The notes under the pieces: model-generated
Seen by the model: only the letters and a program-made list of their open reading frames with translations
Database searches by the model: none
Told to the model about the DNA's origin: nothing
From: Desulfosporosinus sp. Sb-LF
GTDB taxonomy: Bacteria > Bacillota > Desulfitobacteriia > Desulfitobacteriales > Desulfitobacteriaceae
Length of the DNA: 64,000 bases
Reading direction: 5' to 3'
Assembly: GCF_004766055.1 (NCBI RefSeq)
Contig: NZ_SPQR01000009.1
Location: 124,001-188,000 of the forward strand
Shown here: piece after piece, positions 1 through 64,000 of the stretch
How the letters are laid out: each line of letters starts with the position of its first letter
Position numbering within the stretch: position 1 is the first letter of the stretch
Program-made: the position numbers and the translations under genes

Positions 1-1689
1 CATGGTAGAGACGTAATTCGCTAATTGCAAGGGGGTGTAGGTGTTATACCCTTGCCCGATGGCATTGTTGTAACTATCAAAGACTTTCCAGTCAACATTT
101 TGACTGACCATTTGCTTATACCAAACGTCCACTTGCTTAATCTCGGAGTCTTTTGCCGTTTGAAGCTTCTGCTTGGCCTTCGCATCCGTGGCCTGCGCAA
201 GTTTCGGTGCGTAATCACTTTCAATCGTTGCCAGCTTTTTATCGCGTGACGCGCTATAAGTAGGGCCAAAATAGGATTTCTTCCATTCAGCCGAAGGTGC
301 GATACCTTCTGATTCTCCAGGCAAATCAACACCAGTGTAAACGCCTAACCCGAATTCATGGGCGATCTGGGCTATCGTTTCAGGATTGGAATCAAAAACT
401 CGGCGTCCCATTACTTCAAAGTAAATGTCTGAGGATAAGGCTAGCCCCCGATAAAGATTGATCCCCCCCCTGAAATAGTTCCCTCCCCATTCCGGGAAAC
501 CTTGTTGCTGAGAGGCGAGATTTCCTAGAGAAGATATGACGTCGTCAACCCGTTCCTCTGGCGTGGTCACTTTTTCTTTCAAGGATGCCATTGCGGTCAC
601 CATTTTAAAGACTGATCCTGGTGGATACAATCCTGACAACGCCCGGTTAAGTGAAGCCGCTTCCGAGGCAAGTTTAGGATCTTGAGGCCAATACTTATCT
701 CGTATCGCGACCGTAATATTACCGGTCAATTCGTTGGGATTCATCCCTGGACGAGAGGCCATTGCCAGAATCTTGCCCGTATTGACATCCATCACCACAG
801 CAGCAGCTGACTTGGCATTCGGATTCGTGTTTTTCTGAACGTCCAGAATGACTTCATCCAGTTTATCTTCAACGACCTTTTGTAAGTCTGCGTCAATCGT
901 CAGCTGAACCGTCTTACCCGCTTGAGGTGCTTGAACCACTTGTTTACTAACAGGACGGGCGTTATTATCCACTTCAACTTGTTGAACTCCTTCTTTACCC
1001 CGTAACCAGAAGTCGAAGGATTTTTCAACCCCCATCTTACCGACCATATCTCCCTGCGCGTACTCAAAACCCGCCTTTTGCGCATCAGGATTCTGGTTAA
1101 ACTGAGCAATCTCCTTAGGCCCAATCTCCTGAACATACCCCAGAAGCTGACCAACCAACGTGTTCTGAGGATAGGACCGCAGTGGGATCGCGTCCACACT
1201 CACACCCGGAAGCTCATCCTGATGCTCGGCAATCACAGCTTGGAGATTTTTAGGGACGTTATCAAGGATCGTAACAGGACGATAGCGTTCCCACTGATGA
1301 TTTTGGATATTGACCAAAATATCTTCCGTAATCGAATCAACCGATTGATTGGGATTAGGCCAGTCCTGTTTAATGAAACCCGCTAATTTCCGAACAACCT
1401 CTTTCCAATCACTGCTTTTAGACTGTTGCAAATCCATCCAGTCTAAGTTAAGAACGAACTCAGGCACACTCGTCACAAGAAGTTTACCGTTTCGATCCAC
1501 AACATCCCCCCTAGTAGGAGGAACCTTAACAAGCTTCATAACATTTCCCTTAGCCATGGCAGTATAATAAGAACCCTGAGCAATCTGTAAATGCCAGAGG
1601 TTAAACCCCAGAATCGAAAAAACGAGAACCACGAAAATGCTTAGTCCCGCGATTCGATAAACATAAGGTTTTCGTTCTCTATCATCCAT
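1..1689 (-). CDS. mrdA: Penicillin-binding protein 2 (peptidoglycan transpeptidase), 3' end outside window
   Basis: Class B PBP of the elongation machinery, which cross-links peptidoglycan with MreBCD at the membrane. 563 codons are visible from the ATG at 1687-1689, preceded by AGGAGG at 1699-1704. An N-terminal membrane anchor (about residues 12-34) is followed by the dimerisation domain with VPPTRGDVVDRNGKLL, then the transpeptidase domain. The catalytic SxxK is PPGSVFKMV (Ser359, Lys362), and the second motif is SSD in ALSSDIYFEVMGRR. The KTG box would lie beyond the window edge. The reading frame is open to base 1. It follows mreD in the same direction, as in many Firmicutes, but the two are separated by 500 bp holding repeat copy A. 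Family assignment is firm; the mrdA/pbpA name rests on the mre context. Confidence 0.94.
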   Translation of the reverse strand, partial: MDDRERKPYVYRIAGLSIFVVLVFSILGFNLWHLQIAQGSYYTAMAKGNVMKLVKVPPTRGDVVDRNGKLLVTSVPEFVLNLDWMDLQQSKSSDWKEVVRKLAGFIKQDWPNPNQSVDSITEDILVNIQNHQWERYRPVTILDNVPKNLQAVIAEHQDELPGVSVDAIPLRSYPQNTLVGQLLGYVQEIGPKEIAQFNQNPDAQKAGFEYAQGDMVGKMGVEKSFDFWLRGKEGVQQVEVDNNARPVSKQVVQAPQAGKTVQLTIDADLQKVVEDKLDEVILDVQKNTNPNAKSAAAVVMDVNTGKILAMASRPGMNPNELTGNITVAIRDKYWPQDPKLASEAASLNRALSGLYPPGSVFKMVTAMASLKEKVTTPEERVDDVISSLGNLASQQQGFPEWGGNYFRGGINLYRGLALSSDIYFEVMGRRVFDSNPETIAQIAHEFGLGVYTGVDLPGESEGIAPSAEWKKSYFGPTYSASRDKKLATIESDYAPKLAQATDAKAKQKLQTAKDSEIKQVDVWYKQMVSQNVDWKVFDSYNNAIGQGYNTYTPLQLANYVSTM

Positions 1690-1997
1690 ATCTGCTAACC
1701 TCCTGTCCCTTCGTAGTTCGATATTCGATATTCGTGGTTCATGATTCATGGTTAGAATTGTGAATCCGATTCCGCAAATCGAAGAATGAATCAAACTATG
1801 GGCCTTTGTAACGAAGAACAAGCGAACTTCGTTGCCTTAAAGTCTTGTGCAAAGCATAAGACAATGCCACTCCATAAAAAACAACTGAAAACCGACCCAC
1901 TTCCACCTATAGCGCTTTTGCATCAAAGATGCAACAGCAACACTCCCCCAGCGCCTTTGCGTCAAAGACGCCAATAGCCTAACCCGTTCTAACTCCC
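1690..1997. other. Intergenic stretch with three AAA-loop hairpins
   Basis: There is no convincing gene here. Besides the mrdA ribosome site it holds a series of small perfect or near-perfect hairpins with an AAA loop: GTCTTGTGC/GCATAAGAC (1842-1862), TTGCATC/GATGCAA (about 1918-1934) and TTGCGTC/GACGCcAA (about 1954-1971). The arms differ but remain complementary. The same hairpin type accompanies repeat copy B at 8.7 kb. It probably forms part of, or a companion to, the adjacent dispersed element. Confidence 0.5.
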
Positions 1998-2185
1998 GTC
2001 GACCCAAGCCTGGAGGAAGTTTCTTAGCTTAGAGAGCACTTTAGCGGAATCGCGTCAATGAGCGCTGACGCCACGGCGTGAAGAAACGCAACGGTTCACA
2101 TGCAGAACAGCCCAGAGGTTTTGCGTTTTAGCCGCGGCGTCAAGCGAATAGCGATGCAGCGTGTGCGAACGGGCTAAGAAACTGA
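1998..2185 (+). repeat. Dispersed structured intergenic element, copy A
   Basis: This is one of the ~190-bp elements. It starts at GTCGACCCAAGCC and ends in a terminal inverted arm: AGTTTCTTAGC (2018-2028) pairs exactly with GCTAAGAAACT (2173-2183). The middle arms GACGCCACGGC and GCCGCGGCGTC pair with one G-T, and the apical arms AAACGCAA and TTTTGCGTTT pair. The element ends 6 bp from the mreD stop codon. Orientation is defined here as GTCGAC first. Confidence 0.85.
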
Positions 2186-2191
2186 CGACCT

Positions 2192-2698
2192 CTATCGCTC
2201 ATATCTCGGCCGATAACGCAAATAGCCGTGAAGGAATGACCTGTGAATGAACGGGTAGGTCACCGGAACTAGAACCGCATTATACAAAGAGACCCCTATC
2301 ACCAAACGAGTGATATCCCCAAAAGACCATTGGAGCCCCGCCCCTAGGCTCAAAAAAGCTACAAGAATCTGTCCTATTGCGGTTACGAGAAAAACCAAAA
2401 AGGTGGTTAAAAGAAAATTTTCTCGATACCAGCGTTCCGCGAGCCAATAGCTCACAAAAGCAACAACCGCCAAAGTAAGCGTATACATACCAATGTAGCG
2501 CCCCAAATATAAATCTTCTAATAGACCCGCACCCAGTCCCCAAATCACACCGGAGGGCGACCTGTGATGCACGGCTATATAGATCGTCAAAAGCATAAGT
2601 AAATCCGGCTTAATCCCCGCCCAAGCCCAAAAGTGGAAAAGTGTTCCCGGTAAAATCAAGCTCAAGAGAAACATAATCGCAATCAAAACATATCGCAT
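2192..2698 (-). CDS. mreD: Rod shape-determining protein MreD
   Basis: Integral membrane component of the MreBCD elongation complex. 168 aa, almost entirely hydrophobic with about five membrane segments; typical family length. The GIKPDLLMLLTIYIAV and GAGLLEDLYLGRYIGM stretches are characteristic of MreD. The ATG lies 2 bp after the mreC stop, so it is translationally linked to mreC. Just beyond its stop comes repeat copy A, then mrdA. Confidence 0.93.
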   Translation of the reverse strand: MRYVLIAIMFLLSLILPGTLFHFWAWAGIKPDLLMLLTIYIAVHHRSPSGVIWGLGAGLLEDLYLGRYIGMYTLTLAVVAFVSYWLAERWYRENFLLTTFLVFLVTAIGQILVAFLSLGAGLQWSFGDITRLVIGVSLYNAVLVPVTYPFIHRSFLHGYLRYRPRYER

Positions 2699-2700
2699 GA

Positions 2701-3567
2701 TTATTTACCTACCGTTTTAACAATATAAGCCTCTTCTAAAGCTTCAAAATCGACTAATGGATCAATATAAGCCGTTTTGAGTAAGCCAGAAGGATCAAGT
2801 TGGATATCCTTGATTTTTCCGATCGGGACATCTTGGGGGTAAACCCCACCGAGACCTGACGTCAGCACTAGGTCTCCTGCATTAATATTATCATCTCGCC
2901 GGAAGAGCATTTGCAAATTCCCCTCGGGAGTCAGTCGAGAACCTCGTTTATAAGTCCCCTGTACAATACCAAAGGTTGCATTACCCGTACTACCGCGCAC
3001 CAGAGCACTTACTTGTCCTTCTCCGTCAAGGACCATCAAAACTTCCGAGGTCGTCGGCGAGACCGAAACAATCTTCCCCACAAGCCCCAAATCGCCGATC
3101 ACCGGGTCATTTGCCACAACTCCATCTTTGCTTCCTCGGTTTAGAGTCAAGGTTCGATACCAGGTAGTGGGGTTACGATTAATAACCGTTGCCCCTACTT
3201 TTTCAAACTTATCAAGCGTCGGGCTACGAAACTGCCCCTGATCAAGTTCTGTATAACGCATACCAGCCAAAACTTGTTCTTTCAGCTTAATATTATCCCC
3301 TGTTAACTGATCGACTTGTTTATGAAGTGCTTCGTTTTGGAGCTGCACCGCCCGAAAGTTCCACAAAACCTTCGTATTATCACGAATCCCATTTCCCAAC
3401 TGGAGAATGGGTTTTTCTAACGGTCCTAAAGCGCGTTGTAAAACTCCCCCCACTGGGTTGATGAAATGGCTACCCATTCCCGTTAACCGTATACTAATAA
3501 GTACCCCTAACAACAGAAAGAAAACGAGAACCGCAATTCCCGTTACATTTACTCTTTTCCCCACCAT
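2701..3567 (-). CDS. mreC: Rod shape-determining protein MreC
   Basis: Bitopic membrane protein that scaffolds the elongation machinery outside the membrane. 288 aa: N-terminal membrane helix (about residues 9-28), a coiled-coil stretch (about 70-105, NEALHKQVDQLTGDNIKLKE), then the beta-rich MreC domain (TVINRNPTTWYRTLTLNRG, VIGDLGLVGKIV, LTSGLGGVYPQDVPIG). The ATG is preceded by GGGGAGGA. It lies 18 bp downstream of the mreB stop and 2 bp upstream of mreD. Confidence 0.95.
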   Translation of the reverse strand: MVGKRVNVTGIAVLVFFLLLGVLISIRLTGMGSHFINPVGGVLQRALGPLEKPILQLGNGIRDNTKVLWNFRAVQLQNEALHKQVDQLTGDNIKLKEQVLAGMRYTELDQGQFRSPTLDKFEKVGATVINRNPTTWYRTLTLNRGSKDGVVANDPVIGDLGLVGKIVSVSPTTSEVLMVLDGEGQVSALVRGSTGNATFGIVQGTYKRGSRLTPEGNLQMLFRRDDNINAGDLVLTSGLGGVYPQDVPIGKIKDIQLDPSGLLKTAYIDPLVDFEALEEAYIVKTVGK

Positions 3568-3585
3568 AATTCCTCCCCGCTATTC

Positions 3586-4605
3586 TTAACTCTTTTGCGA
3601 GGCGGCAATTTTACGAAGGATATCTGCATTTTCCAGAACCTTCCCCGTACCTATAACGACACAGGACAGTGGGTCCTCAGCCAAGTGCACCGCAATACCC
3701 GTTTCATCCGAAATCAGATGATCAAGATTGCGAAGTAAGGATCCGCCACCTGCCATCATAATGCCGCGATCCATTATATCGGATGACAATTCCGGTGGAG
3801 TTTTTTCTAGACATGATTTCACCGCATCGACAATGGCCATAACCGGTTCTTGCAGGGCCTCTTGAATTTCCTCTGCAGTTACTTCAATCGTTTTCGGAAG
3901 TCCCGTTAGCAAATCCCGTCCACGCACCGTATATGAACCAGGTTCAAACTTGTACGCATATCCGATTTCAAACTTCAACGATTCAGCCGTACGATACCCG
4001 ACCATTAAATTATAGCGTCGTTTAATATGCGCGACGATAGCATCATCCATTTCATCACCGGCTACTCGAATAGAACGACTTGTCACGATCCCACCCAAGG
4101 AAATAACGGCCACTTCCGTCGTTCCTCCCCCGATGTCTACGATCATGTTTCCAGTTGGCTCACTGACCGGAAGGCCCGCGCCAATAGCAGCTGCCATTGG
4201 CTCCTCCAAAATAATCGGGTCTTTCGCACCGGCTGCCATCGCCGCTTCTTTAACCGCCCGTTCCTCAACAGGGGTCACGCCTGAAGGTACACAGATAACC
4301 ACACGTGGGCGTACAAAGGGATGTTCTGTTCCGAGTGCACGACCAATAAAATATTTCAACATTTTTTGAGTAACGTTGAAATCAGAAATAACTCCATCTT
4401 TCAGAGGACGTATAGCCACAATATTACTAGGCGTTCTGCCGATCATTTCTTTGGCTTTGTCACCGACGGCTAGGGGAACTTTAGTTGAAATATCCATTGC
4501 CACCACGGAGGGTTCTCGTACGACAATTCCTTTTCCCTTAACATGAACCAATGTATTCGCCGTTCCTAAATCTATTCCTAAATCCCTGCTAAAAAAGTTA
4601 AACAT
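3586..4605 (-). CDS. mreB: Actin-like cell-shape protein MreB
   Basis: Cytoplasmic actin homologue that forms membrane-associated filaments directing lateral wall synthesis. 339 aa, family length. Nucleotide-binding motifs are visible: [16 protein letters not shown] at 11-26 (phosphate 1) and [18 protein letters not shown] near 160 (phosphate 2). The N-terminal MFNFFSRD resembles the membrane-binding start of MreB. It is first in mreBCD and has its own promoter-like sequence at 4638-4667. Mbl-type paralogues look similar; the mreBCD context favours MreB. Confidence 0.96.
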
Positions 4606-4637
4606 GGTTTTCTAAAACTCCTTCCAGCTTTCATATT

Positions 4638-4667
4638 AGTATACCCTATGATTTCGTAATCTACCAA
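4638..4667 (-). promoter_or_regulatory. Putative sigma-A promoter for mreBCD
   Basis: On the minus strand TTGGTA (4662-4667) and TATACT (4638-4643) are separated by 18 bp, about 30 bp upstream of the mreB start codon. It lies in the only gap between radC and mreB. Confidence 0.5.
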
Positions 4668-4684
4668 ATCTAATCGAAATCTAA

Positions 4685-5371
4685 TTATAGAACTCCACGT
4701 TCCTTTAAGCTGATAAATCGATTATCACCAATAATGACGTGATCAAGTACCTCAATCCCGAGAATCTTCCCTCCGTCTGCCAAGCGACGGGTTACTTCAA
4801 TATCTTCTTGACTAGGGGTAGGATCTCCACTGGGATGATTGTGCAATAAAATAATAGCGTTTGAATTGCGCCGTATTGCTTCTTTAAAACACTCGCGGGG
4901 GTGGACCAAGGATGAATTGAGCGAACCAATCGAGACTGGGCTAATTCCCAGAACATGATTTTTCGTTGAAAGAGACACAACACGGAAATGCTCGCGATCA
5001 AGGTACCGCATTTCTTCCATCACGATATGCGCCACATCCTGAGGGGAATTGACCACAGGTCTTGAAATCGGGTCAACAGAAACTGACCGACGTCCCAATT
5101 CCAAGGCAGCCTTTACCTCAGCGGATTTTGCTTTTCCTAGGCCATGTATTTGCGCTAACTCATGGACCGTTAGCTTTCCTAATCCCGATAATCCGCCAAC
5201 CTCTGCCAAAATGCGTTCCGCCAGGGTCAAAACGTTCTCTCCTTTGATACCAGTACGGAGTAAAATCGCCAAAATCTCGCGGTTAGATAACGCTTCGGGG
5301 CCAACTTGACAAAGTCGTTCACGGGGTAGAAGTTCTTCCGGTAAATCTTTCAAACGCCGATAATCCATCAT
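4685..5371 (-). CDS. radC: RadC-family JAB/MPN protein
   Basis: UPF0758/RadC protein of unsettled function, formerly linked to DNA repair. It has an N-terminal helix-hairpin-helix region (LSGLGKLTVHELAQIHGLGKAKS) and a C-terminal JAMM domain with HNHPSGDPTPSQED, the zinc ligands and catalytic residues of that fold. I chose the ATG pair at 5366-5371 (MMDYRRLKDLPEELLPRERL) because that is where family homology begins and a GAGGTGG site sits just before it. This gives a ~50-bp overlap with the end of maf. The frame is open to 5458, but the extra N-terminus only overlaps maf. Confidence 0.92.
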   Translation of the reverse strand: MMDYRRLKDLPEELLPRERLCQVGPEALSNREILAILLRTGIKGENVLTLAERILAEVGGLSGLGKLTVHELAQIHGLGKAKSAEVKAALELGRRSVSVDPISRPVVNSPQDVAHIVMEEMRYLDREHFRVVSLSTKNHVLGISPVSIGSLNSSLVHPRECFKEAIRRNSNAIILLHNHPSGDPTPSQEDIEVTRRLADGGKILGIEVLDHVIIGDNRFISLKERGVL

Positions 5372-5975
5372 CCACCTCGCGTGAAGCGATATTTGTCTGC
5401 TCAATCCCCCACGCCCTAAGTTGTTCCGAGAGATATTCCATCGGTAAGCCAATGACATTTGTCAAGGATCCTTGAATGGACATGACAAACTTCCCCGCTT
5501 CCCCCTGAATTCCATAGGCCCCGGCCTTGTCCATAGGTTCCCCACTAGCCACGTAAGCCTTGATTTCCTCCGTTGAAAGTCGACGAAAATGAACCACAGT
5601 TTCTACCACATCTGCGACGAGTTTTCCTGATCCGGAAATCAACGCCACTCCTGTTAAAACAACATGTGTTCTATCACTTAGCCTATTTAGCATTTCTTCC
5701 GCTTCCGCTGGTGTTGCCGGTTTACCTAAAATGTGATTATCCAAAACTACCATTGTATCAGAGCCTAACACAACATCCAGCGTGTCCCCACCCAGTTCCA
5801 GCCAATGGGTTAATCCCGCTTCGGCTTTGCGTACAGCTAACGATTTGACCCCAGTTTTGGGCAACATCCCTTCCGGCAATTCTTCTGAAACAGAAGCTTT
5901 AACAAGTTCGAAGTCATAGCCCCCCTCGTGTAGCAGCATGGCTCTCCGAGGAGATGCAGAAGCAAGAATAAGCAT
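5319..5975 (-). CDS. maf: Maf-family nucleoside triphosphate pyrophosphatase
   Basis: Hydrolyses non-canonical or dTTP/UTP-type nucleotides to monophosphates and is linked to division control in Bacillus. 218 aa starting at ATG 5973-5975 with ASASPRR at the N-terminus (substrate loop). GSDTMVVLDNHILGKPATPAEA and AGAYGIQGEAGKFV are family signatures. The start lies 1 bp after the DUF4321 stop, and the tail overlaps radC. The order maf-radC-mreB is the common Firmicutes arrangement. The open frame extends to 6029, but that part overlaps the upstream gene and lacks homology. Confidence 0.93.
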   Translation of the reverse strand: MLILASASPRRAMLLHEGGYDFELVKASVSEELPEGMLPKTGVKSLAVRKAEAGLTHWLELGGDTLDVVLGSDTMVVLDNHILGKPATPAEAEEMLNRLSDRTHVVLTGVALISGSGKLVADVVETVVHFRRLSTEEIKAYVASGEPMDKAGAYGIQGEAGKFVMSIQGSLTNVIGLPMEYLSEQLRAWGIEQTNIASREVDDGLSAFERFTGRTSTP

Positions 5976-5976
5976 T

Positions 5977-6240
5977 TTACCACTTCCTTGACAATAAATA
6001 TCCTCCAAGTGCTCCCAAAATTGTCGCAATGGTAATGCTCATACGAAAACCAAAGGAAAGTGAGAAGAAAAAGAAATCCAAATAAGTATGGGAGGGTACA
6101 TCGATGACGGCCGGCCGTAAAAACGGTGCAAAAATACCGTATTTTTCTAAGCCAAATCCAACTAAAGTCCCCAGGGCAGCGCCAATCAGAATAAGCAATA
6201 CAGTTCTTCCCGTCCCCGAGGAATTTCGTCCCACCGCCAT
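5977..6240 (-). CDS. DUF4321 small membrane protein
   Basis: 87 aa with two strong hydrophobic segments (about residues 13-33 and 52-82). It matches the DUF4321 family usually encoded just upstream of maf in Clostridia. Function unknown. ATG at 6238-6240 follows GGAAGGGG. First gene of a tight run with maf and radC; stop and maf start are nearly contiguous. Confidence 0.8.
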   Translation of the reverse strand: MAVGRNSSGTGRTVLLILIGAALGTLVGFGLEKYGIFAPFLRPAVIDVPSHTYLDFFFFSLSFGFRMSITIATILGALGGYLLSRKW

Positions 6241-6593
6241 AGTTCATTCCCCTTCCCTCTATAAGTAGCTTAGCCAAAGCCTAAATCTCCTGACCGTGAC
6301 TTCGTTTAAGTTTAGCATCTTCCCCTTTACTACGCAAGTTCGACACACTTCATCTTTTCTTTGAAAAAACGCGAAAAACAGCCTCTCTCAGTTCTAAGAG
6401 AAAAGCTGTTTGTTGGTTCTATCACACGGTCCGACGCCTTTGCGTGAGACGTAGCAAAACTCGATTATTATTAAGTCCGAGACATCGTGTTTTCACTCAT
6501 GGTTGTCGAATTTATTCCGCCGGCCATGCGACAACGACGACGATGCAGGGCGAGCCAGGCATCCCGACCGCTTGCATCAAGGCGTTTAAGTCT
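6241..6593. other. Gap between cimA end and DUF4321 start
   Basis: No gene is supported. The part nearest DUF4321 should hold its promoter, but I see no clear -35/-10. The middle holds the terminator at 6371-6412. A CGCCTTTGCGTGAGACG fragment near 6435 resembles the small hairpins flanking the dispersed elements. 6480-6593 is featureless. Confidence 0.4.
6371..6412 (-). terminator. Probable cimA terminator
   Basis: On the minus strand AACAGCTTTTCTCT pairs with AGAGAGGCTGTT around a short loop, followed by TTTCGCGTTTTTT. It lies about 180 nt past the cimA stop and upstream of DUF4321. Confidence 0.6.
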
Positions 6594-8231
6594 CTAGTTT
6601 GGCGCGACAATCGTTGTGGTCGAGGACATGTCTCGCGAACCCTCTTTTGCAGTCCCTCTCCAAATAGTCCAAGTGATAGCATCGAGTAAAGCCTGGGCAC
6701 TGGCCTTCAAGATATTTTTGGATACCCCTATAGTCCCCCAAACTTCTTGCTCCAGACGGGTATCGATAATTACCCGCACAATGGCTTCCGTACCACGTGC
6801 TCCGTCTAGAACCCTCACTTTGTAATCCACCAGTTCGCTTTTTCCCAGTATAGGGAAGAAACTAATAAGGGCCTGCCGCAATGCCGTATCCAGAGCATTC
6901 ACTGGGCCATTTCCCTCCGAAGCAATCTGCACCGTATCTTCACCCACTTTAACCTTGACTACGGCGACAGAATCAAGTTCTCCTCTCAAAGGGTCGCTCC
7001 AGACATGATAATCCAAGACTTCAAAGGGTGGCGTGGTGAAATCTCCAAGTATCCTTAGAAGTAATAAATCGAGGCTCCCTTCAGCAGCTTCGAATTGGAA
7101 CCCACTATGTTCCAACGCTTTGATCTCCACCATAGCTTTCTCAACTCGTGGATCTTCTTTAAGGATTTCCGGTTCAAAGCGCCTTAAACGTTCCAATATA
7201 TTTGCTTTCCCTGCTTGATCTGAAATTAAAATACGTCGCTCATTCCCTACCCCGGCAGGGTCCATATGCTCAAACGTTCGTTGGTTCTTCAGAATCGCAT
7301 CCACATGCATTCCCGCTTTGTGCGCAAAGGCACTCCGGCCCACATAAGGCTGCTTCTCATCGAACGGCGCGTTAGAAAGCTCTGCAACAAACCGAGAAAA
7401 GGAGGTGATCCTTGACAAAGCATCCTCAGAAACCACTTCAAACATCCCTTTAAGTTGTAATAATGGAATGAGCGTACTTAAATTAGCATTGCCACACCGT
7501 TCTCCAAAGCCATTCCATGTCCCCTGAATTTGAGTTACACCCGCTTCCACCGCGGCGAGGGAATTGGCAACAGCAAGTCCACCGTCATTGTGGACATGAA
7601 CTCCAAGGTCTTGAGGCGCGAATTCCTGAATTACCGCTCTCACACCTTGGGTTATTTCTGAGGGCAAGCTTCCTCCGTTCGTATCACATAAAATGGTCAC
7701 AGCCGCCCCGGCGTCAATAGCCGTAGAAATACATTTTAGAGCATAGTCCGGATTCTCCTTGAATCCATCAAAATAATGTTCGGCATCAAAGAAAACTTGA
7801 CGTCCTTGGCTCACTAAAAAGGAAACAGACTCTCGAATTAAGCGGAGGTTTTCCTCTAAGGTCGTCCGCAAAACATCCCTAACGTGCAGATCCCAAGCCT
7901 TCCCAAAAATAGTAATCGTCTCAGCCCCAGAGGCTAAAAGTTTTAACAAAATATCACTATTCTCCGGAGCCTCCTGCACTTTGCAAGTACTCCCAAAAGC
8001 GGCTATATGCACCAAAGGAAGGTCCAACTCACGCAACTGCTGGAAGAACTCCTCATCCCGTGGATTTGCCCCTGGCCAACCCGCCTCCACATAAAGACTC
8101 CCCATCTCCCCTATCCGTTTCACATAACTGATTTTATCTCGTGTTGAAAAATGAATCCCTTCCCCCTGAGCTCCATCTCGCAACGTAGTATCGTAAACCG
8201 TAATTTTCTTCTTCCCCTTGTGCTGATCCAT
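6594..8231 (-). CDS. cimA: (R)-citramalate synthase
   Basis: Condenses pyruvate with acetyl-CoA to citramalate, the entry to threonine-independent isoleucine synthesis. 545 aa from ATG 8229-8231 (MDQHKGKKKITVYDTTLRDG), preceded by GGGGGAG. A TTG at 8252 is in frame but poorly placed. HMGL-like TIM barrel with DTTLRDGAQGEG (metal and substrate site), HVHNDGGLAVANS (metal-binding HxH) and GNGFGERCGNANL-type sequence, then the C-terminal LeuA regulatory domain (from about residue 400). Length and the GAQGEG variant fit the CimA/LeuA2 type rather than LeuA. It stands alone behind a ykkC-class leader, so regulation by premature termination is expected. Confidence 0.93.
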   Translation of the reverse strand: MDQHKGKKKITVYDTTLRDGAQGEGIHFSTRDKISYVKRIGEMGSLYVEAGWPGANPRDEEFFQQLRELDLPLVHIAAFGSTCKVQEAPENSDILLKLLASGAETITIFGKAWDLHVRDVLRTTLEENLRLIRESVSFLVSQGRQVFFDAEHYFDGFKENPDYALKCISTAIDAGAAVTILCDTNGGSLPSEITQGVRAVIQEFAPQDLGVHVHNDGGLAVANSLAAVEAGVTQIQGTWNGFGERCGNANLSTLIPLLQLKGMFEVVSEDALSRITSFSRFVAELSNAPFDEKQPYVGRSAFAHKAGMHVDAILKNQRTFEHMDPAGVGNERRILISDQAGKANILERLRRFEPEILKEDPRVEKAMVEIKALEHSGFQFEAAEGSLDLLLLRILGDFTTPPFEVLDYHVWSDPLRGELDSVAVVKVKVGEDTVQIASEGNGPVNALDTALRQALISFFPILGKSELVDYKVRVLDGARGTEAIVRVIIDTRLEQEVWGTIGVSKNILKASAQALLDAITWTIWRGTAKEGSRDMSSTTTIVAPN

Positions 8232-8329
8232 CCTTCTCCCCCTCTTCTTCAACAGAGCCTACGATTATGAAACTGCGGCCGCTTAGTCGTTACCTATGCC
8301 ATCCGAAACTTCTATTTTCTAACTTGTAT

Positions 8330-8371
8330 AAAAAAAGACCCGTCGCGAGTTCCAAAGAACTTGCCACGGGG
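8330..8371 (-). terminator. Riboswitch-associated intrinsic terminator before cimA
   Basis: On the minus strand CCCCGTGGCAAGTTC pairs with GGAACTCGCGACGGG around TTT, followed by TTTTTTT. It lies ~100 nt upstream of the cimA start, and its 5' arm includes the 3' conserved GCCCCG of the aptamer. That is the expected layout for transcriptional control by ligand binding. Confidence 0.85.
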
Positions 8372-8452
8372 CTTTTTTCCCACACGGTGTAGTTGGCACC
8401 ATCCAACCTGTATCGCTCGGTCCAGACCCTCGCGGCGGAACCCTAGACACAC
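8366..8452 (-). promoter_or_regulatory. ykkC-class riboswitch, probably ppGpp-sensing (subtype 2a)
   Basis: Reading the minus strand, the leader contains the ykkC hallmarks in order: TCTAGGGTTCCG, then GGTCTGGACCGAGCGATACA, then ACACCGTGTGGGAAAAAAGC with GCCCCG. ykkC RNAs sense guanidine, ppGpp, PRPP or nucleoside diphosphates depending on subtype. The ppGpp subtype is known from branched-chain amino-acid genes of Firmicutes, and the gene here is citramalate synthase, so ppGpp is my inference from context. PRPP is the main alternative. Confidence 0.8.
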
Positions 8453-8465
8453 TTCTTATAGCGCT

Positions 8466-8495
8466 ATTATACGACAGATACCTATTGATGTACAA
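8466..8495 (-). promoter_or_regulatory. Sigma-A promoter of the cimA leader
   Basis: On the minus strand TTGTAC (8490-8495), an 18-bp spacer, and a perfect TATAAT (8466-8471). It lies ~15 bp upstream of the first conserved aptamer bases. Confidence 0.75.
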
Positions 8496-8567
8496 CAGTA
8501 TCAATCAATACTTTAAAGACACTTCAAGTGCATACGGACACTTGCTCCCCCAAAGAAGGAAGCAAAA

Positions 8568-8690
8568 GAACCGCTACACATTTCGACAGAGGTGTTAAAA
8601 CACAAACGGGATTTATTCATGGATTGTCTAATATCGCGATACCAAGGAGCGTGGCACATGCAGAACAACCAAGAGGTTTCTCCAGCGCCT
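8568..8690 (+). repeat. Degenerate/partial copy of the dispersed element (B2)
   Basis: ACCGCTACACATTTCG, then GGTGTTAAAACACAAACGG, then CATGCAGAACAACCAAGAGG, follows the order of the dispersed element (AGCGGAATCGCG, GCGTTAAGAAACGCAACGG, CATGCAGAACAACCCAGAGG). The apical part between them (8608-8660) resembles the longer apex of copy E (CATGGAT, CGCG, CCAAGGA). No terminal arms are recognisable. It is followed by two hairpins, TTTGCGT/ACGCAAA (about 8689-8708) and TTTGCGTC/AACGCAAA (about 8756-8775). Confidence 0.5.
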
Positions 8691-8811
8691 TTGCGTTGAA
8701 AGACGCAAACAGTTGTCCCATCGTCCCAAGTCAGTCGAAGGTTACCCCAGCGCTTTTGCGTCAAAAACGCAAACAGTCCCCACGCCCTTCCCCGCGTCGT
8801 TCCAAACCCCG

Positions 8812-9000
8812 TCGACCCAAGCCCAGAGGAAGTTTCTTAGCTTAGAGAAGCACTTTAGCGGAATCGCGTCAATGAGCGCAGGCGATTAATCGTTAAGAAA
8901 CGCAACGGTTGACATGCAGAACATCCAAGAGGTTTTGCGTTTTAGATTAATCGTCAAGCGAATAGCGATGCAGCGTGTGCGAACGGGCTAAGACACTGAC
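8812..9000 (+). repeat. Dispersed structured intergenic element, copy B
   Basis: Same orientation as copy A. Terminal arms AGTTTCTTAGC (8831-8841) and GCTAAGACACT (8987-8997) pair with one mismatch. The middle arm is GATTAATCG against GATTAATCGTC, a sequence entirely different from copy A yet again self-complementary. Apical arms AAACGCAA/TTTTGCGTTT match copy A. It ends 6 bp from the rex stop. Confidence 0.85.
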
Positions 9001-9006
9001 TCCCCT

Positions 9007-9639
9007 CTAAAACCGTTGCGCCCCCACATTAAAGGTCAACACTTCAAGGTTAACCGCCAGATCAACATTACGAAGCTCGATCTCCGGTGGGACATTTAAT
9101 ACCACTGGTGCGAAGTTCAAGATAGCTTGCACTCCAGCTCTAATCAATTTATCGACGATTTCTTGTGCGGCATTCGAAGGCACTGCCACGATACCAATTT
9201 GCGTACGGTTTTGTTTCACGACTTCTTCTAATTGATCTATGGGCTGTATCTCTACATTACCGATCGTTGTTCCTACTTTATTAGGATCTGCGTCAAAGAC
9301 ACTTGTAATAATGAAACCGCGTTCCCGAAATCCTTTATACGAACTTAAGGCCAAGCCTAGGTTTCCTGCTCCGACCAAAGTGACACTCCAATCCACGCTC
9401 AAACCGAGAATCTTTAAAATATGTTGGCGGAGGTCTTTAACATTATACCCCACACCCCTTGTCCCAAACTCTCCAAAATAGGCCAAATCTTTTCTGACCT
9501 GTGCTGGACTAACGCCAACTCCATCAGCGATATCCCCCGAGGAGGTGGTAATAATTCCTTTTCGATCGACATCAGTTAGGTGACGTGAATATACTGATAG
9601 TCGAATAATTGTCGCCTCCGGAATTTTTAGCGTTTTCAA
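9007..9639 (-). CDS. rex: Redox-sensing transcriptional repressor Rex
   Basis: Represses fermentation and respiration genes when NADH is low. 210 aa, family length. N-terminal winged helix (about 1-78: IPEATIIRLSVYSRHL, ISPAQVRKDLAYFGEFG-type sequence) and a Rossmann domain with GAGNLGLALSSYKGF. It starts at a TTG (9637-9639) behind GAGGGTG. Monocistronic, with its own promoter. Confidence 0.95.
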   Translation of the reverse strand: MKTLKIPEATIIRLSVYSRHLTDVDRKGIITTSSGDIADGVGVSPAQVRKDLAYFGEFGTRGVGYNVKDLRQHILKILGLSVDWSVTLVGAGNLGLALSSYKGFRERGFIITSVFDADPNKVGTTIGNVEIQPIDQLEEVVKQNRTQIGIVAVPSNAAQEIVDKLIRAGVQAILNFAPVVLNVPPEIELRNVDLAVNLEVLTFNVGAQRF

Positions 9640-9685
9640 TGAAGCACCCTCATTTCTTAGGAATTTGCAAAAATTGTTAAAGTTA

Positions 9686-9713
9686 ATTATATCACTATCT
9701 AGGAAAAACGCAA
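9686..9713 (-). promoter_or_regulatory. Putative rex promoter
   Basis: On the minus strand TTGCGT (9708-9713), a 16-bp spacer and TATAAT (9686-9691). A TTAACTTTAACAA run immediately downstream is reminiscent of a Rex half-site pair (TTGTTAA), but the spacing is not canonical, so autoregulation is only a possibility. Confidence 0.5.
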
Positions 9714-9768
9714 TTTATATTTGTCATAATTTTCTGATTTGCGAGACATCCATAATCTTCTCTCTCTA

Positions 9769-10467
9769 TTATTTACCAGAAAGCCGATTTATAACCCTTT
9801 GAGACTCAAAAAACAGAGACAATCCCAAAGCTTTCTGCTCATCAGGCACAGTTTTTTCTCGAACAAGGTTATACAATTGGTGGAGTTTTTCCAATTCCTT
9901 GGGCGGATAATCCCCCGCCTGAGTATCCCAGATCTCTTTTTCTTTAGCCAGAGTATCACTGGTCAACCCCTTTTGGAGTACAGTATTGGCATTTTGCAAC
10001 AGTTTCACTGCTAGTTGCGAACCATTTCCGGCGACACGAAATGTCCGTTCCGGAAACACGATCTGTTTAGGAACGTTAGGAATTCCCTTTTCAGCAAGAG
10101 ATTGCCGCACCCCTTGTAACTCGCCCGAAGAATACCCCAAGCCTACGCCAACCGCCCAGGGATTAGAGCTGGTCACTTCAGCATTAAATCCCAACACGGC
10201 AAGCTGCTCTTTTCTCAATTGCGCATTACCTTCGCTTTGAAAGACACCAACCTGGCAGGTCCAGAACGTCACTCCAGGGAGGCTCAACACGTTGACTGCG
10301 GAGGTATTACTCCCTGTGCTGTGGTTTTGCGCTCTGTCAGCTATCACGCCACTCGATTGACCAACAAGTTCTAAATAGACTTTACCGATTCCCCAGGTCA
10401 GCAGACCCAAGGCTAGCATTCCCAGGATCAAGACAATGACGATTCGAATTCGTTCTGTAGCTTTCAT
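9769..10467 (-). CDS. SPOR-domain membrane protein
   Basis: 232 aa with one N-terminal membrane helix (about residues 8-28), so probably anchored with the bulk outside the membrane. Residues about 66-145 (FWTCQVGVFQSEGNAQLRKE, LGFNAEVTSSNPWAVGVG, GIPNVPKQIVFPERTF) have the pattern of a SPOR repeat, which binds denuded glycan at division sites or in spores. The C-terminal ~85 residues are helical and unassigned. The partner is unknown; there is no obvious amidase neighbour. Confidence 0.7.
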   Translation of the reverse strand: MKATERIRIVIVLILGMLALGLLTWGIGKVYLELVGQSSGVIADRAQNHSTGSNTSAVNVLSLPGVTFWTCQVGVFQSEGNAQLRKEQLAVLGFNAEVTSSNPWAVGVGLGYSSGELQGVRQSLAEKGIPNVPKQIVFPERTFRVAGNGSQLAVKLLQNANTVLQKGLTSDTLAKEKEIWDTQAGDYPPKELEKLHQLYNLVREKTVPDEQKALGLSLFFESQRVINRLSGK

Positions 10468-10548
10468 ACCCCATTCCCCTTTCGTGTCATTCGGACAACC
10501 TTTCTATCGAAAGATATGAAGGCGGGGAAGGAAATAGACTTTGAAATA

Positions 10549-10578
10549 CGAAAAGACCTTGGATCCTCTATCCAAGGC
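10549..10578 (-). terminator. Terminator of the phosphate-transport pair
   Basis: On the minus strand CCTTGGAT (10577-10570) pairs perfectly with ATCCAAGG (10564-10557) around a 5-nt loop, followed by TCTTTTCG. It lies 20 bp past the PiT stop. Confidence 0.75.
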
Positions 10579-10596
10579 CCCCGTAATATAATAACC

Positions 10597-11607
10597 CTAT
10601 AAAAGGAGTTTAGACAATACGGTGTATAAAAGTGCGGCAAGAAGAGACGTTGTAGGAATCGTCACAACCCAGGCGACGAGCATCTGTTGAGCTACACCCC
10701 AGCGCACAGCGGAAACCCGCTTGGCACTTCCGACCCCCATGATTGACCCCGAAACGACATGTGTGGTGGAAACGGGAAGATGGAGACCTGGGAATACGGT
10801 CGCTGACCAAATAACGATCGAAGACGTTAAATCTGCAGCGAACCCGTTTATGGGCTCGAGTTTAAAGATTTTGCCACCCATGGTATGGATGATCTTCCAC
10901 CCTCCTGCAGCCGTTCCCAACGACATGGCTAACGCGCAGGCAAGTTTTACCCATAGTGGAGGGGTAAGCATCGCTTGGGATTGTAGTCCAGCTGCGATGA
11001 GGGCCATAGTGATAATCCCCATTGATTTCTGAGCGTCATTAGATCCATGGTTAAAGGCTAGCAATCCCGCAGAGATTATTTGCATTTTCTTAAAGCCGTG
11101 ATTGACACGTGACGGTGATGATTTACCAAAAACAAAGGACAAGATCTTCATAATAATGAAGCCCAGGATCATTCCCAAAATCGGAGAAAAAATCAAGGCA
11201 GCAAGGATTTTCCCTAACCCCTGCCACTTTAACACGGAAAATCCAGCACTAGCAACGGCAGCTCCGGCCATACCACCAATAATAGCATGGGACGAACTAC
11301 TTGGAATTCCTACATACCAAGTAATGAGGTTCCAAGCAATTGCGCTGAGCAAAGCAGCAATGACAACCTCTTGTGTCGCAATTTTTGGTGGAATAATGTC
11401 TTTCGCAATGGTTTGAGCAACCCCAGTGCTATAGAGAGCACCAATAAGATTCAATGCGGCGGCTAAAACGACAGCCCTTTTTGGAGATAGGGCCCGTGTT
11501 GAGACACTCGTGGCAATGGCATTGGCTGTATCATGAAAACCATTGATGTAGTCAAAAGCCAAAGCAAGGAACACAACAACGACTAACATTGCGCCTAAAT
11601 TAGTCAT
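10597..11607 (-). CDS. pit: PiT-family inorganic phosphate transporter
   Basis: Low-affinity phosphate symporter (PHO4 family). 336 aa, about 10 membrane segments. The duplicated signature is visible as FDYINGFHDTANAIATSVSTRALSP (N-half) and GLLAFNHGSNDAQKSMGIIT (C-half). The ATG overlaps the end of the DUF47 gene by 8 bp (ATGACTAA), so the two are translationally coupled. Expression is probably driven by the PhoP-type promoter at 12345-12397. Confidence 0.93.
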   Translation of the reverse strand: MTNLGAMLVVVVFLALAFDYINGFHDTANAIATSVSTRALSPKRAVVLAAALNLIGALYSTGVAQTIAKDIIPPKIATQEVVIAALLSAIAWNLITWYVGIPSSSSHAIIGGMAGAAVASAGFSVLKWQGLGKILAALIFSPILGMILGFIIMKILSFVFGKSSPSRVNHGFKKMQIISAGLLAFNHGSNDAQKSMGIITMALIAAGLQSQAMLTPPLWVKLACALAMSLGTAAGGWKIIHTMGGKIFKLEPINGFAADLTSSIVIWSATVFPGLHLPVSTTHVVSGSIMGVGSAKRVSAVRWGVAQQMLVAWVVTIPTTSLLAALLYTVLSKLLL

Positions 11608-12226
11608 ATTTCAAGACCACGCTTTTGAGAAGATCTGCAATGGATTCACAATGATCTAAGGTCGTTTCAATGTGTTCCAGAATCTCTTTCCATTTAATGA
11701 TCTCAATAGGGTCTTTCTCATGTTCAAACAAACGGGCCACTTCTTGACGGTAGAGCTTGTCCCCAGCACTTTCCAAGTGATAGATTTCTTCGGTCGCAGC
11801 CTGTATCACGGATTTTTTAAAATGAATGTTTCCTAAACAAGCGAATGCAGCCTTAATTTGCTCTGCTGCCAGGCCCACTAGATGGACAAGTTCTTGTGTT
11901 CCTAAGGATGGCTTACCTGTTCGGTACATATGCATACGTTCAACAGTACCTTCGGCAAAATCAACGATATCGTCGAGGACTTGGGCTAGTTTATAGATAT
12001 CTTCGCGGTCCAAGGGGGTAATGAACGTGGAATTCAGTCTCTCCAAGATTTGAGTGGTGACATTGTCAGCTTCATGTTCGAACCGATGCATTTGGGCAGC
12101 ATCTTCAGCTGAAACAGAGTCTTGCTGCATAATCCCTTGGAGCCTATCAAGTGATTTAGAAATGATTTCGGTGCTTTGGGCGAAAAGTTGATAAAATTTA
12201 TCTTCTTTTTGTAACAAGCCAAACAT
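11600..12226 (-). CDS. DUF47 / PhoU-like phosphate transport regulator (YkaA type)
   Basis: 208 aa cytoplasmic all-helical protein of the DUF47 family, normally paired with PiT transporters and thought to regulate them. It begins MFGLLQKEDKFYQLF, the usual family start. The ATG at 12224-12226 follows GGAGGT at ideal distance, while an in-frame TTG at 12244 lies upstream of that site. DREDIYKLAQVLDDIVDF is the conserved family core. Acidic/histidine residues suggest metal binding, as in PhoU. Confidence 0.9.
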   Translation of the reverse strand: MFGLLQKEDKFYQLFAQSTEIISKSLDRLQGIMQQDSVSAEDAAQMHRFEHEADNVTTQILERLNSTFITPLDREDIYKLAQVLDDIVDFAEGTVERMHMYRTGKPSLGTQELVHLVGLAAEQIKAAFACLGNIHFKKSVIQAATEEIYHLESAGDKLYRQEVARLFEHEKDPIEIIKWKEILEHIETTLDHCESIADLLKSVVLKYD

Positions 12227-12344
12227 AACATAACCTCCAACCAAAATTTCCTATATCAGATGGAACATGCAAAGGAAACCTAACTCGCAACCCTTCGACA
12301 AAAAGTACGAATATTAGATTCCGTGTGACTCCATTCCACGAAGT

Positions 12345-12397
12345 ATTATATCAAATCTCAAAAAACTTGTGTTAAGTTAATGTTAAGTTTTTTACAA
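12345..12397 (-). promoter_or_regulatory. PhoP-box promoter for the DUF47-PiT operon
   Basis: Minus strand: three hexamers in 11-bp phase, TTGTAA (12397-12392), TTAACA (12386-12381) and TTAACA (12375-12370), followed 19 bp later by a perfect TATAAT (12350-12345). Direct TTAACA repeats with 5-bp spacing are the Gram-positive PhoP recognition pattern. The array sits in the -35 region, as expected of an activator, about 120 bp upstream of the DUF47 start. PhoP control is inferred. Confidence 0.7.
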
Positions 12398-12408
12398 CTC
12401 GTTAACAA

Positions 12409-13734
12409 TCATGAAGGTTTTAATTCCTTAATTAAGGCCTGACGAGCATCTGCCAACATATAGATTGAACCTGTGACACAAAGCATGTCATTTTCTCCGA
12501 GACGGTTAAGCGCAAAAATAACCGCTTCCTTAGGGTCTTCAATGCATGAAACCGACCGCCCATGCTGTTCAGCCAAGCTCGCTAATGCTCTCCAGTCCCC
12601 GGCACGCGGTGAATTTGGACGGGTGATAATGATTTCGTCCGCCATTGGTACTAACATATTCACTACTTTTTCCCGTTCCTTGTCTGCCAGCATCCCTAAG
12701 CAAAGTATGAGCCGATTACGTGTATAAAGTGGCAGAGCCTGCGCTAAGGCCTGCGCTCCGTCCACATTATGTGCCCCATCTAGAAGGACTTTGGGGTTTA
12801 GAGAAATTAGTTCTAAACGTCCAGGCCACTCTACTTCCCTCACTCCAGCATATATAGCTTCTCTGGGGATGGCGACTCCATATTCACTTTGTAAAATTTC
12901 GCAAACCGTCACCGCTGTGGCAGCGTTGCGGAGTTGGTGGAATCCGACCAAACTAAGGCGCAACTTTGTGAAGGTCGAGTGTAACCCTACAAGGTCAAAT
13001 TCCTGTTCCAACTCACCGCTCCACTTACTTTCCCAGCGAACATCTTCCCCTACCAACCAAAGTGGGACATCCATGGCTTTGGCTTGCTCACGTAATACGT
13101 GAATAACGTCTGGATTTTCAGAGGCTGTCACGACAAATGATCGGGGTTTAATAATTCCTGCTTTCACTTTGGCGATCGAGACCACATCGGAACCCAAATA
13201 ATCCATGTGGTCCATCGCAACATTCGTTATGACAGAGATTAGAGGGGAAACCACATTCGTCGAGTCGATGGCCCCACCTAACCCGACTTCGATTAGGGCA
13301 AAATCCACGTTTTCCTCAGCGAAATAAAGTAATGCAAGCGCGGTACTCACTTCAAATTCGGTAGGATGCTCAAAGCCTTCTGCAACCATCTCTTCCAAAT
13401 GCGGACGTACACACGCGATCTCTCGAATGACCTTTTCCTTTGGAATCATCTGGCCATTTATGGTCATACGTTCGCGATAATCATGTAAATGAGGGGACGT
13501 AAAGACCCCCACCTTGTATCCAGCTTTCCGCAAAATACTTGCAATCATGACCGTTGTAGAACCCTTGCCATTTGTACCACCCACATGTACCACTCGTAGC
13601 TTTCGTTCTGGATTTTCTAATCGTTTCAAAAGTTCTTGAATGCGCTCTAGACCAAAATTCATACCAAAGGTTGTCATATTGACGAGATATTGCAAGCTCT
13701 CTTCATAGTCTCTTTCCAGATCTTTTCCAGACAT
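12409..13734 (-). CDS. folC: Folylpolyglutamate synthase / dihydrofolate synthase
   Basis: Adds glutamate to (dihydro)folates; ATP-dependent, Mur ligase fold. 441 aa. P-loop HVGGTNGKGSTTVMIASIL (about residues 50-68), then FTSPHLHDYRERMTING (folate site), NVAMDHMDYLGSD (metal-binding histidine) and LLDGAHNVDGAQAL. It starts at ATG 13732-13734 behind GGGGGAG. It lies 22 bp after valS in the same direction, a frequent Firmicutes pair. Confidence 0.95.
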   Translation of the reverse strand: MSGKDLERDYEESLQYLVNMTTFGMNFGLERIQELLKRLENPERKLRVVHVGGTNGKGSTTVMIASILRKAGYKVGVFTSPHLHDYRERMTINGQMIPKEKVIREIACVRPHLEEMVAEGFEHPTEFEVSTALALLYFAEENVDFALIEVGLGGAIDSTNVVSPLISVITNVAMDHMDYLGSDVVSIAKVKAGIIKPRSFVVTASENPDVIHVLREQAKAMDVPLWLVGEDVRWESKWSGELEQEFDLVGLHSTFTKLRLSLVGFHQLRNAATAVTVCEILQSEYGVAIPREAIYAGVREVEWPGRLELISLNPKVLLDGAHNVDGAQALAQALPLYTRNRLILCLGMLADKEREKVVNMLVPMADEIIITRPNSPRAGDWRALASLAEQHGRSVSCIEDPKEAVIFALNRLGENDMLCVTGSIYMLADARQALIKELKPS

Positions 13735-13756
13735 CTCGCTTCTCCCCCTTTTTAGT

Positions 13757-16423
13757 CTATGAGTTTTGCTTTAGCTCTCTCACACGATCCTCCAAAGCTG
13801 TTTTGCGCGATAAAATCCCCTCAAGTCGTTCCCGTTCCTTGGCCACGACGGCTGCTGGTGCTTTACTTGTGAATCCTGGGTTATTCAGTTTAACGTCTAG
13901 GCTCTGAATCTCCTGGGTCGCAATCGAAATTTCTTTCTCTAAACGGACGATTTCCTTATCTAGATCCATGAGTCCTTTTAATGGGAGATAAATCTCTACG
14001 CCTTCCAGAACGGCACTGGCCGCTTGAGAAGGTTTTTCAGCGATCGATTCAAACAATTCTAAGCTTGCCCCTCCGGCCAATTTCAGGATGTCTGGCTTTC
14101 CAGTCTCGAGCACTGTTCGTTGAACCTCATCTGGGGCCAGGATCATGATTTCTACTTTTTGCCCAGGTGATACTTTCATCTCTGCCCGAATATTGCGGAT
14201 CGCTTTAATGGCTTCCATGAGTAGCGTCATATTTTTCTCAGCCAGGCTATCCTTGTATGCGGGCACTTCCGGCCACGGTTGCAGCATAATGCTTTCACCT
14301 TGTACAGGAAGGTTATGCCATATTTCTTCTGTCAGGAAAGGCATATAGGGGTGCAAAAGCCGTAAGGTTCCTTCTAGAACTTCTAGCAACACGGATTGAG
14401 AGGTATGGCGTGCTAGCACATCTTCCTTGTTATAAAGACGTGGTTTAGTGAGCTCAATATACCAATCACAGAATTCATTCCAGATAAACTCATAAAGCAA
14501 TCGACCAGCTTCCCCTAGATCAAAGCCTTCTAACGCTTCCGTCGCCTTCTCCACTGTAGCTGCATAACGGCTGAGAATCCAGCGATCAGCTAAGGCAAGT
14601 TCCCCACGCGGCCCTTCCTCGTAATCTTCTAAATTCAAAAGCACATAACGAGAAGCATTCCAAATCTTATTCGAGAAATTTCGGGTTGCTTCGAGACGTT
14701 CTGGGTGAAAACGAAGGTCATTTCCTGGCGTATTGCCTGTGATGAGCATGAAACGCAAAGTGTCTGCTCCGTACTGTTCAATCACTTCAATCGGATCTAC
14801 ACCGTTGCCCAGGGATTTACTCATCTTCCGCCCTTGAGCATCCAGCACCAGGCCGTGAATCATGACTTTAGGAAACGGTACTTCCTGCATAAACTCCATC
14901 GCCGTGAAAATCATGCGGGCAACCCAGAAGAATATAATATCCCTTCCCGTTACCAACACAGATGTCGGATAAAACTGTTCTAGTTCGGGCGTTTTTTCTG
15001 GCCACCCCATCGTTGAAAAAGGCCAAAGTCCCGACGAAAACCAGGTATCCAAGACATCCGGATCTTGCTTTAAGCGAGTAGATTCGCAGGTTGGACAGCT
15101 CGACGGATCGTCACCAGTACAGATCTCCTGACCACAATCCTCGCAATACCAGACCGGAATGCGATGACCCCACCACAGCTGCCGTGAAATACACCAGTCC
15201 CGGATGTTTTCCATCCAGCCCAAATAGATCTTATCAAATCGATCTGGGACAAATTCCAAACGCCCATCGCGAACAACGTCAATAGCCGGCTCTGCCAAAG
15301 GCGCCATTTTCACAAACCATTGCTTACTCACCATTGGTTCAATAACGCTGGAGCAACGATAGCATTCCCCAACAGCATGGGAATGGGGGGCAATTTTAAC
15401 AAGCGCCCCTTCAGCTTTCAAATCTTCCACGACCGCTTTACGAGCCACGAAACGATCCATTCCTAGATATTTACCTGCATTTTCATTCATCTTGGCTTCT
15501 TTGTCTAAGACGACAATCTGTTGCAAATGATGGCGTAGCCCTATTTCAAAATCGTTTGGGTCATGTGCCGGGGTGATCTTCACCGCACCAGTCCCGAATT
15601 CTCGGTCGACATAGTCATCCGCGATGATCGGAATTTCTCGCCCTGTTAAGGGAAGAATCAACGTTTTCCCGATTAAATGCGTATAACGTTCATCATCCGG
15701 ATGAACTGCCACAGCCGTATCTCCGAGCATGGTCTCTGGTCGAGTGGTTGCTACAACCAAAGCCTCTTCACTATCTTTGACAGGGTAGCGCAGATGATAC
15801 AAATTCCCTTCGCGATCAGCATGTTCTACTTCAATATCCGAAATAGTGGTATGACATTTCGGGCACCAATTAACAATATAATTTCCCCGATAAATGAGCC
15901 CTTTATTATATAAAGTGACAAACGCTTCTCGAACTGCTTTAGAACACCCTTCATCCATGGTAAATCGCTCACGTTCCCAATCACAAGAAGCACCTAAACG
16001 GCGTAACTGCTGCGTAATTCGTCCACCATACTGTGCCTTCCAATCCCAGACCCGTTCTAAGAACTTCTCTCGCCCCAGTTCGTTGCGATTCGTTCCTTCC
16101 TTTGCCAGCTGTTCCTCAACTTTAGCCTGAGTTGCAATTCCAGCGTGATCTGTCCCTGGCACCCAAAGCGTGTTAAATCCCTGCATCCGCTTAAAGCGCG
16201 TCAGGATATCCTGAATCGTACTGTCCATCGCATGCCCAAGGTGTAGAGCACCCGTAACATTCGGCGGGGGCATTACAATACTAAACGCCGGCTTCTCAGT
16301 TTGCACTTCCTCATGAAAAAAGCCGTTTTCCTCCCAATACTGGTACCATTTCCCCTCCACCAGACTCGGATCATACGTTTTTGCCATTTCTACTTTTTCT
16401 GTTTTCTCAAGTTTCTCTGTCAT
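13757..16423 (-). CDS. valS: Valyl-tRNA synthetase
   Basis: Charges tRNA-Val. 888 aa from ATG 16421-16423 behind AAGGAG; the frame is open further upstream, but that part lies in the T-box leader. Class I motifs: PPPNVTGALHLGHAM (HIGH) and GRKMSKSLGNGVDP (KMSKS). The CP1 editing domain lies between them. A C-terminal coiled coil (about 820-885, DLDKEIVRLEKEISIATQEI) is typical of ValRS and separates it from IleRS and LeuRS. Zinc-ribbon cysteines occur in CEDCGQEICTGDDPSSCPTC. Confidence 0.97.
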   Translation of the reverse strand: MTEKLEKTEKVEMAKTYDPSLVEGKWYQYWEENGFFHEEVQTEKPAFSIVMPPPNVTGALHLGHAMDSTIQDILTRFKRMQGFNTLWVPGTDHAGIATQAKVEEQLAKEGTNRNELGREKFLERVWDWKAQYGGRITQQLRRLGASCDWERERFTMDEGCSKAVREAFVTLYNKGLIYRGNYIVNWCPKCHTTISDIEVEHADREGNLYHLRYPVKDSEEALVVATTRPETMLGDTAVAVHPDDERYTHLIGKTLILPLTGREIPIIADDYVDREFGTGAVKITPAHDPNDFEIGLRHHLQQIVVLDKEAKMNENAGKYLGMDRFVARKAVVEDLKAEGALVKIAPHSHAVGECYRCSSVIEPMVSKQWFVKMAPLAEPAIDVVRDGRLEFVPDRFDKIYLGWMENIRDWCISRQLWWGHRIPVWYCEDCGQEICTGDDPSSCPTCESTRLKQDPDVLDTWFSSGLWPFSTMGWPEKTPELEQFYPTSVLVTGRDIIFFWVARMIFTAMEFMQEVPFPKVMIHGLVLDAQGRKMSKSLGNGVDPIEVIEQYGADTLRFMLITGNTPGNDLRFHPERLEATRNFSNKIWNASRYVLLNLEDYEEGPRGELALADRWILSRYAATVEKATEALEGFDLGEAGRLLYEFIWNEFCDWYIELTKPRLYNKEDVLARHTSQSVLLEVLEGTLRLLHPYMPFLTEEIWHNLPVQGESIMLQPWPEVPAYKDSLAEKNMTLLMEAIKAIRNIRAEMKVSPGQKVEIMILAPDEVQRTVLETGKPDILKLAGGASLELFESIAEKPSQAASAVLEGVEIYLPLKGLMDLDKEIVRLEKEISIATQEIQSLDVKLNNPGFTSKAPAAVVAKERERLEGILSRKTALEDRVRELKQNS

Positions 16424-16452
16424 ATAATTTCTAACTCCTTTTATCTTAACTA

Positions 16453-16690
16453 AAAAAAGCCTCCATCCTTGGTAAAGGACGAAAAGCTTCCGTGGTACCA
16501 CCTTTATTCTGAGAACTATTACGTTTCTCAGCACTTATCATTTGCTAACGGGTTTCTCCGTCAGAGAGTACTTCGTTCCCCTCTGCCCCTCCTGTGCGAC
16601 CTTAGAGCCTTCCGAAAAGACCTCTCAGCTATGGTCTCTCTCTCTGAACGGTTCATGAACCCTTTTCCTCACATTCTTCGGGTTTGATTC
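16453..16690 (-). promoter_or_regulatory. T-box leader of valS with terminator
   Basis: The minus-strand leader carries the T-box core AAGGTGGTACCACGG (16505-16489), which pairs with uncharged tRNA-CCA. It ends in a terminator, CGTCCTT/AAGGATG inside AAGCTT/GGAGGCTT, followed by TTTTTTT (16459-16453). The 5' part is a long stem I region. A GTC valine codon occurs in AAGGTCGCACAGG (about 16594-16606) and may be the specifier, but I could not fold stem I securely. It controls valS-folC by uncharged tRNA-Val. Confidence 0.9.
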
Positions 16691-16708
16691 GAATATTTTA
16701 TTTAATAC

Positions 16709-16737
16709 ATTATACTCGGCACGATAAATATTGTCAA
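16709..16737 (-). promoter_or_regulatory. Sigma-A promoter of valS T-box leader
   Basis: Consensus TTGACA (16737-16732), a 17-bp spacer and consensus TATAAT (16714-16709) on the minus strand, ~20 bp before the leader. Confidence 0.85.
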
Positions 16738-16756
16738 AAGAGTGCGAATGGATCGC

Positions 16757-18181
16757 TTAGTCCTGCCGAGTATAAGCACGTTTTACGCCGGTTACCTGTG
16801 CTGTCCATTCGTCTACAGCCACTAAATCGTTGGGGCCAAGCTCAGACAAAGCCGTTTTTCCCATGGCCCGCACTCCCTCTTCCATCTCCATGGTCATCGA
16901 CTTAAAGACATTGACCACACTCTTGCTCGCTAAACTAATATCTAACTGTTTTTTATACGGTGAATCGTACCAGACTAATTGTGTTAACGGTTCCCAGGGT
17001 AGTATTTTGTGCACTTGTCGATGAACTAGGGCAAACAGAGGGACTGTTCCCAAATAGATCGCGTCCGCTCCCAGTGCTATGGCTTTTAAGCATTCCCCAG
17101 GTGTAGCATATCCTCCTGCGACCACTAAACTCACTTCTTTACGAGCACCCTGCTCGCGCAAAAAACGTTCCGCTCGAACTAAGGCCAGCAAACTAGGGAT
17201 TCCCAAATCATCGCAGATCATAGGAGATGCGCCAGACGCCCCACCTTGAGCCCCGTCGATGACTATAACATCGAAGTCCGCCTCTAAACATACTGCCAAG
17301 TCCCTTTCTATACCCCCCGTGGCCATAATTTTAATCGCAATCGGTTTCCCGGCCGCTTCGACACGCAAATCTGAAACATACTTAGACCAATCCCAAGGAG
17401 AATTAATTCCCGGAATGACCGCTGCAGTTACGACAGATTCCACCGGAGAAATACCCATTAGTTTTTGCGCTTTTCCTTTCACTGAATTAGGTTCTAAAGT
17501 AAAGGGTCCCATCCTCGCCCCCTGTCCCATCTGTACTTCAATCATGTCCGCAGCAGCAATCCCTTGGGGGCTATGTCCCCAAGGGGTGCGGCTAATTTGC
17601 CAGATAAACTTCCCGGCCTCCTCCCGTTCCTCTTGCAAAAAGGGACCCTCTCCAGAATTCGTAGCTGTCCCAAGTTGCTTTGCCGCTTTAGCTAAAGCTT
17701 TTTTTGCCTCTTCACTGAGGCCAACTCCGAAGCCCATGCCGGAAATTATTAAGGGAATATCGATTTGAAGGGGCTTTTTGGCTTTGGCCCCAAGGGTTAC
17801 CTTCATATCGACTTGAACATCTGCTTCCTTGGGAAGGCGTGCCATTTGGGCAGGTACAAACATCAGAGTATCGTAATGGGGAAGAGGTTTTGCTGATCCT
17901 AATGGCCGCTGGATTAGCTTTCCTTCTTCAGCCCGTAGTCCGATTTCGAGGATTGTTTGTACCGACGTACGACGCACCGCACTCCAAAGTTCCATTAGGT
18001 TCTCATGGTATTTGTCTTGAAGTAGCCTTTCTATTACCAAGCCAAAGAGGCGTTGCACAAGAGTCCGAAACAATCGTTTGCCCACGAAAAAGAATACACA
18101 AGCTATTATTACTCCAGCAATGAGTGCCCCCAAGGCTGAAAGAGCTACCACGAGCAGCGCTGTCTGTAACAACAAGGTCAA
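16757..18181 (-). CDS. FMN-binding glutamate synthase-like membrane protein
   Basis: 474 aa: one N-terminal membrane segment (about 5-35), then a Glu_synthase-type FMN barrel (ISGMGFGVGLSEEAKKALAKA, GTATNSGEGPFLQEERE, IKIMATGGIERDLAV, DVIVIDGAQGGASGASPMI, VAGGYATPGECLKAIALGAD). The glutaminase domain and the cysteine cluster of canonical GltB are absent, so it is not by itself a glutamate synthase. Substrate and electron partner are unknown. Separate transcription unit downstream of the kinase promoter, on the opposite strand. Confidence 0.82.
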   Translation of the reverse strand: MTLLLQTALLVVALSALGALIAGVIIACVFFFVGKRLFRTLVQRLFGLVIERLLQDKYHENLMELWSAVRRTSVQTILEIGLRAEEGKLIQRPLGSAKPLPHYDTLMFVPAQMARLPKEADVQVDMKVTLGAKAKKPLQIDIPLIISGMGFGVGLSEEAKKALAKAAKQLGTATNSGEGPFLQEEREEAGKFIWQISRTPWGHSPQGIAAADMIEVQMGQGARMGPFTLEPNSVKGKAQKLMGISPVESVVTAAVIPGINSPWDWSKYVSDLRVEAAGKPIAIKIMATGGIERDLAVCLEADFDVIVIDGAQGGASGASPMICDDLGIPSLLALVRAERFLREQGARKEVSLVVAGGYATPGECLKAIALGADAIYLGTVPLFALVHRQVHKILPWEPLTQLVWYDSPYKKQLDISLASKSVVNVFKSMTMEMEEGVRAMGKTALSELGPNDLVAVDEWTAQVTGVKRAYTRQD

Positions 18182-18296
18182 TCCTCCATCTTCTTATAAC
18201 GCAATTGTCTTTTCACATTTAATATGCGTAGTCTATGCTGCTTGACAAATAATATACAAAGAGGACCACCATTTCTTTAAGTCACACAAGTCCCCC

Positions 18297-18325
18297 TTGA
18301 CAAGGTTGCCCGCTTTACATATTCT
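18297..18325 (+). promoter_or_regulatory. Promoter of the citrate/malate two-component operon
   Basis: TTGACA (18297-18302), 17-bp spacer, TATTCT (18320-18325), about 40 bp before the kinase ATG. Confidence 0.65.
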
Positions 18326-18363
18326 TGGCTGGTACTTTATTTGACAGTATTGGGGGGAAGAAC

Positions 18364-19971
18364 ATGCGGACGAGTAAACCCTTTTTTAGTTTGCAAACCA
18401 TCATGACTTTGCTTGTTTGCAGTGTAGTAGCTCTATCCCTAGCGGTAACCGACATCTTAATTAATCAGAAAATTGCTGATAACACTCAGAAAAATCTGGC
18501 AGACAAAGCGACGACTATTGCCCGCATTGTTGCCCACTCCCCTCTTGTAATTGAAGCCCTCAATGGGCAACGAGCTGAAACGGAAATTCAGCCCTTTGCG
18601 AATGAAATACGAAAGATCACTGATGTCGAGTTTGTTGTTGTCATGGATATGAAGGGGATAAGAAAGTCTCATCCAGATATCAACAAAGTAGGACAGCCCT
18701 TTGTAGGAGGAGACGAAGGGGCTGCTCTAAATGGGCACGAATACGTTTCCAATGCCAAAGGAACTCTGGGAATGTCCTTACGTGCATTTACTCCTATAGT
18801 TACTCCCACAGGTAACCAGGTGGGAGCCGTAGCCGTTGGGATCTTGCTTAACAATGTAAATCAGGCTGTCGCCCAGAGTCGGTTGATTATTTATATATGT
18901 GTTGGCTTCGGATTACTGGTAGGAGTTATTGGTGCCTTATTTTTAGCCCGAAAAATAAAGAACATAATGTTTGGATTAGAACCTAAAGAGATTGCCAAAA
19001 TGCTCGAAGAACGCAGTGTCATGCTACAATCCGTAAGAGAGGGCATTTTAGCAATTGACGCAGATTCCCGTATTACACTCGCAAATGCTGCGGCTCTTCG
19101 GTTATTTAATCAGGCAGGAATTTTAGGTGACCCGGTTGGAAAAAAAATAGCGGACTGTGTACCTAATACACTTATGAATATTGTGCTGGAAACAGGGAGT
19201 GCGAAATTAGATCAGGAACTCGATCTATTTGGAATAACGCTCGTAACAAACATCATTCCGCTCTGCGTAAAGGGTAAAAGTGTTGGAGCAATTGCCACTT
19301 TCCGAGATAAAACTGAAATAAAACAAATGGCTGAAGAATTAACGGGTGTGCTTCTCTATGCTGAGGCCTTGCGCGCACAAGCCCATGAATTTATGAATAA
19401 ACTGCAGGTTATTCTCGGTATGGTCCATATGAAATATTATGACCAGCTTTCCACATACATCAGCAGAATCGCCCACCAGCATCAAAGCAACGTCGGTTTT
19501 ATCACAAGACATATTAAAGATCCTGTATTGGCAGGCTTTATTCTGGGGAAAATGAGTTATGCCCGAGAGGTTGGCGCAGAATTAGTACTCTTCGAAGAAT
19601 GCTTTTTGCCAGCTCCAGCAGACCCGGAAGTGATTCATGAAATAGTTACCGTGATTGGGAATTTGGTCGATAATGCGCTAGAAGCCGTGGTTTATTGCCC
19701 ACTTAAACGAATTAACGTTAATTTTTCTTACGAAGATGATGTTTTAAGCCTTGTAGTAAGGGACACCGGGCCAGGTATTAACGATGAACTAAAAAGCCAA
19801 ATCTTTATCAAAGGCTATTCTACCAAGGGCCCTAAAAGGGGCGTAGGACTATACTTAGTAAAGCGTAGTCTGGATAGACTGAATGGGAAAATCGAGATAC
19901 TTTCAGAAGAAGGTCATGGAACTCAGTTCAAGGTGTCTTTACCTTATAAGAGCAAGGATGAGATAGAATGA
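18364..19971 (+). CDS. Sensor histidine kinase, CitA/DcuS (malate/citrate) type
   Basis: 535 aa from ATG 18364 behind GGGGGGAAG. Architecture: membrane helix (about 10-28), extracytoplasmic sCache/PASp domain (about 35-170, DVEFVVVMDMKGIRKSHPD), second helix (about 176-200), cytoplasmic PAS (about 215-320), SpoB-type dimerisation helix with phosphoacceptor His in RAQAHEFMNKLQVILGMV, then HATPase (NLVDNALEAV, DTGPGI, GVGLYLVKRSL). This is the classical layout of di/tricarboxylate sensors. It overlaps the regulator by 4 bp and is followed by a 2-hydroxycarboxylate transporter, which fits a citrate or malate sensor. The exact ligand is inferred. Confidence 0.9.
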   Translation: MRTSKPFFSLQTIMTLLVCSVVALSLAVTDILINQKIADNTQKNLADKATTIARIVAHSPLVIEALNGQRAETEIQPFANEIRKITDVEFVVVMDMKGIRKSHPDINKVGQPFVGGDEGAALNGHEYVSNAKGTLGMSLRAFTPIVTPTGNQVGAVAVGILLNNVNQAVAQSRLIIYICVGFGLLVGVIGALFLARKIKNIMFGLEPKEIAKMLEERSVMLQSVREGILAIDADSRITLANAAALRLFNQAGILGDPVGKKIADCVPNTLMNIVLETGSAKLDQELDLFGITLVTNIIPLCVKGKSVGAIATFRDKTEIKQMAEELTGVLLYAEALRAQAHEFMNKLQVILGMVHMKYYDQLSTYISRIAHQHQSNVGFITRHIKDPVLAGFILGKMSYAREVGAELVLFEECFLPAPADPEVIHEIVTVIGNLVDNALEAVVYCPLKRINVNFSYEDDVLSLVVRDTGPGINDELKSQIFIKGYSTKGPKRGVGLYLVKRSLDRLNGKIEILSEEGHGTQFKVSLPYKSKDEIE

Positions 19972-20675
19972 TTAAGGTCTTAATCGTAGAAGATGATCCT
20001 ATGGTCGCCGAATTTAATCGGCGTTATCTCGAGCAAGTCGGGGGCTTTGAGTTAATAGCAGTCGCCCCTTCGGTTGCTGACGCCTTGCACATATTAGATC
20101 GTCAAGAAATCAACTTGATCTTACTTGATATCTTCATGCCAGGTATGAATGGATTTGATTTATTAGCACAGGTTCGAAAGCTGGGCCAAGGGGTCGATGT
20201 TATTGTCGTATCCGCTGCTTGTGATAGTCAAAGTATCAAAAAAGCTTTACGCTATGGGGCCGTGGATTATTTAATTAAACCGTTTGAATTTGAGCGTTTC
20301 AAAACGGCTTTATCTGCGTACCGAGAATGGGCAAGTATGACGAAGGATCAAGAAAGGCTAAGCCAGGCAGAATTGGATATACGGCTTCTTCATCAGAACT
20401 CAGTTACTGTGCCTAGTGAATTGCCTAAAGGGCTGACTCGAAACACCCTGAAGACTGTCTGGGAAAACATACAAGCAATGAAGGGGAACTCATTTTCGAC
20501 AGAAGAAATGGCCAGCCGTGTAGGAGTTTCGCGGGTGTCGATGCGCAAATACCTAAGCTTTCTTACGGATATTGGAGTGATAGACATGGAAGTTATCTAC
20601 GGTTCAATTGGTCGACCGGTCTATCAACACCGTTGCATAAAGCCTGATAGTAATTTAATGAAGCCGTATTTATAA
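19968..20675 (+). CDS. Response regulator, CitB/DcuR type
   Basis: 235 aa. Receiver domain 1-120 with acidic VEDDP, phosphoacceptor Asp in LILLDIFMPGMNG, and Lys in YLIKPF. A C-terminal helix-turn-helix (FSTEEMASRVGVSRVSMRKYLSFL) is typical of CitB/DcuR/MalR regulators. Starts inside the kinase stop (ATGA overlap). Likely target: the transporter promoter 150 bp downstream. Confidence 0.92.
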   Translation: MIKVLIVEDDPMVAEFNRRYLEQVGGFELIAVAPSVADALHILDRQEINLILLDIFMPGMNGFDLLAQVRKLGQGVDVIVVSAACDSQSIKKALRYGAVDYLIKPFEFERFKTALSAYREWASMTKDQERLSQAELDIRLLHQNSVTVPSELPKGLTRNTLKTVWENIQAMKGNSFSTEEMASRVGVSRVSMRKYLSFLTDIGVIDMEVIYGSIGRPVYQHRCIKPDSNLMKPYL

Positions 20676-20767
20676 ACGATCCGAGTAAAGGTGGAGTAAC
20701 CGATCAACGGAAATGATCCGTCAAAAAGCCTTTTGCACTCGAAATACTTTCTTTAGTTACAAAACAG

Positions 20768-20792
20768 TTAACAAAATTAATTAAACTGTTAA
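20768..20792 (+). promoter_or_regulatory. Candidate operator upstream of the 2-HCT transporter
   Basis: TTAACA (20768-20773) and TGTTAA (20787-20792) form an inverted repeat across a 13-bp AT-rich spacer. A possible -10 TATAAA follows at about 20813. Position and AT-richness fit a CitB/DcuR-type site; no consensus check was possible. Confidence 0.35.
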
Positions 20793-20846
20793 AATTATCT
20801 GAAAAAATTTAATATAAAGAAGCAAATTAATTCAGGAGGTGCTTCT

Positions 20847-22205
20847 ATGAGTTTGGCTATGAAAAAGGAAGTCCCAAATCCCAGTCCCAAATTCTCTGAG
20901 ATCAAGGAAATCCCACCTTCCAGTTTTTTCTCTAAAATTACTAGCTATAAAGTCGGGGTTGTTCCCTTGCCTCTCTATCTGGTCTTAGCGGCGGTCATAT
21001 TTATGGCATCAATGTATGGTAAACTCCCTGCAGATATGATCGGTGGTTTTGCTGTCATCATTGTTATGGGTGTCCTTCTCGGGGATATCGGACTTAAAGT
21101 TCCCATTTTAAAAGAAATTGGTGGCCCTGCCATTATGTCGATTATGGTTCCATCGATTATGGTCTTTTACAATTTAATTAATCCTTCAGCATTAAAGTCA
21201 ATAACAGCCGTCATGAAAACATCCAATTTTCTCTATCTGTATATTTCCGTCTTAGTCGTCGGCAGTATCCTTGGCATGAATCGGAAAGTTCTCGTTCAAG
21301 GTTTTCTGCGCATGTTCGTACCTCTCATTGTTGGAACAGCTGCCGCTATTTCAGCCGGATTGTTGGTCGGCACTCTGTTTGGCTACACCATCCACCACAC
21401 ATTTTTCTATATCATTATTCCTATTATGGGCGGGGGAATTGGGGAAGGTATACTTCCACTCTCTATTGGTTATTCAGGTATTTTAAAAATACCCCAAGAA
21501 GCTCTTGTCGGCCAACTTATTCCGGCGGCGGTTATTGGTAATATTGTCGCAATTATTTGCGCTGGATTACTAAAGCGTTTAGGAGAGAAGAAACCTGAAC
21601 TTACCGGCAACGGTGTCTTGGTCAAAACGGGCGATGACTTAGGCTTGTTAGATGCCAAAGGCATTGATAAACCAATTGACTTTCCCCTTATGGGAGCGGG
21701 ACTCCTCATTGCTTGTACCTTTTTCGTCTTCGGTAACTTAGCGAGCCCATTCATCGGAATTCCGGGCGCTATTATCATGATTTTCACCGCTGCTATCATA
21801 AAGTATCTAAATATCATGCCTGCTAGAATGGAACAGGGTTCCTTTCATCTATACAAATTTGTATCTTCAAGCCTCACCTGGCCTCTGATGGTCGGTTTGG
21901 GCGTGCTGTACACCCCTTTGAAAGATGTCGTTGCCACAGTGACTCTTGGATACCTTGTAGTTGTTGCCTCAGTTGTTTTAGCCATGATCTCTTCCGGTTA
22001 TTTTATCGGTCGCTTCATGAATATGTATCCCGTCGAATCCGCTCTGGTCACAGGGTGCCACAGTGGTCTAGGTGGAACAGGAGATGTCGCCATCTTGTCT
22101 GCTTCAAATCGGATGGAATTGATGCCTTTTGCCCAGATCTCCACCCGGATTGGCGGCGCCTCAATGATTGTCATTGCCACCATATTATTAAAGCTCTGGC
22201 ATTAG
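20847..22205 (+). CDS. 2-hydroxycarboxylate transporter (CitS/MaeN family)
   Basis: Sodium-coupled citrate or malate uptake or exchange across the cytoplasmic membrane. 452 aa, about 11 membrane segments. The two re-entrant-loop GGxG motifs of the 2-HCT family are visible: IMGGGIGEGILPLS (N-half) and HSGLGGTGDVAILSAS (C-half). CAGGAGG precedes the ATG by a good distance. The adjacent two-component system and the citrate lyase genes at 61-64 kb favour citrate, but malate cannot be excluded. Confidence 0.9.
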   Translation: MSLAMKKEVPNPSPKFSEIKEIPPSSFFSKITSYKVGVVPLPLYLVLAAVIFMASMYGKLPADMIGGFAVIIVMGVLLGDIGLKVPILKEIGGPAIMSIMVPSIMVFYNLINPSALKSITAVMKTSNFLYLYISVLVVGSILGMNRKVLVQGFLRMFVPLIVGTAAAISAGLLVGTLFGYTIHHTFFYIIIPIMGGGIGEGILPLSIGYSGILKIPQEALVGQLIPAAVIGNIVAIICAGLLKRLGEKKPELTGNGVLVKTGDDLGLLDAKGIDKPIDFPLMGAGLLIACTFFVFGNLASPFIGIPGAIIMIFTAAIIKYLNIMPARMEQGSFHLYKFVSSSLTWPLMVGLGVLYTPLKDVVATVTLGYLVVVASVVLAMISSGYFIGRFMNMYPVESALVTGCHSGLGGTGDVAILSASNRMELMPFAQISTRIGGASMIVIATILLKLWH

Positions 22206-22240
22206 GGGACTTGTACTTTGAGTTAAATTTTCTTCATAAT

Positions 22241-22296
22241 AAAAAAGAGCTGTCTTAAAATAATGTCAAATGACATTCATAAAGACAGCTCTTTTC
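22241..22296. terminator. Bidirectional terminator between transporter and nitroreductase
   Basis: AAAAAAGAGCTGTCTT and AAGACAGCTCTTTT form a perfect long stem flanked by A and T runs. It serves the converging plus-strand transporter and minus-strand nitroreductase. Confidence 0.85.
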
Positions 22297-22309
22297 ACTT
22301 TCTACTCCC

Positions 22310-22840
22310 CTATGCTTGACCCCATTTTCCATGGAAAACTATCTCTGTCATTGCTTTTCTTGGACGCGGGCGTCGTTCCTCTGCAGCATATCCTAAGGGC
22401 GTCATGGCTACTACACGTACATCCTCAGGAACATTTAGCGCTTTCCTTGCTTTCTCTTCTGTAAACAGGCCCTGCCAGCAAGTCCCTAACCCTTGTTGGG
22501 TGGCAGCCAACAACAAATGCTCCATTGCGAGTCCTGCATCAAGCATCATAAAGTCCTTGCCTTCCCATACTTCAGATTCCTTAGGTACAGCACAGAGCAC
22601 AACGACGATCGGGGCTCCTGTTAAGGCCTTCCGCCCAGGATTGCTCTCCTCCATACAATCTGCCAATGCTTGCCGTCCAGTTGCATCTTCAACAACTATG
22701 AAACGCCAACACTGCATGTTCTTCCAGGATGGCGCCAACCGAGCCGATTCCAAGATATACTCTAATTTCTCCCGTTCAACTGGCTTATCCTGATAGGTTC
22801 GTAAACTTCGCCGGGTCTGAACTACTTCAAGGAAATCCAA
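22310..22840 (-). CDS. Nitroreductase-family FMN oxidoreductase
   Basis: 176 aa NAD(P)H-dependent flavoprotein fold. N-terminal RRSLRTYQDKPVEREKLEYI (FMN phosphate-binding Arg) and ARLAPSWKNMQCWRFIVVED are typical; the tail has GYAAEERRPRPRK. The TTG start follows AGAGGAGG. Native substrate unknown. Separate unit between two terminator/promoter regions; genes on both sides face it or lie >100 bp away. Confidence 0.85.
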   Translation of the reverse strand: MDFLEVVQTRRSLRTYQDKPVEREKLEYILESARLAPSWKNMQCWRFIVVEDATGRQALADCMEESNPGRKALTGAPIVVVLCAVPKESEVWEGKDFMMLDAGLAMEHLLLAATQQGLGTCWQGLFTEEKARKALNVPEDVRVVAMTPLGYAAEERRPRPRKAMTEIVFHGKWGQA

Positions 22841-22942
22841 GCTAATCCCTCCTCTAATTCTCTTGTACTACGTACAACGTCCTTAACTTTAAACTAAGTT
22901 TATTCTCTAAGGTTCCCCAAATTTCCTGCTTTCATTAACGAC

Positions 22943-24082
22943 CTATGCCCTCAAATGCTTTGCTACAACAACCCTCTGAATCTGATTTGTACCCTCGTAA
23001 ATTTGCGTGATCTTAGCATCTCGCATATAACGTTCAACCTTATACTCCTTACAGTAACCATACCCACCAAAAATTTGCACCGCATCCGCTGTAACCTTAA
23101 CAGCTGTATCGCTGGCAAACATTTTAGCCATCGAAGCTTCCTTAGCATAAGGGAGTCCGGCCATCCTCTTGGAGGCTGCCTGATAAACGAGCAGTTTTGC
23201 TGCTTCGATCTGAGTTGCCATATCCGCAAGCATGAATTGAATCCCTTGGAAGTTGCCGATGGGTTGTTTAAACTGTACCCGTTCTTGAGAATAGGCGAGT
23301 GCTGCCTCGAATGCTGCTTCAGCGATTCCCAAGGCCTGGGCACCGATCCCGATCCGACCGCCATCAAGCAGAGACATCGCAACCTTGAATCCTTGCCCTT
23401 CTCCACCCAAAATGTTTTCTGCAGGGACCATGGCATCTTCAAAAATTAATTCACACGTTGCCGAGCCATTTAAGCCCATTTTCTCTTCCTTTTTCCCGAT
23501 TTTGAATCCTGGTGTGTCCTTATCTACTAGGAAAGAAGTAACCCCATGGGACCCTTTAGAACGATCTGTGGATGCCATGACTAAATATACTTCAGCATAA
23601 CCTGCATTTGTGATAAAACGTTTTGTCCCATTCAAGATGTAGTGATCCCCTTGACGAACCGCGGTTGTCTGCAAGCTGGATGCGTCCGAACCAGCGTTAG
23701 CCTCTGTCAAAGCAAATGCCCCAATGAATTGCCCACTGGCAAGCTTCGGTAAGTACTTCTTCTTTTGTTCATCTGTCCCGAAATAGAGAATTGGGAAACT
23801 CCCTACCGACGTATGGACCGCTAAAATCACAGCGGTAGAGGCGCATCCTTTGGCAATTTCTTCGATAGCCAAAATATAAGATAAGAAATCCGCGCCAGCG
23901 CCACCGTATTCCTCTGGTAGGGGAATTCCCATGAGTCCGAGTTCACCCATTTTACGGATAGTTTTCAAAGGAAACTCGTGGGTTTCATCTGTGATCACTG
24001 CTTGCGGAACAACTTCCTCCTGGACAAAATCGCGCACCATCTTTTGCATCATCAATTGGTCCTCGTTAAGTTGAAAATCCAT
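22943..24082 (-). CDS. Acyl-CoA dehydrogenase (short-chain, butyryl-CoA type)
   Basis: 379 aa FAD enzyme that introduces the alpha-beta double bond in acyl-CoA. Signatures: GAFALTEANAGSDASSLQTT, EEKMGLNGSATCELIF, and near the C-terminus QIYEGTNQIQRVVVAKHL with the catalytic Glu. Family length is complete. About 100 bp downstream of a thiolase gene in the same direction, suggesting a shared C4 acyl-CoA pathway. No etfAB or crt/hbd in the window, so direction and chain length are inferred. Confidence 0.93.
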   Translation of the reverse strand: MDFQLNEDQLMMQKMVRDFVQEEVVPQAVITDETHEFPLKTIRKMGELGLMGIPLPEEYGGAGADFLSYILAIEEIAKGCASTAVILAVHTSVGSFPILYFGTDEQKKKYLPKLASGQFIGAFALTEANAGSDASSLQTTAVRQGDHYILNGTKRFITNAGYAEVYLVMASTDRSKGSHGVTSFLVDKDTPGFKIGKKEEKMGLNGSATCELIFEDAMVPAENILGGEGQGFKVAMSLLDGGRIGIGAQALGIAEAAFEAALAYSQERVQFKQPIGNFQGIQFMLADMATQIEAAKLLVYQAASKRMAGLPYAKEASMAKMFASDTAVKVTADAVQIFGGYGYCKEYKVERYMRDAKITQIYEGTNQIQRVVVAKHLRA

Positions 24083-24179
24083 CTTTCTCCACCCCTTCTA
24101 TTCTCTACTTCATTCTTTATTACCTAAACTTTATTTCCTACGCTTTTCTTTACAATTCCTAGTTTCCGATCCTCTTTTC

Positions 24180-25367
24180 TTAAACCCCGTACACCTCAAG
24201 CATGATCGCATCTCCTTGGGCTGCGCCACTACAGATCGCTGCGATCCCAATTCCGCCGCCACGGCGACGCAATTCGTAAATCAAGGTCATAATGACTCTT
24301 GCCCCACTGGCCCCTATGGGATGGCCTAATGCGATGGCCCCTCCATTGACATTGACTTTATCGGGATCCCAATTAGCAATTTTTTGACTTGTTAAGGCCA
24401 CTGCCGCAAACGCTTCATTTGCTTCAATTAAGTCGATATCTCCGATCGTCATCCCTTTTTGCTTTAGGAGTTTATTAATTGCCAGTCCAGGAGTGGCAGC
24501 AATATATGCCGCTTCTTGCCCAACACTAGCGTGCCCAAGTATCGTGGCCAATGGCTTTTTACCCATTTCACGGGCTTTTTCCTCACTCATGAGAACCATA
24601 GCACCAGCCCCATCATTGACACCAGGTGCGTTTCCAGCTGTGACTGTTCCGTCTTTTACAAAAATCGGAGGTAACGCAGCTAGCTTTGCCAAAGTAGAAT
24701 CCCGACGAGGGCCTTCATCCACAGCAAACCAGAGAGATTCCCCTTTTCTTTGCGGGATTTCCACTGGAGCGATCTCTTCAACGAACTTACCCTCCTCAAT
24801 GGCCTTAGAGGCTAATTGTTGGGATCTAAGTGCAAAGGCATCCTGCTCTTCACGTGAAACACCATATTCTTTAGCCACGGTAGAACCATGAACGGCCATA
24901 TGAACATTATGGAAAGCACACCACAAACCGTCATTGACCATTAAATCGATAATGCTGTCATTTCCCATCCGATAACCAAATCGAGCCTTCTTTAGGGCAA
25001 ACGGCGCATTGGACATACTCTCCATTCCGCCCGCAATAATAACGTCCGCATCTCCAGCACGGATAATGGTTTCTCCCAAGGTCACAGCACGCATCCCAGA
25101 AGCACATACTTTATTAATCGTCTCGGAGGTGACTTCCACTGGGAGTCCGGCTTTGATACTCGCTTGACGCGAGGGGACCTGTCCTGCTCCAGCCTGGATA
25201 ACCATCCCCATGAGAACATTATCGACGATGCCTCCGGGAAGATCTGCACGTTTAAGCGCTTCCCGAATCACATGTGCCCCAAGATCAACAGCGGGAATAT
25301 CCTTAAGACCTCCGCCCATCGTACCAAAAGGAGTCCTAGCAGCACTGACAATAACTACTCTAGACAA
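24180..25367 (-). CDS. Acetyl-CoA C-acetyltransferase (thiolase)
   Basis: 395 aa. Condenses two acetyl-CoA or cleaves acetoacetyl-CoA. Catalytic Cys88 in [12 protein letters not shown], then [26 protein letters not shown] (His) and the C-terminal [11 protein letters not shown] with the second Cys. TTG start behind AGAGGAGG. Precedes the acyl-CoA dehydrogenase. Confidence 0.94.
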
Positions 25368-25534
25368 ATTGATCTTTCCTCCTCTTACTTTTTGATGTCT
25401 CCGTCTTCCCCTTTTACTATTCTATTCCGCATGACCGGAATCCTTCTTGCAAATCAAAATTTTCTAACTATTCCGTTAAATATGTGCTTGGGCCCACGAC
25501 ATCATGAGGTGAGGTGTTGTAACGTGAAGTTCCC

Positions 25535-26281
25535 CTATTCCTCCCACCAAGGTCTCTTATTAACTACGACGTCACTCCTAACCAAACCAGTTTCCCTCAT
25601 TCCGCACTGTTCAGGGTAATTAGTTTGGCTATTCCTAAATTCGTCATACCTGCTTTCGTTATAACCCGATCCTTCAGATTTCACGTTTTCATCTTCCCTA
25701 TCCCAAGACCACTCGACATCTGGTTCCTTTGCGGATGTTATCTTCGCTTCACTAATCTCCTGAAACTCGCTCTCCGAGTTTTTAATCCATTGAGAACTGG
25801 GTGTATTTCTTTTCTTTTGGAGATCTTCCTCTGTATCCCAATCAAACTCACTGCTGGCAAGATCATCAGAGCCATAGCCAGCATAAGAAGGTGTAGAATA
25901 TGAACTTTTTCTTCCTTGCCAGGCGCCCGCGACAGCCCCTTTCCCTCCACCTGCCCCAACCGCACCAGCGACCAAACCGATCATTGCACCTTCAGCAAGT
26001 ATTTGAATAAAACCCCACCCTCGGATTGGGAGAAATAATGCTAGCAAAAGCGTCCCCACTATAACATAACCTGCTCCAGCAGCCCCCCCCATGAACCATA
26101 TCCCACTTTCTTTTGCCGTGCGATACCCACCTACCGAGCAACTTGCAAAAAGCCCGATATCTAAAAGTAGAGAGACGCTCAGTCCCCCAAGACCCATGGC
26201 ACCCCATACAATTCCAGCAAAAAGAGTTAAGACTGTGATAAGTAAGGCTGTTGTAATTCCTCTCAAAACGTATGAACCCAC
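25535..26281 (-). CDS. TIGR04086/YrzE-family membrane protein with acidic tail
   Basis: 248 aa. The first ~125 residues hold four hydrophobic segments with glycine-rich turns (GGLSVSLLLDIGLFASCSVGG, GGAAGAGYVIVGTLLLALFL), matching the TIGR04086 membrane family. The last ~110 residues are hydrophilic and rich in Ser, Glu, Asp and Trp-Asp (EFDWDTEEDLQKK, DVEWSWDREDENVKS), longer than the usual family member. GTG start behind AGGAGG. Function unknown. Confidence 0.65.
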   Translation of the reverse strand: MGSYVLRGITTALLITVLTLFAGIVWGAMGLGGLSVSLLLDIGLFASCSVGGYRTAKESGIWFMGGAAGAGYVIVGTLLLALFLPIRGWGFIQILAEGAMIGLVAGAVGAGGGKGAVAGAWQGRKSSYSTPSYAGYGSDDLASSEFDWDTEEDLQKKRNTPSSQWIKNSESEFQEISEAKITSAKEPDVEWSWDREDENVKSEGSGYNESRYDEFRNSQTNYPEQCGMRETGLVRSDVVVNKRPWWEE

Positions 26282-26463
26282 TCTTAAGACCTCCTCTTTC
26301 CAAATATCGATTCATCGAATGCCAAAAATCTAGCGTTTAAACTTTACTCCATCATACGCAGAACTCGTCCAATAAATTCCGTTCTTATCCCATTATTACC
26401 CATTACCACGTCTCCTTCTTCGGGAATATAGTGTACTATGCCGCACGAAAAGGAGGAGTCCCT

Positions 26464-27210
26464 ATGGATTATGCACGTTATGTTGTGCAACCAGGCGACA
26501 CGATTTATAAAATCGCTAAAGCCTACAACTTCACAATGGCAGAAATCATTCACCTCAATCATTTGAAGCACCCTGATCGCATTTATGCTGGTCAAGTACT
26601 ATTGCTACCTGTCCTTGAAACACACGAACCTACTCCTGATCAGATTCCCGAACCAAACTATACATATGCCATGTGGCTATTTGAGGCGTATGCAGGTGCG
26701 GATTCGGAATTAACAGCCATCACAACCTACCTTTATCAAGCTGTACTCCTGGATCGGCCAGAGTTTGATGCCTTGTTAAGGCCGATTGCTTATGACGAAA
26801 TGCAACATCTAGAAAAATTAGCCCTTGCCTTACGTCATCTTGGTGTAGACCCCAGATATGGTTCATTCAAGAACGGCCACTGGATCGATTGGCGATCACG
26901 GTTTATCGACTATACGAGCGAACTTTGCTCACTTCTTGATGTAAACATTGAAGACGAGGCCAAAGCCCATCATGAATATCTAGAACTTGCTCAGAAAATA
27001 CCCATTCCAGAAATCCAATGTATTCTGACAGAAATAGCTGCTGATGAAGAACGCCACTATCACCTATTCTGTCAAGCGAAACAACAATATTGTAGTGAAT
27101 GTTCCGGTCCACCCCTACCGCCATGTTCCCCGCCACCCATCTATACCCCGATAGAAACTCCGGAAATCCCGCCCAACTTGCCTGGACCCCATGATGGCGG
27201 AAGAGGGTAA
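26464..27210 (+). CDS. LysM-ferritin-like fusion protein
   Basis: 248 aa from ATG 26464 behind AAAGGAGGAG. Residues about 4-50 are a LysM motif (YVVQPGDTIYKIAKAYNFTM, LYAGQVLLLP-like end), which binds peptidoglycan or spore cortex. Residues about 60-205 form a ferritin-like/rubrerythrin helical domain with paired carboxylate-histidine motifs (DEMQHLEKLALAL and DEERHYHLF), expected to bind a di-iron or di-manganese centre. The tail is proline-rich with three cysteines. No signal peptide, so a spore-coat or cortex location is an inference. Single gene, divergent from the TIGR04086 gene. Confidence 0.75.
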   Translation: MDYARYVVQPGDTIYKIAKAYNFTMAEIIHLNHLKHPDRIYAGQVLLLPVLETHEPTPDQIPEPNYTYAMWLFEAYAGADSELTAITTYLYQAVLLDRPEFDALLRPIAYDEMQHLEKLALALRHLGVDPRYGSFKNGHWIDWRSRFIDYTSELCSLLDVNIEDEAKAHHEYLELAQKIPIPEIQCILTEIAADEERHYHLFCQAKQQYCSECSGPPLPPCSPPPIYTPIETPEIPPNLPGPHDGGRG

Positions 27211-27293
27211 CAACTTTTTCTTTTCAGTTGACATAGGTTCCGTTATACTAGAGACTAACGTAATCCACTGTGCCACAATCTCTGTTAACACTC

Positions 27294-27331
27294 AGAAAGG
27301 CCGTTGCGTATCATTACGCTACGGCCTTTCT
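27294..27331. terminator. Terminator after the LysM-ferritin gene
   Basis: AGAAAGGCCGT and ACGGCCTTTCT form an 11-bp stem extended by GCGT/ACGC, followed by CAATATCT. It separates the ferritin-like gene from the EamA gene and overlaps an in-frame upstream TTG that I rejected as the EamA start. Confidence 0.75.
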
Positions 27332-27357
27332 CAATATCTAAAAGAGGAGTGTCTGGA

Positions 27358-28236
27358 TTGAATCTGAACAAAAGCAAATGGGCTGATCTTTCCTTACTTT
27401 TGGTAACCTTAGTTTGGGGTTCCACCTTTGTCATCGTCAAATGGGCAATCGAGGATCTTCCCCCATTTCCATTTCTTGCAATTCGCTTTGCCTTCGCGTT
27501 TATTAGCTTATTGCCTTTTCTCTGGTTCCAACGTATGCACATCTCTGAAGGAGCCCTAATTCAAGGAGTATCCTTGGGGGTCTTTCTCTTTTCTGGGTAC
27601 GCCTTTCAAACGGTCGGATTGCAATATACGACTGCCTCTAACGCTGGTTTTATAACCGGTCTCTCCGTCGTCTTTGTCCCAGCCCTAGTTACCATTACGA
27701 CACGAAAGCTTCCACGTCCGGGCCTAGTTCTCGGCATTACGAGCGCTTTAATAGGCTTAGCATTTCTCTCCCTGGGTGACCGTTTTCAACTCAACAAAGG
27801 GGATATAATGGTGCTCCTCTGTGCCTTAAGCTTTGCCTTACATATCTTTTTAGTCGGGCGTTATGCTCCTCATACTAATGCTACAGTGTTGGCCGCTGTC
27901 CAAATCCTTACGGTGAGCGTTTTGAGCGGGATTTTCTCCCTACTGGTACCTCAGCCTGCTCTGCATTTTAGCTCGACAGCCTGGATTGCCTTGCTAGTCA
28001 CTGCCATTCCTGCGACCTCGCTTGCTTTCTTTGTACAAACAAAAATGCAACAATTCACAACCTCGACCCATACAGCCCTCATTTTTTCCATGGAACCCGT
28101 TTTCTCAGCCATCTCTGCCTTTTTCCTTGCCGGAGAAATCTTAACCCATAAAGGGCTGTTTGGCGCTGGATTGGTCTTGGGAGGTATGCTCATTGCCGAG
28201 TTTACTGGATCGGAAAACGAAAAACTGTCAGAATAA
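27358..28236 (+). CDS. EamA/DMT-family transporter
   Basis: 292 aa with ten predicted membrane segments and two EamA repeats (LVTLVWGSTFVIVKWAIED near the N-terminus; ALIFSMEPVFSAISAFFLAG in the C-half). Drug/metabolite exporter superfamily; substrate unknown. I chose TTG 27358 behind AGAGGAG. The frame continues upstream to 27304 but would run through a terminator stem. The 3' end overlaps the convergent exchanger gene by 35 bp. Confidence 0.87.
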   Translation: MNLNKSKWADLSLLLVTLVWGSTFVIVKWAIEDLPPFPFLAIRFAFAFISLLPFLWFQRMHISEGALIQGVSLGVFLFSGYAFQTVGLQYTTASNAGFITGLSVVFVPALVTITTRKLPRPGLVLGITSALIGLAFLSLGDRFQLNKGDIMVLLCALSFALHIFLVGRYAPHTNATVLAAVQILTVSVLSGIFSLLVPQPALHFSSTAWIALLVTAIPATSLAFFVQTKMQQFTTSTHTALIFSMEPVFSAISAFFLAGEILTHKGLFGAGLVLGGMLIAEFTGSENEKLSE

Positions 28237-29200
28237 ACAGAAGGTAAAAAACTCCTCCGATCAGAAGATCGGTAGGGAAAATCACACCTTTTCGTCGGAG
28301 AGAACTATAAGGAATCATTGCGGCTCCCAAGGCAAGAAATGCACTCCATAGTGCCAAAGTGTCTAACTTCCAAGGCGTAATAACAATCCCGATCGCCGGA
28401 ATCACAGAGCTTTGAAACACCATAGCTCCCGTCAAATTCCCCATTGCTAAGGTGTCTTTACCACGACGGATCCAAAGGACACTATTAAACTTTTCCGGTA
28501 ATTCCGTAGCAATCGGTGTAATGATCAAGGCGAGCACAAAAACAGGAATTCCGACAGACACCGCGATAGGCTCCACAGCATCCACAAAACCGCTCGCCCC
28601 AAACACAATCGCCATGAGAGCCAACGAGATCTGTAGTAGAATCATTATCATTGAGGGGTTAGGCGTTCGTCTTGCCATATAGAGCGGAGCTAACTTTTCG
28701 TGTGTGCACCCATCTTTACAGTCACGCAATGTTTGATACACATAAACCCCATAAGCCGCGACTAATACTAACGACGCTCCATTTTTAAGCGTTTGATTGG
28801 GCAAAAAAGAGGCTAGAATGGCCATAGAATAAACAATGAGGAAAAACTTCAGATCACGTTTTACGACCACAGGATCTAAAAGAAGGGGACGATTCTTCCG
28901 ACGGAACAAAAGTACAGAAAGCCCTGTGACAAAGAAAGCAAGTGTCGCCAGCATAAACGGCGCACCCAAAATAGCTCCAATCCCGATATCCGACCCTTCC
29001 GTGCCGTTACCCCCACTCAAAAAGGCCATAATCGGAACCATAGTCTCTGGCAAAGCCGTTCCAACTGCCGCCAAGATACTTCCAACAGCTCCAGCCCCAA
29101 GTTTGAGCCTTTGCCCTAGCCACTCAATTCCATTAGTAAATGCTTCTGCTCCGATCAAGATAATACCTAAACTCACAATAAGTAACCCTATATCTTTCAA
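28202..29200 (-). CDS. Sodium/calcium exchanger family membrane protein
   Basis: About 332 aa, 10-11 membrane segments. Two alpha-repeats of the CaCA superfamily are visible: AVGTALPETMVPIMAFLSGG near the N-terminus and ITPIATELPEKFNSVLWIRRG in the C-half, carrying the ion-binding acidic residues. Exchange of Ca2+ for Na+ or H+ is inferred. The TTG at 29198-29200 (LKDIGLLIVSLG) follows GGGAGAGGG at good spacing; an ATG at 29254 is in frame but has a weaker site. Convergent and overlapping with the EamA gene. Confidence 0.85.
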   Translation of the reverse strand: MKDIGLLIVSLGIILIGAEAFTNGIEWLGQRLKLGAGAVGSILAAVGTALPETMVPIMAFLSGGNGTEGSDIGIGAILGAPFMLATLAFFVTGLSVLLFRRKNRPLLLDPVVVKRDLKFFLIVYSMAILASFLPNQTLKNGASLVLVAAYGVYVYQTLRDCKDGCTHEKLAPLYMARRTPNPSMIMILLQISLALMAIVFGASGFVDAVEPIAVSVGIPVFVLALIITPIATELPEKFNSVLWIRRGKDTLAMGNLTGAMVFQSSVIPAIGIVITPWKLDTLALWSAFLALGAAMIPYSSLRRKGVIFPTDLLIGGVFYLLFILTVFRFPIQ

Positions 29201-29254
29201 ACATCCCTCTCCCTTCTTCTTGCCCAGATACCGAGGGTTCCTGATTATCATCAC

Positions 29255-29325
29255 TCACTCTAAATATACGAGAGTGAGATTTTTTTATGTATCAGAACAA
29301 GAGGAACGCCGTAATTTGGAGACGG
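29255..29325. other. Short gap before repeat region
   Basis: Contains CTAAATATACGAGAGTGAGATTTTTT and no gene. Start of a 740-bp gene-free stretch that is otherwise filled by repeats (29326-29969). Confidence 0.3.
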
Positions 29326-29381
29326 AAAAGGGGACAGTCCTTGCTTGCATGTTCGATGCAAGCCAAGAACTGTCCCCTTTC
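29326..29381. repeat. REP-like palindrome with GGGGACAGT arms
   Basis: AAAGGGGACAGT (29327-29338) pairs perfectly with ACTGTCCCCTTT (29369-29380), and inside it CTTGCTTGCAT pairs with ATGCAAGCCAAG with a one-base bulge and 4-5 nt loop. GGGGACAGT palindromes of this kind are widespread in anaerobes, often next to Y1/RAYT transposases. No transposase is in the window. Confidence 0.7.
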
Positions 29382-29390
29382 TCGATTACA

Positions 29391-29870
29391 AGACGGTGCA
29401 CGTGAAATATGCCGTCCACCCAAATGGTCCATCCCCCGTCCGTCCTCCGTCTCCCCGACCCAAGCCAGGGACGCAGTGTGACACAGCGCGACGTCTTTAC
29501 GTCAGCAGCCCAGCAAACTTCCGTTCAAGCGAACCGACCTCACTTTCACGTAGACGGTGCACATTAAATGTGCCGTCCACCCAAATGGTCCATCCCCCGT
29601 CCGTCCTCCGTCTCCCCAACCCAAGCCAGGGACGCAGTGTGACACAGCGCGACGTCTTTACGTAAGCAGCCCAGCAAACTTCCGTTCAAGCGACCGACCC
29701 CACTTGCATACAGACGGTGCACATTAAATGTGCCGTCCACCCAAATGGTCCATCCCCCGTCCGTCCTCCGTCTCCCCGACCCAAGCCAGGGACGCAGTGT
29801 GATACAGCGCGACGTCTTTACGTAAGCAGCCTAGCAAACTTCCGTTCAAGCGACCGACCCCAGCCACGGG
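29391..29870 (+). repeat. Three tandem ~160-bp direct repeats
   Basis: Units begin at 29391, 29552 and 29712, each starting AGACGGTGCAC and running through GTCCATCCCCCGTCCGTCC, GACCCAAGCCAGGGACGCAG, GCGACGTCTTTACGT and CCAGCAAACTTCCGTTCAAG (the second unit reads AACCCAAGCC). Units differ at only a few bases; unit 3 continues into a hairpin cluster. Each starts with an imperfect hairpin (GACGG...GCACAT/ATGTGC...CGTC). The open frames across them are repeat artefacts. Confidence 0.9.
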
Positions 29871-29969
29871 GCAGTGCACAGGACGTGCACTGCCGCCAAT
29901 GCGCCAAGGACGGCGCTTTTGGCGGGAACCCCGCTCCTCAAAGCCAGTCGCTTGAACGGTTAGTTTGCT
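29833..29969. repeat. Long inverted repeat enclosing three hairpins
   Basis: AGCAAACTTCCGTTCAAGCG... (29833-29854, the tail of tandem unit 3) is inverted at 29947-29969 (GTCGCTTGAACGGTTAGTTT...). Between them lie GGCAGTGCAC/GTGCACTGCC, GCGCC/GGCGC and GCGGG/CCCGC hairpins. The block ends 26 bp past the engB stop on the minus strand, so it would be transcribed as the 3' end of the engB message. Confidence 0.8.
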
Positions 29970-29995
29970 CTGCGTCGTAAGCACCGAGCGCTATG

Positions 29996-30607
29996 TCACG
30001 CAAGTCCCCCGAGTCCCCCGAGTCCCAGAATCTCTTCGATCGCCTCATTTAATTCTTCTCCACCCGCCCCTGACATTGCGGAAAAGGGAAGGATCAATGA
30101 CACGTCAGGGATATCTAACGCCTTGGCAATAACGTTCAAATGCTTATGCCACTGACCACGCGCTATTTTGTCTACCTTCGTTGCCACAACCATAGTCGGA
30201 ACCTGCATTTCGCGGAGCCACTGCTGCATTTCAATGTCTTCTACACTCGGAGCATGACGAATATCCACAATTTGAATCACCGCACGCAATGACTCACGCT
30301 TTTTAAGATAATTCTCCATCATAGGACCCCATTGTGCATTCACCGTCTTGGCGACCTTAGCATAGCCATAACCTGGCAAATCAACAAGAAACCAAGCATC
30401 ATTGACACCGTAAAAATTCAAAGTCTGTGTTTTACCCGGGGTATTTCCAGTTCGTGCAAGATTACGTCGCCCTAAAAATTTATTAATCAATGAGGACTTC
30501 CCTACATTAGACCGTCCTGCCATTGCAATCTCTGGCAACCCTCCGACAGGATACTGGTCATATTTAACTGCTGAGGCGACATATTCAGCTTTCCTAATAA
30601 TTATCAA
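29996..30607 (-). CDS. engB: Ribosome-biogenesis GTPase YsxC/EngB
   Basis: Essential GTPase in large-subunit assembly. 203 aa. GTPase motifs: GRSNVGKSSLIN (G1, about 32-43), TPGKTQTLNFY (G2 region), DLPGYGYAK (G3), ATKVDK (G4). TTG start behind AAAGGACGG. The glycine-rich tail (LGLGGLGGLA) is unusual. It follows lon, lonB and clpX in the usual clostridial order, but repeat copy C sits between lon and engB. Confidence 0.95.
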   Translation of the reverse strand: MIIIRKAEYVASAVKYDQYPVGGLPEIAMAGRSNVGKSSLINKFLGRRNLARTGNTPGKTQTLNFYGVNDAWFLVDLPGYGYAKVAKTVNAQWGPMMENYLKKRESLRAVIQIVDIRHAPSVEDIEMQQWLREMQVPTMVVATKVDKIARGQWHKHLNVIAKALDIPDVSLILPFSAMSGAGGEELNEAIEEILGLGGLGGLA

Positions 30608-30629
30608 GGCTATACCGTCCTTTCATGGG

Positions 30630-30822
30630 AGAAAGTGTCTTAGCCCGTTCGCACTCGCTCCATCGCTATTCGCTTGACGCTAAAGCTAAAACACAAAACC
30701 TCTGGGTTGTTCTGCATGTCAACCGTTGTGTTTCTTAACGCCTTATCGTCTGCGCTCATTGACGCGATTCCGCTCACCGTGCTCTCTAAGCTAAGAAACT
30801 TTCTCTGGGCTTGGGTCAACGG
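30630..30822 (-). repeat. Dispersed structured intergenic element, copy C (inverted)
   Basis: The only copy in opposite orientation to A, B, D, E and F. Outer arms AGAAAGTGTCTTAGC (30630-30644) and GCTAAGAAACTTTCT (30790-30804) pair over 15 bp with one mismatch. Middle arms GACGCTAAAGC and CGCCTTATCGTC pair partly. The apical arms are ACACAAAAC and GTTGTGTTT, so the CGC/GCG of copies A and B is replaced by CAC/GTG. It ends 22 bp upstream of the engB start codon. Confidence 0.85.
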
Positions 30823-31051
30823 GATTTGAAACGACGTTAAGGTTGTTTACGTCGTTGCCGTAAAAGCGCTTTGCGTGCTTTTTAGCGAGGAAGATGATTT
30901 TCTTTTCATTCTAGAAAATGATGAGTGATTTTAGTGCAAAAATTGCTTGACCCGCAATTCGAAGTTTCTGTATAGAATACTGCTTAAAGTAAACAGATAG
31001 ACAGATGCCCGGAATTAGGCATCTGTCAATTGCATTTTCGTTCATCTCATC
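30823..31051. other. Gap between copy C and lon
   Basis: Contains the perfect hairpin AACGACGT/ACGTCGTT (30830-30837/30849-30856) next to copy C. A plus-strand promoter-like pair follows, TTGACC-18 bp-TATAGA (about 30948-30977), then a GACAGATGCC/GGCATCTGTC hairpin (31000-31027). No gene is visible. Confidence 0.4.
31000..31027 (-). terminator. Probable lon terminator
   Basis: GACAGATGCC/GGCATCTGTC is a perfect 10-bp stem with an 8-nt loop, 25 bp after the lon stop. The U-tract on the minus strand is weak (CTATCTGTTTACTTT). Confidence 0.5.
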
Positions 31052-33490
31052 CTAGAAGGACGTCCCTTTCGACACTGGACGTTCTTCCGGCCTGGGTTCG
31101 CTTGCCGGAATTCCTCCTTGGGTATAGATGGGATGTGCTGGAACTGGAATAGTTCCCGGGACCTCATCCGAATGAGCTAATGGTAAGAGGGCAAGGTTCA
31201 GTACTTCTTCAATTCGGCTTACAAAGTGAAATTCCATGACTTTGCGAACGTTTTCTGGTACATCTTCAAGATCCTTGCGGTTTTCTTCGGGGAGCAACAC
31301 GACTTTAATTCCTGCTCGATGAGCTGCTAAGACCTTTTCCTTGACCCCACCGATAGGTAAAACGTTTCCACGTAAGGTTATTTCACCGGTCATAGCGAGG
31401 TCTGAACGGACTGAACGCTGGGCTATGGCAGAGGCCATGGCTGTGGCCATGGTGACTCCAGCTGAGGGTCCGTCTTTGGGAGTGGCACCTTCTGGGACGT
31501 GAATGTGAAGGTCTGTTCTATCATAGAAATCTTCTTCGATTCCCAGTTGAAGTGCATGCGCCCGGACAAAGGTCCAAGCCGCTTGGGCGGATTCCTTCAT
31601 GACATCGCCTAATTGACCTGTTAGAGTCAACCTTCCTTTTCCTGGTAATGGAGTTACTTCAACTGTTAGGACTACTCCACCGACTTCTGTGAACGCGAGT
31701 CCCGTAACCGCCCCTATTTCAGGAGCCTTCGCTGCCACTTGGAAGTGATAACGTGGTGCACCCAACGCAGATTCTAAATCTTCGACTGTCAACGTATGCG
31801 GTTCCCATTCCTTTTTCACCCAACGGATAGCTATTTTACGACAGAGATTAGCCACTTGCCGCTCGAGATTCCGCACACCCGACTCTCTTGTATACCCCTG
31901 AACCAATTTAAGCATTATCTCATCGTCAAGAGTCAGAACTTCCTTTTTGAGCCCATGTGCTTCCATCTGCTTCGGTACGAGGTAGCGCTTAGCAATATTG
32001 ACCTTTTCATCTTCTGTATACCCACTGAGAGTTATAACCTCCATCCGATCTAAAAGTGGACGGGGTATCGTGTGCAATGAGTTGGCAGTTAGAACAAAAA
32101 GTGTCTGAGATAAGTCAAAAGGTAGTTCCAAGTAATGATCTGTAAACGTACTGTTTTGTTCAGGGTCCAGCACTTCTAAGAGAGCAGAAGCGGGGTCCCC
32201 ACGAAAATCCGAAGTCATCTTATCGATCTCATCTAGGAGGAACACAGAATTACGAGTCCCGGCCGTCCGAATCCCCTGAATGATTCGTCCTGGCAAAGCC
32301 CCAATATACGTGCGGCGGTGTCCCCGAATCTCTGCTTCATCACGTAACCCGCCCAAAGACATACGCACAAATTTTCGATCTAAGGCCCTAGAAATAGATT
32401 TAGCTAATGAGGTCTTTCCAACTCCTGGAGGCCCTACTAAGCAAAGAATGGGACTTTTCATTTTAGGCGTCAGTTTCCGGATCGCCAAAAACTCCAGAAT
32501 CCGCTCCTTGATTTTCTCCAGCCCGTAATGATCTTCATTCAAGATAGCCTCGGCCTTTGCTAAATCAATTTTATCCTTGGACACTTTTGTCCAAGGAAGC
32601 ACGAGAATCCAATCGAGATAAGTGCGCACAACGGTTCCTTCTGCTGAGGAAGGGGGCATTTTTTCTAGACGTTCAATTTCTTTGAGCGCTTTTTGTTCCA
32701 CCTCTTTTGGACACTTAGCCTTGGCAACCTTTTCGCGGTATTCATCCGCCTCAACTTGACGCTCATCTTTGTCCCCAAGTTCTTTTTGGATCGCCTTCAT
32801 CTGTTCGCGTAAATAGTATTCCTTTTGCGCTTTATCCATTTGCTTACGTACTCGTTGACCGATGCGGCGTTCTAATTCTAAAATTTCTATCTCGCGCATG
32901 ATCAGTTCTGTTAAACTTTCCAAGCGTATGTTAACTGTTATGGCTTCAAGAATCGTTTGCTTATCAGGCACCTTAAGGCTAAGGTGTGAGGCCACAATAT
33001 CTGCTAATTGACCGGGTTCCTCCACCGCTAAAACGGTTCCCAAGGTTTCTACTGGTACTCGTTTACTAAGTTTGGCATATTCCTCAAACTGATGCATCAT
33101 ACCTCTGATTAATGTTTCGATTTCTGGCGTACGAACTACCTTTTCCTCAGGTAATTCCTCGATACGTACCCTAAATAGCTTATCTACCTCTAAAAATTCG
33201 AGTACCCGTCCACGGGAAATCCCTTCAACCAAGACACGCATGGTGCCTCCTGGGAGTTTCAAAAGTTGCTTGATTTCTGCGACTGTACCCATTTCATACA
33301 TATCATCTCGGGTAGGTGAATCAATTTCTGTCTCTTTTTGTGAAGCCAGAAGAATAATCCGGTCCCCAAGCATAGCCTCTTCAATCGCAGCCATGGAACG
33401 TTCCCTGCCTACATCCAAATGAATCACCATATACGGAAAAACTAGAATTCCGCGTAGCGGAAGTAAGGGTAATTCGCGTTCTTTGATCAC
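31052..33490 (-). CDS. lon: ATP-dependent protease Lon (La)
   Basis: Soluble AAA+ serine protease for misfolded and regulatory proteins. 812 aa from GTG 33488-33490 ([19 protein letters not shown]) behind GGGGGGA. An in-frame TTG at 33529 lies upstream of that site and outside family homology. N-terminal LAN domain (about 1-200), helical region, AAA+ with [13 protein letters not shown] and FLLDEIDKM, protease domain with catalytic Ser in [13 protein letters not shown] and Lys in [14 protein letters not shown]. Downstream of lonB with its own upstream terminator at 33552. Confidence 0.96.
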
Positions 33491-33551
33491 TAATATCCCC
33501 CCCCAATTGAAAATTGCATTGTTCGTCAAAATAGCGACGTAATGAACCAGT

Positions 33552-33580
33552 AAAAAAAAGACACACTAGAGCTAGTGTGC
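33552..33580 (-). terminator. lonB terminator
   Basis: CACACTAG/CTAGTGTG perfect 8-bp stem with a 2-nt loop, followed on the minus strand by TCTTTTTTTT. It lies between the lonB stop and the lon start. Confidence 0.85.
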
Positions 33581-33600
33581 CACACTTATCTTGAACTATT

Positions 33601-35346
33601 CTAACATGTTTTGCCTTGTTCAGGCAAATTAGCTACGACGTTGGTTACCACTTTATTGACAGCAAAATCCAATCGGCTCAAGACTTCCTCAAGTGGAGGT
33701 CTCATCTCAGTTTTCTCAAGTCTAACTTCGGAGGCAAATGCTCTATCTAAAACTTGTGCGAGCCCCTCCACTGGGATAATCTCAATCTGGTCCTTTAAGT
33801 CAGTAAAACGTTCCTGCCAGTTTTCCTTAGGGATTAGAACCCGCTTGCACCCGGATTGTTTTGCCGCTTCGATTTTAGCCGCTACGCCTCCAACGGGTTT
33901 TACATGCCCGTGAATGGAAAGCTCCCCAGTCATCGCTAGATAGTTGTCCACTTTTTGCTGTCGAATTGCCGAAATTGTTGCCGTCGCTATGGCAATTCCA
34001 GCAGATGGACCATCGACTGGCCCGCCACCCGGAAAGTTTACGTGAATATCATAATTTCGAGGTTCAATCCCCATTTGCCGTCTCAAGACGGTCAAAACAT
34101 TTTCTACCGAACTACGGGCCATACTTTTTCGTCGAGTCTTCTTACCTTCGCCCCCTTGTTCCTCTTCCTCGACAATTCCAGTTACCAAAAGCACACCTGC
34201 ACCCGGATTGACAGGGAGGGCGGTCACTTCTAACTCCAGAAGCATTCCCATATTGGGTCCGTAAACAGCAAGACCATTCACGACTCCAATGCCTGCTTCA
34301 GTCGGCACTTTTCTATCTGGACGAGGGGCATATTGTCCGGTTGCGATAACCCATTCCACAATTTCCACGTCGATCTCAGACAACTGGTCTGTCAAAGCCA
34401 CTCCTGCGGCCAACTGAACCATATTGACAGCCTCACGCCCATTGGTAGCATACTGTTTTATGACCTCAATGGCTGCCACAGTGATAGGCATGTCCATTTT
34501 TTCTGCAGCAACTCGTGCAATTTGCGAGATTTCATCGGGGAGTAAACCTCGGAAATAAACCTCCATACACCTCGAGCGAATCGCTGGCGGAATTTGCTCT
34601 GGGCTGCGTGTGGTCGCTCCCACAAGGCGAAAATCCGCTGGTAGGCCATTTTGAAAAATATCATGAATATGTTGTGGAATATTAGGATCTTCTGAGCTAT
34701 AATAGGCGCTTTCCAGAGTCACCTTTCGATCCTCTAATACTTTCAAAAGCTTATTAATCTGGATCGGATGAAGTTCTCCAATTTCATCGATAAATAGTAT
34801 GCCACCATGCGCTTTGGTAACGGCCCCTTGTTTTGGCTGGGGGATTCCCGCTAACCCCATGGCTCCTGCCCCCTGGTAAATTGGATCGTGCACAGAACCG
34901 ATTAGGGGATCGGCAATTCCTCGCTCATCAAAGCGAGCCGTCGCCCCATCGATTTCGGTAAAATGAGCTTTCTCTTTAAACGGTGATAGTGGATTTTTCT
35001 TGGCTTCTTCCAAGATTAAGCGAGCAGCTGCAGTTTTTCCGACACCAGGGCTTCCATAAATCAATACATGCTGGGGATTCGGACCACATAAAGCAGCTCT
35101 TAATGCTTTAATCCCTTCTTTTTGCCCGATAATTTCATCAAAATGAGTAGGACGAGTCCTTTCAGACAACGGGGTGGTCAAGACGATCTTTCGCATGGTT
35201 TGTAACTTTTCAAGTTCCTTGCGTGACTCTCTTTCAACCGAGACTTTATTTCCCTGTTGAGATTTGAGCATTCCCCAAAAATAAAGCCCGATGACAACGG
35301 CAAAAACCAACTGAACAACCATAACTATTCCGCTAAGTCCATTCAT
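33601..35346 (-). CDS. lonB: Sporulation-type membrane protease LonB
   Basis: 581 aa. One N-terminal membrane helix (about 5-25), then AAA+ with IYGSPGVGKTAAARLIL and ILFIDEIGELHP, and a Lon protease domain with Ser in VDGPSAGIAIATATIS and Lys in GGVAAKIEAAKQSGCKRVL. The length and membrane anchor match the forespore-associated LonB of Bacillus/Clostridia, which is absent from non-sporulating relatives. Lies between clpX and lon, each separated by a terminator. Confidence 0.93.
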   Translation of the reverse strand: MNGLSGIVMVVQLVFAVVIGLYFWGMLKSQQGNKVSVERESRKELEKLQTMRKIVLTTPLSERTRPTHFDEIIGQKEGIKALRAALCGPNPQHVLIYGSPGVGKTAAARLILEEAKKNPLSPFKEKAHFTEIDGATARFDERGIADPLIGSVHDPIYQGAGAMGLAGIPQPKQGAVTKAHGGILFIDEIGELHPIQINKLLKVLEDRKVTLESAYYSSEDPNIPQHIHDIFQNGLPADFRLVGATTRSPEQIPPAIRSRCMEVYFRGLLPDEISQIARVAAEKMDMPITVAAIEVIKQYATNGREAVNMVQLAAGVALTDQLSEIDVEIVEWVIATGQYAPRPDRKVPTEAGIGVVNGLAVYGPNMGMLLELEVTALPVNPGAGVLLVTGIVEEEEQGGEGKKTRRKSMARSSVENVLTVLRRQMGIEPRNYDIHVNFPGGGPVDGPSAGIAIATATISAIRQQKVDNYLAMTGELSIHGHVKPVGGVAAKIEAAKQSGCKRVLIPKENWQERFTDLKDQIEIIPVEGLAQVLDRAFASEVRLEKTEMRPPLEEVLSRLDFAVNKVVTNVVANLPEQGKTC

Positions 35347-35423
35347 ACACTTATTTCCTCCCTGTGATATCTCTTAGTTAGTATTACCACAAGGTGGAAA
35401 TTAAAACCTTGGAAATAAGAAAG

Positions 35424-35466
35424 TAAAAAAATAACACCGGTGCAGCTATTACGGCTACTCCGGTGT
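35424..35466 (-). terminator. clpX terminator
   Basis: ACACCGGAGTAGC and GCTGCACCGGTGT form a stem on the minus strand, followed by TATTTTTTTAC, 35 bp past the clpX stop. Confidence 0.85.
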
Positions 35467-35500
35467 CTCTGATTTTTAAGGAAACTTACTTCCGATGAAA

Positions 35501-36766
35501 TTAAGCAGATTCTTCCTTCTTGCCTTTTTTGGGTTTATCTGCCACAACAAGAATTGGCTCTTCCTTCTTGGCCACCACGTCCTGGGTGATAACACACTTG
35601 GTGACATCAGTACGCGATGGTAAATCATACATCACATTAAGCGTAAGCTCTTCAACGATTGCCCTAAGACCCCGTGCCCCAGTATTCCGGCGAATTGCTT
35701 CAGTAGCTATTGAAGCGAGTGCTCCCTCTTTGAACTCTAAAGTTACACCATCGAGCTCCATTAGCTTTTGATACTGCTTAACCAAAGCATTCTTGGGTTC
35801 CGTCAAAATACGGACCAACGCTGCTTCGTCTAAAGCCTCAAGTGTTACAATCACGGGTAACCGTCCAACAAACTCCGGAATCAATCCGAACTTTTGTAGG
35901 TCTGATGGCAAAATCCCTTTTAGAACTTCACCGTTTTTCAGATCGGATTTGTTCTGGATATTGGCGCCAAAACCCATGGTTTTTTGCCCAGAACGATTTT
36001 GAATGATTTTTTCAATCCCGTCAAACGCTCCGCCGACAATAAACAAGATATTGGTGGTATCCAACTGAATAAATTCCTGGTGAGGATGTTTGCGTCCACC
36101 TTGCGGGGGCACACTAGCAACGGTTCCTTCAAGAATCTTCAGCAAAGCTTGCTGAACCCCTTCTCCTGATACATCACGGGTAATAGACGGATTTTCAGAC
36201 TTACGAGCAATTTTATCGATCTCGTCGATATAAACAATACCCTTTTCCGCTTTTTCCACATCATAATCAGCCGCTTGGATTAATTTGAGAAGGATATTTT
36301 CTACATCCTCACCTACATAACCTGCTTCCGTGAGTGAAGTGGCATCCGCAATGGCAAAGGGAACATTAAGGACTTTAGCTAGAGTCGAGGCCAGCAAAGT
36401 CTTTCCTGAACCAGTAGGTCCCAGCATGATAATGTTCGATTTTTGCAATTCAACATCATCAATTTTCATGCCTAAGTTAATCCGTTTATAATGGTTGTAT
36501 ACTGCCACGGAAAGGGCCTTTTTCGCTTGTTCTTGACCAATAACATATTGATCAATAATCGCGCGGATCTCCTTCGGTTTAAGAATATCCCCAATTTCAA
36601 CGCCCAAGTCATCCGTCAACTCTTCTTCGATGATCTCATTGCATAGTTCAATACACTCATCACAAATGTAAACGCCTGGACCTGCAACTAATTTCTTGAC
36701 TTGTTCTTGGGTCTTGCCGCAAAATGAACACTTTAGTTGATTTTTGTCTTCGGTGTACTTTGCCAT
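35501..36766 (-). CDS. clpX: ATP-dependent Clp protease ATP-binding subunit ClpX
   Basis: Unfoldase that feeds ClpP. 421 aa. N-terminal zinc finger ([10 protein letters not shown]...CDECIELC, residues about 14-43), Walker [16 protein letters not shown], Walker [11 protein letters not shown], and sensor region [10 protein letters not shown]. The MGFGA sequence at the position of the IGF loop indicates that ClpP binding is retained. ATG behind GAGGTGAGAGG. It follows tig by 42 bp with no clpP between, unlike the usual tig-clpP-clpX order. Confidence 0.96.
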
Positions 36767-36808
36767 CCTCTCACCTCTATACCTCAGAATCTCCCTCAGG
36801 CCGTTGTC

Positions 36809-38092
36809 TTATGCGTTTTGCTCTACTAAAAAGTTGACCGTTTTATCACTGGTCAAGCTTTGTATATAGAACCCAAGCTCTCCACGAGCCATGAGGGCCT
36901 GTTTGAGCGTTTTTGCATCTTGCTTATAACGCTCACTAAGTTTTTGGATCTCTTCGTTTACTTCGTCTTCCGTGACCTCAATTCCTTCTGCTTTTCCAAT
37001 TGCTTCTAAAACTAATTCTGTTTTGACGCTTTCCGCAGCTTGAGGCCGTAGACGTTCTAACATAACTTGCTCATTCGAGTTAGTAAACTGGTAATACTGT
37101 TCAAGGGTCATTCCTTGCTGAGTGAGATTACGGTTTAAGTCCTCTACCATTAATTTGACACGTTCAGTGAACATGACCTCGGGAATTTCGACGCTGGCAT
37201 TGTCTACTACTTTAGTGATAACCGCTTTAAGGTGATCTGCTTTAACCTGTGATTCAACGGTCTTCATTAATTTATTCCGCAAGTCGGTTTTCAATTCATC
37301 GAGAGTTTCAAATTCACTGACATCTTTCGCAAATTCATCGTCTAGTGGCGACAATTCTTTGCGTTGGATTTTTTTAATGCTCGTTTTGAAGACAGCCGCT
37401 TTCCCTGCAAGCTCTGTACTATGATATTCATCTGGGAAGGTAACGTTGACATCAAGATCTTGTCCGACTTCAGCTCCGATTAAACCTTCTTCAAATCCAG
37501 GAATGAAGGTGCCTGAACCGATAACTAATTCATAACTTTCCGCTTTGCCACCTATGAAAGCGACTCCATCAGTAAATCCTTCGAAGTCGATGGTGACAGT
37601 ATCATCGTTCTCAACCTTGCCGACTTCAAGCGTCACAAGGCGAGCGTGTTGTTGTTGCTTGCTTTTCAGCTCTTCCAGAACTTGCTCTTCCGAGACGCTT
37701 GCTGCGTCTTGTTCAATCTGAAGTCCTTTATAATCTCCCAATTCGACCTCAGGTTTAACTATGACTTTCGCTTTGAAAATAAGGTTTTTGCCTTCTTCGA
37801 TTTGAACCAGATCCACTTCAGGACGATCTACTGGCTCAATTCCGCTTTCAACAACCGCTTCCGAATAAGCGGGTCCGATCAAATGATCCAACGCTTCATC
37901 ATAAAGCGCTTCCTTGCCTAGATGAAGTTCAACCATACGGCGTGGCGCTTTACCTTTTCGAAACCCTGGAACATTTACTTTCTTAGCCAAGCTCTTTGCT
38001 GCTTGGTTCACCGCTACAACAAATTTTTCTGCTTCAACAGTTACTTCCAAAGCAACAACATTTTTTTCAACCTTTTCAACTGAGACTGACAT
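36809..38092 (-). CDS. tig: Trigger factor
   Basis: Ribosome-associated chaperone with peptidyl-prolyl isomerase activity. 427 aa. N-terminal ribosome-binding domain with VPGFRKGKAPRRMVELHLG (signature GFRxGxxP), FKBP domain about 160-245 (DTVTIDFEGFTDGVAFIGGK, FIPGFEEGLIGAEVG), then the C-terminal chaperone arms. Probably co-transcribed with clpX. Confidence 0.96.
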   Translation of the reverse strand: MSVSVEKVEKNVVALEVTVEAEKFVVAVNQAAKSLAKKVNVPGFRKGKAPRRMVELHLGKEALYDEALDHLIGPAYSEAVVESGIEPVDRPEVDLVQIEEGKNLIFKAKVIVKPEVELGDYKGLQIEQDAASVSEEQVLEELKSKQQQHARLVTLEVGKVENDDTVTIDFEGFTDGVAFIGGKAESYELVIGSGTFIPGFEEGLIGAEVGQDLDVNVTFPDEYHSTELAGKAAVFKTSIKKIQRKELSPLDDEFAKDVSEFETLDELKTDLRNKLMKTVESQVKADHLKAVITKVVDNASVEIPEVMFTERVKLMVEDLNRNLTQQGMTLEQYYQFTNSNEQVMLERLRPQAAESVKTELVLEAIGKAEGIEVTEDEVNEEIQKLSERYKQDAKTLKQALMARGELGFYIQSLTSDKTVNFLVEQNA

Positions 38093-38253
38093 ATATTCTC
38101 CCCCTTAAAACGCTATTTACTCTATGTGCAAGGCAGCTGTGGGATACTTGGATAGTCTTACCGATTTTTTCAGACTACAAACCCCGCTTAAGCCAAATAC
38201 ATCTTAAGAAAATCCATGTCTATTCGACAAAAAAATCCTTAAATTTGCCTAAA

Positions 38254-38280
38254 GGGGGAACATTTCGTTCCCCCTCTTTT
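38254..38280. terminator. Terminator-like hairpin before tig
   Basis: GGGGGAAC/GTTCCCCC with a 5-nt loop, flanked by AAA and TCTTTT. Lies between the deacetylase end and the tig start. The better U-tract is on the plus strand, but it could end the minus-strand deacetylase transcript. Confidence 0.55.
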
Positions 38281-38347
38281 AGCCAACGTATCATTGACAA
38301 CCTTCCAGGGTATCATCCATTAAATTTACTCACCAATTATAACAGAC

Positions 38348-39598
38348 TTATTCACCGTAATCAAATAGTACTAACTTATCTCGACTAATCCATACCAACA
38401 TCGGTTTATCCCCTAGGCGTTCATTTTTGCGCTCTTTTCCTAAAGGATGATAAATCCGCATAATCATTTTCTGCAGCCAAGCGATCCCCGAGCTCTTCCA
38501 GGTAACTGGTAAATCCTGAACGCTAAATCCAAAGCCTTTGACACCACGATGAAATAACGTTTGTGCTACAAAAACCTTAATGTCGTCATAAGTCGAGTTA
38601 TCCGCCACATAGCGCGCCAGACCTGGTAGTGATTCACGTACTTGGCGCAAGGCTTTAAGCGCTATTTTCTGCGTATCCCGGCCCTTTGCTTGCAGTCGTA
38701 TATTGTCAAAATGAATTTCTGCGACAAAATCCCCTTTTTCAGCCCATAGCTTACCATCCTCAGCATATATGTCGGGGCCCTCATAGATGTTTTTCTCTAA
38801 ACGAAAAATATTTGTCGCATCAATTCGCTCAACGTGATGCCTCCTCGCGTAGTAATGTTCCCACTTTTCCCAGACGCGAAACATCAGTCTCTTCCTTATC
38901 TTCCAATCCGGAAAATTCAACGGAACCAGGGGAAGCTTAAGTTCCTTAACAATCCGTTCACATAACTTATCCAAGGCCACAATGGAATTCTCCCGAGCAT
39001 CGAGGTCCCCGCCGCTGTCATGCAGGACGATGATCGTTCCCTCATTAGTTACCTTTAGAATTCTCTCTATGATCTCCTTCGGAGTACGCCGTGCGTCCCA
39101 ATCATGCCCCTCGGCATTCCATAACACAGCTTTCATCTTGTTCCGTTTCAGCCACCACCACGTCATAAGATTAAAAGTTCCCCAGGGTGGACGCATCCAC
39201 CTTATTTTGTTACCGGTGAGATGCTCGAGAATACGCACACTTTCCGTCCATTCTCTTAAAGTTTTCCAGGGAGAACTGAACCAAGCATATTGATGATGAA
39301 GCGAGTGTACTCCAATGAAATGCCCTTCATCTTGTATCCGCTGGATCAGATCCGGATAGTTTACTGCTTTTTCAGCCACCACAAAGAACGTGGCACAAAC
39401 TTGATGCCTCTTCAAAATCTCAAGAACTCGTGGGGTAAATGCAGGATCAGGCCCATCATCGAAGGTTAGGGCTACACCCGGACCGAATTGACGTTTCCAG
39501 CTCCCAATTCCCAAGCGATGTAATAGCAAATCGGGAATAATGGTATATAAAGCCACGCCTCCTAGAATGCAAGAAAACAGCACATAGTTCCAGTTCAT
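38348..39598 (-). CDS. Polysaccharide deacetylase with C-terminal YkoP-like domain
   Basis: 416 aa from ATG 39596-39598 (MNWNYVLFSC) behind GGGAAGGGGAAG. N-terminal membrane anchor, NodB domain about 40-235 with the metal/catalytic motifs TFDDGPDPAFTP, GVHSLHHQYAW (HSxxH), RPPWGTFN and IIVLHDSGGD. The C-terminal ~180 residues (KNIYEGPDIYAEDGKLW..., RQVRESLPGLARYVAD) resemble the YkoP-type extension of Firmicutes deacetylases. Substrate unknown (peptidoglycan or another glycan). Followed on the upstream side by repeat copy D and a glycosyltransferase. Confidence 0.88.
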   Translation of the reverse strand: MNWNYVLFSCILGGVALYTIIPDLLLHRLGIGSWKRQFGPGVALTFDDGPDPAFTPRVLEILKRHQVCATFFVVAEKAVNYPDLIQRIQDEGHFIGVHSLHHQYAWFSSPWKTLREWTESVRILEHLTGNKIRWMRPPWGTFNLMTWWWLKRNKMKAVLWNAEGHDWDARRTPKEIIERILKVTNEGTIIVLHDSGGDLDARENSIVALDKLCERIVKELKLPLVPLNFPDWKIRKRLMFRVWEKWEHYYARRHHVERIDATNIFRLEKNIYEGPDIYAEDGKLWAEKGDFVAEIHFDNIRLQAKGRDTQKIALKALRQVRESLPGLARYVADNSTYDDIKVFVAQTLFHRGVKGFGFSVQDLPVTWKSSGIAWLQKMIMRIYHPLGKERKNERLGDKPMLVWISRDKLVLFDYGE

Positions 39599-39634
39599 AC
39601 TTCCCCTTCCCGTCTTCAAATATTTTCTTATATA

Positions 39635-39878
39635 GTCAAGCACTATTGCAAAGCGAGCACATTAGCGGAATTTGCGTCAACGAACGTAGACGATAAAGCG
39701 TGAAGCACGCCAATGGTTAACATTCAGAAATACCCAAAGGTTTTGGCACGATAGTCTCCAGTGGAGAGTATCGCCACGAGGCCAATCTTTCAAATTAAGC
39801 TGAAGGCCAAGTGGATCGTAGCTTTATAGTCAAGTGAGTAGCAAATGTAGCGTGTGCGAACGTGCAATAGTGCTTGAC
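39635..39878 (+). repeat. Dispersed structured intergenic element, copy D (divergent)
   Basis: The longest and most diverged copy (244 bp). The terminal arms GTCAAGCACTATTGCA (39635-39650) and TGCAATAGTGCTTGAC (39863-39878) are a perfect 16-bp inverted repeat whose sequence is wholly unlike the arms of A, B, C, E and F, yet the inner flanks AGCGAGCAC, TAGCGGAAT, GCGTCAA, TAGCG and GCGTGTGCGAACG are conserved. Middle arms GACGATAAAGC/GCTTTATAGTC pair. The apex holds an extra CTCCAGTGGAG-containing hairpin. It ends 5 bp from the glycosyltransferase stop. Confidence 0.8.
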
Positions 39879-39883
39879 TTCCC

Positions 39884-41035
39884 TTACCCGATCCTTTGTG
39901 TGTTTCGACGCTTTTCGAGAAGCTGCAAGATACCCTCAACGGCTTGCTCAGCCGCCTGGCCCGGAACCGCTTTCGCAGCTGCCCGGCGCATACGCCCCAG
40001 TTGTTTCGGATTTTTCAACAGAGCGAAAATAATTTCTTCCAATTCTTCTTCACTTTTCGCAACTCGTCCTGCCCCAATACTTTCAAGATAGATTGCATTT
40101 TCCTCCTCCTGTCCAGGAATCGGTCTAAAAATAATCAAGGGGACCCGTTTTGTCAACGCTTCTGAAACCGTTAATCCCCCAGATTTCGTAATAATCATAT
40201 CGGCAACGCTCATTAATTCTTCAACATTTTTTACATATCCAAAACGAACAAGAGGATTTTTACCTTCTTCAACCAACGGATCGAGAGATTTATAGAGTTT
40301 CTCATCTTGTCCACAAACAACGATACTTTGCACAGGGTAATCCGTATCCGTCAGAATTTTGCAGACCGATTTCGCCCCACCCAGGACGCCATAGGCCCCC
40401 CCCATGACCAGAACTGTCCGACGATCAATCTCCAGATTCAGCTTCTTCAATAGTTCTTGCCGATTCAACTTCCGTTCGAACTTAAGACTTACAGGAATTC
40501 CCGTGATCAGAATTGAGCTAGGATTAATCCCTCGAGCCACTAACCCTTCGTAGACACTTTTACACCCAACAATATAAAGATCAACCCCTGGATGAATCCA
40601 TTGACTATGAACAGCATAGTCCGTCACAACTGTTACTAAAGGGACATTCAGAACACCTTTTAGCTTCTGTTGCGCCAGAACCCCTGCAACGGTTGGATAG
40701 GTACAAATCACGAGATCAGGTTCTAATGCCTGAGTTAATTTCACGAATTCGCGTCGCCCCAAACCATTCAGAAATCGTTGAAATGCAGAATCCGGGGGAA
40801 TCTTCGACGTGCGGTAGTAAAACTTGCCCCACAGTCGCGGCGTATGCTTAATAAGTTCAATATAGGTATTTTTAATGACAGAGTTAAACGTCTTACTGAG
40901 AAACGCCCCAAAATCCAAATGCGTAATTTTAACATTCGGTTCCTTGACACGCAGCGCTTCCATAACAGCCTCTGCTGCTCGTACATGCCCTGCACCAAAG
41001 GTCGCCGAAAAAATTAGCACACTTAATTGTCGCAC
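39884..41035 (-). CDS. Diacylglycerol glycosyltransferase-like (MGDG synthase family) protein
   Basis: 383 aa GT28-type enzyme. It starts at GTG 41033-41035 (VRQLSVLIFSATFGAGHVRA) behind GGGGAGGG; an in-frame TTG at 41080 lies further up. The N-terminal MGDG_synth domain has GAGHVRAAEAVMEAL; the C-terminal sugar-nucleotide domain has MGGAYGVLGG, VRFGYVKNVEELMSVADMII and TKSGGLTVSEALTKRVPLI. Likely transfers glucose from UDP-glucose to diacylglycerol at the membrane; acceptor inferred. Adjacent to a deacetylase, which suggests envelope or spore-envelope roles. Confidence 0.85.
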   Translation of the reverse strand: MRQLSVLIFSATFGAGHVRAAEAVMEALRVKEPNVKITHLDFGAFLSKTFNSVIKNTYIELIKHTPRLWGKFYYRTSKIPPDSAFQRFLNGLGRREFVKLTQALEPDLVICTYPTVAGVLAQQKLKGVLNVPLVTVVTDYAVHSQWIHPGVDLYIVGCKSVYEGLVARGINPSSILITGIPVSLKFERKLNRQELLKKLNLEIDRRTVLVMGGAYGVLGGAKSVCKILTDTDYPVQSIVVCGQDEKLYKSLDPLVEEGKNPLVRFGYVKNVEELMSVADMIITKSGGLTVSEALTKRVPLIIFRPIPGQEEENAIYLESIGAGRVAKSEEELEEIIFALLKNPKQLGRMRRAAAKAVPGQAAEQAVEGILQLLEKRRNTQRIG

Positions 41036-41252
41036 TAACGAACCCTCCCCATATAAAGTTCTTCCTTCGAAGATTTGCAATCTGTTTATCGACTATTATA
41101 ACGTCAAATGGCTAATTAACCAAATTATGGCGAACAAGTATGAACTCTACGACGTTAAGGACTACGACGTGGTTTGTGGGATAACTCCCATTTGTTTGGG
41201 GCAAGATAACCTTCACGGAAAAAACTTAAGAATATAAAAAAGGAGAACGAAA

Positions 41253-41942
41253 ATGATCATCGTTGTGATCAGGACCCTCATTCTTTACACGCTAGTTATC
41301 GTTGCCCTTCGAATGATGGGAAAAAGAGAAATTGGTCAATTGCAGCCTTTTGAGCTGGTTGTAATAATCATGATTTCCGAACTTGCTGCCATACCCAGTG
41401 AGAATGTCGGCATTCCACTCCTAAGCGGTATTATACCCATCCTGGTTCTCCTTCTCACAAATCTAACATTGGCTTGGATTTCTCTAAAAAGTGAGACCGC
41501 GAGGACAATTATCTGCGGAACCCCCAGTATCCTTATTGAACGAGGGAAAATCCTTGAAGAGGAATTGAGGAAGAACCGCTATAACCTCACTGATCTCCTC
41601 GAGGAACTTCGCATCAAAAATGTTCCTAACATTTCCGACGTCGAGTTTGCTGTTCTGGAAACCAACGGACAACTAAGTGTCTTTCCAAAATCACAGAAAA
41701 GGCCCACCATACCCGAAGATTTCCACATCACAACCAAGTACGAAGGGCTTCCTCTGACGATTATTATGGATGGTAAACTTAATAATAAGAACCTACAGGA
41801 AAGTGACAAAAACCTACCTTGGCTTAAAAACGAACTTGAAAAACTAGGGATTCATCAATTTGAGGATGTCTTCTTAGCCAGCCTTGATTCCAGTGGGACA
41901 CTCTTCGCACAAGCCAAGCAACAGCGAAAAAAAGTGAGGTGA
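41253..41942 (+). CDS. DUF421 (YetF/YrbG-type) membrane protein
   Basis: 229 aa. Three membrane segments in the first 80 residues (RTLILYTLVIVALRMMGKRE, LQPFELVVIIMISELAA...), then the cytosolic DUF421 domain about 85-220 (GTPSILIERGKILEEELRKN). ATG behind AAAAAGGAG. In sporulating Firmicutes DUF421 proteins often pair with a DUF4363 protein, as here (7 bp apart). Function unknown; some members are sporulation-linked. Confidence 0.87.
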   Translation: MIIVVIRTLILYTLVIVALRMMGKREIGQLQPFELVVIIMISELAAIPSENVGIPLLSGIIPILVLLLTNLTLAWISLKSETARTIICGTPSILIERGKILEEELRKNRYNLTDLLEELRIKNVPNISDVEFAVLETNGQLSVFPKSQKRPTIPEDFHITTKYEGLPLTIIMDGKLNNKNLQESDKNLPWLKNELEKLGIHQFEDVFLASLDSSGTLFAQAKQQRKKVR

Positions 41943-41949
41943 AACCCAT

Positions 41950-42330
41950 TTGCGCACCATCCCGACCATTGTTACCATTATTATTTTATTATTAGGTGGT
42001 TCTTTGGCTTCATACCAGTACATTCAGTCGACATCCCAGACTTTGGCGTTACAGATCGAGACAGTCGAACAATCTATCTCCACCCATAAATGGGAAAACG
42101 CGCAAAAACAACTGAACATTGCCCAACCACGTTGGGACAAAACCAAAACCTTGTGGACTGTTCTGCTAGACCATCAAGAGATCGATGACATCGAAGTGAG
42201 CATGAAAAAGTTGGAGAAATACATTCAAGCCCAAGACGTTGCACTCTCCCTCGGAGAAGCTTCGGCCTTGAAACTTCTCATTGATCATATCTCTGATACA
42301 GAGAAGTTAACTCTGAGAAATATTTTTTAG
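41950..42330 (+). CDS. DUF4363 protein
   Basis: 126 aa with an N-terminal membrane or signal helix (IPTIVTIIILLLGGSLASYQ) and a helical extracytoplasmic remainder (WENAQKQLNIAQPRWDKTKT). TTG start, 7 bp past DUF421 behind GAGGTG. The DUF421-DUF4363 pair is recurrent in clostridia. Function unknown. Confidence 0.8.
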   Translation: MRTIPTIVTIIILLLGGSLASYQYIQSTSQTLALQIETVEQSISTHKWENAQKQLNIAQPRWDKTKTLWTVLLDHQEIDDIEVSMKKLEKYIQAQDVALSLGEASALKLLIDHISDTEKLTLRNIF

Positions 42331-42350
42331 TTAATCAAAGGTTTATATTT

Positions 42351-42383
42351 GAAAGGGCAGTCTCTAAGAAGGACTGCCCTTTC
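42351..42383 (+). terminator. Terminator of the DUF421-DUF4363 operon
   Basis: GAAAGGGCAGTC/GACTGCCCTTTC perfect 12-bp stem, 20 bp past the DUF4363 stop. Confidence 0.8.
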
Positions 42384-42590
42384 GATATCTATACTGAAAC
42401 TTAGATCATTGATCAAAGTTGACCAATGAAAAGAGACATAGAGCAAGTTATTATACAAGACTAGATACTCAGAAGCGATGTGCGATGCTGGATAAACAGA
42501 CTAAGATAAGCATTTACGAATAAGTATTCAACGATTTAAAGATTTTATTTAGTCTCTGATCATCAGGCATGGTATCTTATCCGGATCTGT
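42384..42590. other. Featureless gap before the small-lipoprotein island
   Basis: With its flanks this is a 326-bp stretch without a gene (42331-42656). AT-rich, no gene or hairpin seen. It marks the left edge of the lower-GC accessory-looking segment. Confidence 0.35.
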
Positions 42591-42617
42591 TTGACATCTA
42601 ACCCCAAAATGTATAGA
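42591..42617 (+). promoter_or_regulatory. Promoter-like element, paralogue 1
   Basis: TTGACA (42591-42596), 15-bp spacer, TATAGA (42612-42617). The same arrangement and neighbouring bases (CTGTTTGACATCT, then AATGTAT) precede paralogue 2. The 15-bp spacer is short for sigma-A. Confidence 0.5.
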
Positions 42618-42656
42618 ATTCACTAATGTCAAAAGAATGATATTTGAGGTGATTTC

Positions 42657-43004
42657 GTGAAACTTTTTTCAATATTAGGTGGTAAAAAAACTAGTCAGGC
42701 TAATGTTAATACTACTGCTTACACTAAGGAATTCACATACCTTCCATCATACCACTGGGTACAATCAACCGAATACACTCCCTCAACCACAGAGGAAACA
42801 CTCGCTAAAGCTAAATACCTTATCCACAATACAAAAGATACCCAGGTATACGAGGCTTATAAGGCTATCTTAATAAAAGATGGTTGGACAATTACCAAAG
42901 AAACAGCAGTTATTAATTTCTCAGCGAAAAAAGATACACATATAGCACATATTTCATTTTCAATTTCAGACAAAGATGTATTACTAACCGTTCAGTCAAA
43001 GTAA
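42657..43004 (+). CDS. Small protein, paralogue 1 of a three-member family (no signal peptide)
   Basis: 115 aa of unknown function, GTG start behind GAGGTG. From TAYTKEFTYLPSYHW to its end (VLLTVQSK) it is about two-thirds identical to paralogue 2 at 43506. Unlike its relatives it begins MKLFSILGGKKTSQ and lacks the hydrophobic segment and lipobox, as if ~20 codons of the signal region had been lost. Either it is cytoplasmic or it is a decaying duplicate. Confidence 0.65.
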   Translation: MKLFSILGGKKTSQANVNTTAYTKEFTYLPSYHWVQSTEYTPSTTEETLAKAKYLIHNTKDTQVYEAYKAILIKDGWTITKETAVINFSAKKDTHIAHISFSISDKDVLLTVQSK

Positions 43005-43022
43005 AAAGATCCGTTAACCCTC

Positions 43023-43057
43023 AGGAAGGGCTTCGACTTAAATCGAAGCCCTTCCTT
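43023..43057 (+). terminator. Terminator of paralogue 1
   Basis: AGGAAGGGCTTCGA/TCGAAGCCCTTCCT perfect 14-bp stem followed by TCTC. It abuts the stop of the convergent small ORF at 43059. Confidence 0.75.
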
Positions 43058-43058
43058 C

Positions 43059-43151
43059 TCAATTTTGGTCTTTATCGTTCATGTGTACCCCATGGTTAAA
43101 CATTAAAAATAAAATTAATAATACTACATAGCCCAATATAAAGTAGATCAT
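43059..43151 (-). CDS. 30-aa single-span membrane peptide, copy 1
   Basis: Start ATG 43149-43151 behind AAGGAAGTG, stop TGA at 43059. The peptide begins MIYFILGYVVLLILFLMF and ends with NHGVHMNDKDQN, so one membrane helix with a short polar tail. The paralogue at 44369-44491 differs mainly by synonymous changes and one in-frame codon insertion, which is strong evidence of coding. Function not recognised. Confidence 0.7.
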   Translation of the reverse strand: MIYFILGYVVLLILFLMFNHGVHMNDKDQN

Positions 43152-43443
43152 TAAATCACTTCCTTATTGGGTTATACGTTTTAAGCATTTTCTTTTAGTG
43201 GGGCTGGAAAATTTTATTTAAAGCGAGTAGATCGGAATTGCAAATTTGATACTAGTACCCACCTTCCCCGATATTCCATAGGCTCAGTATATGCTTTCTA
43301 TTTTCCCCATTTGTCCAAATGGCACGATTTTCCAGATTAATACTTACATAATCGGTGTAACGCTGGCAAGAATGTACGATAAGTTTCTGGCAGTCTAAGG
43401 TACAAGCACCAAGGCAGGTTCCTTTTTTGGTAAATGAATCTGT
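43152..43443. other. Gap between small ORF copy 1 and paralogue 2
   Basis: With the promoter and leader this is a 354-bp stretch without a gene. It must hold the divergent promoters. Nothing else is recognised apart from the direct-repeat relation to 44492-44550 immediately upstream of each small ORF (TTAAATCACTTCCTTATT). Confidence 0.35.
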
Positions 43444-43470
43444 TTGACATCTCCTCTTTAAATGTATAAT
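43444..43470 (+). promoter_or_regulatory. Promoter-like element, paralogue 2
   Basis: TTGACA (43444-43449), 15-bp spacer, TATAAT (43465-43470), 35 bp before the start codon. Conserved with the element at 42591. Confidence 0.6.
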
Positions 43471-43505
43471 ATTTTGTTTATAAATTAATTTTTGAGGTGA
43501 TTTTT

Positions 43506-43910
43506 TTGAAAAAATTCTTTTATATTTTCATGATATTGATTTTATCTGTATCATTAGTCGCGTGTAGTGCTAAAAACCCCAATTTGTCTAATAATGGTAA
43601 TGCTAATACTCCAGCTGATAGTAAGTATACTAAGGAATTCACATATCTTCCATCATATAACGGAGCTCAATCAACTGAATTTACCCCTGCAACCACAAAG
43701 GAGCCACTTGCTAAAGCGAGATACATTATCAAAAATACAACAGATGTTAAGGCATACGAGGATTATGAAGATATCTTAAAAAAAGAAGGTTGGACCATTA
43801 CCAAAGAAGAAAGAGTTATTAATTTCTCAGTGAAAAAAGATACGCACACAGCGAATATCTCACTTCAAATATCTGGTAACGACGTAATACTAACTGTTCA
43901 GTCAAAGTAA
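43506..43910 (+). CDS. Putative small lipoprotein, paralogue 2
   Basis: 134 aa from TTG 43506 behind GAGGTG. Signal peptide with a lipobox (ILSVSLVAC, Cys about residue 20), so predicted to be anchored outside the membrane. The mature part shares KEFTYLPSY, AKARYIIKNT, ILKKEGWTITKE, KKDTHTANI and VILTVQSK with paralogue 1. Function and family not recognised. Confidence 0.75.
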   Translation: MKKFFYIFMILILSVSLVACSAKNPNLSNNGNANTPADSKYTKEFTYLPSYNGAQSTEFTPATTKEPLAKARYIIKNTTDVKAYEDYEDILKKEGWTITKEERVINFSVKKDTHTANISLQISGNDVILTVQSK

Positions 43911-43930
43911 AAGATCCATTAACCCTCGAG

Positions 43931-43963
43931 AAGGGCTTCGATTTAAAACCGAGGCCCTCTTTT
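43931..43963 (+). terminator. Terminator of paralogue 2
   Basis: AGGGCTTCG pairs with CGAGGCCCT, followed by CTTTTCC. Related in sequence to the terminator of paralogue 1, showing that the duplicated unit included it. Confidence 0.65.
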
Positions 43964-44191
43964 CCGCTTTTTGGGTCTTTATCGTTATCACCTCTCAGTT
44001 TTCAGGCTTAGATTCCCGGGCACTAAAAAAACCGCCTATCGACGGTAAAAGGAATGCTAGGACTTTATGCAGGGAAAAAGGAATTCTATCCAATTTGTAT
44101 TACCTGAAATATGGATACCTTCAATTACCAGATCGTAGACCCTTGACCACAACTATTAGTCTTGCTAAAATAATACTCGTCAATACTACAT
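43964..44191. other. Gap before the decayed tRNA
   Basis: The gene-poor interval runs from 43911 to 44368, broken only by the tRNA relic. No gene or strong hairpin seen in this part. Confidence 0.3.
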
Positions 44192-44267
44192 ACCGACGTA
44201 GCTCAATTGGTAGAGCAACTGATTTGTAATCAGTAGGTTGTAGGTTCGAGTCGCATCGCTGGCTCCA
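44192..44267 (+). tRNA. Degenerate tRNA-Thr(UGU), probable pseudogene
   Basis: 76 nt with an intact D arm (GCTCAATTGGTAGAGC), an intact anticodon arm (CTGATTTGTAATCAG, anticodon TGT) and an encoded CCA. The T stem is broken: GTAGG faces CGCAT (two mismatches). The acceptor stem has A-C mismatches at pairs 1 and 5. It is isolated on the plus strand, whereas all other tRNAs of the window lie on the minus strand. Probably nonfunctional. Confidence 0.7.
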
Positions 44268-44365
44268 GTTAACACAATCAGAAGTGGCTGTGTTATTTCC
44301 GATTTGGAATTAAGCCATTGCCGATTATTGTTCCACTTCGTGGTGTAGATAAAATTACTACATAT

Positions 44366-44391
44366 CCCCTAGTTGTGACGACTAGGGGGTT
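44366..44391 (+). terminator. Hairpin with weak U-tract after the tRNA relic
   Basis: CCCCTAGT/ACTAGGGG 8-bp stem with a 7-nt loop followed by GGTTTAT. It overlaps the last codons of small ORF copy 2 on the other strand. Confidence 0.45.
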
Positions 44392-44491
44392 TATCCTCGC
44401 TATAATCTTTATCGTTCATGTGTACTGCGTGGTTAAACATTAGAATCAGAATTAACAATACTACATAACCGCCTAACATAAAGTAGATCAT
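44369..44491 (-). CDS. 40-aa single-span membrane peptide, copy 2
   Basis: ATG 44489-44491 behind AAGGAAGTG, stop TAG at 44369. It begins MIYFMLGGYVVLLILILMF, then NHAVHMNDKDYSEDKPPSRH and one Asn. Compared with copy 1 it has an inserted Gly codon, six synonymous and three conservative changes over the shared 28 codons, and a ten-residue longer tail that reads into a hairpin. Divergent from paralogue 3. Confidence 0.7.
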   Translation of the reverse strand: MIYFMLGGYVVLLILILMFNHAVHMNDKDYSEDKPPSRHN

Positions 44492-44618
44492 TAAATCACT
44501 TCCTTATTAGGCTATACGTTTAGTGACTTCGTTTTAGTAATGATGGAAAATTTTAATAATAACTTCCAAATGCATTGAAATTTTTTTATTTTGAAAAACT
44601 ATTGTCGAGGTGTTTAAT

Positions 44619-45011
44619 ATGAAAAAGTTAGTAATTTATATTTTAGCTATCTTATTCTTATTGAGCTTAACTGCATGCAATGCGAAGGTTCCGAATGATG
44701 TCCAAACCAATGTAACATATTCAAAAGAATTTTCATATCTTCCGGCTTACGGCAACATGAAATTACAAAATATTACTCAACCCGACGAAAATGGAATAAG
44801 TTCTGCTAGATACCTTATAAAGAATACAACTACAGATATAGTTTTAAATCAGTATGCAGATATTTTGAAGAAGGATGGTTGGGCTGAAAACTGGTCTTAT
44901 ACAAAAGATAAAAAGCCGTATAGCATGGTTGCTCAAAAAGACAATCATGTGACCACATTATTACCCCGGCAAACCGATAACGATGTAGTATTAATTATCA
45001 GTTCTAAGTAA
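44619..45011 (+). CDS. Putative small lipoprotein, paralogue 3
   Basis: 130 aa from ATG 44619 (MKKLVIYILAILFLLSLTAC). Lipobox LTAC, so predicted lipid-anchored and extracytoplasmic. Shares YSKEFSYLPAY, ARYLIKNTT, ILKKDGWAENW and DNDVVLIISSK with paralogues 1 and 2 but is the most distant. The in-frame GTG at 44610 is less likely. Function unknown. Confidence 0.75.
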   Translation: MKKLVIYILAILFLLSLTACNAKVPNDVQTNVTYSKEFSYLPAYGNMKLQNITQPDENGISSARYLIKNTTTDIVLNQYADILKKDGWAENWSYTKDKKPYSMVAQKDNHVTTLLPRQTDNDVVLIISSK

Positions 45012-45019
45012 GGTATTAG

Positions 45020-45052
45020 ATAGTGCCTAGATACAAATCTAGGCACTATCTT
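45020..45052 (+). terminator. Terminator of paralogue 3
   Basis: TAGTGCCTAGAT/ATCTAGGCACTA perfect 12-bp stem followed by TCTTCGTTTATT. Confidence 0.75.
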
Positions 45053-45079
45053 CGTTTATTGAGTCTTTAGCAATGGGTT

Positions 45080-45322
45080 ATGGTAGATGCTGTTGTGCTC
45101 CCCCTGTTGTCGGCAGTAAGCGTAGCAATTATCGCAGTTGCAATTCTGATTCTAATCGCCTTGGGCGTGATTTTCATCACAATTGGTTATAAAGAATTTT
45201 TGGCCTTGAAGGAAACCGTTATGTTGTATGTTAAGTGCATCGATCCAGTTAGATTTACTAATGTCTTTAAATGTAATCTCAATTACTGGGAGAAGTTCCA
45301 TATTGAGATCATTAATGAGTAA
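45080..45322 (+). CDS. Hypothetical 80-aa membrane protein
   Basis: N-terminal half is a long hydrophobic stretch (VVLPLLSAVSVAIIAVAILI...), then a charged tail with two cysteines. ATG at 45080 with a poor ribosome site (AATGGG) and just downstream of a terminator, so expression is uncertain. No family recognised. Confidence 0.35.
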   Translation: MVDAVVLPLLSAVSVAIIAVAILILIALGVIFITIGYKEFLALKETVMLYVKCIDPVRFTNVFKCNLNYWEKFHIEIINE

Positions 45323-45361
45323 TGTTGTTACAAAAGTTAAATGTGGGGGTTATTTATTTGT

Positions 45362-45387
45362 AAAAAAATCCCCTCACTAAGAGGGGG
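45362..45387 (-). terminator. Terminator of the TPR lipoprotein gene
   Basis: CCCCTC/GAGGGG stem with a 5-nt loop; minus-strand U-tract ATTTTTTTA; 45 bp past the stop. Confidence 0.75.
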
Positions 45388-45431
45388 AGTAGGAGTTTAT
45401 TTTAAAGAATTATGTCCGCAGCTCGCATGTA

Positions 45432-45983
45432 TTACTTAATTTGTTTCTGCAAATTCTTTAAGTCTTCTACTAATTTATCATTAGTAGCTAACACTTTTAG
45501 ACCTTGGGCAATAGTGGCTTTAGCTCCCGCTGTATCTCCTAAATCTTTTTGACAGAGGGCTAAGTTGAGCCATCCATAATTATAAGTTGGTTCAACCAGG
45601 GTTGCTTTTTCATAGAAAGGCAACGCGTCTTTTGATTTTTTCAATCCTCGGAAGTAAACATTTCCGATATTATTATATGCTATCCCGTCTTTAGGGTTGA
45701 TTTTAATAGCGTTATTGTAATAGCCGATTGCTTTTGTGTAATCCTTATAGGCATAAGCCGATATACCAGCATTCATCTGGGCTTTGGCATCATTGGGATT
45801 AGCCTTAGCCAAGCTTTCCAACTTACCAATGTCTTGATATTGGCTTGGATCGAGTACTTGGTTAGCACTGGTAGTTGAAGTCGTATTTGGCTTGATTACT
45901 TTGGGTTGAGTAGTCGTACCACACCCGACTAAAACTAAAAATAGTCCGAGAATACTTATAGCAAGAGTAATATTTTTCTTCAT
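45432..45983 (-). CDS. TPR-repeat lipoprotein
   Basis: 183 aa. Signal peptide with lipobox LVLVGC (Cys about residue 21). After a Thr/Pro-rich linker it has three tetratricopeptide repeats (about 60-180), e.g. AGISAYAYKDYTKAIGYYNN and IAYNNIGNVYFRGLKKSKDA. A protein-interaction scaffold outside the membrane; partner unknown. ATG behind AAAGGTTG. Stands alone. Confidence 0.8.
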   Translation of the reverse strand: MKKNITLAISILGLFLVLVGCGTTTQPKVIKPNTTSTTSANQVLDPSQYQDIGKLESLAKANPNDAKAQMNAGISAYAYKDYTKAIGYYNNAIKINPKDGIAYNNIGNVYFRGLKKSKDALPFYEKATLVEPTYNYGWLNLALCQKDLGDTAGAKATIAQGLKVLATNDKLVEDLKNLQKQIK

Positions 45984-46342
45984 TTAAAGCAACCTTTCAA
46001 CTATTCTTTAATTCTAGTATGTACTTTAAACACTACAACTATTATTAATTATACTAAAAAGAGAGTAGAATTCAAACGCAAACCATCCGACCCAACAGTT
46101 TAAGACAAGCTTCCAATAACGATAGCCCTCTCTCCTAGACCGTTACCGCAAACCCCAGGGTTATATCCCCCATGGCCTGGATCTAGCACAGTTGTAGTCC
46201 CAAAATATTTGATGTCGTTACTGGAGGATTACAGAAAAAGTTCCAGAAAATGAAAAGAACCATGCAATGCATAGCTAGTTAAGAACATTTTGTCCATCAT
46301 TCGCTGTAACGAATAATGGACAAAATGGTTAATAGTCATAAT
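45984..46342. other. Gap between TPR lipoprotein and tRNA-Leu
   Basis: 359 bp with no supported gene. Contains AT-rich sequence that should include the lipoprotein promoter, and a TTTTGTCCATCATTCG/CGAATAATGGACAAAA inverted repeat (about 46289-46325) just past the tRNA-Leu 3' end, which may act as its processing/termination stem. Confidence 0.4.
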
Positions 46343-46425
46343 TGGTGCGGGAAACAGGACTTGAACCTGCACGGTTACCCGCTGGAACCTAAATCCAGTG
46401 CGTCTGCCAGTTCCGCCATTCCCGC
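46343..46425 (-). tRNA. tRNA-Leu(UAG)
   Basis: 83 nt with GCGGGAA/TTCCCGC acceptor, anticodon loop TTTAGGT (anticodon TAG), a long class II variable arm and encoded CCA. Confidence 0.93.
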
Positions 46426-46506
46426 ATGTGCAATTGTTGCGACAAAAAGTATGATACCATATTCTCTGCCATTTGACAAGTCATCCGTAATTTTTTTATA
46501 AACTAA

Positions 46507-46581
46507 TGGCTGGGGTGGCTGGATTCGAACCAACGAATGCCAGAGTCAAAGTCTAGTGCCTTACCGCTTGGCGACACCCCA
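46507..46581 (-). tRNA. tRNA-Gln(UUG)
   Basis: 75 nt with TGGGGTG/CACCCCA acceptor, CTAGA/TCTGG anticodon stem with anticodon TTG, T loop GGTTCGAATCC, encoded CCA. Confidence 0.93.
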
Positions 46582-46700
46582 ATGCCGCCGTAGGCCATTG
46601 CCTGTATATGCGACCTAATTAGTATAACCGTTTATCGTGTAAATATTATCGAATTAATATTTTTTAAAACTAAAAGTTTAGAGATTCTTTTTTGCATTTC

Positions 46701-46997
46701 TTAACCCATGCTCTGCATCAGCCAAAAATATTCAAAAATCAAAACAAGCATATTAATTCCGATCAGACACCATAAATTGGCTAACCAACCCTTTGGATAG
46801 TTCCAGTAATAAAATAAGAGATTAAAAATCACGAGAAACGCTGAGCAGATGATCCACCGCAAATAAAGTCCAGAGTCCTGAGTGAAGAGGTGAACAAACC
46901 ACAAAACAGGTAAAAATATAAAGACGCTCATAAAGGTAATCATGGTATATCCGATCAATCGGCGCAAATCGTTAGCATCTGGCTTGGCTTTGCTCAC
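46701..46997 (-). CDS. Hypothetical three-span membrane protein
   Basis: 98 aa with three hydrophobic segments (about 14-36, 46-64, 74-93) after a polar start (SKAKPDANDLRRLIGYT). No family recognised. Faces the deacetylase gene on the other strand across a 217-bp gap. Confidence 0.5.
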   Translation of the reverse strand: MSKAKPDANDLRRLIGYTMITFMSVFIFLPVLWFVHLFTQDSGLYLRWIICSAFLVIFNLLFYYWNYPKGWLANLWCLIGINMLVLIFEYFWLMQSMG

Positions 46998-47214
46998 CGT
47001 ATCTCACCCTCATCTCCCAATAGAATCTTTACCAGAAGTATACCATGGTTTCTCTTTTCAAGATAAGTTATATAACCTCAGTAAATGAACTAATTACTTT
47101 CAGGAGATTTTTCAGAGAAAATTACCTCCCGTTATCGACATATTCAAACCATCAGTATTTACTTTTTCCATGGTCGTGGTAGAGTATAGAACGTGGAAGG
47201 AAGTGGTCTTGATC

Positions 47215-48195
47215 GTGAGAATCATAATCAAAGATTTTGTGTTAAAACGAGGGGCACCCTTAAAAGGAAGAGTTCTATTCTTTTCTATAGCAGGACTAAT
47301 ATTACTTCCTTTACTTGTTACTTTGATTCAACTTGTTCTGCCTCTTAATTACACCCAACAAATTGTCGTCCTGACCTATCACCGTGTCAGTGATAAAATG
47401 AATAATCCCTGGGATACGCATGTAAGCGTTACTCCACAACAATTTCGCGAACACCTCACATTTTTAGAACAACACGGTTTTCACGTTCTTCCACTCGATG
47501 AAGCCATGGCAACGTTACAAAATCCCCAGAAAGCAATTCCCCCTAATTCTGTTGTCCTGACGTTTGACGACGGGGACCGCACTTATGCTGAAAACGCCTT
47601 ACCTATCTTGAGGGATTTTCAGTATCCAAGTACAGAATTCATCATCGGCAAGGCTTCCTTATCCTCTAAAGGCGACTACCTTTCATGGCCTGAAATCAGT
47701 GCTCTCGCTAAAGACCCGCTCGCCACGTTCCATTCTCATACGTTTGATGCGCATTCGAGTATGCAAGCACAAGGTAAAACCTACTTCGCCACAGATCCCT
47801 TATTTCTATCCACGGAAAATCGGATGGAATCCGAGTCTGACTACAGCCATCGAATTCTAAATGATTTTAAACAAGAGCAAGGCCTTTTCGAAAAGCATTT
47901 AGGTCGAAGGGACGACACCATTGCCCTCCCTTATGGTCATGCTGCACCGTCTTTTATTTCGCTTGCCAAAACAAACGGTTATTCTTATATAATGACTCAA
48001 GATCGATCCCGCGCCAATCCGCGCAAAGTTGATCCGACTCACATCTACCGCCTTGATGTAGGAAATAGAATTACAGATACCAGTAGGCTCACGCTACTCC
48101 TAAAAGGACTGACTTCGTCCGGCCCGCTACACGATCTATATTGGTTACGAGTTAAATATAGCCAAATGCTATTTGAGCGTTCACCCCAATTTTAG
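47215..48195 (+). CDS. Membrane-anchored polysaccharide deacetylase
   Basis: About 326 aa, NodB/CE4 fold of the IcaB/PgaB kind. Membrane anchor (FFSIAGLILLPLLVTLIQLV) then VVLTYHRVSD, VVLTFDDGDRTYAENALPIL (catalytic Asp, metal Asp), FHSHTFDAHSS (HSxTxxxH) and ALPYGHAAP. GTG 47215 follows GGAAGGAAGTGG well; an in-frame ATG at 47170 is also possible. Probably N-deacetylates an extracellular amino-sugar polymer. Confidence 0.85.
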   Translation: MRIIIKDFVLKRGAPLKGRVLFFSIAGLILLPLLVTLIQLVLPLNYTQQIVVLTYHRVSDKMNNPWDTHVSVTPQQFREHLTFLEQHGFHVLPLDEAMATLQNPQKAIPPNSVVLTFDDGDRTYAENALPILRDFQYPSTEFIIGKASLSSKGDYLSWPEISALAKDPLATFHSHTFDAHSSMQAQGKTYFATDPLFLSTENRMESESDYSHRILNDFKQEQGLFEKHLGRRDDTIALPYGHAAPSFISLAKTNGYSYIMTQDRSRANPRKVDPTHIYRLDVGNRITDTSRLTLLLKGLTSSGPLHDLYWLRVKYSQMLFERSPQF

Positions 48196-48225
48196 ATAAG
48201 AATCCAAAACTCCTATTCAAGAATA

Positions 48226-48275
48226 AATCCTTCCCACTCCATTCTCAGAGAGAACGATTGAGAAGGATTTTACTT
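48226..48275 (+). terminator. Probable terminator after the deacetylase
   Basis: AATCCTTC/GAAGGATT closes a longer imperfect stem (TTCTC/GAGAA inside) and is followed by TTACTTT. Confidence 0.5.
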
Positions 48276-48320
48276 TAACAACTGTTGTGTGAGTATTGTA
48301 TTCTTGATTCTTATTGGTAC

Positions 48321-48983
48321 TTATTGAACTCCAGGTACTCGTCGTTTATTTAGAACGTATCCCGTGCCCCAGAAAGCTATTAGAGCTACTATACCTAAAA
48401 CAAGCCATATCCAAGTCTCTCGAGAAACACCTAAAAATACGAGAGCAGTTCCGACATAGTAAGGAATCATCGAGAGTGCGGCAGTCCAAAGATATGTCCA
48501 GAGTTTCATCGACGGCATTGCTGCAGCTATGTAATTTACGACAACCGCTGGAATGGGTAGTAGGCGGGCCACCAATAACCCCAGGGACCCTTTTCCTTTA
48601 ACCCAATTATCCACTATATTGAACCGCTTTAGTGAGATGAGTTTTTGCATTAACCTTTGCCCGAAAACACGTACAATTACGAAGATCGCCAGGGCACTGA
48701 TGGTCGAACCCAGCCACGAGAACAAGACACCTTGATAAACACCATAGATTTTAAGATACATTACCACAAGTCCTTCAGAGGGCACTGGAGTCATACACAG
48801 AGCCGCCATTAAGAGGATCGCAAAAACAATCCCCCACAGCCCCCATGCTTGGATCATAACGGAAAGTTCATTACGTCGATCGAAATATAAAAACGCCGCA
48901 ATCAATATCACGATGGCAACGAAGATCGCGCCAGTCCATCCATACCTTCCTATCGTCCGTTTATCTTCAGCCATTTGACTCAT
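48321..48983 (-). CDS. VTT/DedA-like (TVP38/TMEM64) membrane protein
   Basis: 220 aa with five or six membrane segments and the VTT-domain core (MTPVPSEGLVVMYLKIYGVYQG, VARLLPIPAVVVNYIAAAM, GTALVFLGVSRETW). Members are lipid scramblase-like or envelope proteins. I start at ATG 48981-48983 (MSQMAEDKR) behind GGGGGG; an upstream in-frame start at 49028 is possible. Confidence 0.82.
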   Translation of the reverse strand: MSQMAEDKRTIGRYGWTGAIFVAIVILIAAFLYFDRRNELSVMIQAWGLWGIVFAILLMAALCMTPVPSEGLVVMYLKIYGVYQGVLFSWLGSTISALAIFVIVRVFGQRLMQKLISLKRFNIVDNWVKGKGSLGLLVARLLPIPAVVVNYIAAAMPSMKLWTYLWTAALSMIPYYVGTALVFLGVSRETWIWLVLGIVALIAFWGTGYVLNKRRVPGVQ

Positions 48984-49121
48984 CTGATATGTTCCCCCCT
49001 TTTCATCAAACATCATCATTTCACTCATACTGTATAGTCTCCCAACTAACCTTTGTACTATTCGCCTAATTCGCCATTTGTTAACAAACCCCTTCTAATC
49101 GTGAAGAATACCGTATATCAG

Positions 49122-49170
49122 AACATCCTCCTCATTTCACGTTTCCAGAGAAATGAGGAGGATGTTTTTG
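49122..49170 (+). terminator. Strong terminator-like hairpin, plus-strand polarity
   Basis: AACATCCTCCTCATTT/AAATGAGGAGGATGTT perfect 16-bp stem followed by TTTG on the plus strand. No plus-strand gene precedes it, so either it acts on the minus strand between the tRNAs and the VTT gene or it blocks antisense transcription into the tRNAs. Confidence 0.6.
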
Positions 49171-49195
49171 ACAAAGACTCTATGAAACTTTAGGA

Positions 49196-49230
49196 AAAAA
49201 CAAAAGGCACCGAGATAAGCTCTCAGTGCC
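49196..49230 (-). terminator. Terminator of the tRNA His-Arg-Pro cluster
   Basis: Minus strand GGCACTGAGA/TCTCGGTGCC (one G-T) followed by TTTTGTTTTTT. Confidence 0.8.
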
Positions 49231-49242
49231 ATGTTTACGTTA

Positions 49243-49319
49243 TGGGGTGGGTGATGGGGCTTGAACCCACGAATGCCGGAGCCACAACCCGGTGCGTTAA
49301 CCACTTCGCCACACCCACC
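49243..49319 (-). tRNA. tRNA-His(GUG)
   Basis: 77 nt including the extra 5' G of tRNA-His; acceptor GGTGGGTG/CACCCACC, anticodon GTG in TTGTGGC, encoded CCA. Last gene of a three-tRNA cluster. Confidence 0.94.
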
Positions 49320-49333
49320 ATGGGATTAATTTT

Positions 49334-49410
49334 TGGTGCGCCTGGAGAGATTCGAACCCCCGACAACCTGCTTAGAAGGCAGATGCTCTATCCAACTGAG
49401 CTACAGGCGC
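49334..49410 (-). tRNA. tRNA-Arg(UCU)
   Basis: 77 nt, acceptor GCGCCTG/CAGGCGC, anticodon TCT in CTTCTAA, encoded CCA. Confidence 0.94.
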
Positions 49411-49470
49411 AGTTCAAGGATTACGTTCGTCAACCAGGTTACCATTTTAACCGAAGAAACTTGGGAATTA

Positions 49471-49548
49471 TGGTCGGGGCAGAGGGATTCGAACCCCCGG
49501 CCTCCTGCTCCCAAGGCAGGCGCGCTAGCCAAGCTGCGCTATGCCCCG
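49471..49548 (-). tRNA. tRNA-Pro(UGG)
   Basis: 78 nt, acceptor CGGGGCA/TGCCCCG, anticodon TGG in CTTGGGA, encoded CCA. First of the cluster; rdgB lies upstream and may be co-transcribed. Confidence 0.94.
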
Positions 49549-49630
49549 ATTGGTGACTTGATTAGTATAGCTCATCTTTATCGATTCGTCAAGAACAAAC
49601 TTCAAAAAACTTTTAACGGTTAATTTCACC

Positions 49631-50242
49631 CTATGTGTCTAACGTTTGACTCTCTTTAAGAGCTTGCAGAATCGGGATCGCTTTGCGAAAAGCCTGTGCT
49701 CTGTGGCTTAATTTATTCTTTTGGGCCACGTTCAATTCTGCCATGGTCCGAGCAAAGTCCTGAACGAAAAAGAGCGGATCATAGCCGAAGCCATCGAGTC
49801 CACGACGTTGCCTTAAGATAAGTCCCTCCACTGTGCCCTCTGTAAGATATTCTTTCCCATCAGGCGTTGCAATAACCAAAGCACAACGAAAACGCGCCGT
49901 CCTTTTGTCGTCAGGGATTGATTCTAGTTGATGCAGTAGTTTGTCATTATTGCGTTCATCGTCCTTAGGCTCACCAGCATAACGCGCCGAATAGACACCA
50001 GGAGCACCATTTAAGGCATCCACTACCAAGCCAGAATCATCGGCAAGGGCAATTAACCCTGTTTTCTGAACAGCCGCCCTGGCCTTAAGTGCAGCATTGT
50101 CCGCAAACGTTTCCCCGTTCTCCTCAACGTCTTCCCAGTTCGAAATATCCAGTAAGGAAAGAACTTCAATGTTCTCATCTGCGAGAAGTTCTTGAAGCTC
50201 CCGAATTTTCCCCCGATTCTGAGTCGCCAGTATTATCTTCAT
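49631..50242 (-). CDS. rdgB: XTP/dITP pyrophosphatase (RdgB/HAM1)
   Basis: Removes ITP, dITP and XTP from nucleotide pools. 203 aa. N-terminal [15 protein letters not shown] (SxNxxK-type substrate motif, here TQNRGK), [40 protein letters not shown] and GFGYDPLFF. The ATG overlaps the rph stop by 4 bp; rph-rdgB coupling is typical of Firmicutes. Confidence 0.95.
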
Positions 50243-50964
50243 GCAGTTGTTTCCACCGCTGACTTTTGGACTTCCATTAGAGAGCGAATCCCTTTTTCGG
50301 CAAATTGCAAAAATGCATCTAAATCTGCGCGGTCAAAGGGTGTATCTTCCGCTGTGCCTTGGATTTCCACGAACTTTCCAGCGCCAGTCATAACGACGTT
50401 CATGTCCACGTCCGCTTGTGAATCTTCCGCATACTCTAAATCCAGAATTACATGACCCTGGACCTTCCCAACGGAGATAGCCGCTAAAGAATCCAGAATT
50501 GGGTTTGTTCTAATGAGTTTCTTCTCTAGTAAATACTGAACAGCATCGACAAGGGCAACGTAAGCCCCAGTAATCGCAGCGGTGCGAGTTCCACCATCTG
50601 CTTGAAGAACATCGCAATCCAACCAAATTGTGCGCTCACCGAGCTTCTTTAAATCAACCACAGAACGCAGTGCACGACCAATTAAGCGTTGAATCTCCAT
50701 CGTGCGACCGGTAAGTTTTCCTTTACTCGCCTCACGTTGCGTCCGGGTCTGCGTCGCACGTGGAATCATAGCATACTCCGCCGTAACCCATCCCTTGCCT
50801 GAGCCTTTCTGAAAGTGTGGGACTTTTTCCTCTACACTGGCTGTACACAAGACCCGAGTATCCCCAATTTCGATGAGTACCGAACCCTCAGGTATGTTTG
50901 TAAACTGCCGTGAAATTTTTACAGTACGTAATTCATCATAAGCCCGACCGCGAGAACGTTGCAT
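50239..50964 (-). CDS. rph: Ribonuclease PH
   Basis: Phosphorolytic 3'-5' exoribonuclease that trims tRNA 3' ends. 241 aa. Signatures: [55 protein letters not shown] and [20 protein letters not shown]. Overlaps rdgB by 4 bp and lies upstream of a tRNA cluster, which fits its role. Confidence 0.95.
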
Positions 50965-51063
50965 ATTGATAACCTAACCTTTCTTTACTCAAGTCATTTT
51001 AAGTGATTTTAGTTTACCAGAATAGAAAGAGAAACGCCAATCGTTTCCAGGTATGAGGTGCTG

Positions 51064-51996
51064 CTAAATATTCTGATTTCTGCCACCGAATAAATCGATA
51101 GAACGAGTGGGCATTGTTTCCTCGCCCACAATGCCAGCAATGGTATAGAGTTGCGCAATGGGGTCGAACCGAAATTCCTTAAGCAAATGAAACCCTTTTA
51201 TCTCGCTAGTTCGCCGAATATGAATACGGGGACCTGTGCAAGGATAAACCATTTGTCCGACTCGAATGTGCCCGTCGTCAGCAAAGCATATCGGTAGATC
51301 CGCTTTAATTAAATCCAGGACACGCTGTTCTACTAATTCCAAATCAACGTCCGGTTTTTCCGGCAGTTCTAAGACAAAACCATGTTTAATGTCACTGTGC
51401 ACCTCTGGTTTTTCCAAGCCCATCTCTTCAAGGATCATTGAGGTAATATCCTCGGCACTATGAGCCATACGTCGATATTTGATCGAATCAAACACAATAT
51501 CCGCAATACTTTGCGGCTCCGGTCCGAACACCGTCGGACGGGTGACAATCACTTCCTCTCCCACTCCAATCAAGACTTCCGCATTAACCCCAAGCTGCGA
51601 ATAGACAAGGTCAAAATGCTCAACGACCACACGATGTCCACTCGTTACAGCCTTTCGGATAGCTTCGGCAATCTTCCAAGGTTGGGTAAACGCAGATTCG
51701 AAACGAACATCCAAATGATAAGTATGACAACGGAAATGCCCACGATCCGCATCCTCCATCAGAGGCAACGGCCGGATATTGATACCATCATCATCATTGG
51801 TCAGTTCAAGTCCCGGAAACATCCCTCGAATGAGCAACGACTTTCCAGCCCCAGCGTCTCCCACAAACCCAATCAGCTTATCCTCAGGGCTTAAATAACG
51901 TTGCTGAATATTCATTCCTAAAAAAAGAAGGCGTTTCTTACCTCGTGGAGCAAAGTAAACTGCCTGCATCAAATGCTCATGAACAAACATGGCCAA
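51064..51996 (-). CDS. P-loop protein with alanyl-tRNA synthetase second-additional-domain-like tail
   Basis: About 310 aa. Walker A GFVGDAGAGKSLLIRGMF (about 43-60) in a kinase/GTPase-like N-terminal half. The C-terminal ~90 residues (FADDGHIRVGQMVYPCTGPR, IHIRRTSEIKGFHLLKEFRF) resemble the tRNA_SAD region of AlaRS (CGGTH...STGEIG...). Proteins of this composition are annotated in clostridia as SAD-domain proteins of unknown function. Starts: TTG 51996 gives the best spacing from GGGGGAGG; TTG 52002 and ATG 51990 are alternatives. Confidence 0.65.
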   Translation of the reverse strand: MAMFVHEHLMQAVYFAPRGKKRLLFLGMNIQQRYLSPEDKLIGFVGDAGAGKSLLIRGMFPGLELTNDDDGINIRPLPLMEDADRGHFRCHTYHLDVRFESAFTQPWKIAEAIRKAVTSGHRVVVEHFDLVYSQLGVNAEVLIGVGEEVIVTRPTVFGPEPQSIADIVFDSIKYRRMAHSAEDITSMILEEMGLEKPEVHSDIKHGFVLELPEKPDVDLELVEQRVLDLIKADLPICFADDGHIRVGQMVYPCTGPRIHIRRTSEIKGFHLLKEFRFDPIAQLYTIAGIVGEETMPTRSIDLFGGRNQNI

Positions 51997-52129
51997 AATC
52001 AATACCTCCCCCTAAATCTTAGTGCACGCAAAGCGCATCCGCGTTAACAAACGCAAACAGCACTACCTGACCCACGTAATACTCAGTTCGTCTTCCCACA
52101 GGACACTTCACCCCGTCATTTCCAACCCC

Positions 52130-52411
52130 CGTCGACCCTAGGTCCAGAGAAAGTTTCTTTACTCAGCGAGCACGGAGAGCGGAATTGCGTCAATGAGTGC
52201 AGGTGCTAAAGCGTTAAGAACGCAACGGGACTTGTCCATGGATGGACTGATGCCGCGGTGCCAAGGATGGCAAGGAGCGGCGCACTTGCAGAAAGCCCAG
52301 AGGTTTTGCGTTTTAGGTTTAGCACCAAGCGAATAGCAATGTAGCGTGTGTGAACGGGTAAAGAAACTTTCTCCCTCGATGCAGCGTGTGCGAACGGGCA
52401 GAGACACTTCC
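52130..52411 (+). repeat. Dispersed structured intergenic element, copy E (extended apex)
   Basis: Outer arms GAGAAAGTTTCTTTAC (52147-52162) and GTAAAGAAACTTTCTC (52358-52373) form a perfect 16-bp inverted repeat; here CTTTAC/GTAAAG replaces the CTTAGC/GCTAAG of copy A. Middle arms GGTGCTAAA/TTTAGCACC also pair exactly. The apex carries ~50 extra bases (CATGGATGGACTGATGCCGC..., CCAAGGATGGCAAGGAG), related to B2. A second, partial 3' end (GATGCAGCGTGTGCGAACGG, 52379-52398) is appended and finishes at the acyltransferase stop. A GTTTG/CAAAC-type small hairpin region lies at 52020-52060. Confidence 0.85.
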
Positions 52412-53116
52412 TCACCGCTTAACGATGAAAATGATAAGCAAAATCATGGGTTGATGAACTAAATAAATACCCAATGAGTTTCGGCTGAGCCACCGAATTA
52501 GCCGGGAATTTAACTGAAACGAAATCAAAGGTTCCGTCCCCCTGGCATAAAAACGTCGAAATGCAAGAATCCCCAAAATAGTCACAGCCAGATACGGGAA
52601 AAGTGGATAATAATCAATAGAACTGAACCCGTCATACATTAGCCCTAAAGGAAGTAAGAGACTCGTTTTCAGCAATTGTGCTTTAAACCAAAATCCGAGC
52701 ACTGCCGAACAAGCCACTAGGCCCCAAAGTATCCACGAAGACAAAGCCAATAAGAACGGTGACAAAATCATCGTGACTCCTAAAAAGTGAAGAATCCCAA
52801 AACGCACATAGTCGTCTTTCATAACAAGGTAGGTCACAACCGTGATGCCCATTCCACAGACTAGTACTTTAACCCCCCGCTTTATAGGAAATCTGCTGAA
52901 ACCACAAGAAAGCCCAGAAATAAAGATAAAGATCAAGGCGGAGGCTTTTCCGATCGAAAACCAAAGTGGAGCCTGATAGTCAATATTGAGACCGACAAAC
53001 TCCTTTAGGTCATAGACAAGGTGAAACAGAACCATGAGAACGATCGCTATGGCCCTTAGAACATCAATTTCACCGTGACGTTTATGATCAATTTGTCTGT
53101 TCATACTTTTTGTCAT
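52412..53116 (-). CDS. DUF1624 / HGSNAT-like membrane acyltransferase
   Basis: About 234 aa with seven or so membrane segments. GEIDVLRAIAIVLMVLFHLV near the N-terminus with the catalytic-type histidine, and LSRNSLGIYLVHQPMILLII at the C-terminus, match the heparan-alpha-glucosaminide N-acetyltransferase-like (DUF1624) family. Acyl acceptor unknown. The start is uncertain (ATG 53114-53116 chosen; the frame is open to 53155). Confidence 0.75.
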   Translation of the reverse strand: MTKSMNRQIDHKRHGEIDVLRAIAIVLMVLFHLVYDLKEFVGLNIDYQAPLWFSIGKASALIFIFISGLSCGFSRFPIKRGVKVLVCGMGITVVTYLVMKDDYVRFGILHFLGVTMILSPFLLALSSWILWGLVACSAVLGFWFKAQLLKTSLLLPLGLMYDGFSSIDYYPLFPYLAVTILGILAFRRFYARGTEPLISFQLNSRLIRWLSRNSLGIYLVHQPMILLIIFIVKR

Positions 53117-53175
53117 TTCTATAGTTATCCAACCCTCTCTTTCAACTAGAATCACTTAACTGCTTCTTGGTCAAG

Positions 53176-53829
53176 CTATAACTTGCACTTCCGACTTATC
53201 GACACCCCATCACCAAACGGCAATACCGTGGTGGAAAAGTCCGGATTCTCGCAAAGTTCCTGCAGAAATTGACGCAGCCCTCCCACCATTCGGTCATACT
53301 TGGGCGCGAACGTGCTTTCCGGTACCACCCACCCTCGAAAAAGCACATTATCCACCACAAGTAGTCCCTCTGGCGCAATTAAGGGATAAATTAGGTTCAA
53401 GTAATCCAAGTATTCCCCTTTAGCTGCGTCGATGAAAACAAAATCAAACTTAGAATCCAACGTTGGCAGGATTTTTCGGGCATCTCCTTCTAAGGCCGTA
53501 ATTCCATTCTGCAACCCTGCTCGTTCAAAATAGATAAGTGCCCGTCTACGTCGGTCTTTGTTCATATCAATCGTCGTTACATGCCCCCCAGTCTTTTCTG
53601 TGGCACGTGCCAACCAGATCGTAGAGTATCCGATCGCTGTCCCAATCTCTAAAACAGCCTGGGCCTTAGACATATGTACGAGCAAATTGAGGAAATTCCC
53701 AACCGTCGGCGTCACCACGGGAATAGTTTCCTTAAGGGCTTGTTCTTCCATTTCACGAAGCAATGGATCTCGTTTGCCCAATAATGTTTCAAGATAGCGT
53801 TCCATTTCGAATGGGTAAAACAAAGTCAT
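53176..53829 (-). CDS. Class I SAM O-methyltransferase (TrmR/YrrM-like)
   Basis: 217 aa Rossmann methyltransferase: TPTVGNFLNLLVHMSKAQAV, VLEIGTAIGYSTIWLARA (SAM site), DFVFIDAAKGEYLDYL (metal/substrate site) and VVDNVLFRGWV. The family includes tRNA 5-hydroxyuridine methyltransferase TrmR and catechol-type enzymes; TrmR is likely in Firmicutes, but the usual U32-peptidase neighbours are not here. ATG behind GAAGGGAAG. Confidence 0.82.
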   Translation of the reverse strand: MTLFYPFEMERYLETLLGKRDPLLREMEEQALKETIPVVTPTVGNFLNLLVHMSKAQAVLEIGTAIGYSTIWLARATEKTGGHVTTIDMNKDRRRRALIYFERAGLQNGITALEGDARKILPTLDSKFDFVFIDAAKGEYLDYLNLIYPLIAPEGLLVVDNVLFRGWVVPESTFAPKYDRMVGGLRQFLQELCENPDFSTTVLPFGDGVSISRKCKL

Positions 53830-54025
53830 CTTCCCTTCTTCTTTGATCAGATTCCAAATTCGGCCATTTTCTTACTACCACTTTACCACAAATGGTTTTA
53901 GGACGCATGTGTGACACAAAAAGGCCGTAACAAAACTTATTGTTTAAGTTAGTTACAGCGCTTTAGATGAAAATTCTGTTTAAGCTAAGGACTATTCACT
54001 ACTTCACAGATGAAGTAATCCTCCA

Positions 54026-55264
54026 CTACGATAATACGCGTTTTGCCAGATCTACTAAATGAGCATCGACCATTGTTCCCGCCCCGCGCTCAATTAGGCC
54101 CAGAGCCTCGCCTGGGCTCATAGCTTTACGATAGGGGCGATCTTCCGTCAATGCCGCATAAATATCTGCAATCGCCATTAAACGAGCACCCTTATCAATC
54201 TCCTTGTCCCGCAGGGCAAAGGGATACCCTCTACCATCTAAACGCTCATGATGATGGGCAGCCCATTCCACCATTCGTGTAGGAAAACCAGCTTCGGTCA
54301 ATAGGCGATGCGTATAATACGTATGCGTGCGAATAATTTCGATCTCAGCAGGGTCAAGGGACCCCGGTTTATCTAGGATCTTCTTTGGAATTGCAAGCTT
54401 ACCTAAGTCGTGAAGTAACCCTGCCACATAGATTTCATGCAAACGATCAGTCTCCCAGCCAAGCCCCTCAGCCAAACGTTTTACAGTTTCGGCCACCGAT
54501 CGTGAGTGGCGAGCCGTAAACTTACTCTTCTGGTCGATCAGATCGGCAAACGTTGCCGCTAAGTCGTCAGTAAATCCAATTTCTAATTCGCGCGTCGCTG
54601 GAAGTTGCCACTGTCCACACAAGAGTCCCAAGGAAATCTGGAGTAAATCCGGTTGTTCGATATCCAGCCAAAACGCCTCTTTTTGAGCAACACGTTCAAA
54701 CGCTGCAGATACTTCGGGATAAAACAATGTTCCGGTTTCCGTTGCGACCCAATCTAAAATCTCATCTCGTTCCCGATGGCTCGCTAATCTCCGCTTCAGC
54801 CGAAGGTCAATCTGATCCGCCAAAGACAAAATACGAGCCATCAACGGGACTTCTTCGGATGCCACGCCCAAAGCACTATGTTTTGGATCAGGGGTTTCAT
54901 GATGATACTTGATCGCGGGGGCAAGAATTGTTCCCGACGGAAATCGCTCGACAGTTGTCGCTCCAACTAGACAATGTTTTTCCAAGATACGAGAGCTCCC
55001 ATTATACACTTGGAAGCAACCGAGAGCGCCGATATCATGTAGTAGCCCGGCAACCGCAAGATGAACTAATTCTTCCTTACTGAATTCTAAGCTCCGGCCC
55101 AGACGCATGGCGATATAAGCCACTCGCTCTCCGTGCCGATTTCCTAAGGCAAACTGTAAACCTCTTTCGATTTCTTCATCCACTAAACCAAGATCAAGCG
55201 CACGAGAGAAGCTCCACATCCTGCGGATATAAAAGGCATCTTCAGATAATCTACGCTCTTTCAA
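54026..55264 (-). CDS. HD-GYP-type phosphodiesterase with two HD domains
   Basis: 412 aa. First HD half (about 45-150: HGERVAYIAMRLGRSL, VAGLLHDIGALGCF). The second (about 235-410) carries the HD-GYP signature: HSRSVAETVKRLA, GLLHDLGKLAIPKKIL, HTYYTHRLL, HHERLDGRGYPF. Predicted to hydrolyse cyclic di-GMP; the second domain has the full ligand set. No transmembrane segment. TTG start behind AAGGAG, 18 bp after the globin chemoreceptor gene, hence one operon. Confidence 0.87.
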   Translation of the reverse strand: MKERRLSEDAFYIRRMWSFSRALDLGLVDEEIERGLQFALGNRHGERVAYIAMRLGRSLEFSKEELVHLAVAGLLHDIGALGCFQVYNGSSRILEKHCLVGATTVERFPSGTILAPAIKYHHETPDPKHSALGVASEEVPLMARILSLADQIDLRLKRRLASHRERDEILDWVATETGTLFYPEVSAAFERVAQKEAFWLDIEQPDLLQISLGLLCGQWQLPATRELEIGFTDDLAATFADLIDQKSKFTARHSRSVAETVKRLAEGLGWETDRLHEIYVAGLLHDLGKLAIPKKILDKPGSLDPAEIEIIRTHTYYTHRLLTEAGFPTRMVEWAAHHHERLDGRGYPFALRDKEIDKGARLMAIADIYAALTEDRPYRKAMSPGEALGLIERGAGTMVDAHLVDLAKRVLS

Positions 55265-55282
55265 TCAACGCTACTCCTTCCT

Positions 55283-56530
55283 CTAGTCCCGTAGACCCAT
55301 TTGAGCCAAAATAGTTGCCGAGTTAGCCACATCCTCAGAGGCTGCTCCAATTTGACCAGCGGTTAGCGCTAAAGCGTCAATTTGCTGGGCAATTCCCTGA
55401 ACTTGTTGAATGCTCGCATTAATCGCAGACATGATTTCTCCAAAGCGATTCACCACTTCCCCCGCCTCTGCTGCTGCGCCCTGCATGGCACTGGTCGTTT
55501 CAGCAATAGAGTGGTTCACAGCCACCGTATTTTGTTTGGTGATCATGATCAAGGCGCTAATCTCTTTAACCGACTGCTCAGAATGGTTAGCAAGCTTCTT
55601 CACTTCCTCAGCGACCACTCCGAAACCTCGACCACTATCCCCTGCACGTGCCGCTTCAATGGCTGCATTCAAAGCCAAGAGGTTCGTTTGGGAGGCAATT
55701 TCCTTGATCACATCCGTCACAGAGGCAATGCGCGCGGAGCTTTTATCCAGCTCGGTCATTTTTCCTTGCATCTCAGAGGTCATACTCGCCAGACGCAAAA
55801 TTGTTTCCGAGATCATTTGAATTTTCCGAGCGCCTTCTTGCGCCAAAGCATCCACCTGGCGGGAGAACTGGGCTGCCTCGGAAGCATTATTCGAAATTTG
55901 CCCTGTTGCCTCATTCATCTCTGCCGCGGAGGCCGCAGTTTCTTCTGAGCTTGCTGCCAACGCTTGACTGGCTTCGCTAACACTGCGTTGCAAGTTATCA
56001 ATTTCGTTTAAAGCCTTCTCTAATTCAGCCTTCTTATCGATTTCAGTCATGTAGGACTGAATATAGCTGGCCATGACAATTTGTTGGTCGAGACTCAATA
56101 GTCTCTGAAAGGCTAAACTAGCACGAACCGCCTGATCCGTCTTCTTACGATAGTGTTTAAAAATGCGCGGAATAATTTCGTCACAAAAGATCTGATTGGC
56201 ACTTAGATAGTAAAAGGGAGGTAAATTAATTCGCTTATGTACTTCTCCAATCGTCACACGCCACCGCATAAATTCTTCATCAATTCTATCAGGAAAGAGA
56301 GAGAGCAAGTATTTTTTTTGAGTAATTTTTAATGTTTCCACCTTAGAAAATCGATCAATAATTGCTTTAAGTCCAGGAAAAGATGTCACATGGGCATAAA
56401 AGTTCTGGATAATTTCGTCCAGATCCCGCTCAATAACCGGTCGAATCTCTTTCAGAAGAGCCAATTGTTCTGCATCCATCCGCAGCAAACGAACGGATTC
56501 GTCTAAATCAAACTGGTGTAGGTGAATCAA
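55283..56530 (-). CDS. Globin-coupled chemoreceptor (HemAT-like aerotaxis transducer)
   Basis: 415 aa soluble protein. Residues about 1-170 form a protoglobin domain with the proximal haem histidine His98 in [15 protein letters not shown]. Residues about 180-410 are an MCP signalling domain with the hairpin tip [20 protein letters not shown]. No membrane segment. Senses oxygen and signals to CheA; here it is paired with an HD-GYP enzyme. TTG start behind GAGAGGATG. Confidence 0.9.
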
Positions 56531-56573
56531 CTGAGTTCATCCTCTCTTAGCCCATAATATGTCTTAAAACTCT

Positions 56574-56966
56574 CTAGTTCCCTGCGAGCTTTTTATCCTT
56601 ATCCGTAACATAGTCTTTACCTTCGATTAATATTCCCAAAGCAGTAAGGACCACATTGACCGTACAGTAGGCATCGTGCTCATCAGTTGCACAATCATCA
56701 CAAATACTTTGGACCTCAACAAAGGCTTCTTGAAGTTCCATGGTTTTATACCGTTCAGGAATTAAAGGCACGCTCCGAAACATATCCAGAATATCCTCTG
56801 GGATTTTATCGGTAAACTTTTCCCCTGTCTGCGCGGATAAACTAAGAAATTCCTTCGCCATGAATAATTGACACAGTGCCGAACATTTGCACCCCTGTGC
56901 GCAGGATTTATCCATTTTTGAAAAGGCCTTATAGGCACTAAGTTTACTAAATCCTTGAGTCCCCAC
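56574..56966 (-). CDS. Cysteine-rich hypothetical protein
   Basis: 130 aa, GTG start behind AAAGGGGG. Clustered cysteines CAQGCKCSALC near residue 22, CDDC near 90 and another C near 100 suggest a metal or Fe-S site. Otherwise helical and acidic. It lies 38 bp downstream of the siroheme-reductase-like gene in the same direction, so probably the same operon. No family recognised. Confidence 0.6.
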   Translation of the reverse strand: MGTQGFSKLSAYKAFSKMDKSCAQGCKCSALCQLFMAKEFLSLSAQTGEKFTDKIPEDILDMFRSVPLIPERYKTMELQEAFVEVQSICDDCATDEHDAYCTVNVVLTALGILIEGKDYVTDKDKKLAGN

Positions 56967-57004
56967 ATCGTTTCCCCCTTTTAATTTCAGCCTGTGATGC
57001 CTAT

Positions 57005-57757
57005 CTACTTGACTGGGGCACCGAGAACCTCATCAATTCCTTGCACAAACCTTTCAAGCCCCATCTTCTCTAAGACATGATAAAGCCGAGCCTTTTGACC
57101 AAGTTCCTCCCCAAATTCCTCTACACATGTCGTGTAAATTTCCAAAATCCGTTTCACTACAGGAATAACCTGCTTTCGAGGGATTCCTTTGCGCACTAAT
57201 GTTCCATGCTTCGGATTCATTCCCGACTCTGTGCCACCGATCCAAAGCGAATATTTTCCGCGTGGCTCTGCCATAAGCCCCAGATCATGGCACTGCACAC
57301 CTGTGCAATTACGTGGACAGCCAGAAATCCCGATTTTAAAATCCCAGGGGAGAATTGTAGCATAAAAGGCTTCATCAAGCACCTTAGCGAGTTCTAACGT
57401 ATCTCCACGGGAGTTGGGGGAAAATCCCTTGCCCGGACATGCCGCGATATTCCGAACACTTTTATGCAAATTTGCAACGCGGAGACCCGCCCCTTGGAGC
57501 TGTTGCAAAGCACTAGCAACCTTTTCTTTCGGAATTAGGAGCAGCGAGGTCATGCGGCGGGTATTCTTGATGACCCCATCCTCCCCAACAATCTCGGCCA
57601 AAACGCGCACCTGCTTGCCAGTCAAGATCCCGCCGGGAGAATTCACGATAATGGCCACAATTCCATTGGCTTGTTCAGCGACAGCCCACTGGATTCCACT
57701 TTCACATTCTACCGATTCACCGGTCCACTGAAAGTTATCATCGCGTCGGAGTTCAGT
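57005..57757 (-). CDS. Nitrite/sulfite reductase-like (siroheme-type) protein, atypical ligands
   Basis: 250 aa from ATG 57755-57757 behind GAGAGGAG. An N-terminal ferredoxin-like half domain (about 20-90: IVAIIVNSPGGILTGKQVRV) is followed by the 4Fe-4S/siroheme domain. The expected Cys-x5-Cys...Cys-x3-Cys set is only partly present: NIAACPGKGFSPN has Ser where the second Cys of CPGxxFC is usual, while GISGCPRNCTGVQCHDLGL keeps cysteines. About half the length of assimilatory enzymes, like small clostridial homologues. Activity uncertain. Confidence 0.75.
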   Translation of the reverse strand, partial: TELRRDDNFQWTGESVECESGIQWAVAEQANGIVAIIVNSPGGILTGKQVRVLAEIVGEDGVIKNTRRMTSLLLIPKEKVASALQQLQGAGLRVANLHKSVRNIAACPGKGFSPNSRGDTLELAKVLDEAFYATILPWDFKIGISGCPRNCTGVQCHDLGLMAEPRGKYSLWIGGTESGMNPKHGTLVRKGIPRKQVIPVVKRILEIYTTCVEEFGEELGQKARLYHVLEKMGLERFVQGIDEVLGAPVK

Positions 57758-57875
57758 CATGAAGCTTCTCCTCTCAATCACTATTTAAAATAATTCTATT
57801 TTTATAGTTCTATACGGGTCACGCAAATCCTGCTCAATTAAATCCGAAATAAATTTATTTTGTCATAAAACGACA

Positions 57876-57904
57876 AAGAGAGCCTTGGCATCAGGCTCTC
57901 TTTC
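57876..57904 (-). terminator. Terminator of the zinc-ribbon gene
   Basis: AAAGAGAGCCT/AGGCTCTCTTT perfect 11-bp stem, 7-nt loop, followed by TGTCGTTTT on the minus strand, 20 bp past the stop. Confidence 0.8.
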
Positions 57905-57924
57905 AAAACTCACATATAGTTCTT

Positions 57925-58140
57925 TTACCCAGCACGTCGCCGAGCTATTGGATGAACAATTGCACTGGGAAGAAAGTCATGTTTCGTCATTAATGGTTCA
58001 ACCGACCCATCCGACAGAACTTCGTAGATCTTAACCTCGCCGCCTCCCTTTGTCCATTCGTGGCAACATTCTCTACAATAATACCGTTCACGGCCAATTC
58101 GACCAACTTCACGCGCTCCACATAAAGGGCAATAATCCAT
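57925..58140 (-). CDS. Small zinc-ribbon protein
   Basis: 71 aa from ATG 58138-58140 behind TAGGAG. Two CxxC knuckles (YCPLCGAREVG and YYCRECCHEW) form a zinc ribbon in the first 30 residues; the rest is basic at the end (HPIARRRAG). Function unknown. A TTG two codons upstream is an alternative start. Confidence 0.6.
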   Translation of the reverse strand: MDYCPLCGAREVGRIGRERYYCRECCHEWTKGGGEVKIYEVLSDGSVEPLMTKHDFLPSAIVHPIARRRAG

Positions 58141-58465
58141 GTCCAACCAACTCCTAATAAGGATTCCCAGGATTTTCTCTATTATATCGTAAAAGTCTTA
58201 ACTGTTCCTTAAGAAATTGTGAAGCTTTTGTGTCCATTTCCCTTCTTAAAGAATTAGTGAATTGAACAAGCATGAACTATCAATTAAACTATAAAATTTA
58301 TCTATATTGTCAGATAACTAAATTAATTCGTGATAGAAGAACAACAAAAGAAGGATTTTAGCTAATATAGGGAGAAAATGTCCATAACAGTCTTTAGTTT
58401 TCAAAACTCTAAGAATTAGAAACTTAAATCCAAATCGGAGTTTAAGATAGGGGTGGCGTATTTAG
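58141..58465. other. Gap between zinc-ribbon and chemoreceptor genes
   Basis: ~320 bp AT-rich, no gene. Divergent promoters must lie here. A possible plus-strand pair is TTGAAC-17 bp-TAAACT (about 58263-58291). No flagellar sigma-D consensus was convincing. Confidence 0.35.
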
Positions 58466-59848
58466 GTGTTTAAGTTAAGAAAACAGTCCCCAACAAACGG
58501 TTCGCAGGTGATCATAGACAGAGACGAGCTAGACACGTTTATGGAATGTCTGAGCCATTGCGACCTCAGCAAACCAATGGAGTTGAATCTTTCTCCCTCC
58601 AGCCCCCTTTGCGACATCGTCAAAGGTTTGAATGAGATCATCGAGGCTCGACAGAACGTCATCACTAGTTGCATGCTAGATATTAACGGAGCAGTGGGTC
58701 AAATGACCGGAATGACCTCCATCCGCGAAATGCTGCAGCGCATACAGGAACAAACACCGCAAATCGCCAATATGTCCGCGCAGGCCCAAGAGATGGGCGC
58801 AGCTGCCAATCAAACTGCCTCCTCCGCCACCAATGCAGCATCTTTTGTCGATCAATCTCTGAGTACGGCCGCCTCCGGTGTGGAAAAAATTCAGCAAGCC
58901 GTTGACTTTGTTGAACGTTCCTTCACTCAATTCGAGCAAGTGAGTCACCAGGTACAAGATGTCTTAAATTCCATGGGCGAAATAGAGCAGATTGTCAGTG
59001 TCATTGCAGGGGTTGCAGATCAAACCAACCTTTTGGCCCTCAATGCAGCCATCGAAGCTGCTCGAGCCGGGGATCAGGGGCGGGGATTCGCGGTCGTTGC
59101 CGACGAAGTACGCAAACTAGCTGAACACACCACGACCTCCGTCACCGATATTAGGCAAAGGATTGGAGGTTTAAGTCAAAATTCCAATCGCACTGCAAAG
59201 GATATCCTCTCCCTTTCCAACATGATGCTGGAAGGAAAAACTGTGATGCAGGGAGCTGGACAAGAGGTTGAACAAATCCTTCACCATGTCGTGACGATTT
59301 CGGAAGATATCCAGCAAATTGCTGCCGGAAGCGAAGAGCAAAGTGCTGCTATCCAAGAATTTGCTCAAATCATCAGTTTGATAAGTGATTCAGCACAAAC
59401 TACAGAACGTGTCACACAGCATACTGGCGAAGGAATTTACGGTATTAGCCAAAAGCTCGGAGAAATCCGAACTCGGCAAATCCGAAATACACCGACCATC
59501 ACGCCTCACCAAGCTCTAGAACTTTCCAAGACAGATCACCTTCTCTGGACCTGGCGTATCTATAATATGCTTTTAGGCTACGAACAGGTCGATTCAAAAT
59601 CCGTTGGTAACCACCATGATTGTCGTCTAGGACGATGGGCTGATGGCTCCGAGGCCACCGCGTTACGTGCAAATCCTACCTTTATGAAACTTGAGTCTCC
59701 ACACGAACGCGTACACGATTTAGCACGACAAGCTGCCCAAGCCTACAATCAAGGGAAGATCAATGAAGCCGAAGACCTCTTGTCCCAAATGTCTCAAGCT
59801 TCCCAAGAGGTCATTGAAATCCTCAATGAATTACAACATCTCGTTTAA
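58466..59848 (+). CDS. Soluble methyl-accepting chemoreceptor with C-terminal CZB zinc domain
   Basis: 460 aa, no membrane segment. N-terminal ~80 residues unassigned, MCP signalling domain about 90-350 with tip [20 protein letters not shown], then a CZB domain about 355-455 with [21 protein letters not shown] and [10 protein letters not shown] (the His3Cys zinc site of CZB proteins). GTG start behind GGGGTGG. CZB receptors sense zinc or hypochlorite-type oxidants. Convergent with fumarase. Confidence 0.88.
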
Positions 59849-59866
59849 TCCTCCAACGTCTTAATC

Positions 59867-60421
59867 TCAGCCTCTGTACTGTGCTTTCCCAACTTCATAT
59901 AAATTGTTTCCCGCATGATCAATAATCACAATCACCGGAAAATTCTTTACTACCAAACGCCGTACTGCCTCTGGCCCTAGTTCAGGATAAGCAATCACTT
60001 CGGCCGAAACAATGCACTTGGAAATTAAGGCACCTGCCCCACCGATCGCTCCAAAGTAGACCGCACCATGTTTCTTCATCGCTTCAACTACTTCGGAAGA
60101 ACGAAGCCCTTTGCCGATCATTCCCGTTAACCCTTCGGCGATCAACTTCGGCGAATAAGCATCCATCCGTCCACTTGTCGTAGGCCCAGCCGAACCAATG
60201 ACTTGCCCTTCTTTGGCAGGGGTTGGCCCCACAAAATAAATGACTTGATCTTTCATCTCGAAAGGGAGAGAAACGCCTGCGTCCAGGGCCTCGATCATTT
60301 TCTTGTGAGCTGCGTCACGCCCCGTATAAATCACGCCACTAATCAGGACGTTGTCCCCGGCCTTTAAGCCCTTAACTTTCTCTTGAGTTAGGGGCATTTC
60401 TATGCGTATTATCTCACTCAT
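59867..60421 (-). CDS. fumB: Fumarate hydratase, beta subunit (class I, two-subunit)
   Basis: 184 aa C-terminal half of class I fumarase/tartrate dehydratase. GDNVLISGVIYTGRDAAHKK, VIGSAGPTTSGRMDAYSPKL, YFGAIGGAGALISKCI. The ATG shares its A with the alpha stop (TAATG), so the subunits are coupled. L-tartrate dehydratase beta is the alternative; the citrate context favours fumarase. Confidence 0.9.
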   Translation of the reverse strand: MSEIIRIEMPLTQEKVKGLKAGDNVLISGVIYTGRDAAHKKMIEALDAGVSLPFEMKDQVIYFVGPTPAKEGQVIGSAGPTTSGRMDAYSPKLIAEGLTGMIGKGLRSSEVVEAMKKHGAVYFGAIGGAGALISKCIVSAEVIAYPELGPEAVRRLVVKNFPVIVIIDHAGNNLYEVGKAQYRG

Positions 60422-61278
60422 TAACTCTCCCTCCCTTGTAACGTAATTTCCTTATGGCGTGTCGCATGACAGCCAATGTTGACAGCGACTGGCATTCCAG
60501 CAATATGTGTCGGATACACTTCTAAGTTGACAGCTAGTGCGGTAGTCACTCCCCCAAACCCTTGAGGACCAATTCCTAAACGATTAATGCGATCTAGCAA
60601 CTCTTCCTCGATTTTCGCCAGACGCCCTTCCGGGTTATGGCTACCGACTTCACGGAGTAAGCTCTTTTTAGCTAGAAAGGTTGCTTTCTCCATCGTTCCG
60701 CCCACACCTACTCCGACGATAATCGGTGGACAAGGGTTTCCACCCGCTCGGTCGACCGTGTCCACAACAAATTGCATGGCACCCTCTAGACCCTCTGACG
60801 GTTTGCACATTTTTAAGCCACCCATATTTTCGCTACCGAACCCCTTAGGTGCTATTACTAAGTGCAGAGAATCACCGGGGATAATATCGTAATGGATCAC
60901 AGCTGGCGTGTTATCCCCCGTGTTAACTCGCTCAAAAGGATCTTTGACCACGGATTTGCGCAGATATCCTTTATCATACCCACGACGAACCCCTTCGTTA
61001 ATGGCCTCGGTAAGACCTCCACCGACGACATGCAAGTCCTGGCCTATTTCCGCAAAAATCACTGCCATCCCAGTATCCTGACACATTGGAACTCTTTCTT
61101 TATGCGCTATTTCGGCGTTCTCAATGAGCCGCTCTAACACCTCATGGCCTAACGGCGAACGCTCATCCTTTAATGCCTGATGAAACCCCGCCATGATGTC
61201 AGAACCAAGATCATAATTAGCTTCCATGCAAAGCTTTTCAACGGCCACGACGATTTCTTCCACGAGTATTTCCTTCAT
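60421..61278 (-). CDS. fumA: Fumarate hydratase, alpha subunit (class I, [4Fe-4S])
   Basis: 285 aa from ATG 61276-61278 behind AAGGAGG. Interconverts fumarate and malate; oxygen-sensitive. Three cysteines expected to hold the cluster are visible in VPMCQDTGMAVIF, GGNPCPPIIVGVGVGG and VNIGCHATRH. Paired with the beta subunit. Downstream of citC in the same direction, ~85 bp away, fitting conversion of citrate-derived oxaloacetate/malate to fumarate. Confidence 0.92.
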   Translation of the reverse strand: MKEILVEEIVVAVEKLCMEANYDLGSDIMAGFHQALKDERSPLGHEVLERLIENAEIAHKERVPMCQDTGMAVIFAEIGQDLHVVGGGLTEAINEGVRRGYDKGYLRKSVVKDPFERVNTGDNTPAVIHYDIIPGDSLHLVIAPKGFGSENMGGLKMCKPSEGLEGAMQFVVDTVDRAGGNPCPPIIVGVGVGGTMEKATFLAKKSLLREVGSHNPEGRLAKIEEELLDRINRLGIGPQGFGGVTTALAVNLEVYPTHIAGMPVAVNIGCHATRHKEITLQGRES

Positions 61279-61362
61279 GGGTCTTTCCTCCTTACTTCTT
61301 AGCAAAAATACAACTTTTTCCTTGGCTTCCAGTGGTCTATTGACTGAATGCCCTCATAAAGA

Positions 61363-62397
61363 TCAGTCCACAATCCCTCTTCCGAGGCTTGTATTTAGGA
61401 ACTTCAAGGTAACGTCTGGTAGAAGACCCTCTAAATCTTTTAGTTCCTGGTCATCTCTACCTTTGATGATACTTCTAACCCTTGAAGCACTTATAGCTAC
61501 ATCCCTGAAAGTCTTTCTCGCAATTTGGTGCAGTTCTACTCCATAGGTAGGAAGCACTTTTTTCAGTGCCTCATTGTAGGCGTTCGTGACCTGACAATAA
61601 GGTTCTTCCCCCACATACCTCTTCGTAATGTTGAAGAATTCACAAAAATACCTGCCAAATATTGAGGCGTCTAGGTTTACATAGGCCCTTAATCGTTTTC
61701 CCTCTTCCTTTATAAAGTAGGAAGGAAACGTGGCAGAGGATATTAAATACTCTCCGCTTGGCACTACGATAACATTTTCCAAATCTGAAACTCCCTGACG
61801 GACGAGTTCATATCTCGTTTTAAAGGGAAACAGTGAAAGATCCTCTTCAACAATGAACACGAGAACCTCGTTATTATTCTTTGCAGCTTCTTCAATCAGA
61901 TATCGATGTCCCAGCGTAAACGGGTTACAATTCATGACTAAAGATGCCTTTTCTCCATCCCCTAAATGATAACTCGTTTTCATTTTCTGTAATGCTTTAC
62001 CTATATCATAAATGCCACTTTCCAAGAGTGCCACATCCGCATTACTATGGATTAGTTTGAAATTAAGTGCAGAAAAAAATCTAGCGTTTGCTGGCTTTGT
62101 AAATATAAAGCTGTGGTATACACCCTGATTAAAGAGTTTATCCAAAAGTGCGGAAACTAAAGAGGAAGCTATCCCCTCTCCCTGAAGCTCCTCGCTAACT
62201 GCAAAACACTTTAAAACATTTTTCGCTTTAGAACAAGTAGCAATAATGGAGGATCCCTTCGATGGTCCACCCCTTATGACGATCGTGTAATCCACATCCT
62301 GATCTAAAATCAAGTCAAAACCTTCGAGAAAGACTTCTACTTCCTCTCTAGCCACTCGATCGTTTAGATTCACCCATTCAGGGATAACTCCATACAT
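61363..62397 (-). CDS. citC: [Citrate (pro-3S)-lyase] ligase
   Basis: 344 aa from ATG 62395-62397 behind AAGGAGAGA. Acetylates the prosthetic group of citrate lyase acyl-carrier protein using ATP and acetate. An N-terminal GNAT-like domain (AVSEELQGEGIASSLVSALL) precedes a nucleotidyltransferase domain with MNCNPFTLGHRYLIEEA (HxGH-type ATP site). It lies next to citF, with repeat copy F between. Confidence 0.92.
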   Translation of the reverse strand: MYGVIPEWVNLNDRVAREEVEVFLEGFDLILDQDVDYTIVIRGGPSKGSSIIATCSKAKNVLKCFAVSEELQGEGIASSLVSALLDKLFNQGVYHSFIFTKPANARFFSALNFKLIHSNADVALLESGIYDIGKALQKMKTSYHLGDGEKASLVMNCNPFTLGHRYLIEEAAKNNNEVLVFIVEEDLSLFPFKTRYELVRQGVSDLENVIVVPSGEYLISSATFPSYFIKEEGKRLRAYVNLDASIFGRYFCEFFNITKRYVGEEPYCQVTNAYNEALKKVLPTYGVELHQIARKTFRDVAISASRVRSIIKGRDDQELKDLEGLLPDVTLKFLNTSLGRGIVD

Positions 62398-62453
62398 ATT
62401 TGTTCTCTCCTTAAGATGAATGCCTATTAATTTGCACATTCGCTAAAGCTAGG

Positions 62454-62641
62454 CGTCGACCCAAGCCCAGAGGAAGTTTCTCTACTTAGAGAGCACTTTA
62501 GCGGAATTGCGTCAATGAGCACAGACGCTTAGGCGTTAAGAAACTCAACGGTTCACATGCAGAACAACCCCGAGGTTTTGAGTTTTAGCCTCAGCGTCAA
62601 GCGAATAGCAATGCAGCGTGTGCGAACGGGTAGACAAACTT
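62454..62641 (+). repeat. Dispersed structured intergenic element, copy F
   Basis: Terminal arms GTTTCTCTAC (62476-62485) and GTAGACAAAC (62630-62639) pair with one mismatch; CTCTAC/GTAGA.. replaces CTTAGC/GCTAAG. Middle arms GACGCTTAGGC/GCCTCAGCGTC pair with one mismatch. The apical arms are AACTCAA/TTGAGTT, replacing AACGCAA/TTGCGTT of copy A by a compensated change. It ends 4 bp from the citF stop. Confidence 0.85.
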
Positions 62642-62645
62642 ACTC

Positions 62646-64000
62646 CTAAACCATCCTTACAACGTCGATCACGCTACCATCCCTATATTCCACGACCGCC
62701 ACGATCCTCTCTGAGGTTTCGATAGCTTTCGGGACTCCGGTGATTTTTTCTGCCAAAGCTTTCAACTCTTCTATGGTAATGAGCGGAAGCTTAGTTTTTC
62801 TTAGTTTCTCGATCAAATCCGTCCTTTTAGGATTTACGGCTATCCCTCGTTCTGTTACAACAACATCGATACTTTCTCCAGGGGTTGTAATCGTTGTCAC
62901 TCGATCCCTGATGATCGGAAGTCGAGCTTTCATAAGTTGAGTAACAACGATCGTGAGTTTAGCACCCGCTGCCGTATCGCTATGTCCGCCTGAACCACCC
63001 ATGATGACTCCGTTGGAATTTGTGGTCACGTTAACATTAAATTCTGTGTCGATCTCGGTAGCCCCAAGAATCATAATGTCTAGATTATTGACCACCGAGC
63101 CCTTATTATGAGGATTTCCATACATAGAAGCGGACATAAATTGATGTCTTGGATTATCTCTATAGGACTCTATTGCTTTTAAATCAAAGCATTGCACATC
63201 AAGAAGAGTCCTAAAAAGTCCTTCTTCCAGCATTTCCACAATATATCCCGTAATTCCGCCAGCTGCAAAACTACCTACCACATTATCCTGTTTCATAACT
63301 TTTTTGAGTTCTGCAGCAACGGCCAGAGAAGTTCCACCTGCCCCTGTTTGAAAGGACATTCCATCTTTCACTAACCCAGAGGCCTTGATCACCTCCGCAG
63401 CCATCCTAGCTATAATAAGGCCCACCGGATCCTTGGTGATCTTTGTGGTACCCGAAACAATACCCCTTGGATCTCCGATAGATTCCAACTGAACTATATA
63501 ATCGACAAAAACTTGGCTAATCTCAATAGGGCAGGCTGGGAAGGGTACCAAATTATCCGTGATAACGATCGTTTTATCAGCATACTCTGCATCTGCTACT
63601 GCATAGCCTAACGTACCACAAGCGGACTCACCCTCTACCCCATTCATATTGCCATAGGCGTCCGCTGTGGGTGCTGCAAGAAAGGCCACGTCTATATGTA
63701 AATCCCCGCTCTCAATGGCCCTCGCTCGACCACCATGGGTTTGCATGACGACAGGTTTTTTCAAAACGCCCTTAGACACTCCATCTGCCACAGGACCCGA
63801 CATATAGCTAGTTACAAGACCCGTTACCACTCCATTTTTTATGTGCTCTACTAGAGGGGCATGAATAGGAAAAATGGAACTCGCCGCAATGGTCAGATCA
63901 CTAATCCCTCTCTCAGCAAGCTCGTCCAACACCCTATTCAGAACATGATCCCCGTTTCGCAAATGGTGATGAAACGAGATCGTCATTCCGTCCTTTATAT
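62646..64000 (-). CDS. citF: Citrate lyase alpha subunit (citrate CoA-transferase), 5' end outside window
   Basis: Transfers the acyl-carrier thioester to citrate in the citrate lyase complex. 451 codons visible; the frame remains open to the window edge (IKDGMTISFHHHLRNGDHVL), and the family is ~510 aa, so about 60 residues are missing. CoA-transferase features: SGPVADGVSKG, THGGRARAIESGDLHIDVAF, VGSFAAGGITGYIV and GGSGGHSDTAAGAKL. citE and citD should lie just upstream, outside the window. Confidence 0.94.
   Translation of the reverse strand, partial: IKDGMTISFHHHLRNGDHVLNRVLDELAERGISDLTIAASSIFPIHAPLVEHIKNGVVTGLVTSYMSGPVADGVSKGVLKKPVVMQTHGGRARAIESGDLHIDVAFLAAPTADAYGNMNGVEGESACGTLGYAVADAEYADKTIVITDNLVPFPACPIEISQVFVDYIVQLESIGDPRGIVSGTTKITKDPVGLIIARMAAEVIKASGLVKDGMSFQTGAGGTSLAVAAELKKVMKQDNVVGSFAAGGITGYIVEMLEEGLFRTLLDVQCFDLKAIESYRDNPRHQFMSASMYGNPHNKGSVVNNLDIMILGATEIDTEFNVNVTTNSNGVIMGGSGGHSDTAAGAKLTIVVTQLMKARLPIIRDRVTTITTPGESIDVVVTERGIAVNPKRTDLIEKLRKTKLPLITIEELKALAEKITGVPKAIETSERIVAVVEYRDGSVIDVVRMV

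Follow-up and report, generated by a model that had tools for sequence, protein, structure and literature searches.

What are two very short open reading frames doing between the lipoprotein genes of Desulfosporosinus sp. Sb-LF? The window, that is, the whole stretch of 64,000 nucleotides analysed here, carries them on the minus strand, at 43059..43151 and 44369..44491. A sequence-only reading had described them as paralogous membrane peptides, and it missed the main point, namely that they belong to a widespread phage family with the signature FN[HY]GAH. The best explanation, drawn from sequence evidence throughout and given a probability of about 0.42 as a whole, is that both are translated and belong to a so far uncatalogued family of microproteins with a single membrane helix, an accessory product of phages that was domesticated by Desulfosporosinus and would dock on a membrane partner, most likely for the exclusion of other phages.

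Two coding microgenes and their control elements

Microprotein 1 (43059..43151, minus strand; 30 aa, MIYFILGYVVLLILFLMFNHGVHMNDKDQN) has one predicted transmembrane helix and scores 54.5 bits with the family HMM, and microprotein 2 (44369..44491, minus strand; 40 aa, MIYFMLGGYVVLLILILMFNHAVHMNDKDYSEDKPPSRHN) scores 47.3 bits. The coordinates first reported for the pair are right, and both genes start with ATG directly behind AATAAGGAAGTGATTTA. In each peptide a single long hydrophobic stretch leads into a polar tail, and the AF2 model of microprotein 2 is a single helix over residues 2-27 of the 39 modelled, with a core pLDDT of ~90. Over the 28 shared codons, the three replacements (I/M, F/I, and G/A) and the one inserted codon (Gly) of the earlier count stand, whereas its six synonymous changes become 8-9 on recount. 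The dN/dS check that had been proposed gives dN ~0.045 and dS ~1.0 (Nei-Gojobori). If coding imposed no constraint, one change in six would be expected to be silent, and the excess of silent changes over this share is significant (binomial P = 2e-5 to 9e-5). Stops and frameshifts, looked for in homologues, are lacking, as the chromosomal and phage copies are open and most end shortly past the motif. The microgenes are truly coding and encode paralogous membrane peptides, and the Desulfosporosinus chromosomal genes are, as judged from their sequences, under purifying selection.

A promoter-like block, ACTAAAA-N14-CGTATA, together with the ribosome-binding site AATAAGGAAGTGATTTA precedes microprotein 1 (43152..43201, minus strand) and is conserved at five chromosomal loci and in the phage contig L196. 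Microprotein 2 has the corresponding block with N13 and its ribosome-binding site at 44492..44541 (minus strand). Genome-wide, the block occurs five times, three of them ahead of peptide genes. CTAAAA-N-CGTATA was considered as the mark of a sigma-factor regulon and rejected, as there are only five genome sites and two of these look like chance; CGTATA may resemble the -10 element of B. subtilis sigma-W. A strong hairpin in the gap between a lipoprotein fragment and microprotein 1 (43023..43056; z -6.0) is a probable bidirectional terminator, and a second one, CCCCUAGU...ACUAGGGG (44364..44389, minus strand), overlaps the end of microprotein 2 and is a possible terminator with a weak U tract. 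Block and ribosome site are also shared by L012 / L173 (G014:C14), where they stand before a 28-residue peptide, MFYWLYVGLFGYVVLVISLLMFTYRKYL, without the FNHGAH motif; this peptide appears to be a decaying or diverged member of the family.

Neighbouring lipoproteins and tRNA-Thr

Three paralogous lipoproteins of unknown family lie at 42657-43004, 43497-43910, and 44610-45011, the first without a signal peptide. As the sequence-only reading had it, the peptide genes are divergently upstream of lipoprotein paralogues, at distances of 345 bp and 118 bp. The repeats in this region (42720-43079 vs 43626-43986, 80%; 43069-43216 vs 44406-44555, 83%) fit a tandem duplication of a block made of a lipoprotein and a convergent peptide gene; in the second unit alone, ~430 bp with a tRNA-Thr separate the lipoprotein from the peptide gene. 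The further suggestion that peptide and lipoprotein form a unit fails, as relatives have one gene without the other. Lipoprotein orthologues are known from several other Desulfosporosinus genomes, at least one of them at a DUF421-linked site. The peptide is missing beside orthologues in other genomes of the genus, including some at this same site, and the lipoprotein is missing from all other peptide loci examined in the genus.

The tRNA-Thr(TGT) copy (44192..44267, plus strand; ~100 bp from microprotein 2) is degenerate and is a possible integration scar. Its acceptor and T-stem pairs are broken, and it scores 48 bits against 69 for the intact copy on contig C2 of the same genome (G000:C2:275933), to which it is 95% identical; the intact copy too has a peptide gene ~200 bp away. 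A decayed duplicate beside the window genes is in line with the past integration of an element, and a search for attachment-site repeats of tRNA-Thr near the peptides found none.

Relatives in Desulfosporosinus

Of the 29 Desulfosporosinus genomes, 18 gave members in single-sequence and profile searches, as did one genome from a different genus of the same taxonomic family, and among 299 genomes sampled across the phylum the matches were confined to Desulfosporosinus and one marginal case. The genome of the window has five copies (contigs C9 twice, C1, C5, and C2). Chromosomal copies are mostly intergenic and do not share neighbours, and some are vertically conserved, such as the MKW clade (L145-L147) and the MKY clade (L148, L151, and L153). 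Three Desulfosporosinus copies lie in prophage-like clusters near a single-strand-binding protein gene (ssb). A recognisable prophage surrounds the gene in only three Desulfosporosinus cases, and no phage genes flank the window copies. Near the peptide genes of L145-L147, L149, L160, and L172, a GDS-motif protein of 241-245 residues (broken in L149) is encoded within ~1.3 kb; it resembles SGNH hydrolases, the family being guessed by eye.

A phage-borne family

A degenerate nucleotide pattern encoding [hydrophobic]-L-x-F-N-[HY]-G-A-H was run against IMG/VR, and in 36 of the 37 contigs matching the strict pattern a one-helix peptide of 20-55 residues is encoded, with a start codon close upstream, usually a Shine-Dalgarno sequence, and a stop shortly past the motif. 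A relaxed pattern added ten further contigs, giving 46 phage contigs in all, a lower bound set by exact matching that includes some near-duplicates and has only partial host assignment. Under the permuted control motif FN[HY]AGH, nine contigs were retrieved and none was of the family form. The W-for-F variant pattern found no phage contigs, and FN[HY]SAH found no convincing members in IMG/VR, yet Bifidobacterium phage PMBT6 has one.

The motif served as anchor for an alignment of 66 distinct members, 39 of them viral. An aromatic residue stands at -10 in 65 of the 66 and a start Met at -16 in 43 of 64, neither having been part of the search pattern; Asn is invariant, and the viral conservation of L, F, N, G, A, and H is partly due to selection because these residues were in the pattern. 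Conservation across the alignment has a period of 100-105 degrees, the hallmark of one conserved helix face, and comparing phage members in pairs yields pS 0.75 and pN 0.20. The family is defined here as proteins of 20-60 aa with one hydrophobic helix, an aromatic residue at -10, L-x-F-N-[HY]-G-A-H towards the C-terminal end, and a short polar tail. The window copies fall within it, with FNHGVH and FNHAVH as their motifs, a slight departure at the G-A pair, and with profile E values of 3e-14 and 6.5e-13 from a model that includes both. Net charges at the peptide ends give no clear topology.

Searches of Pfam, NCBIfam, PHROGs, and PDB with single members and with alignments returned no family or entry covering these peptides; single members gave scattered weak scores only (PHROGs, best E ~0.002). 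With 28-residue members, tblastn against named phages returned chance matches or none, probably an effect of low-complexity filtering, which masks the helix. A literature search for the motif string found no relevant paper. FNHGAH was also considered as the heme-ligand motif of multiheme cytochromes; this reading was rejected, since half of the members have Tyr in place of the first His and no CxxCH follows. Overall, it is highly probable that the family is real and linked to phages. A single origin of all phage members is likely, with the proviso that 25 residues are too few to distinguish common descent from motif convergence across all phages.

Settings of the gene in phages

On sequence grounds, the family is a small accessory gene in tailed phages of distant hosts, and it occurs in two main settings. 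One is the junction of tail and lysis genes (L181, L182, L186, L180, L190, L192, L196, and PMBT6), where the endolysins were identified via Pfam, PHROGs, or annotation. The other comprises early or recombination operons (L164, L212, L215, L216, L217, and L218), in which the stop of the peptide often overlaps the next start. In L196, the gene is flanked by an Amidase_3 endolysin on one side and, on the other, by a 1173-residue gene whose position suggests a tail gene. It has the same promoter block and ribosome site as the window genes and its own terminator, a hairpin with a U-run before the endolysin. With a predicted promoter it is an independent transcription unit among phage genes, which the operon copies are not; L196 therefore has the architecture expected of a moron and appears to be the bridge from phages to the window genes. 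Furthermore, L180 forms a link between an amidase/holin cassette and the chromosomal MKW clade.

Some members of the GC-rich set are Bifidobacterium phages, as judged by DNA similarity of the flanking genes. The PMBT6 member, MRGLVALGAYLILLALILIFNYSAHKR, lies in an unannotated gap ahead of the amidase gene, and downstream of it is a terminator-like hairpin that carries a T-run. This case bears out the earlier remark that length filters miss genes this small, and annotation overlooks the family even in a published phage record. In the Bifidobacterium-type phages L178, L182, and L186, a PHROG 1397 protein of unknown function is directly 5' of the peptide, and in PMBT6 and L181 a different protein of 129 residues (QDF14892) takes this place. 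A reverse transcriptase gene, possibly of the diversity-generating kind, is near some copies (L188 and L210), and a large phage protein with a LAGLIDADG-domain intein (L205:5204-7654) is encoded just upstream of another member.

Proposed role and its rivals

Transfer probably ran from phage to chromosome. In the proposed mechanism, Desulfosporosinus would have taken the genes from phages, as morons, each equipped with a promoter, ribosome site, and terminator of its own, and retained them. About 20 hydrophobic residues would insert into the cytoplasmic membrane, and the helix face (aromatic -10, Leu -2, Asn, and His) with FN[HY]GAH at the membrane interface would dock onto a conserved membrane protein of host or phage. 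Such docking could alter the cell envelope during infection or lysogeny, most likely shutting out a competing phage (superinfection exclusion), in which case the copies on chromosomes would serve as anti-phage genes that the host has kept. Gene context leaves the function unfixed because the position varies between the tail/lysis junction, early operons, and the neighbourhood of ssb. Exclusion seems the best fit to this variable position, the own transcription unit, the membrane location, and retention by hosts; resting as it does on the parallel with phage morons and on retention in chromosomes, it is a tentative assignment, at somewhat less than even odds. A near-invariant hexapeptide common to distant phages would imply a specific and widely conserved membrane target. 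The stronger proposal, in which it binds one conserved target across phyla and the genus has repeatedly domesticated a multi-copy anti-phage gene, is rather doubtful.

Other readings share parts of this evidence. The peptide might modulate a universally conserved host membrane protein during takeover, such as a protease, a translocase, or a respiratory or cell-wall enzyme, with exclusion as a side effect or absent. The same motif in phages of distant hosts is what a conserved target would predict, and the conserved helix face and the translationally coupled copies in early operons agree with it; however, the partner is only hypothetical, no PDB or Pfam family matching the profile, and hosts would need to tolerate stand-alone copies, so that we consider this reading unlikely. 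A little less probable still is a lysis accessory, that is, an antiholin, a pinholin-like or a lysis-timing peptide acting with holin and endolysin. It would account for the many copies at the tail/lysis junction, in the vicinity of endolysins (Amidase_2 or Amidase_3) and holins, but other copies are in early/replication operons or beside ssb, HslV-like, and exonuclease genes, and up to five per host chromosome are away from any endolysin gene seen. Nor is the peptide simply the holin, because several phages also have an ordinary one (separate profile matches in L186, L190, L180, and L192, at least four of the junction phages), whereas a holin is the membrane protein of a lysis cassette that needs no other.

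A small hydrophobic type I toxin checked by antisense RNA is very improbable. Size, single helix, charged tail, several intergenic paralogues, and a conserved 5' leader would suit it, but several phage operon copies with stop/start overlap offer scant space for an antisense gene, and the antisense promoter scan gave sigma-70-like sites at chance level, none of them conserved. Type I toxins are moreover loose in sequence, unlike the strict FN[HY]GAH motif. Finally, that these are chance ORFs or an overlapping non-coding element, as their very short length might suggest, is already contradicted by the excess of silent changes, by start and stop codons that are conserved, by ribosome sites and coupled starts, and by the 66 distinct members, and is hardly credible.

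The preferred reading, a domesticated phage accessory microprotein, is of interest since the hexapeptide ends a protein of 24 residues and is common to phages whose hosts are Bifidobacterium, Desulfosporosinus, or unnamed environmental organisms. Such a peptide is small enough for direct synthesis and testing, and if exclusion is true, it would perhaps be among the smallest phage-excluding proteins.

Comparison with known systems

The family shares weak single-member scores with PHROG, Pfam, and NCBIfam families, none of which covers it. Type I toxins of the Fst/Ldr/TxpA sort are small, with a helix, a charged tail, and paralogues, and the family is like them in these respects; unlike them, it has a near-invariant motif and a phage operon position, and no antisense gene was found. 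Like small holins and pinholins, it is a membrane protein with one helix, encoded close to endolysin genes in several phages, but a canonical holin stands alongside in at least four, and the family is also found in early operons and on chromosomes. T4 Imm is a phage gene for superinfection exclusion. P22 SieA is a phage moron gene of the same purpose (PMC10883804). In contrast to these exclusion morons, the FN[HY]GAH family is far shorter (20-60 aa), with one helix and a near-invariant signature; no sequence similarity between them was found, and exclusion by the family is what we infer. Like them, it is a small accessory membrane protein with a variable position in phage genomes and with copies on host chromosomes, and the L196 member has its own promoter-like block and terminator.
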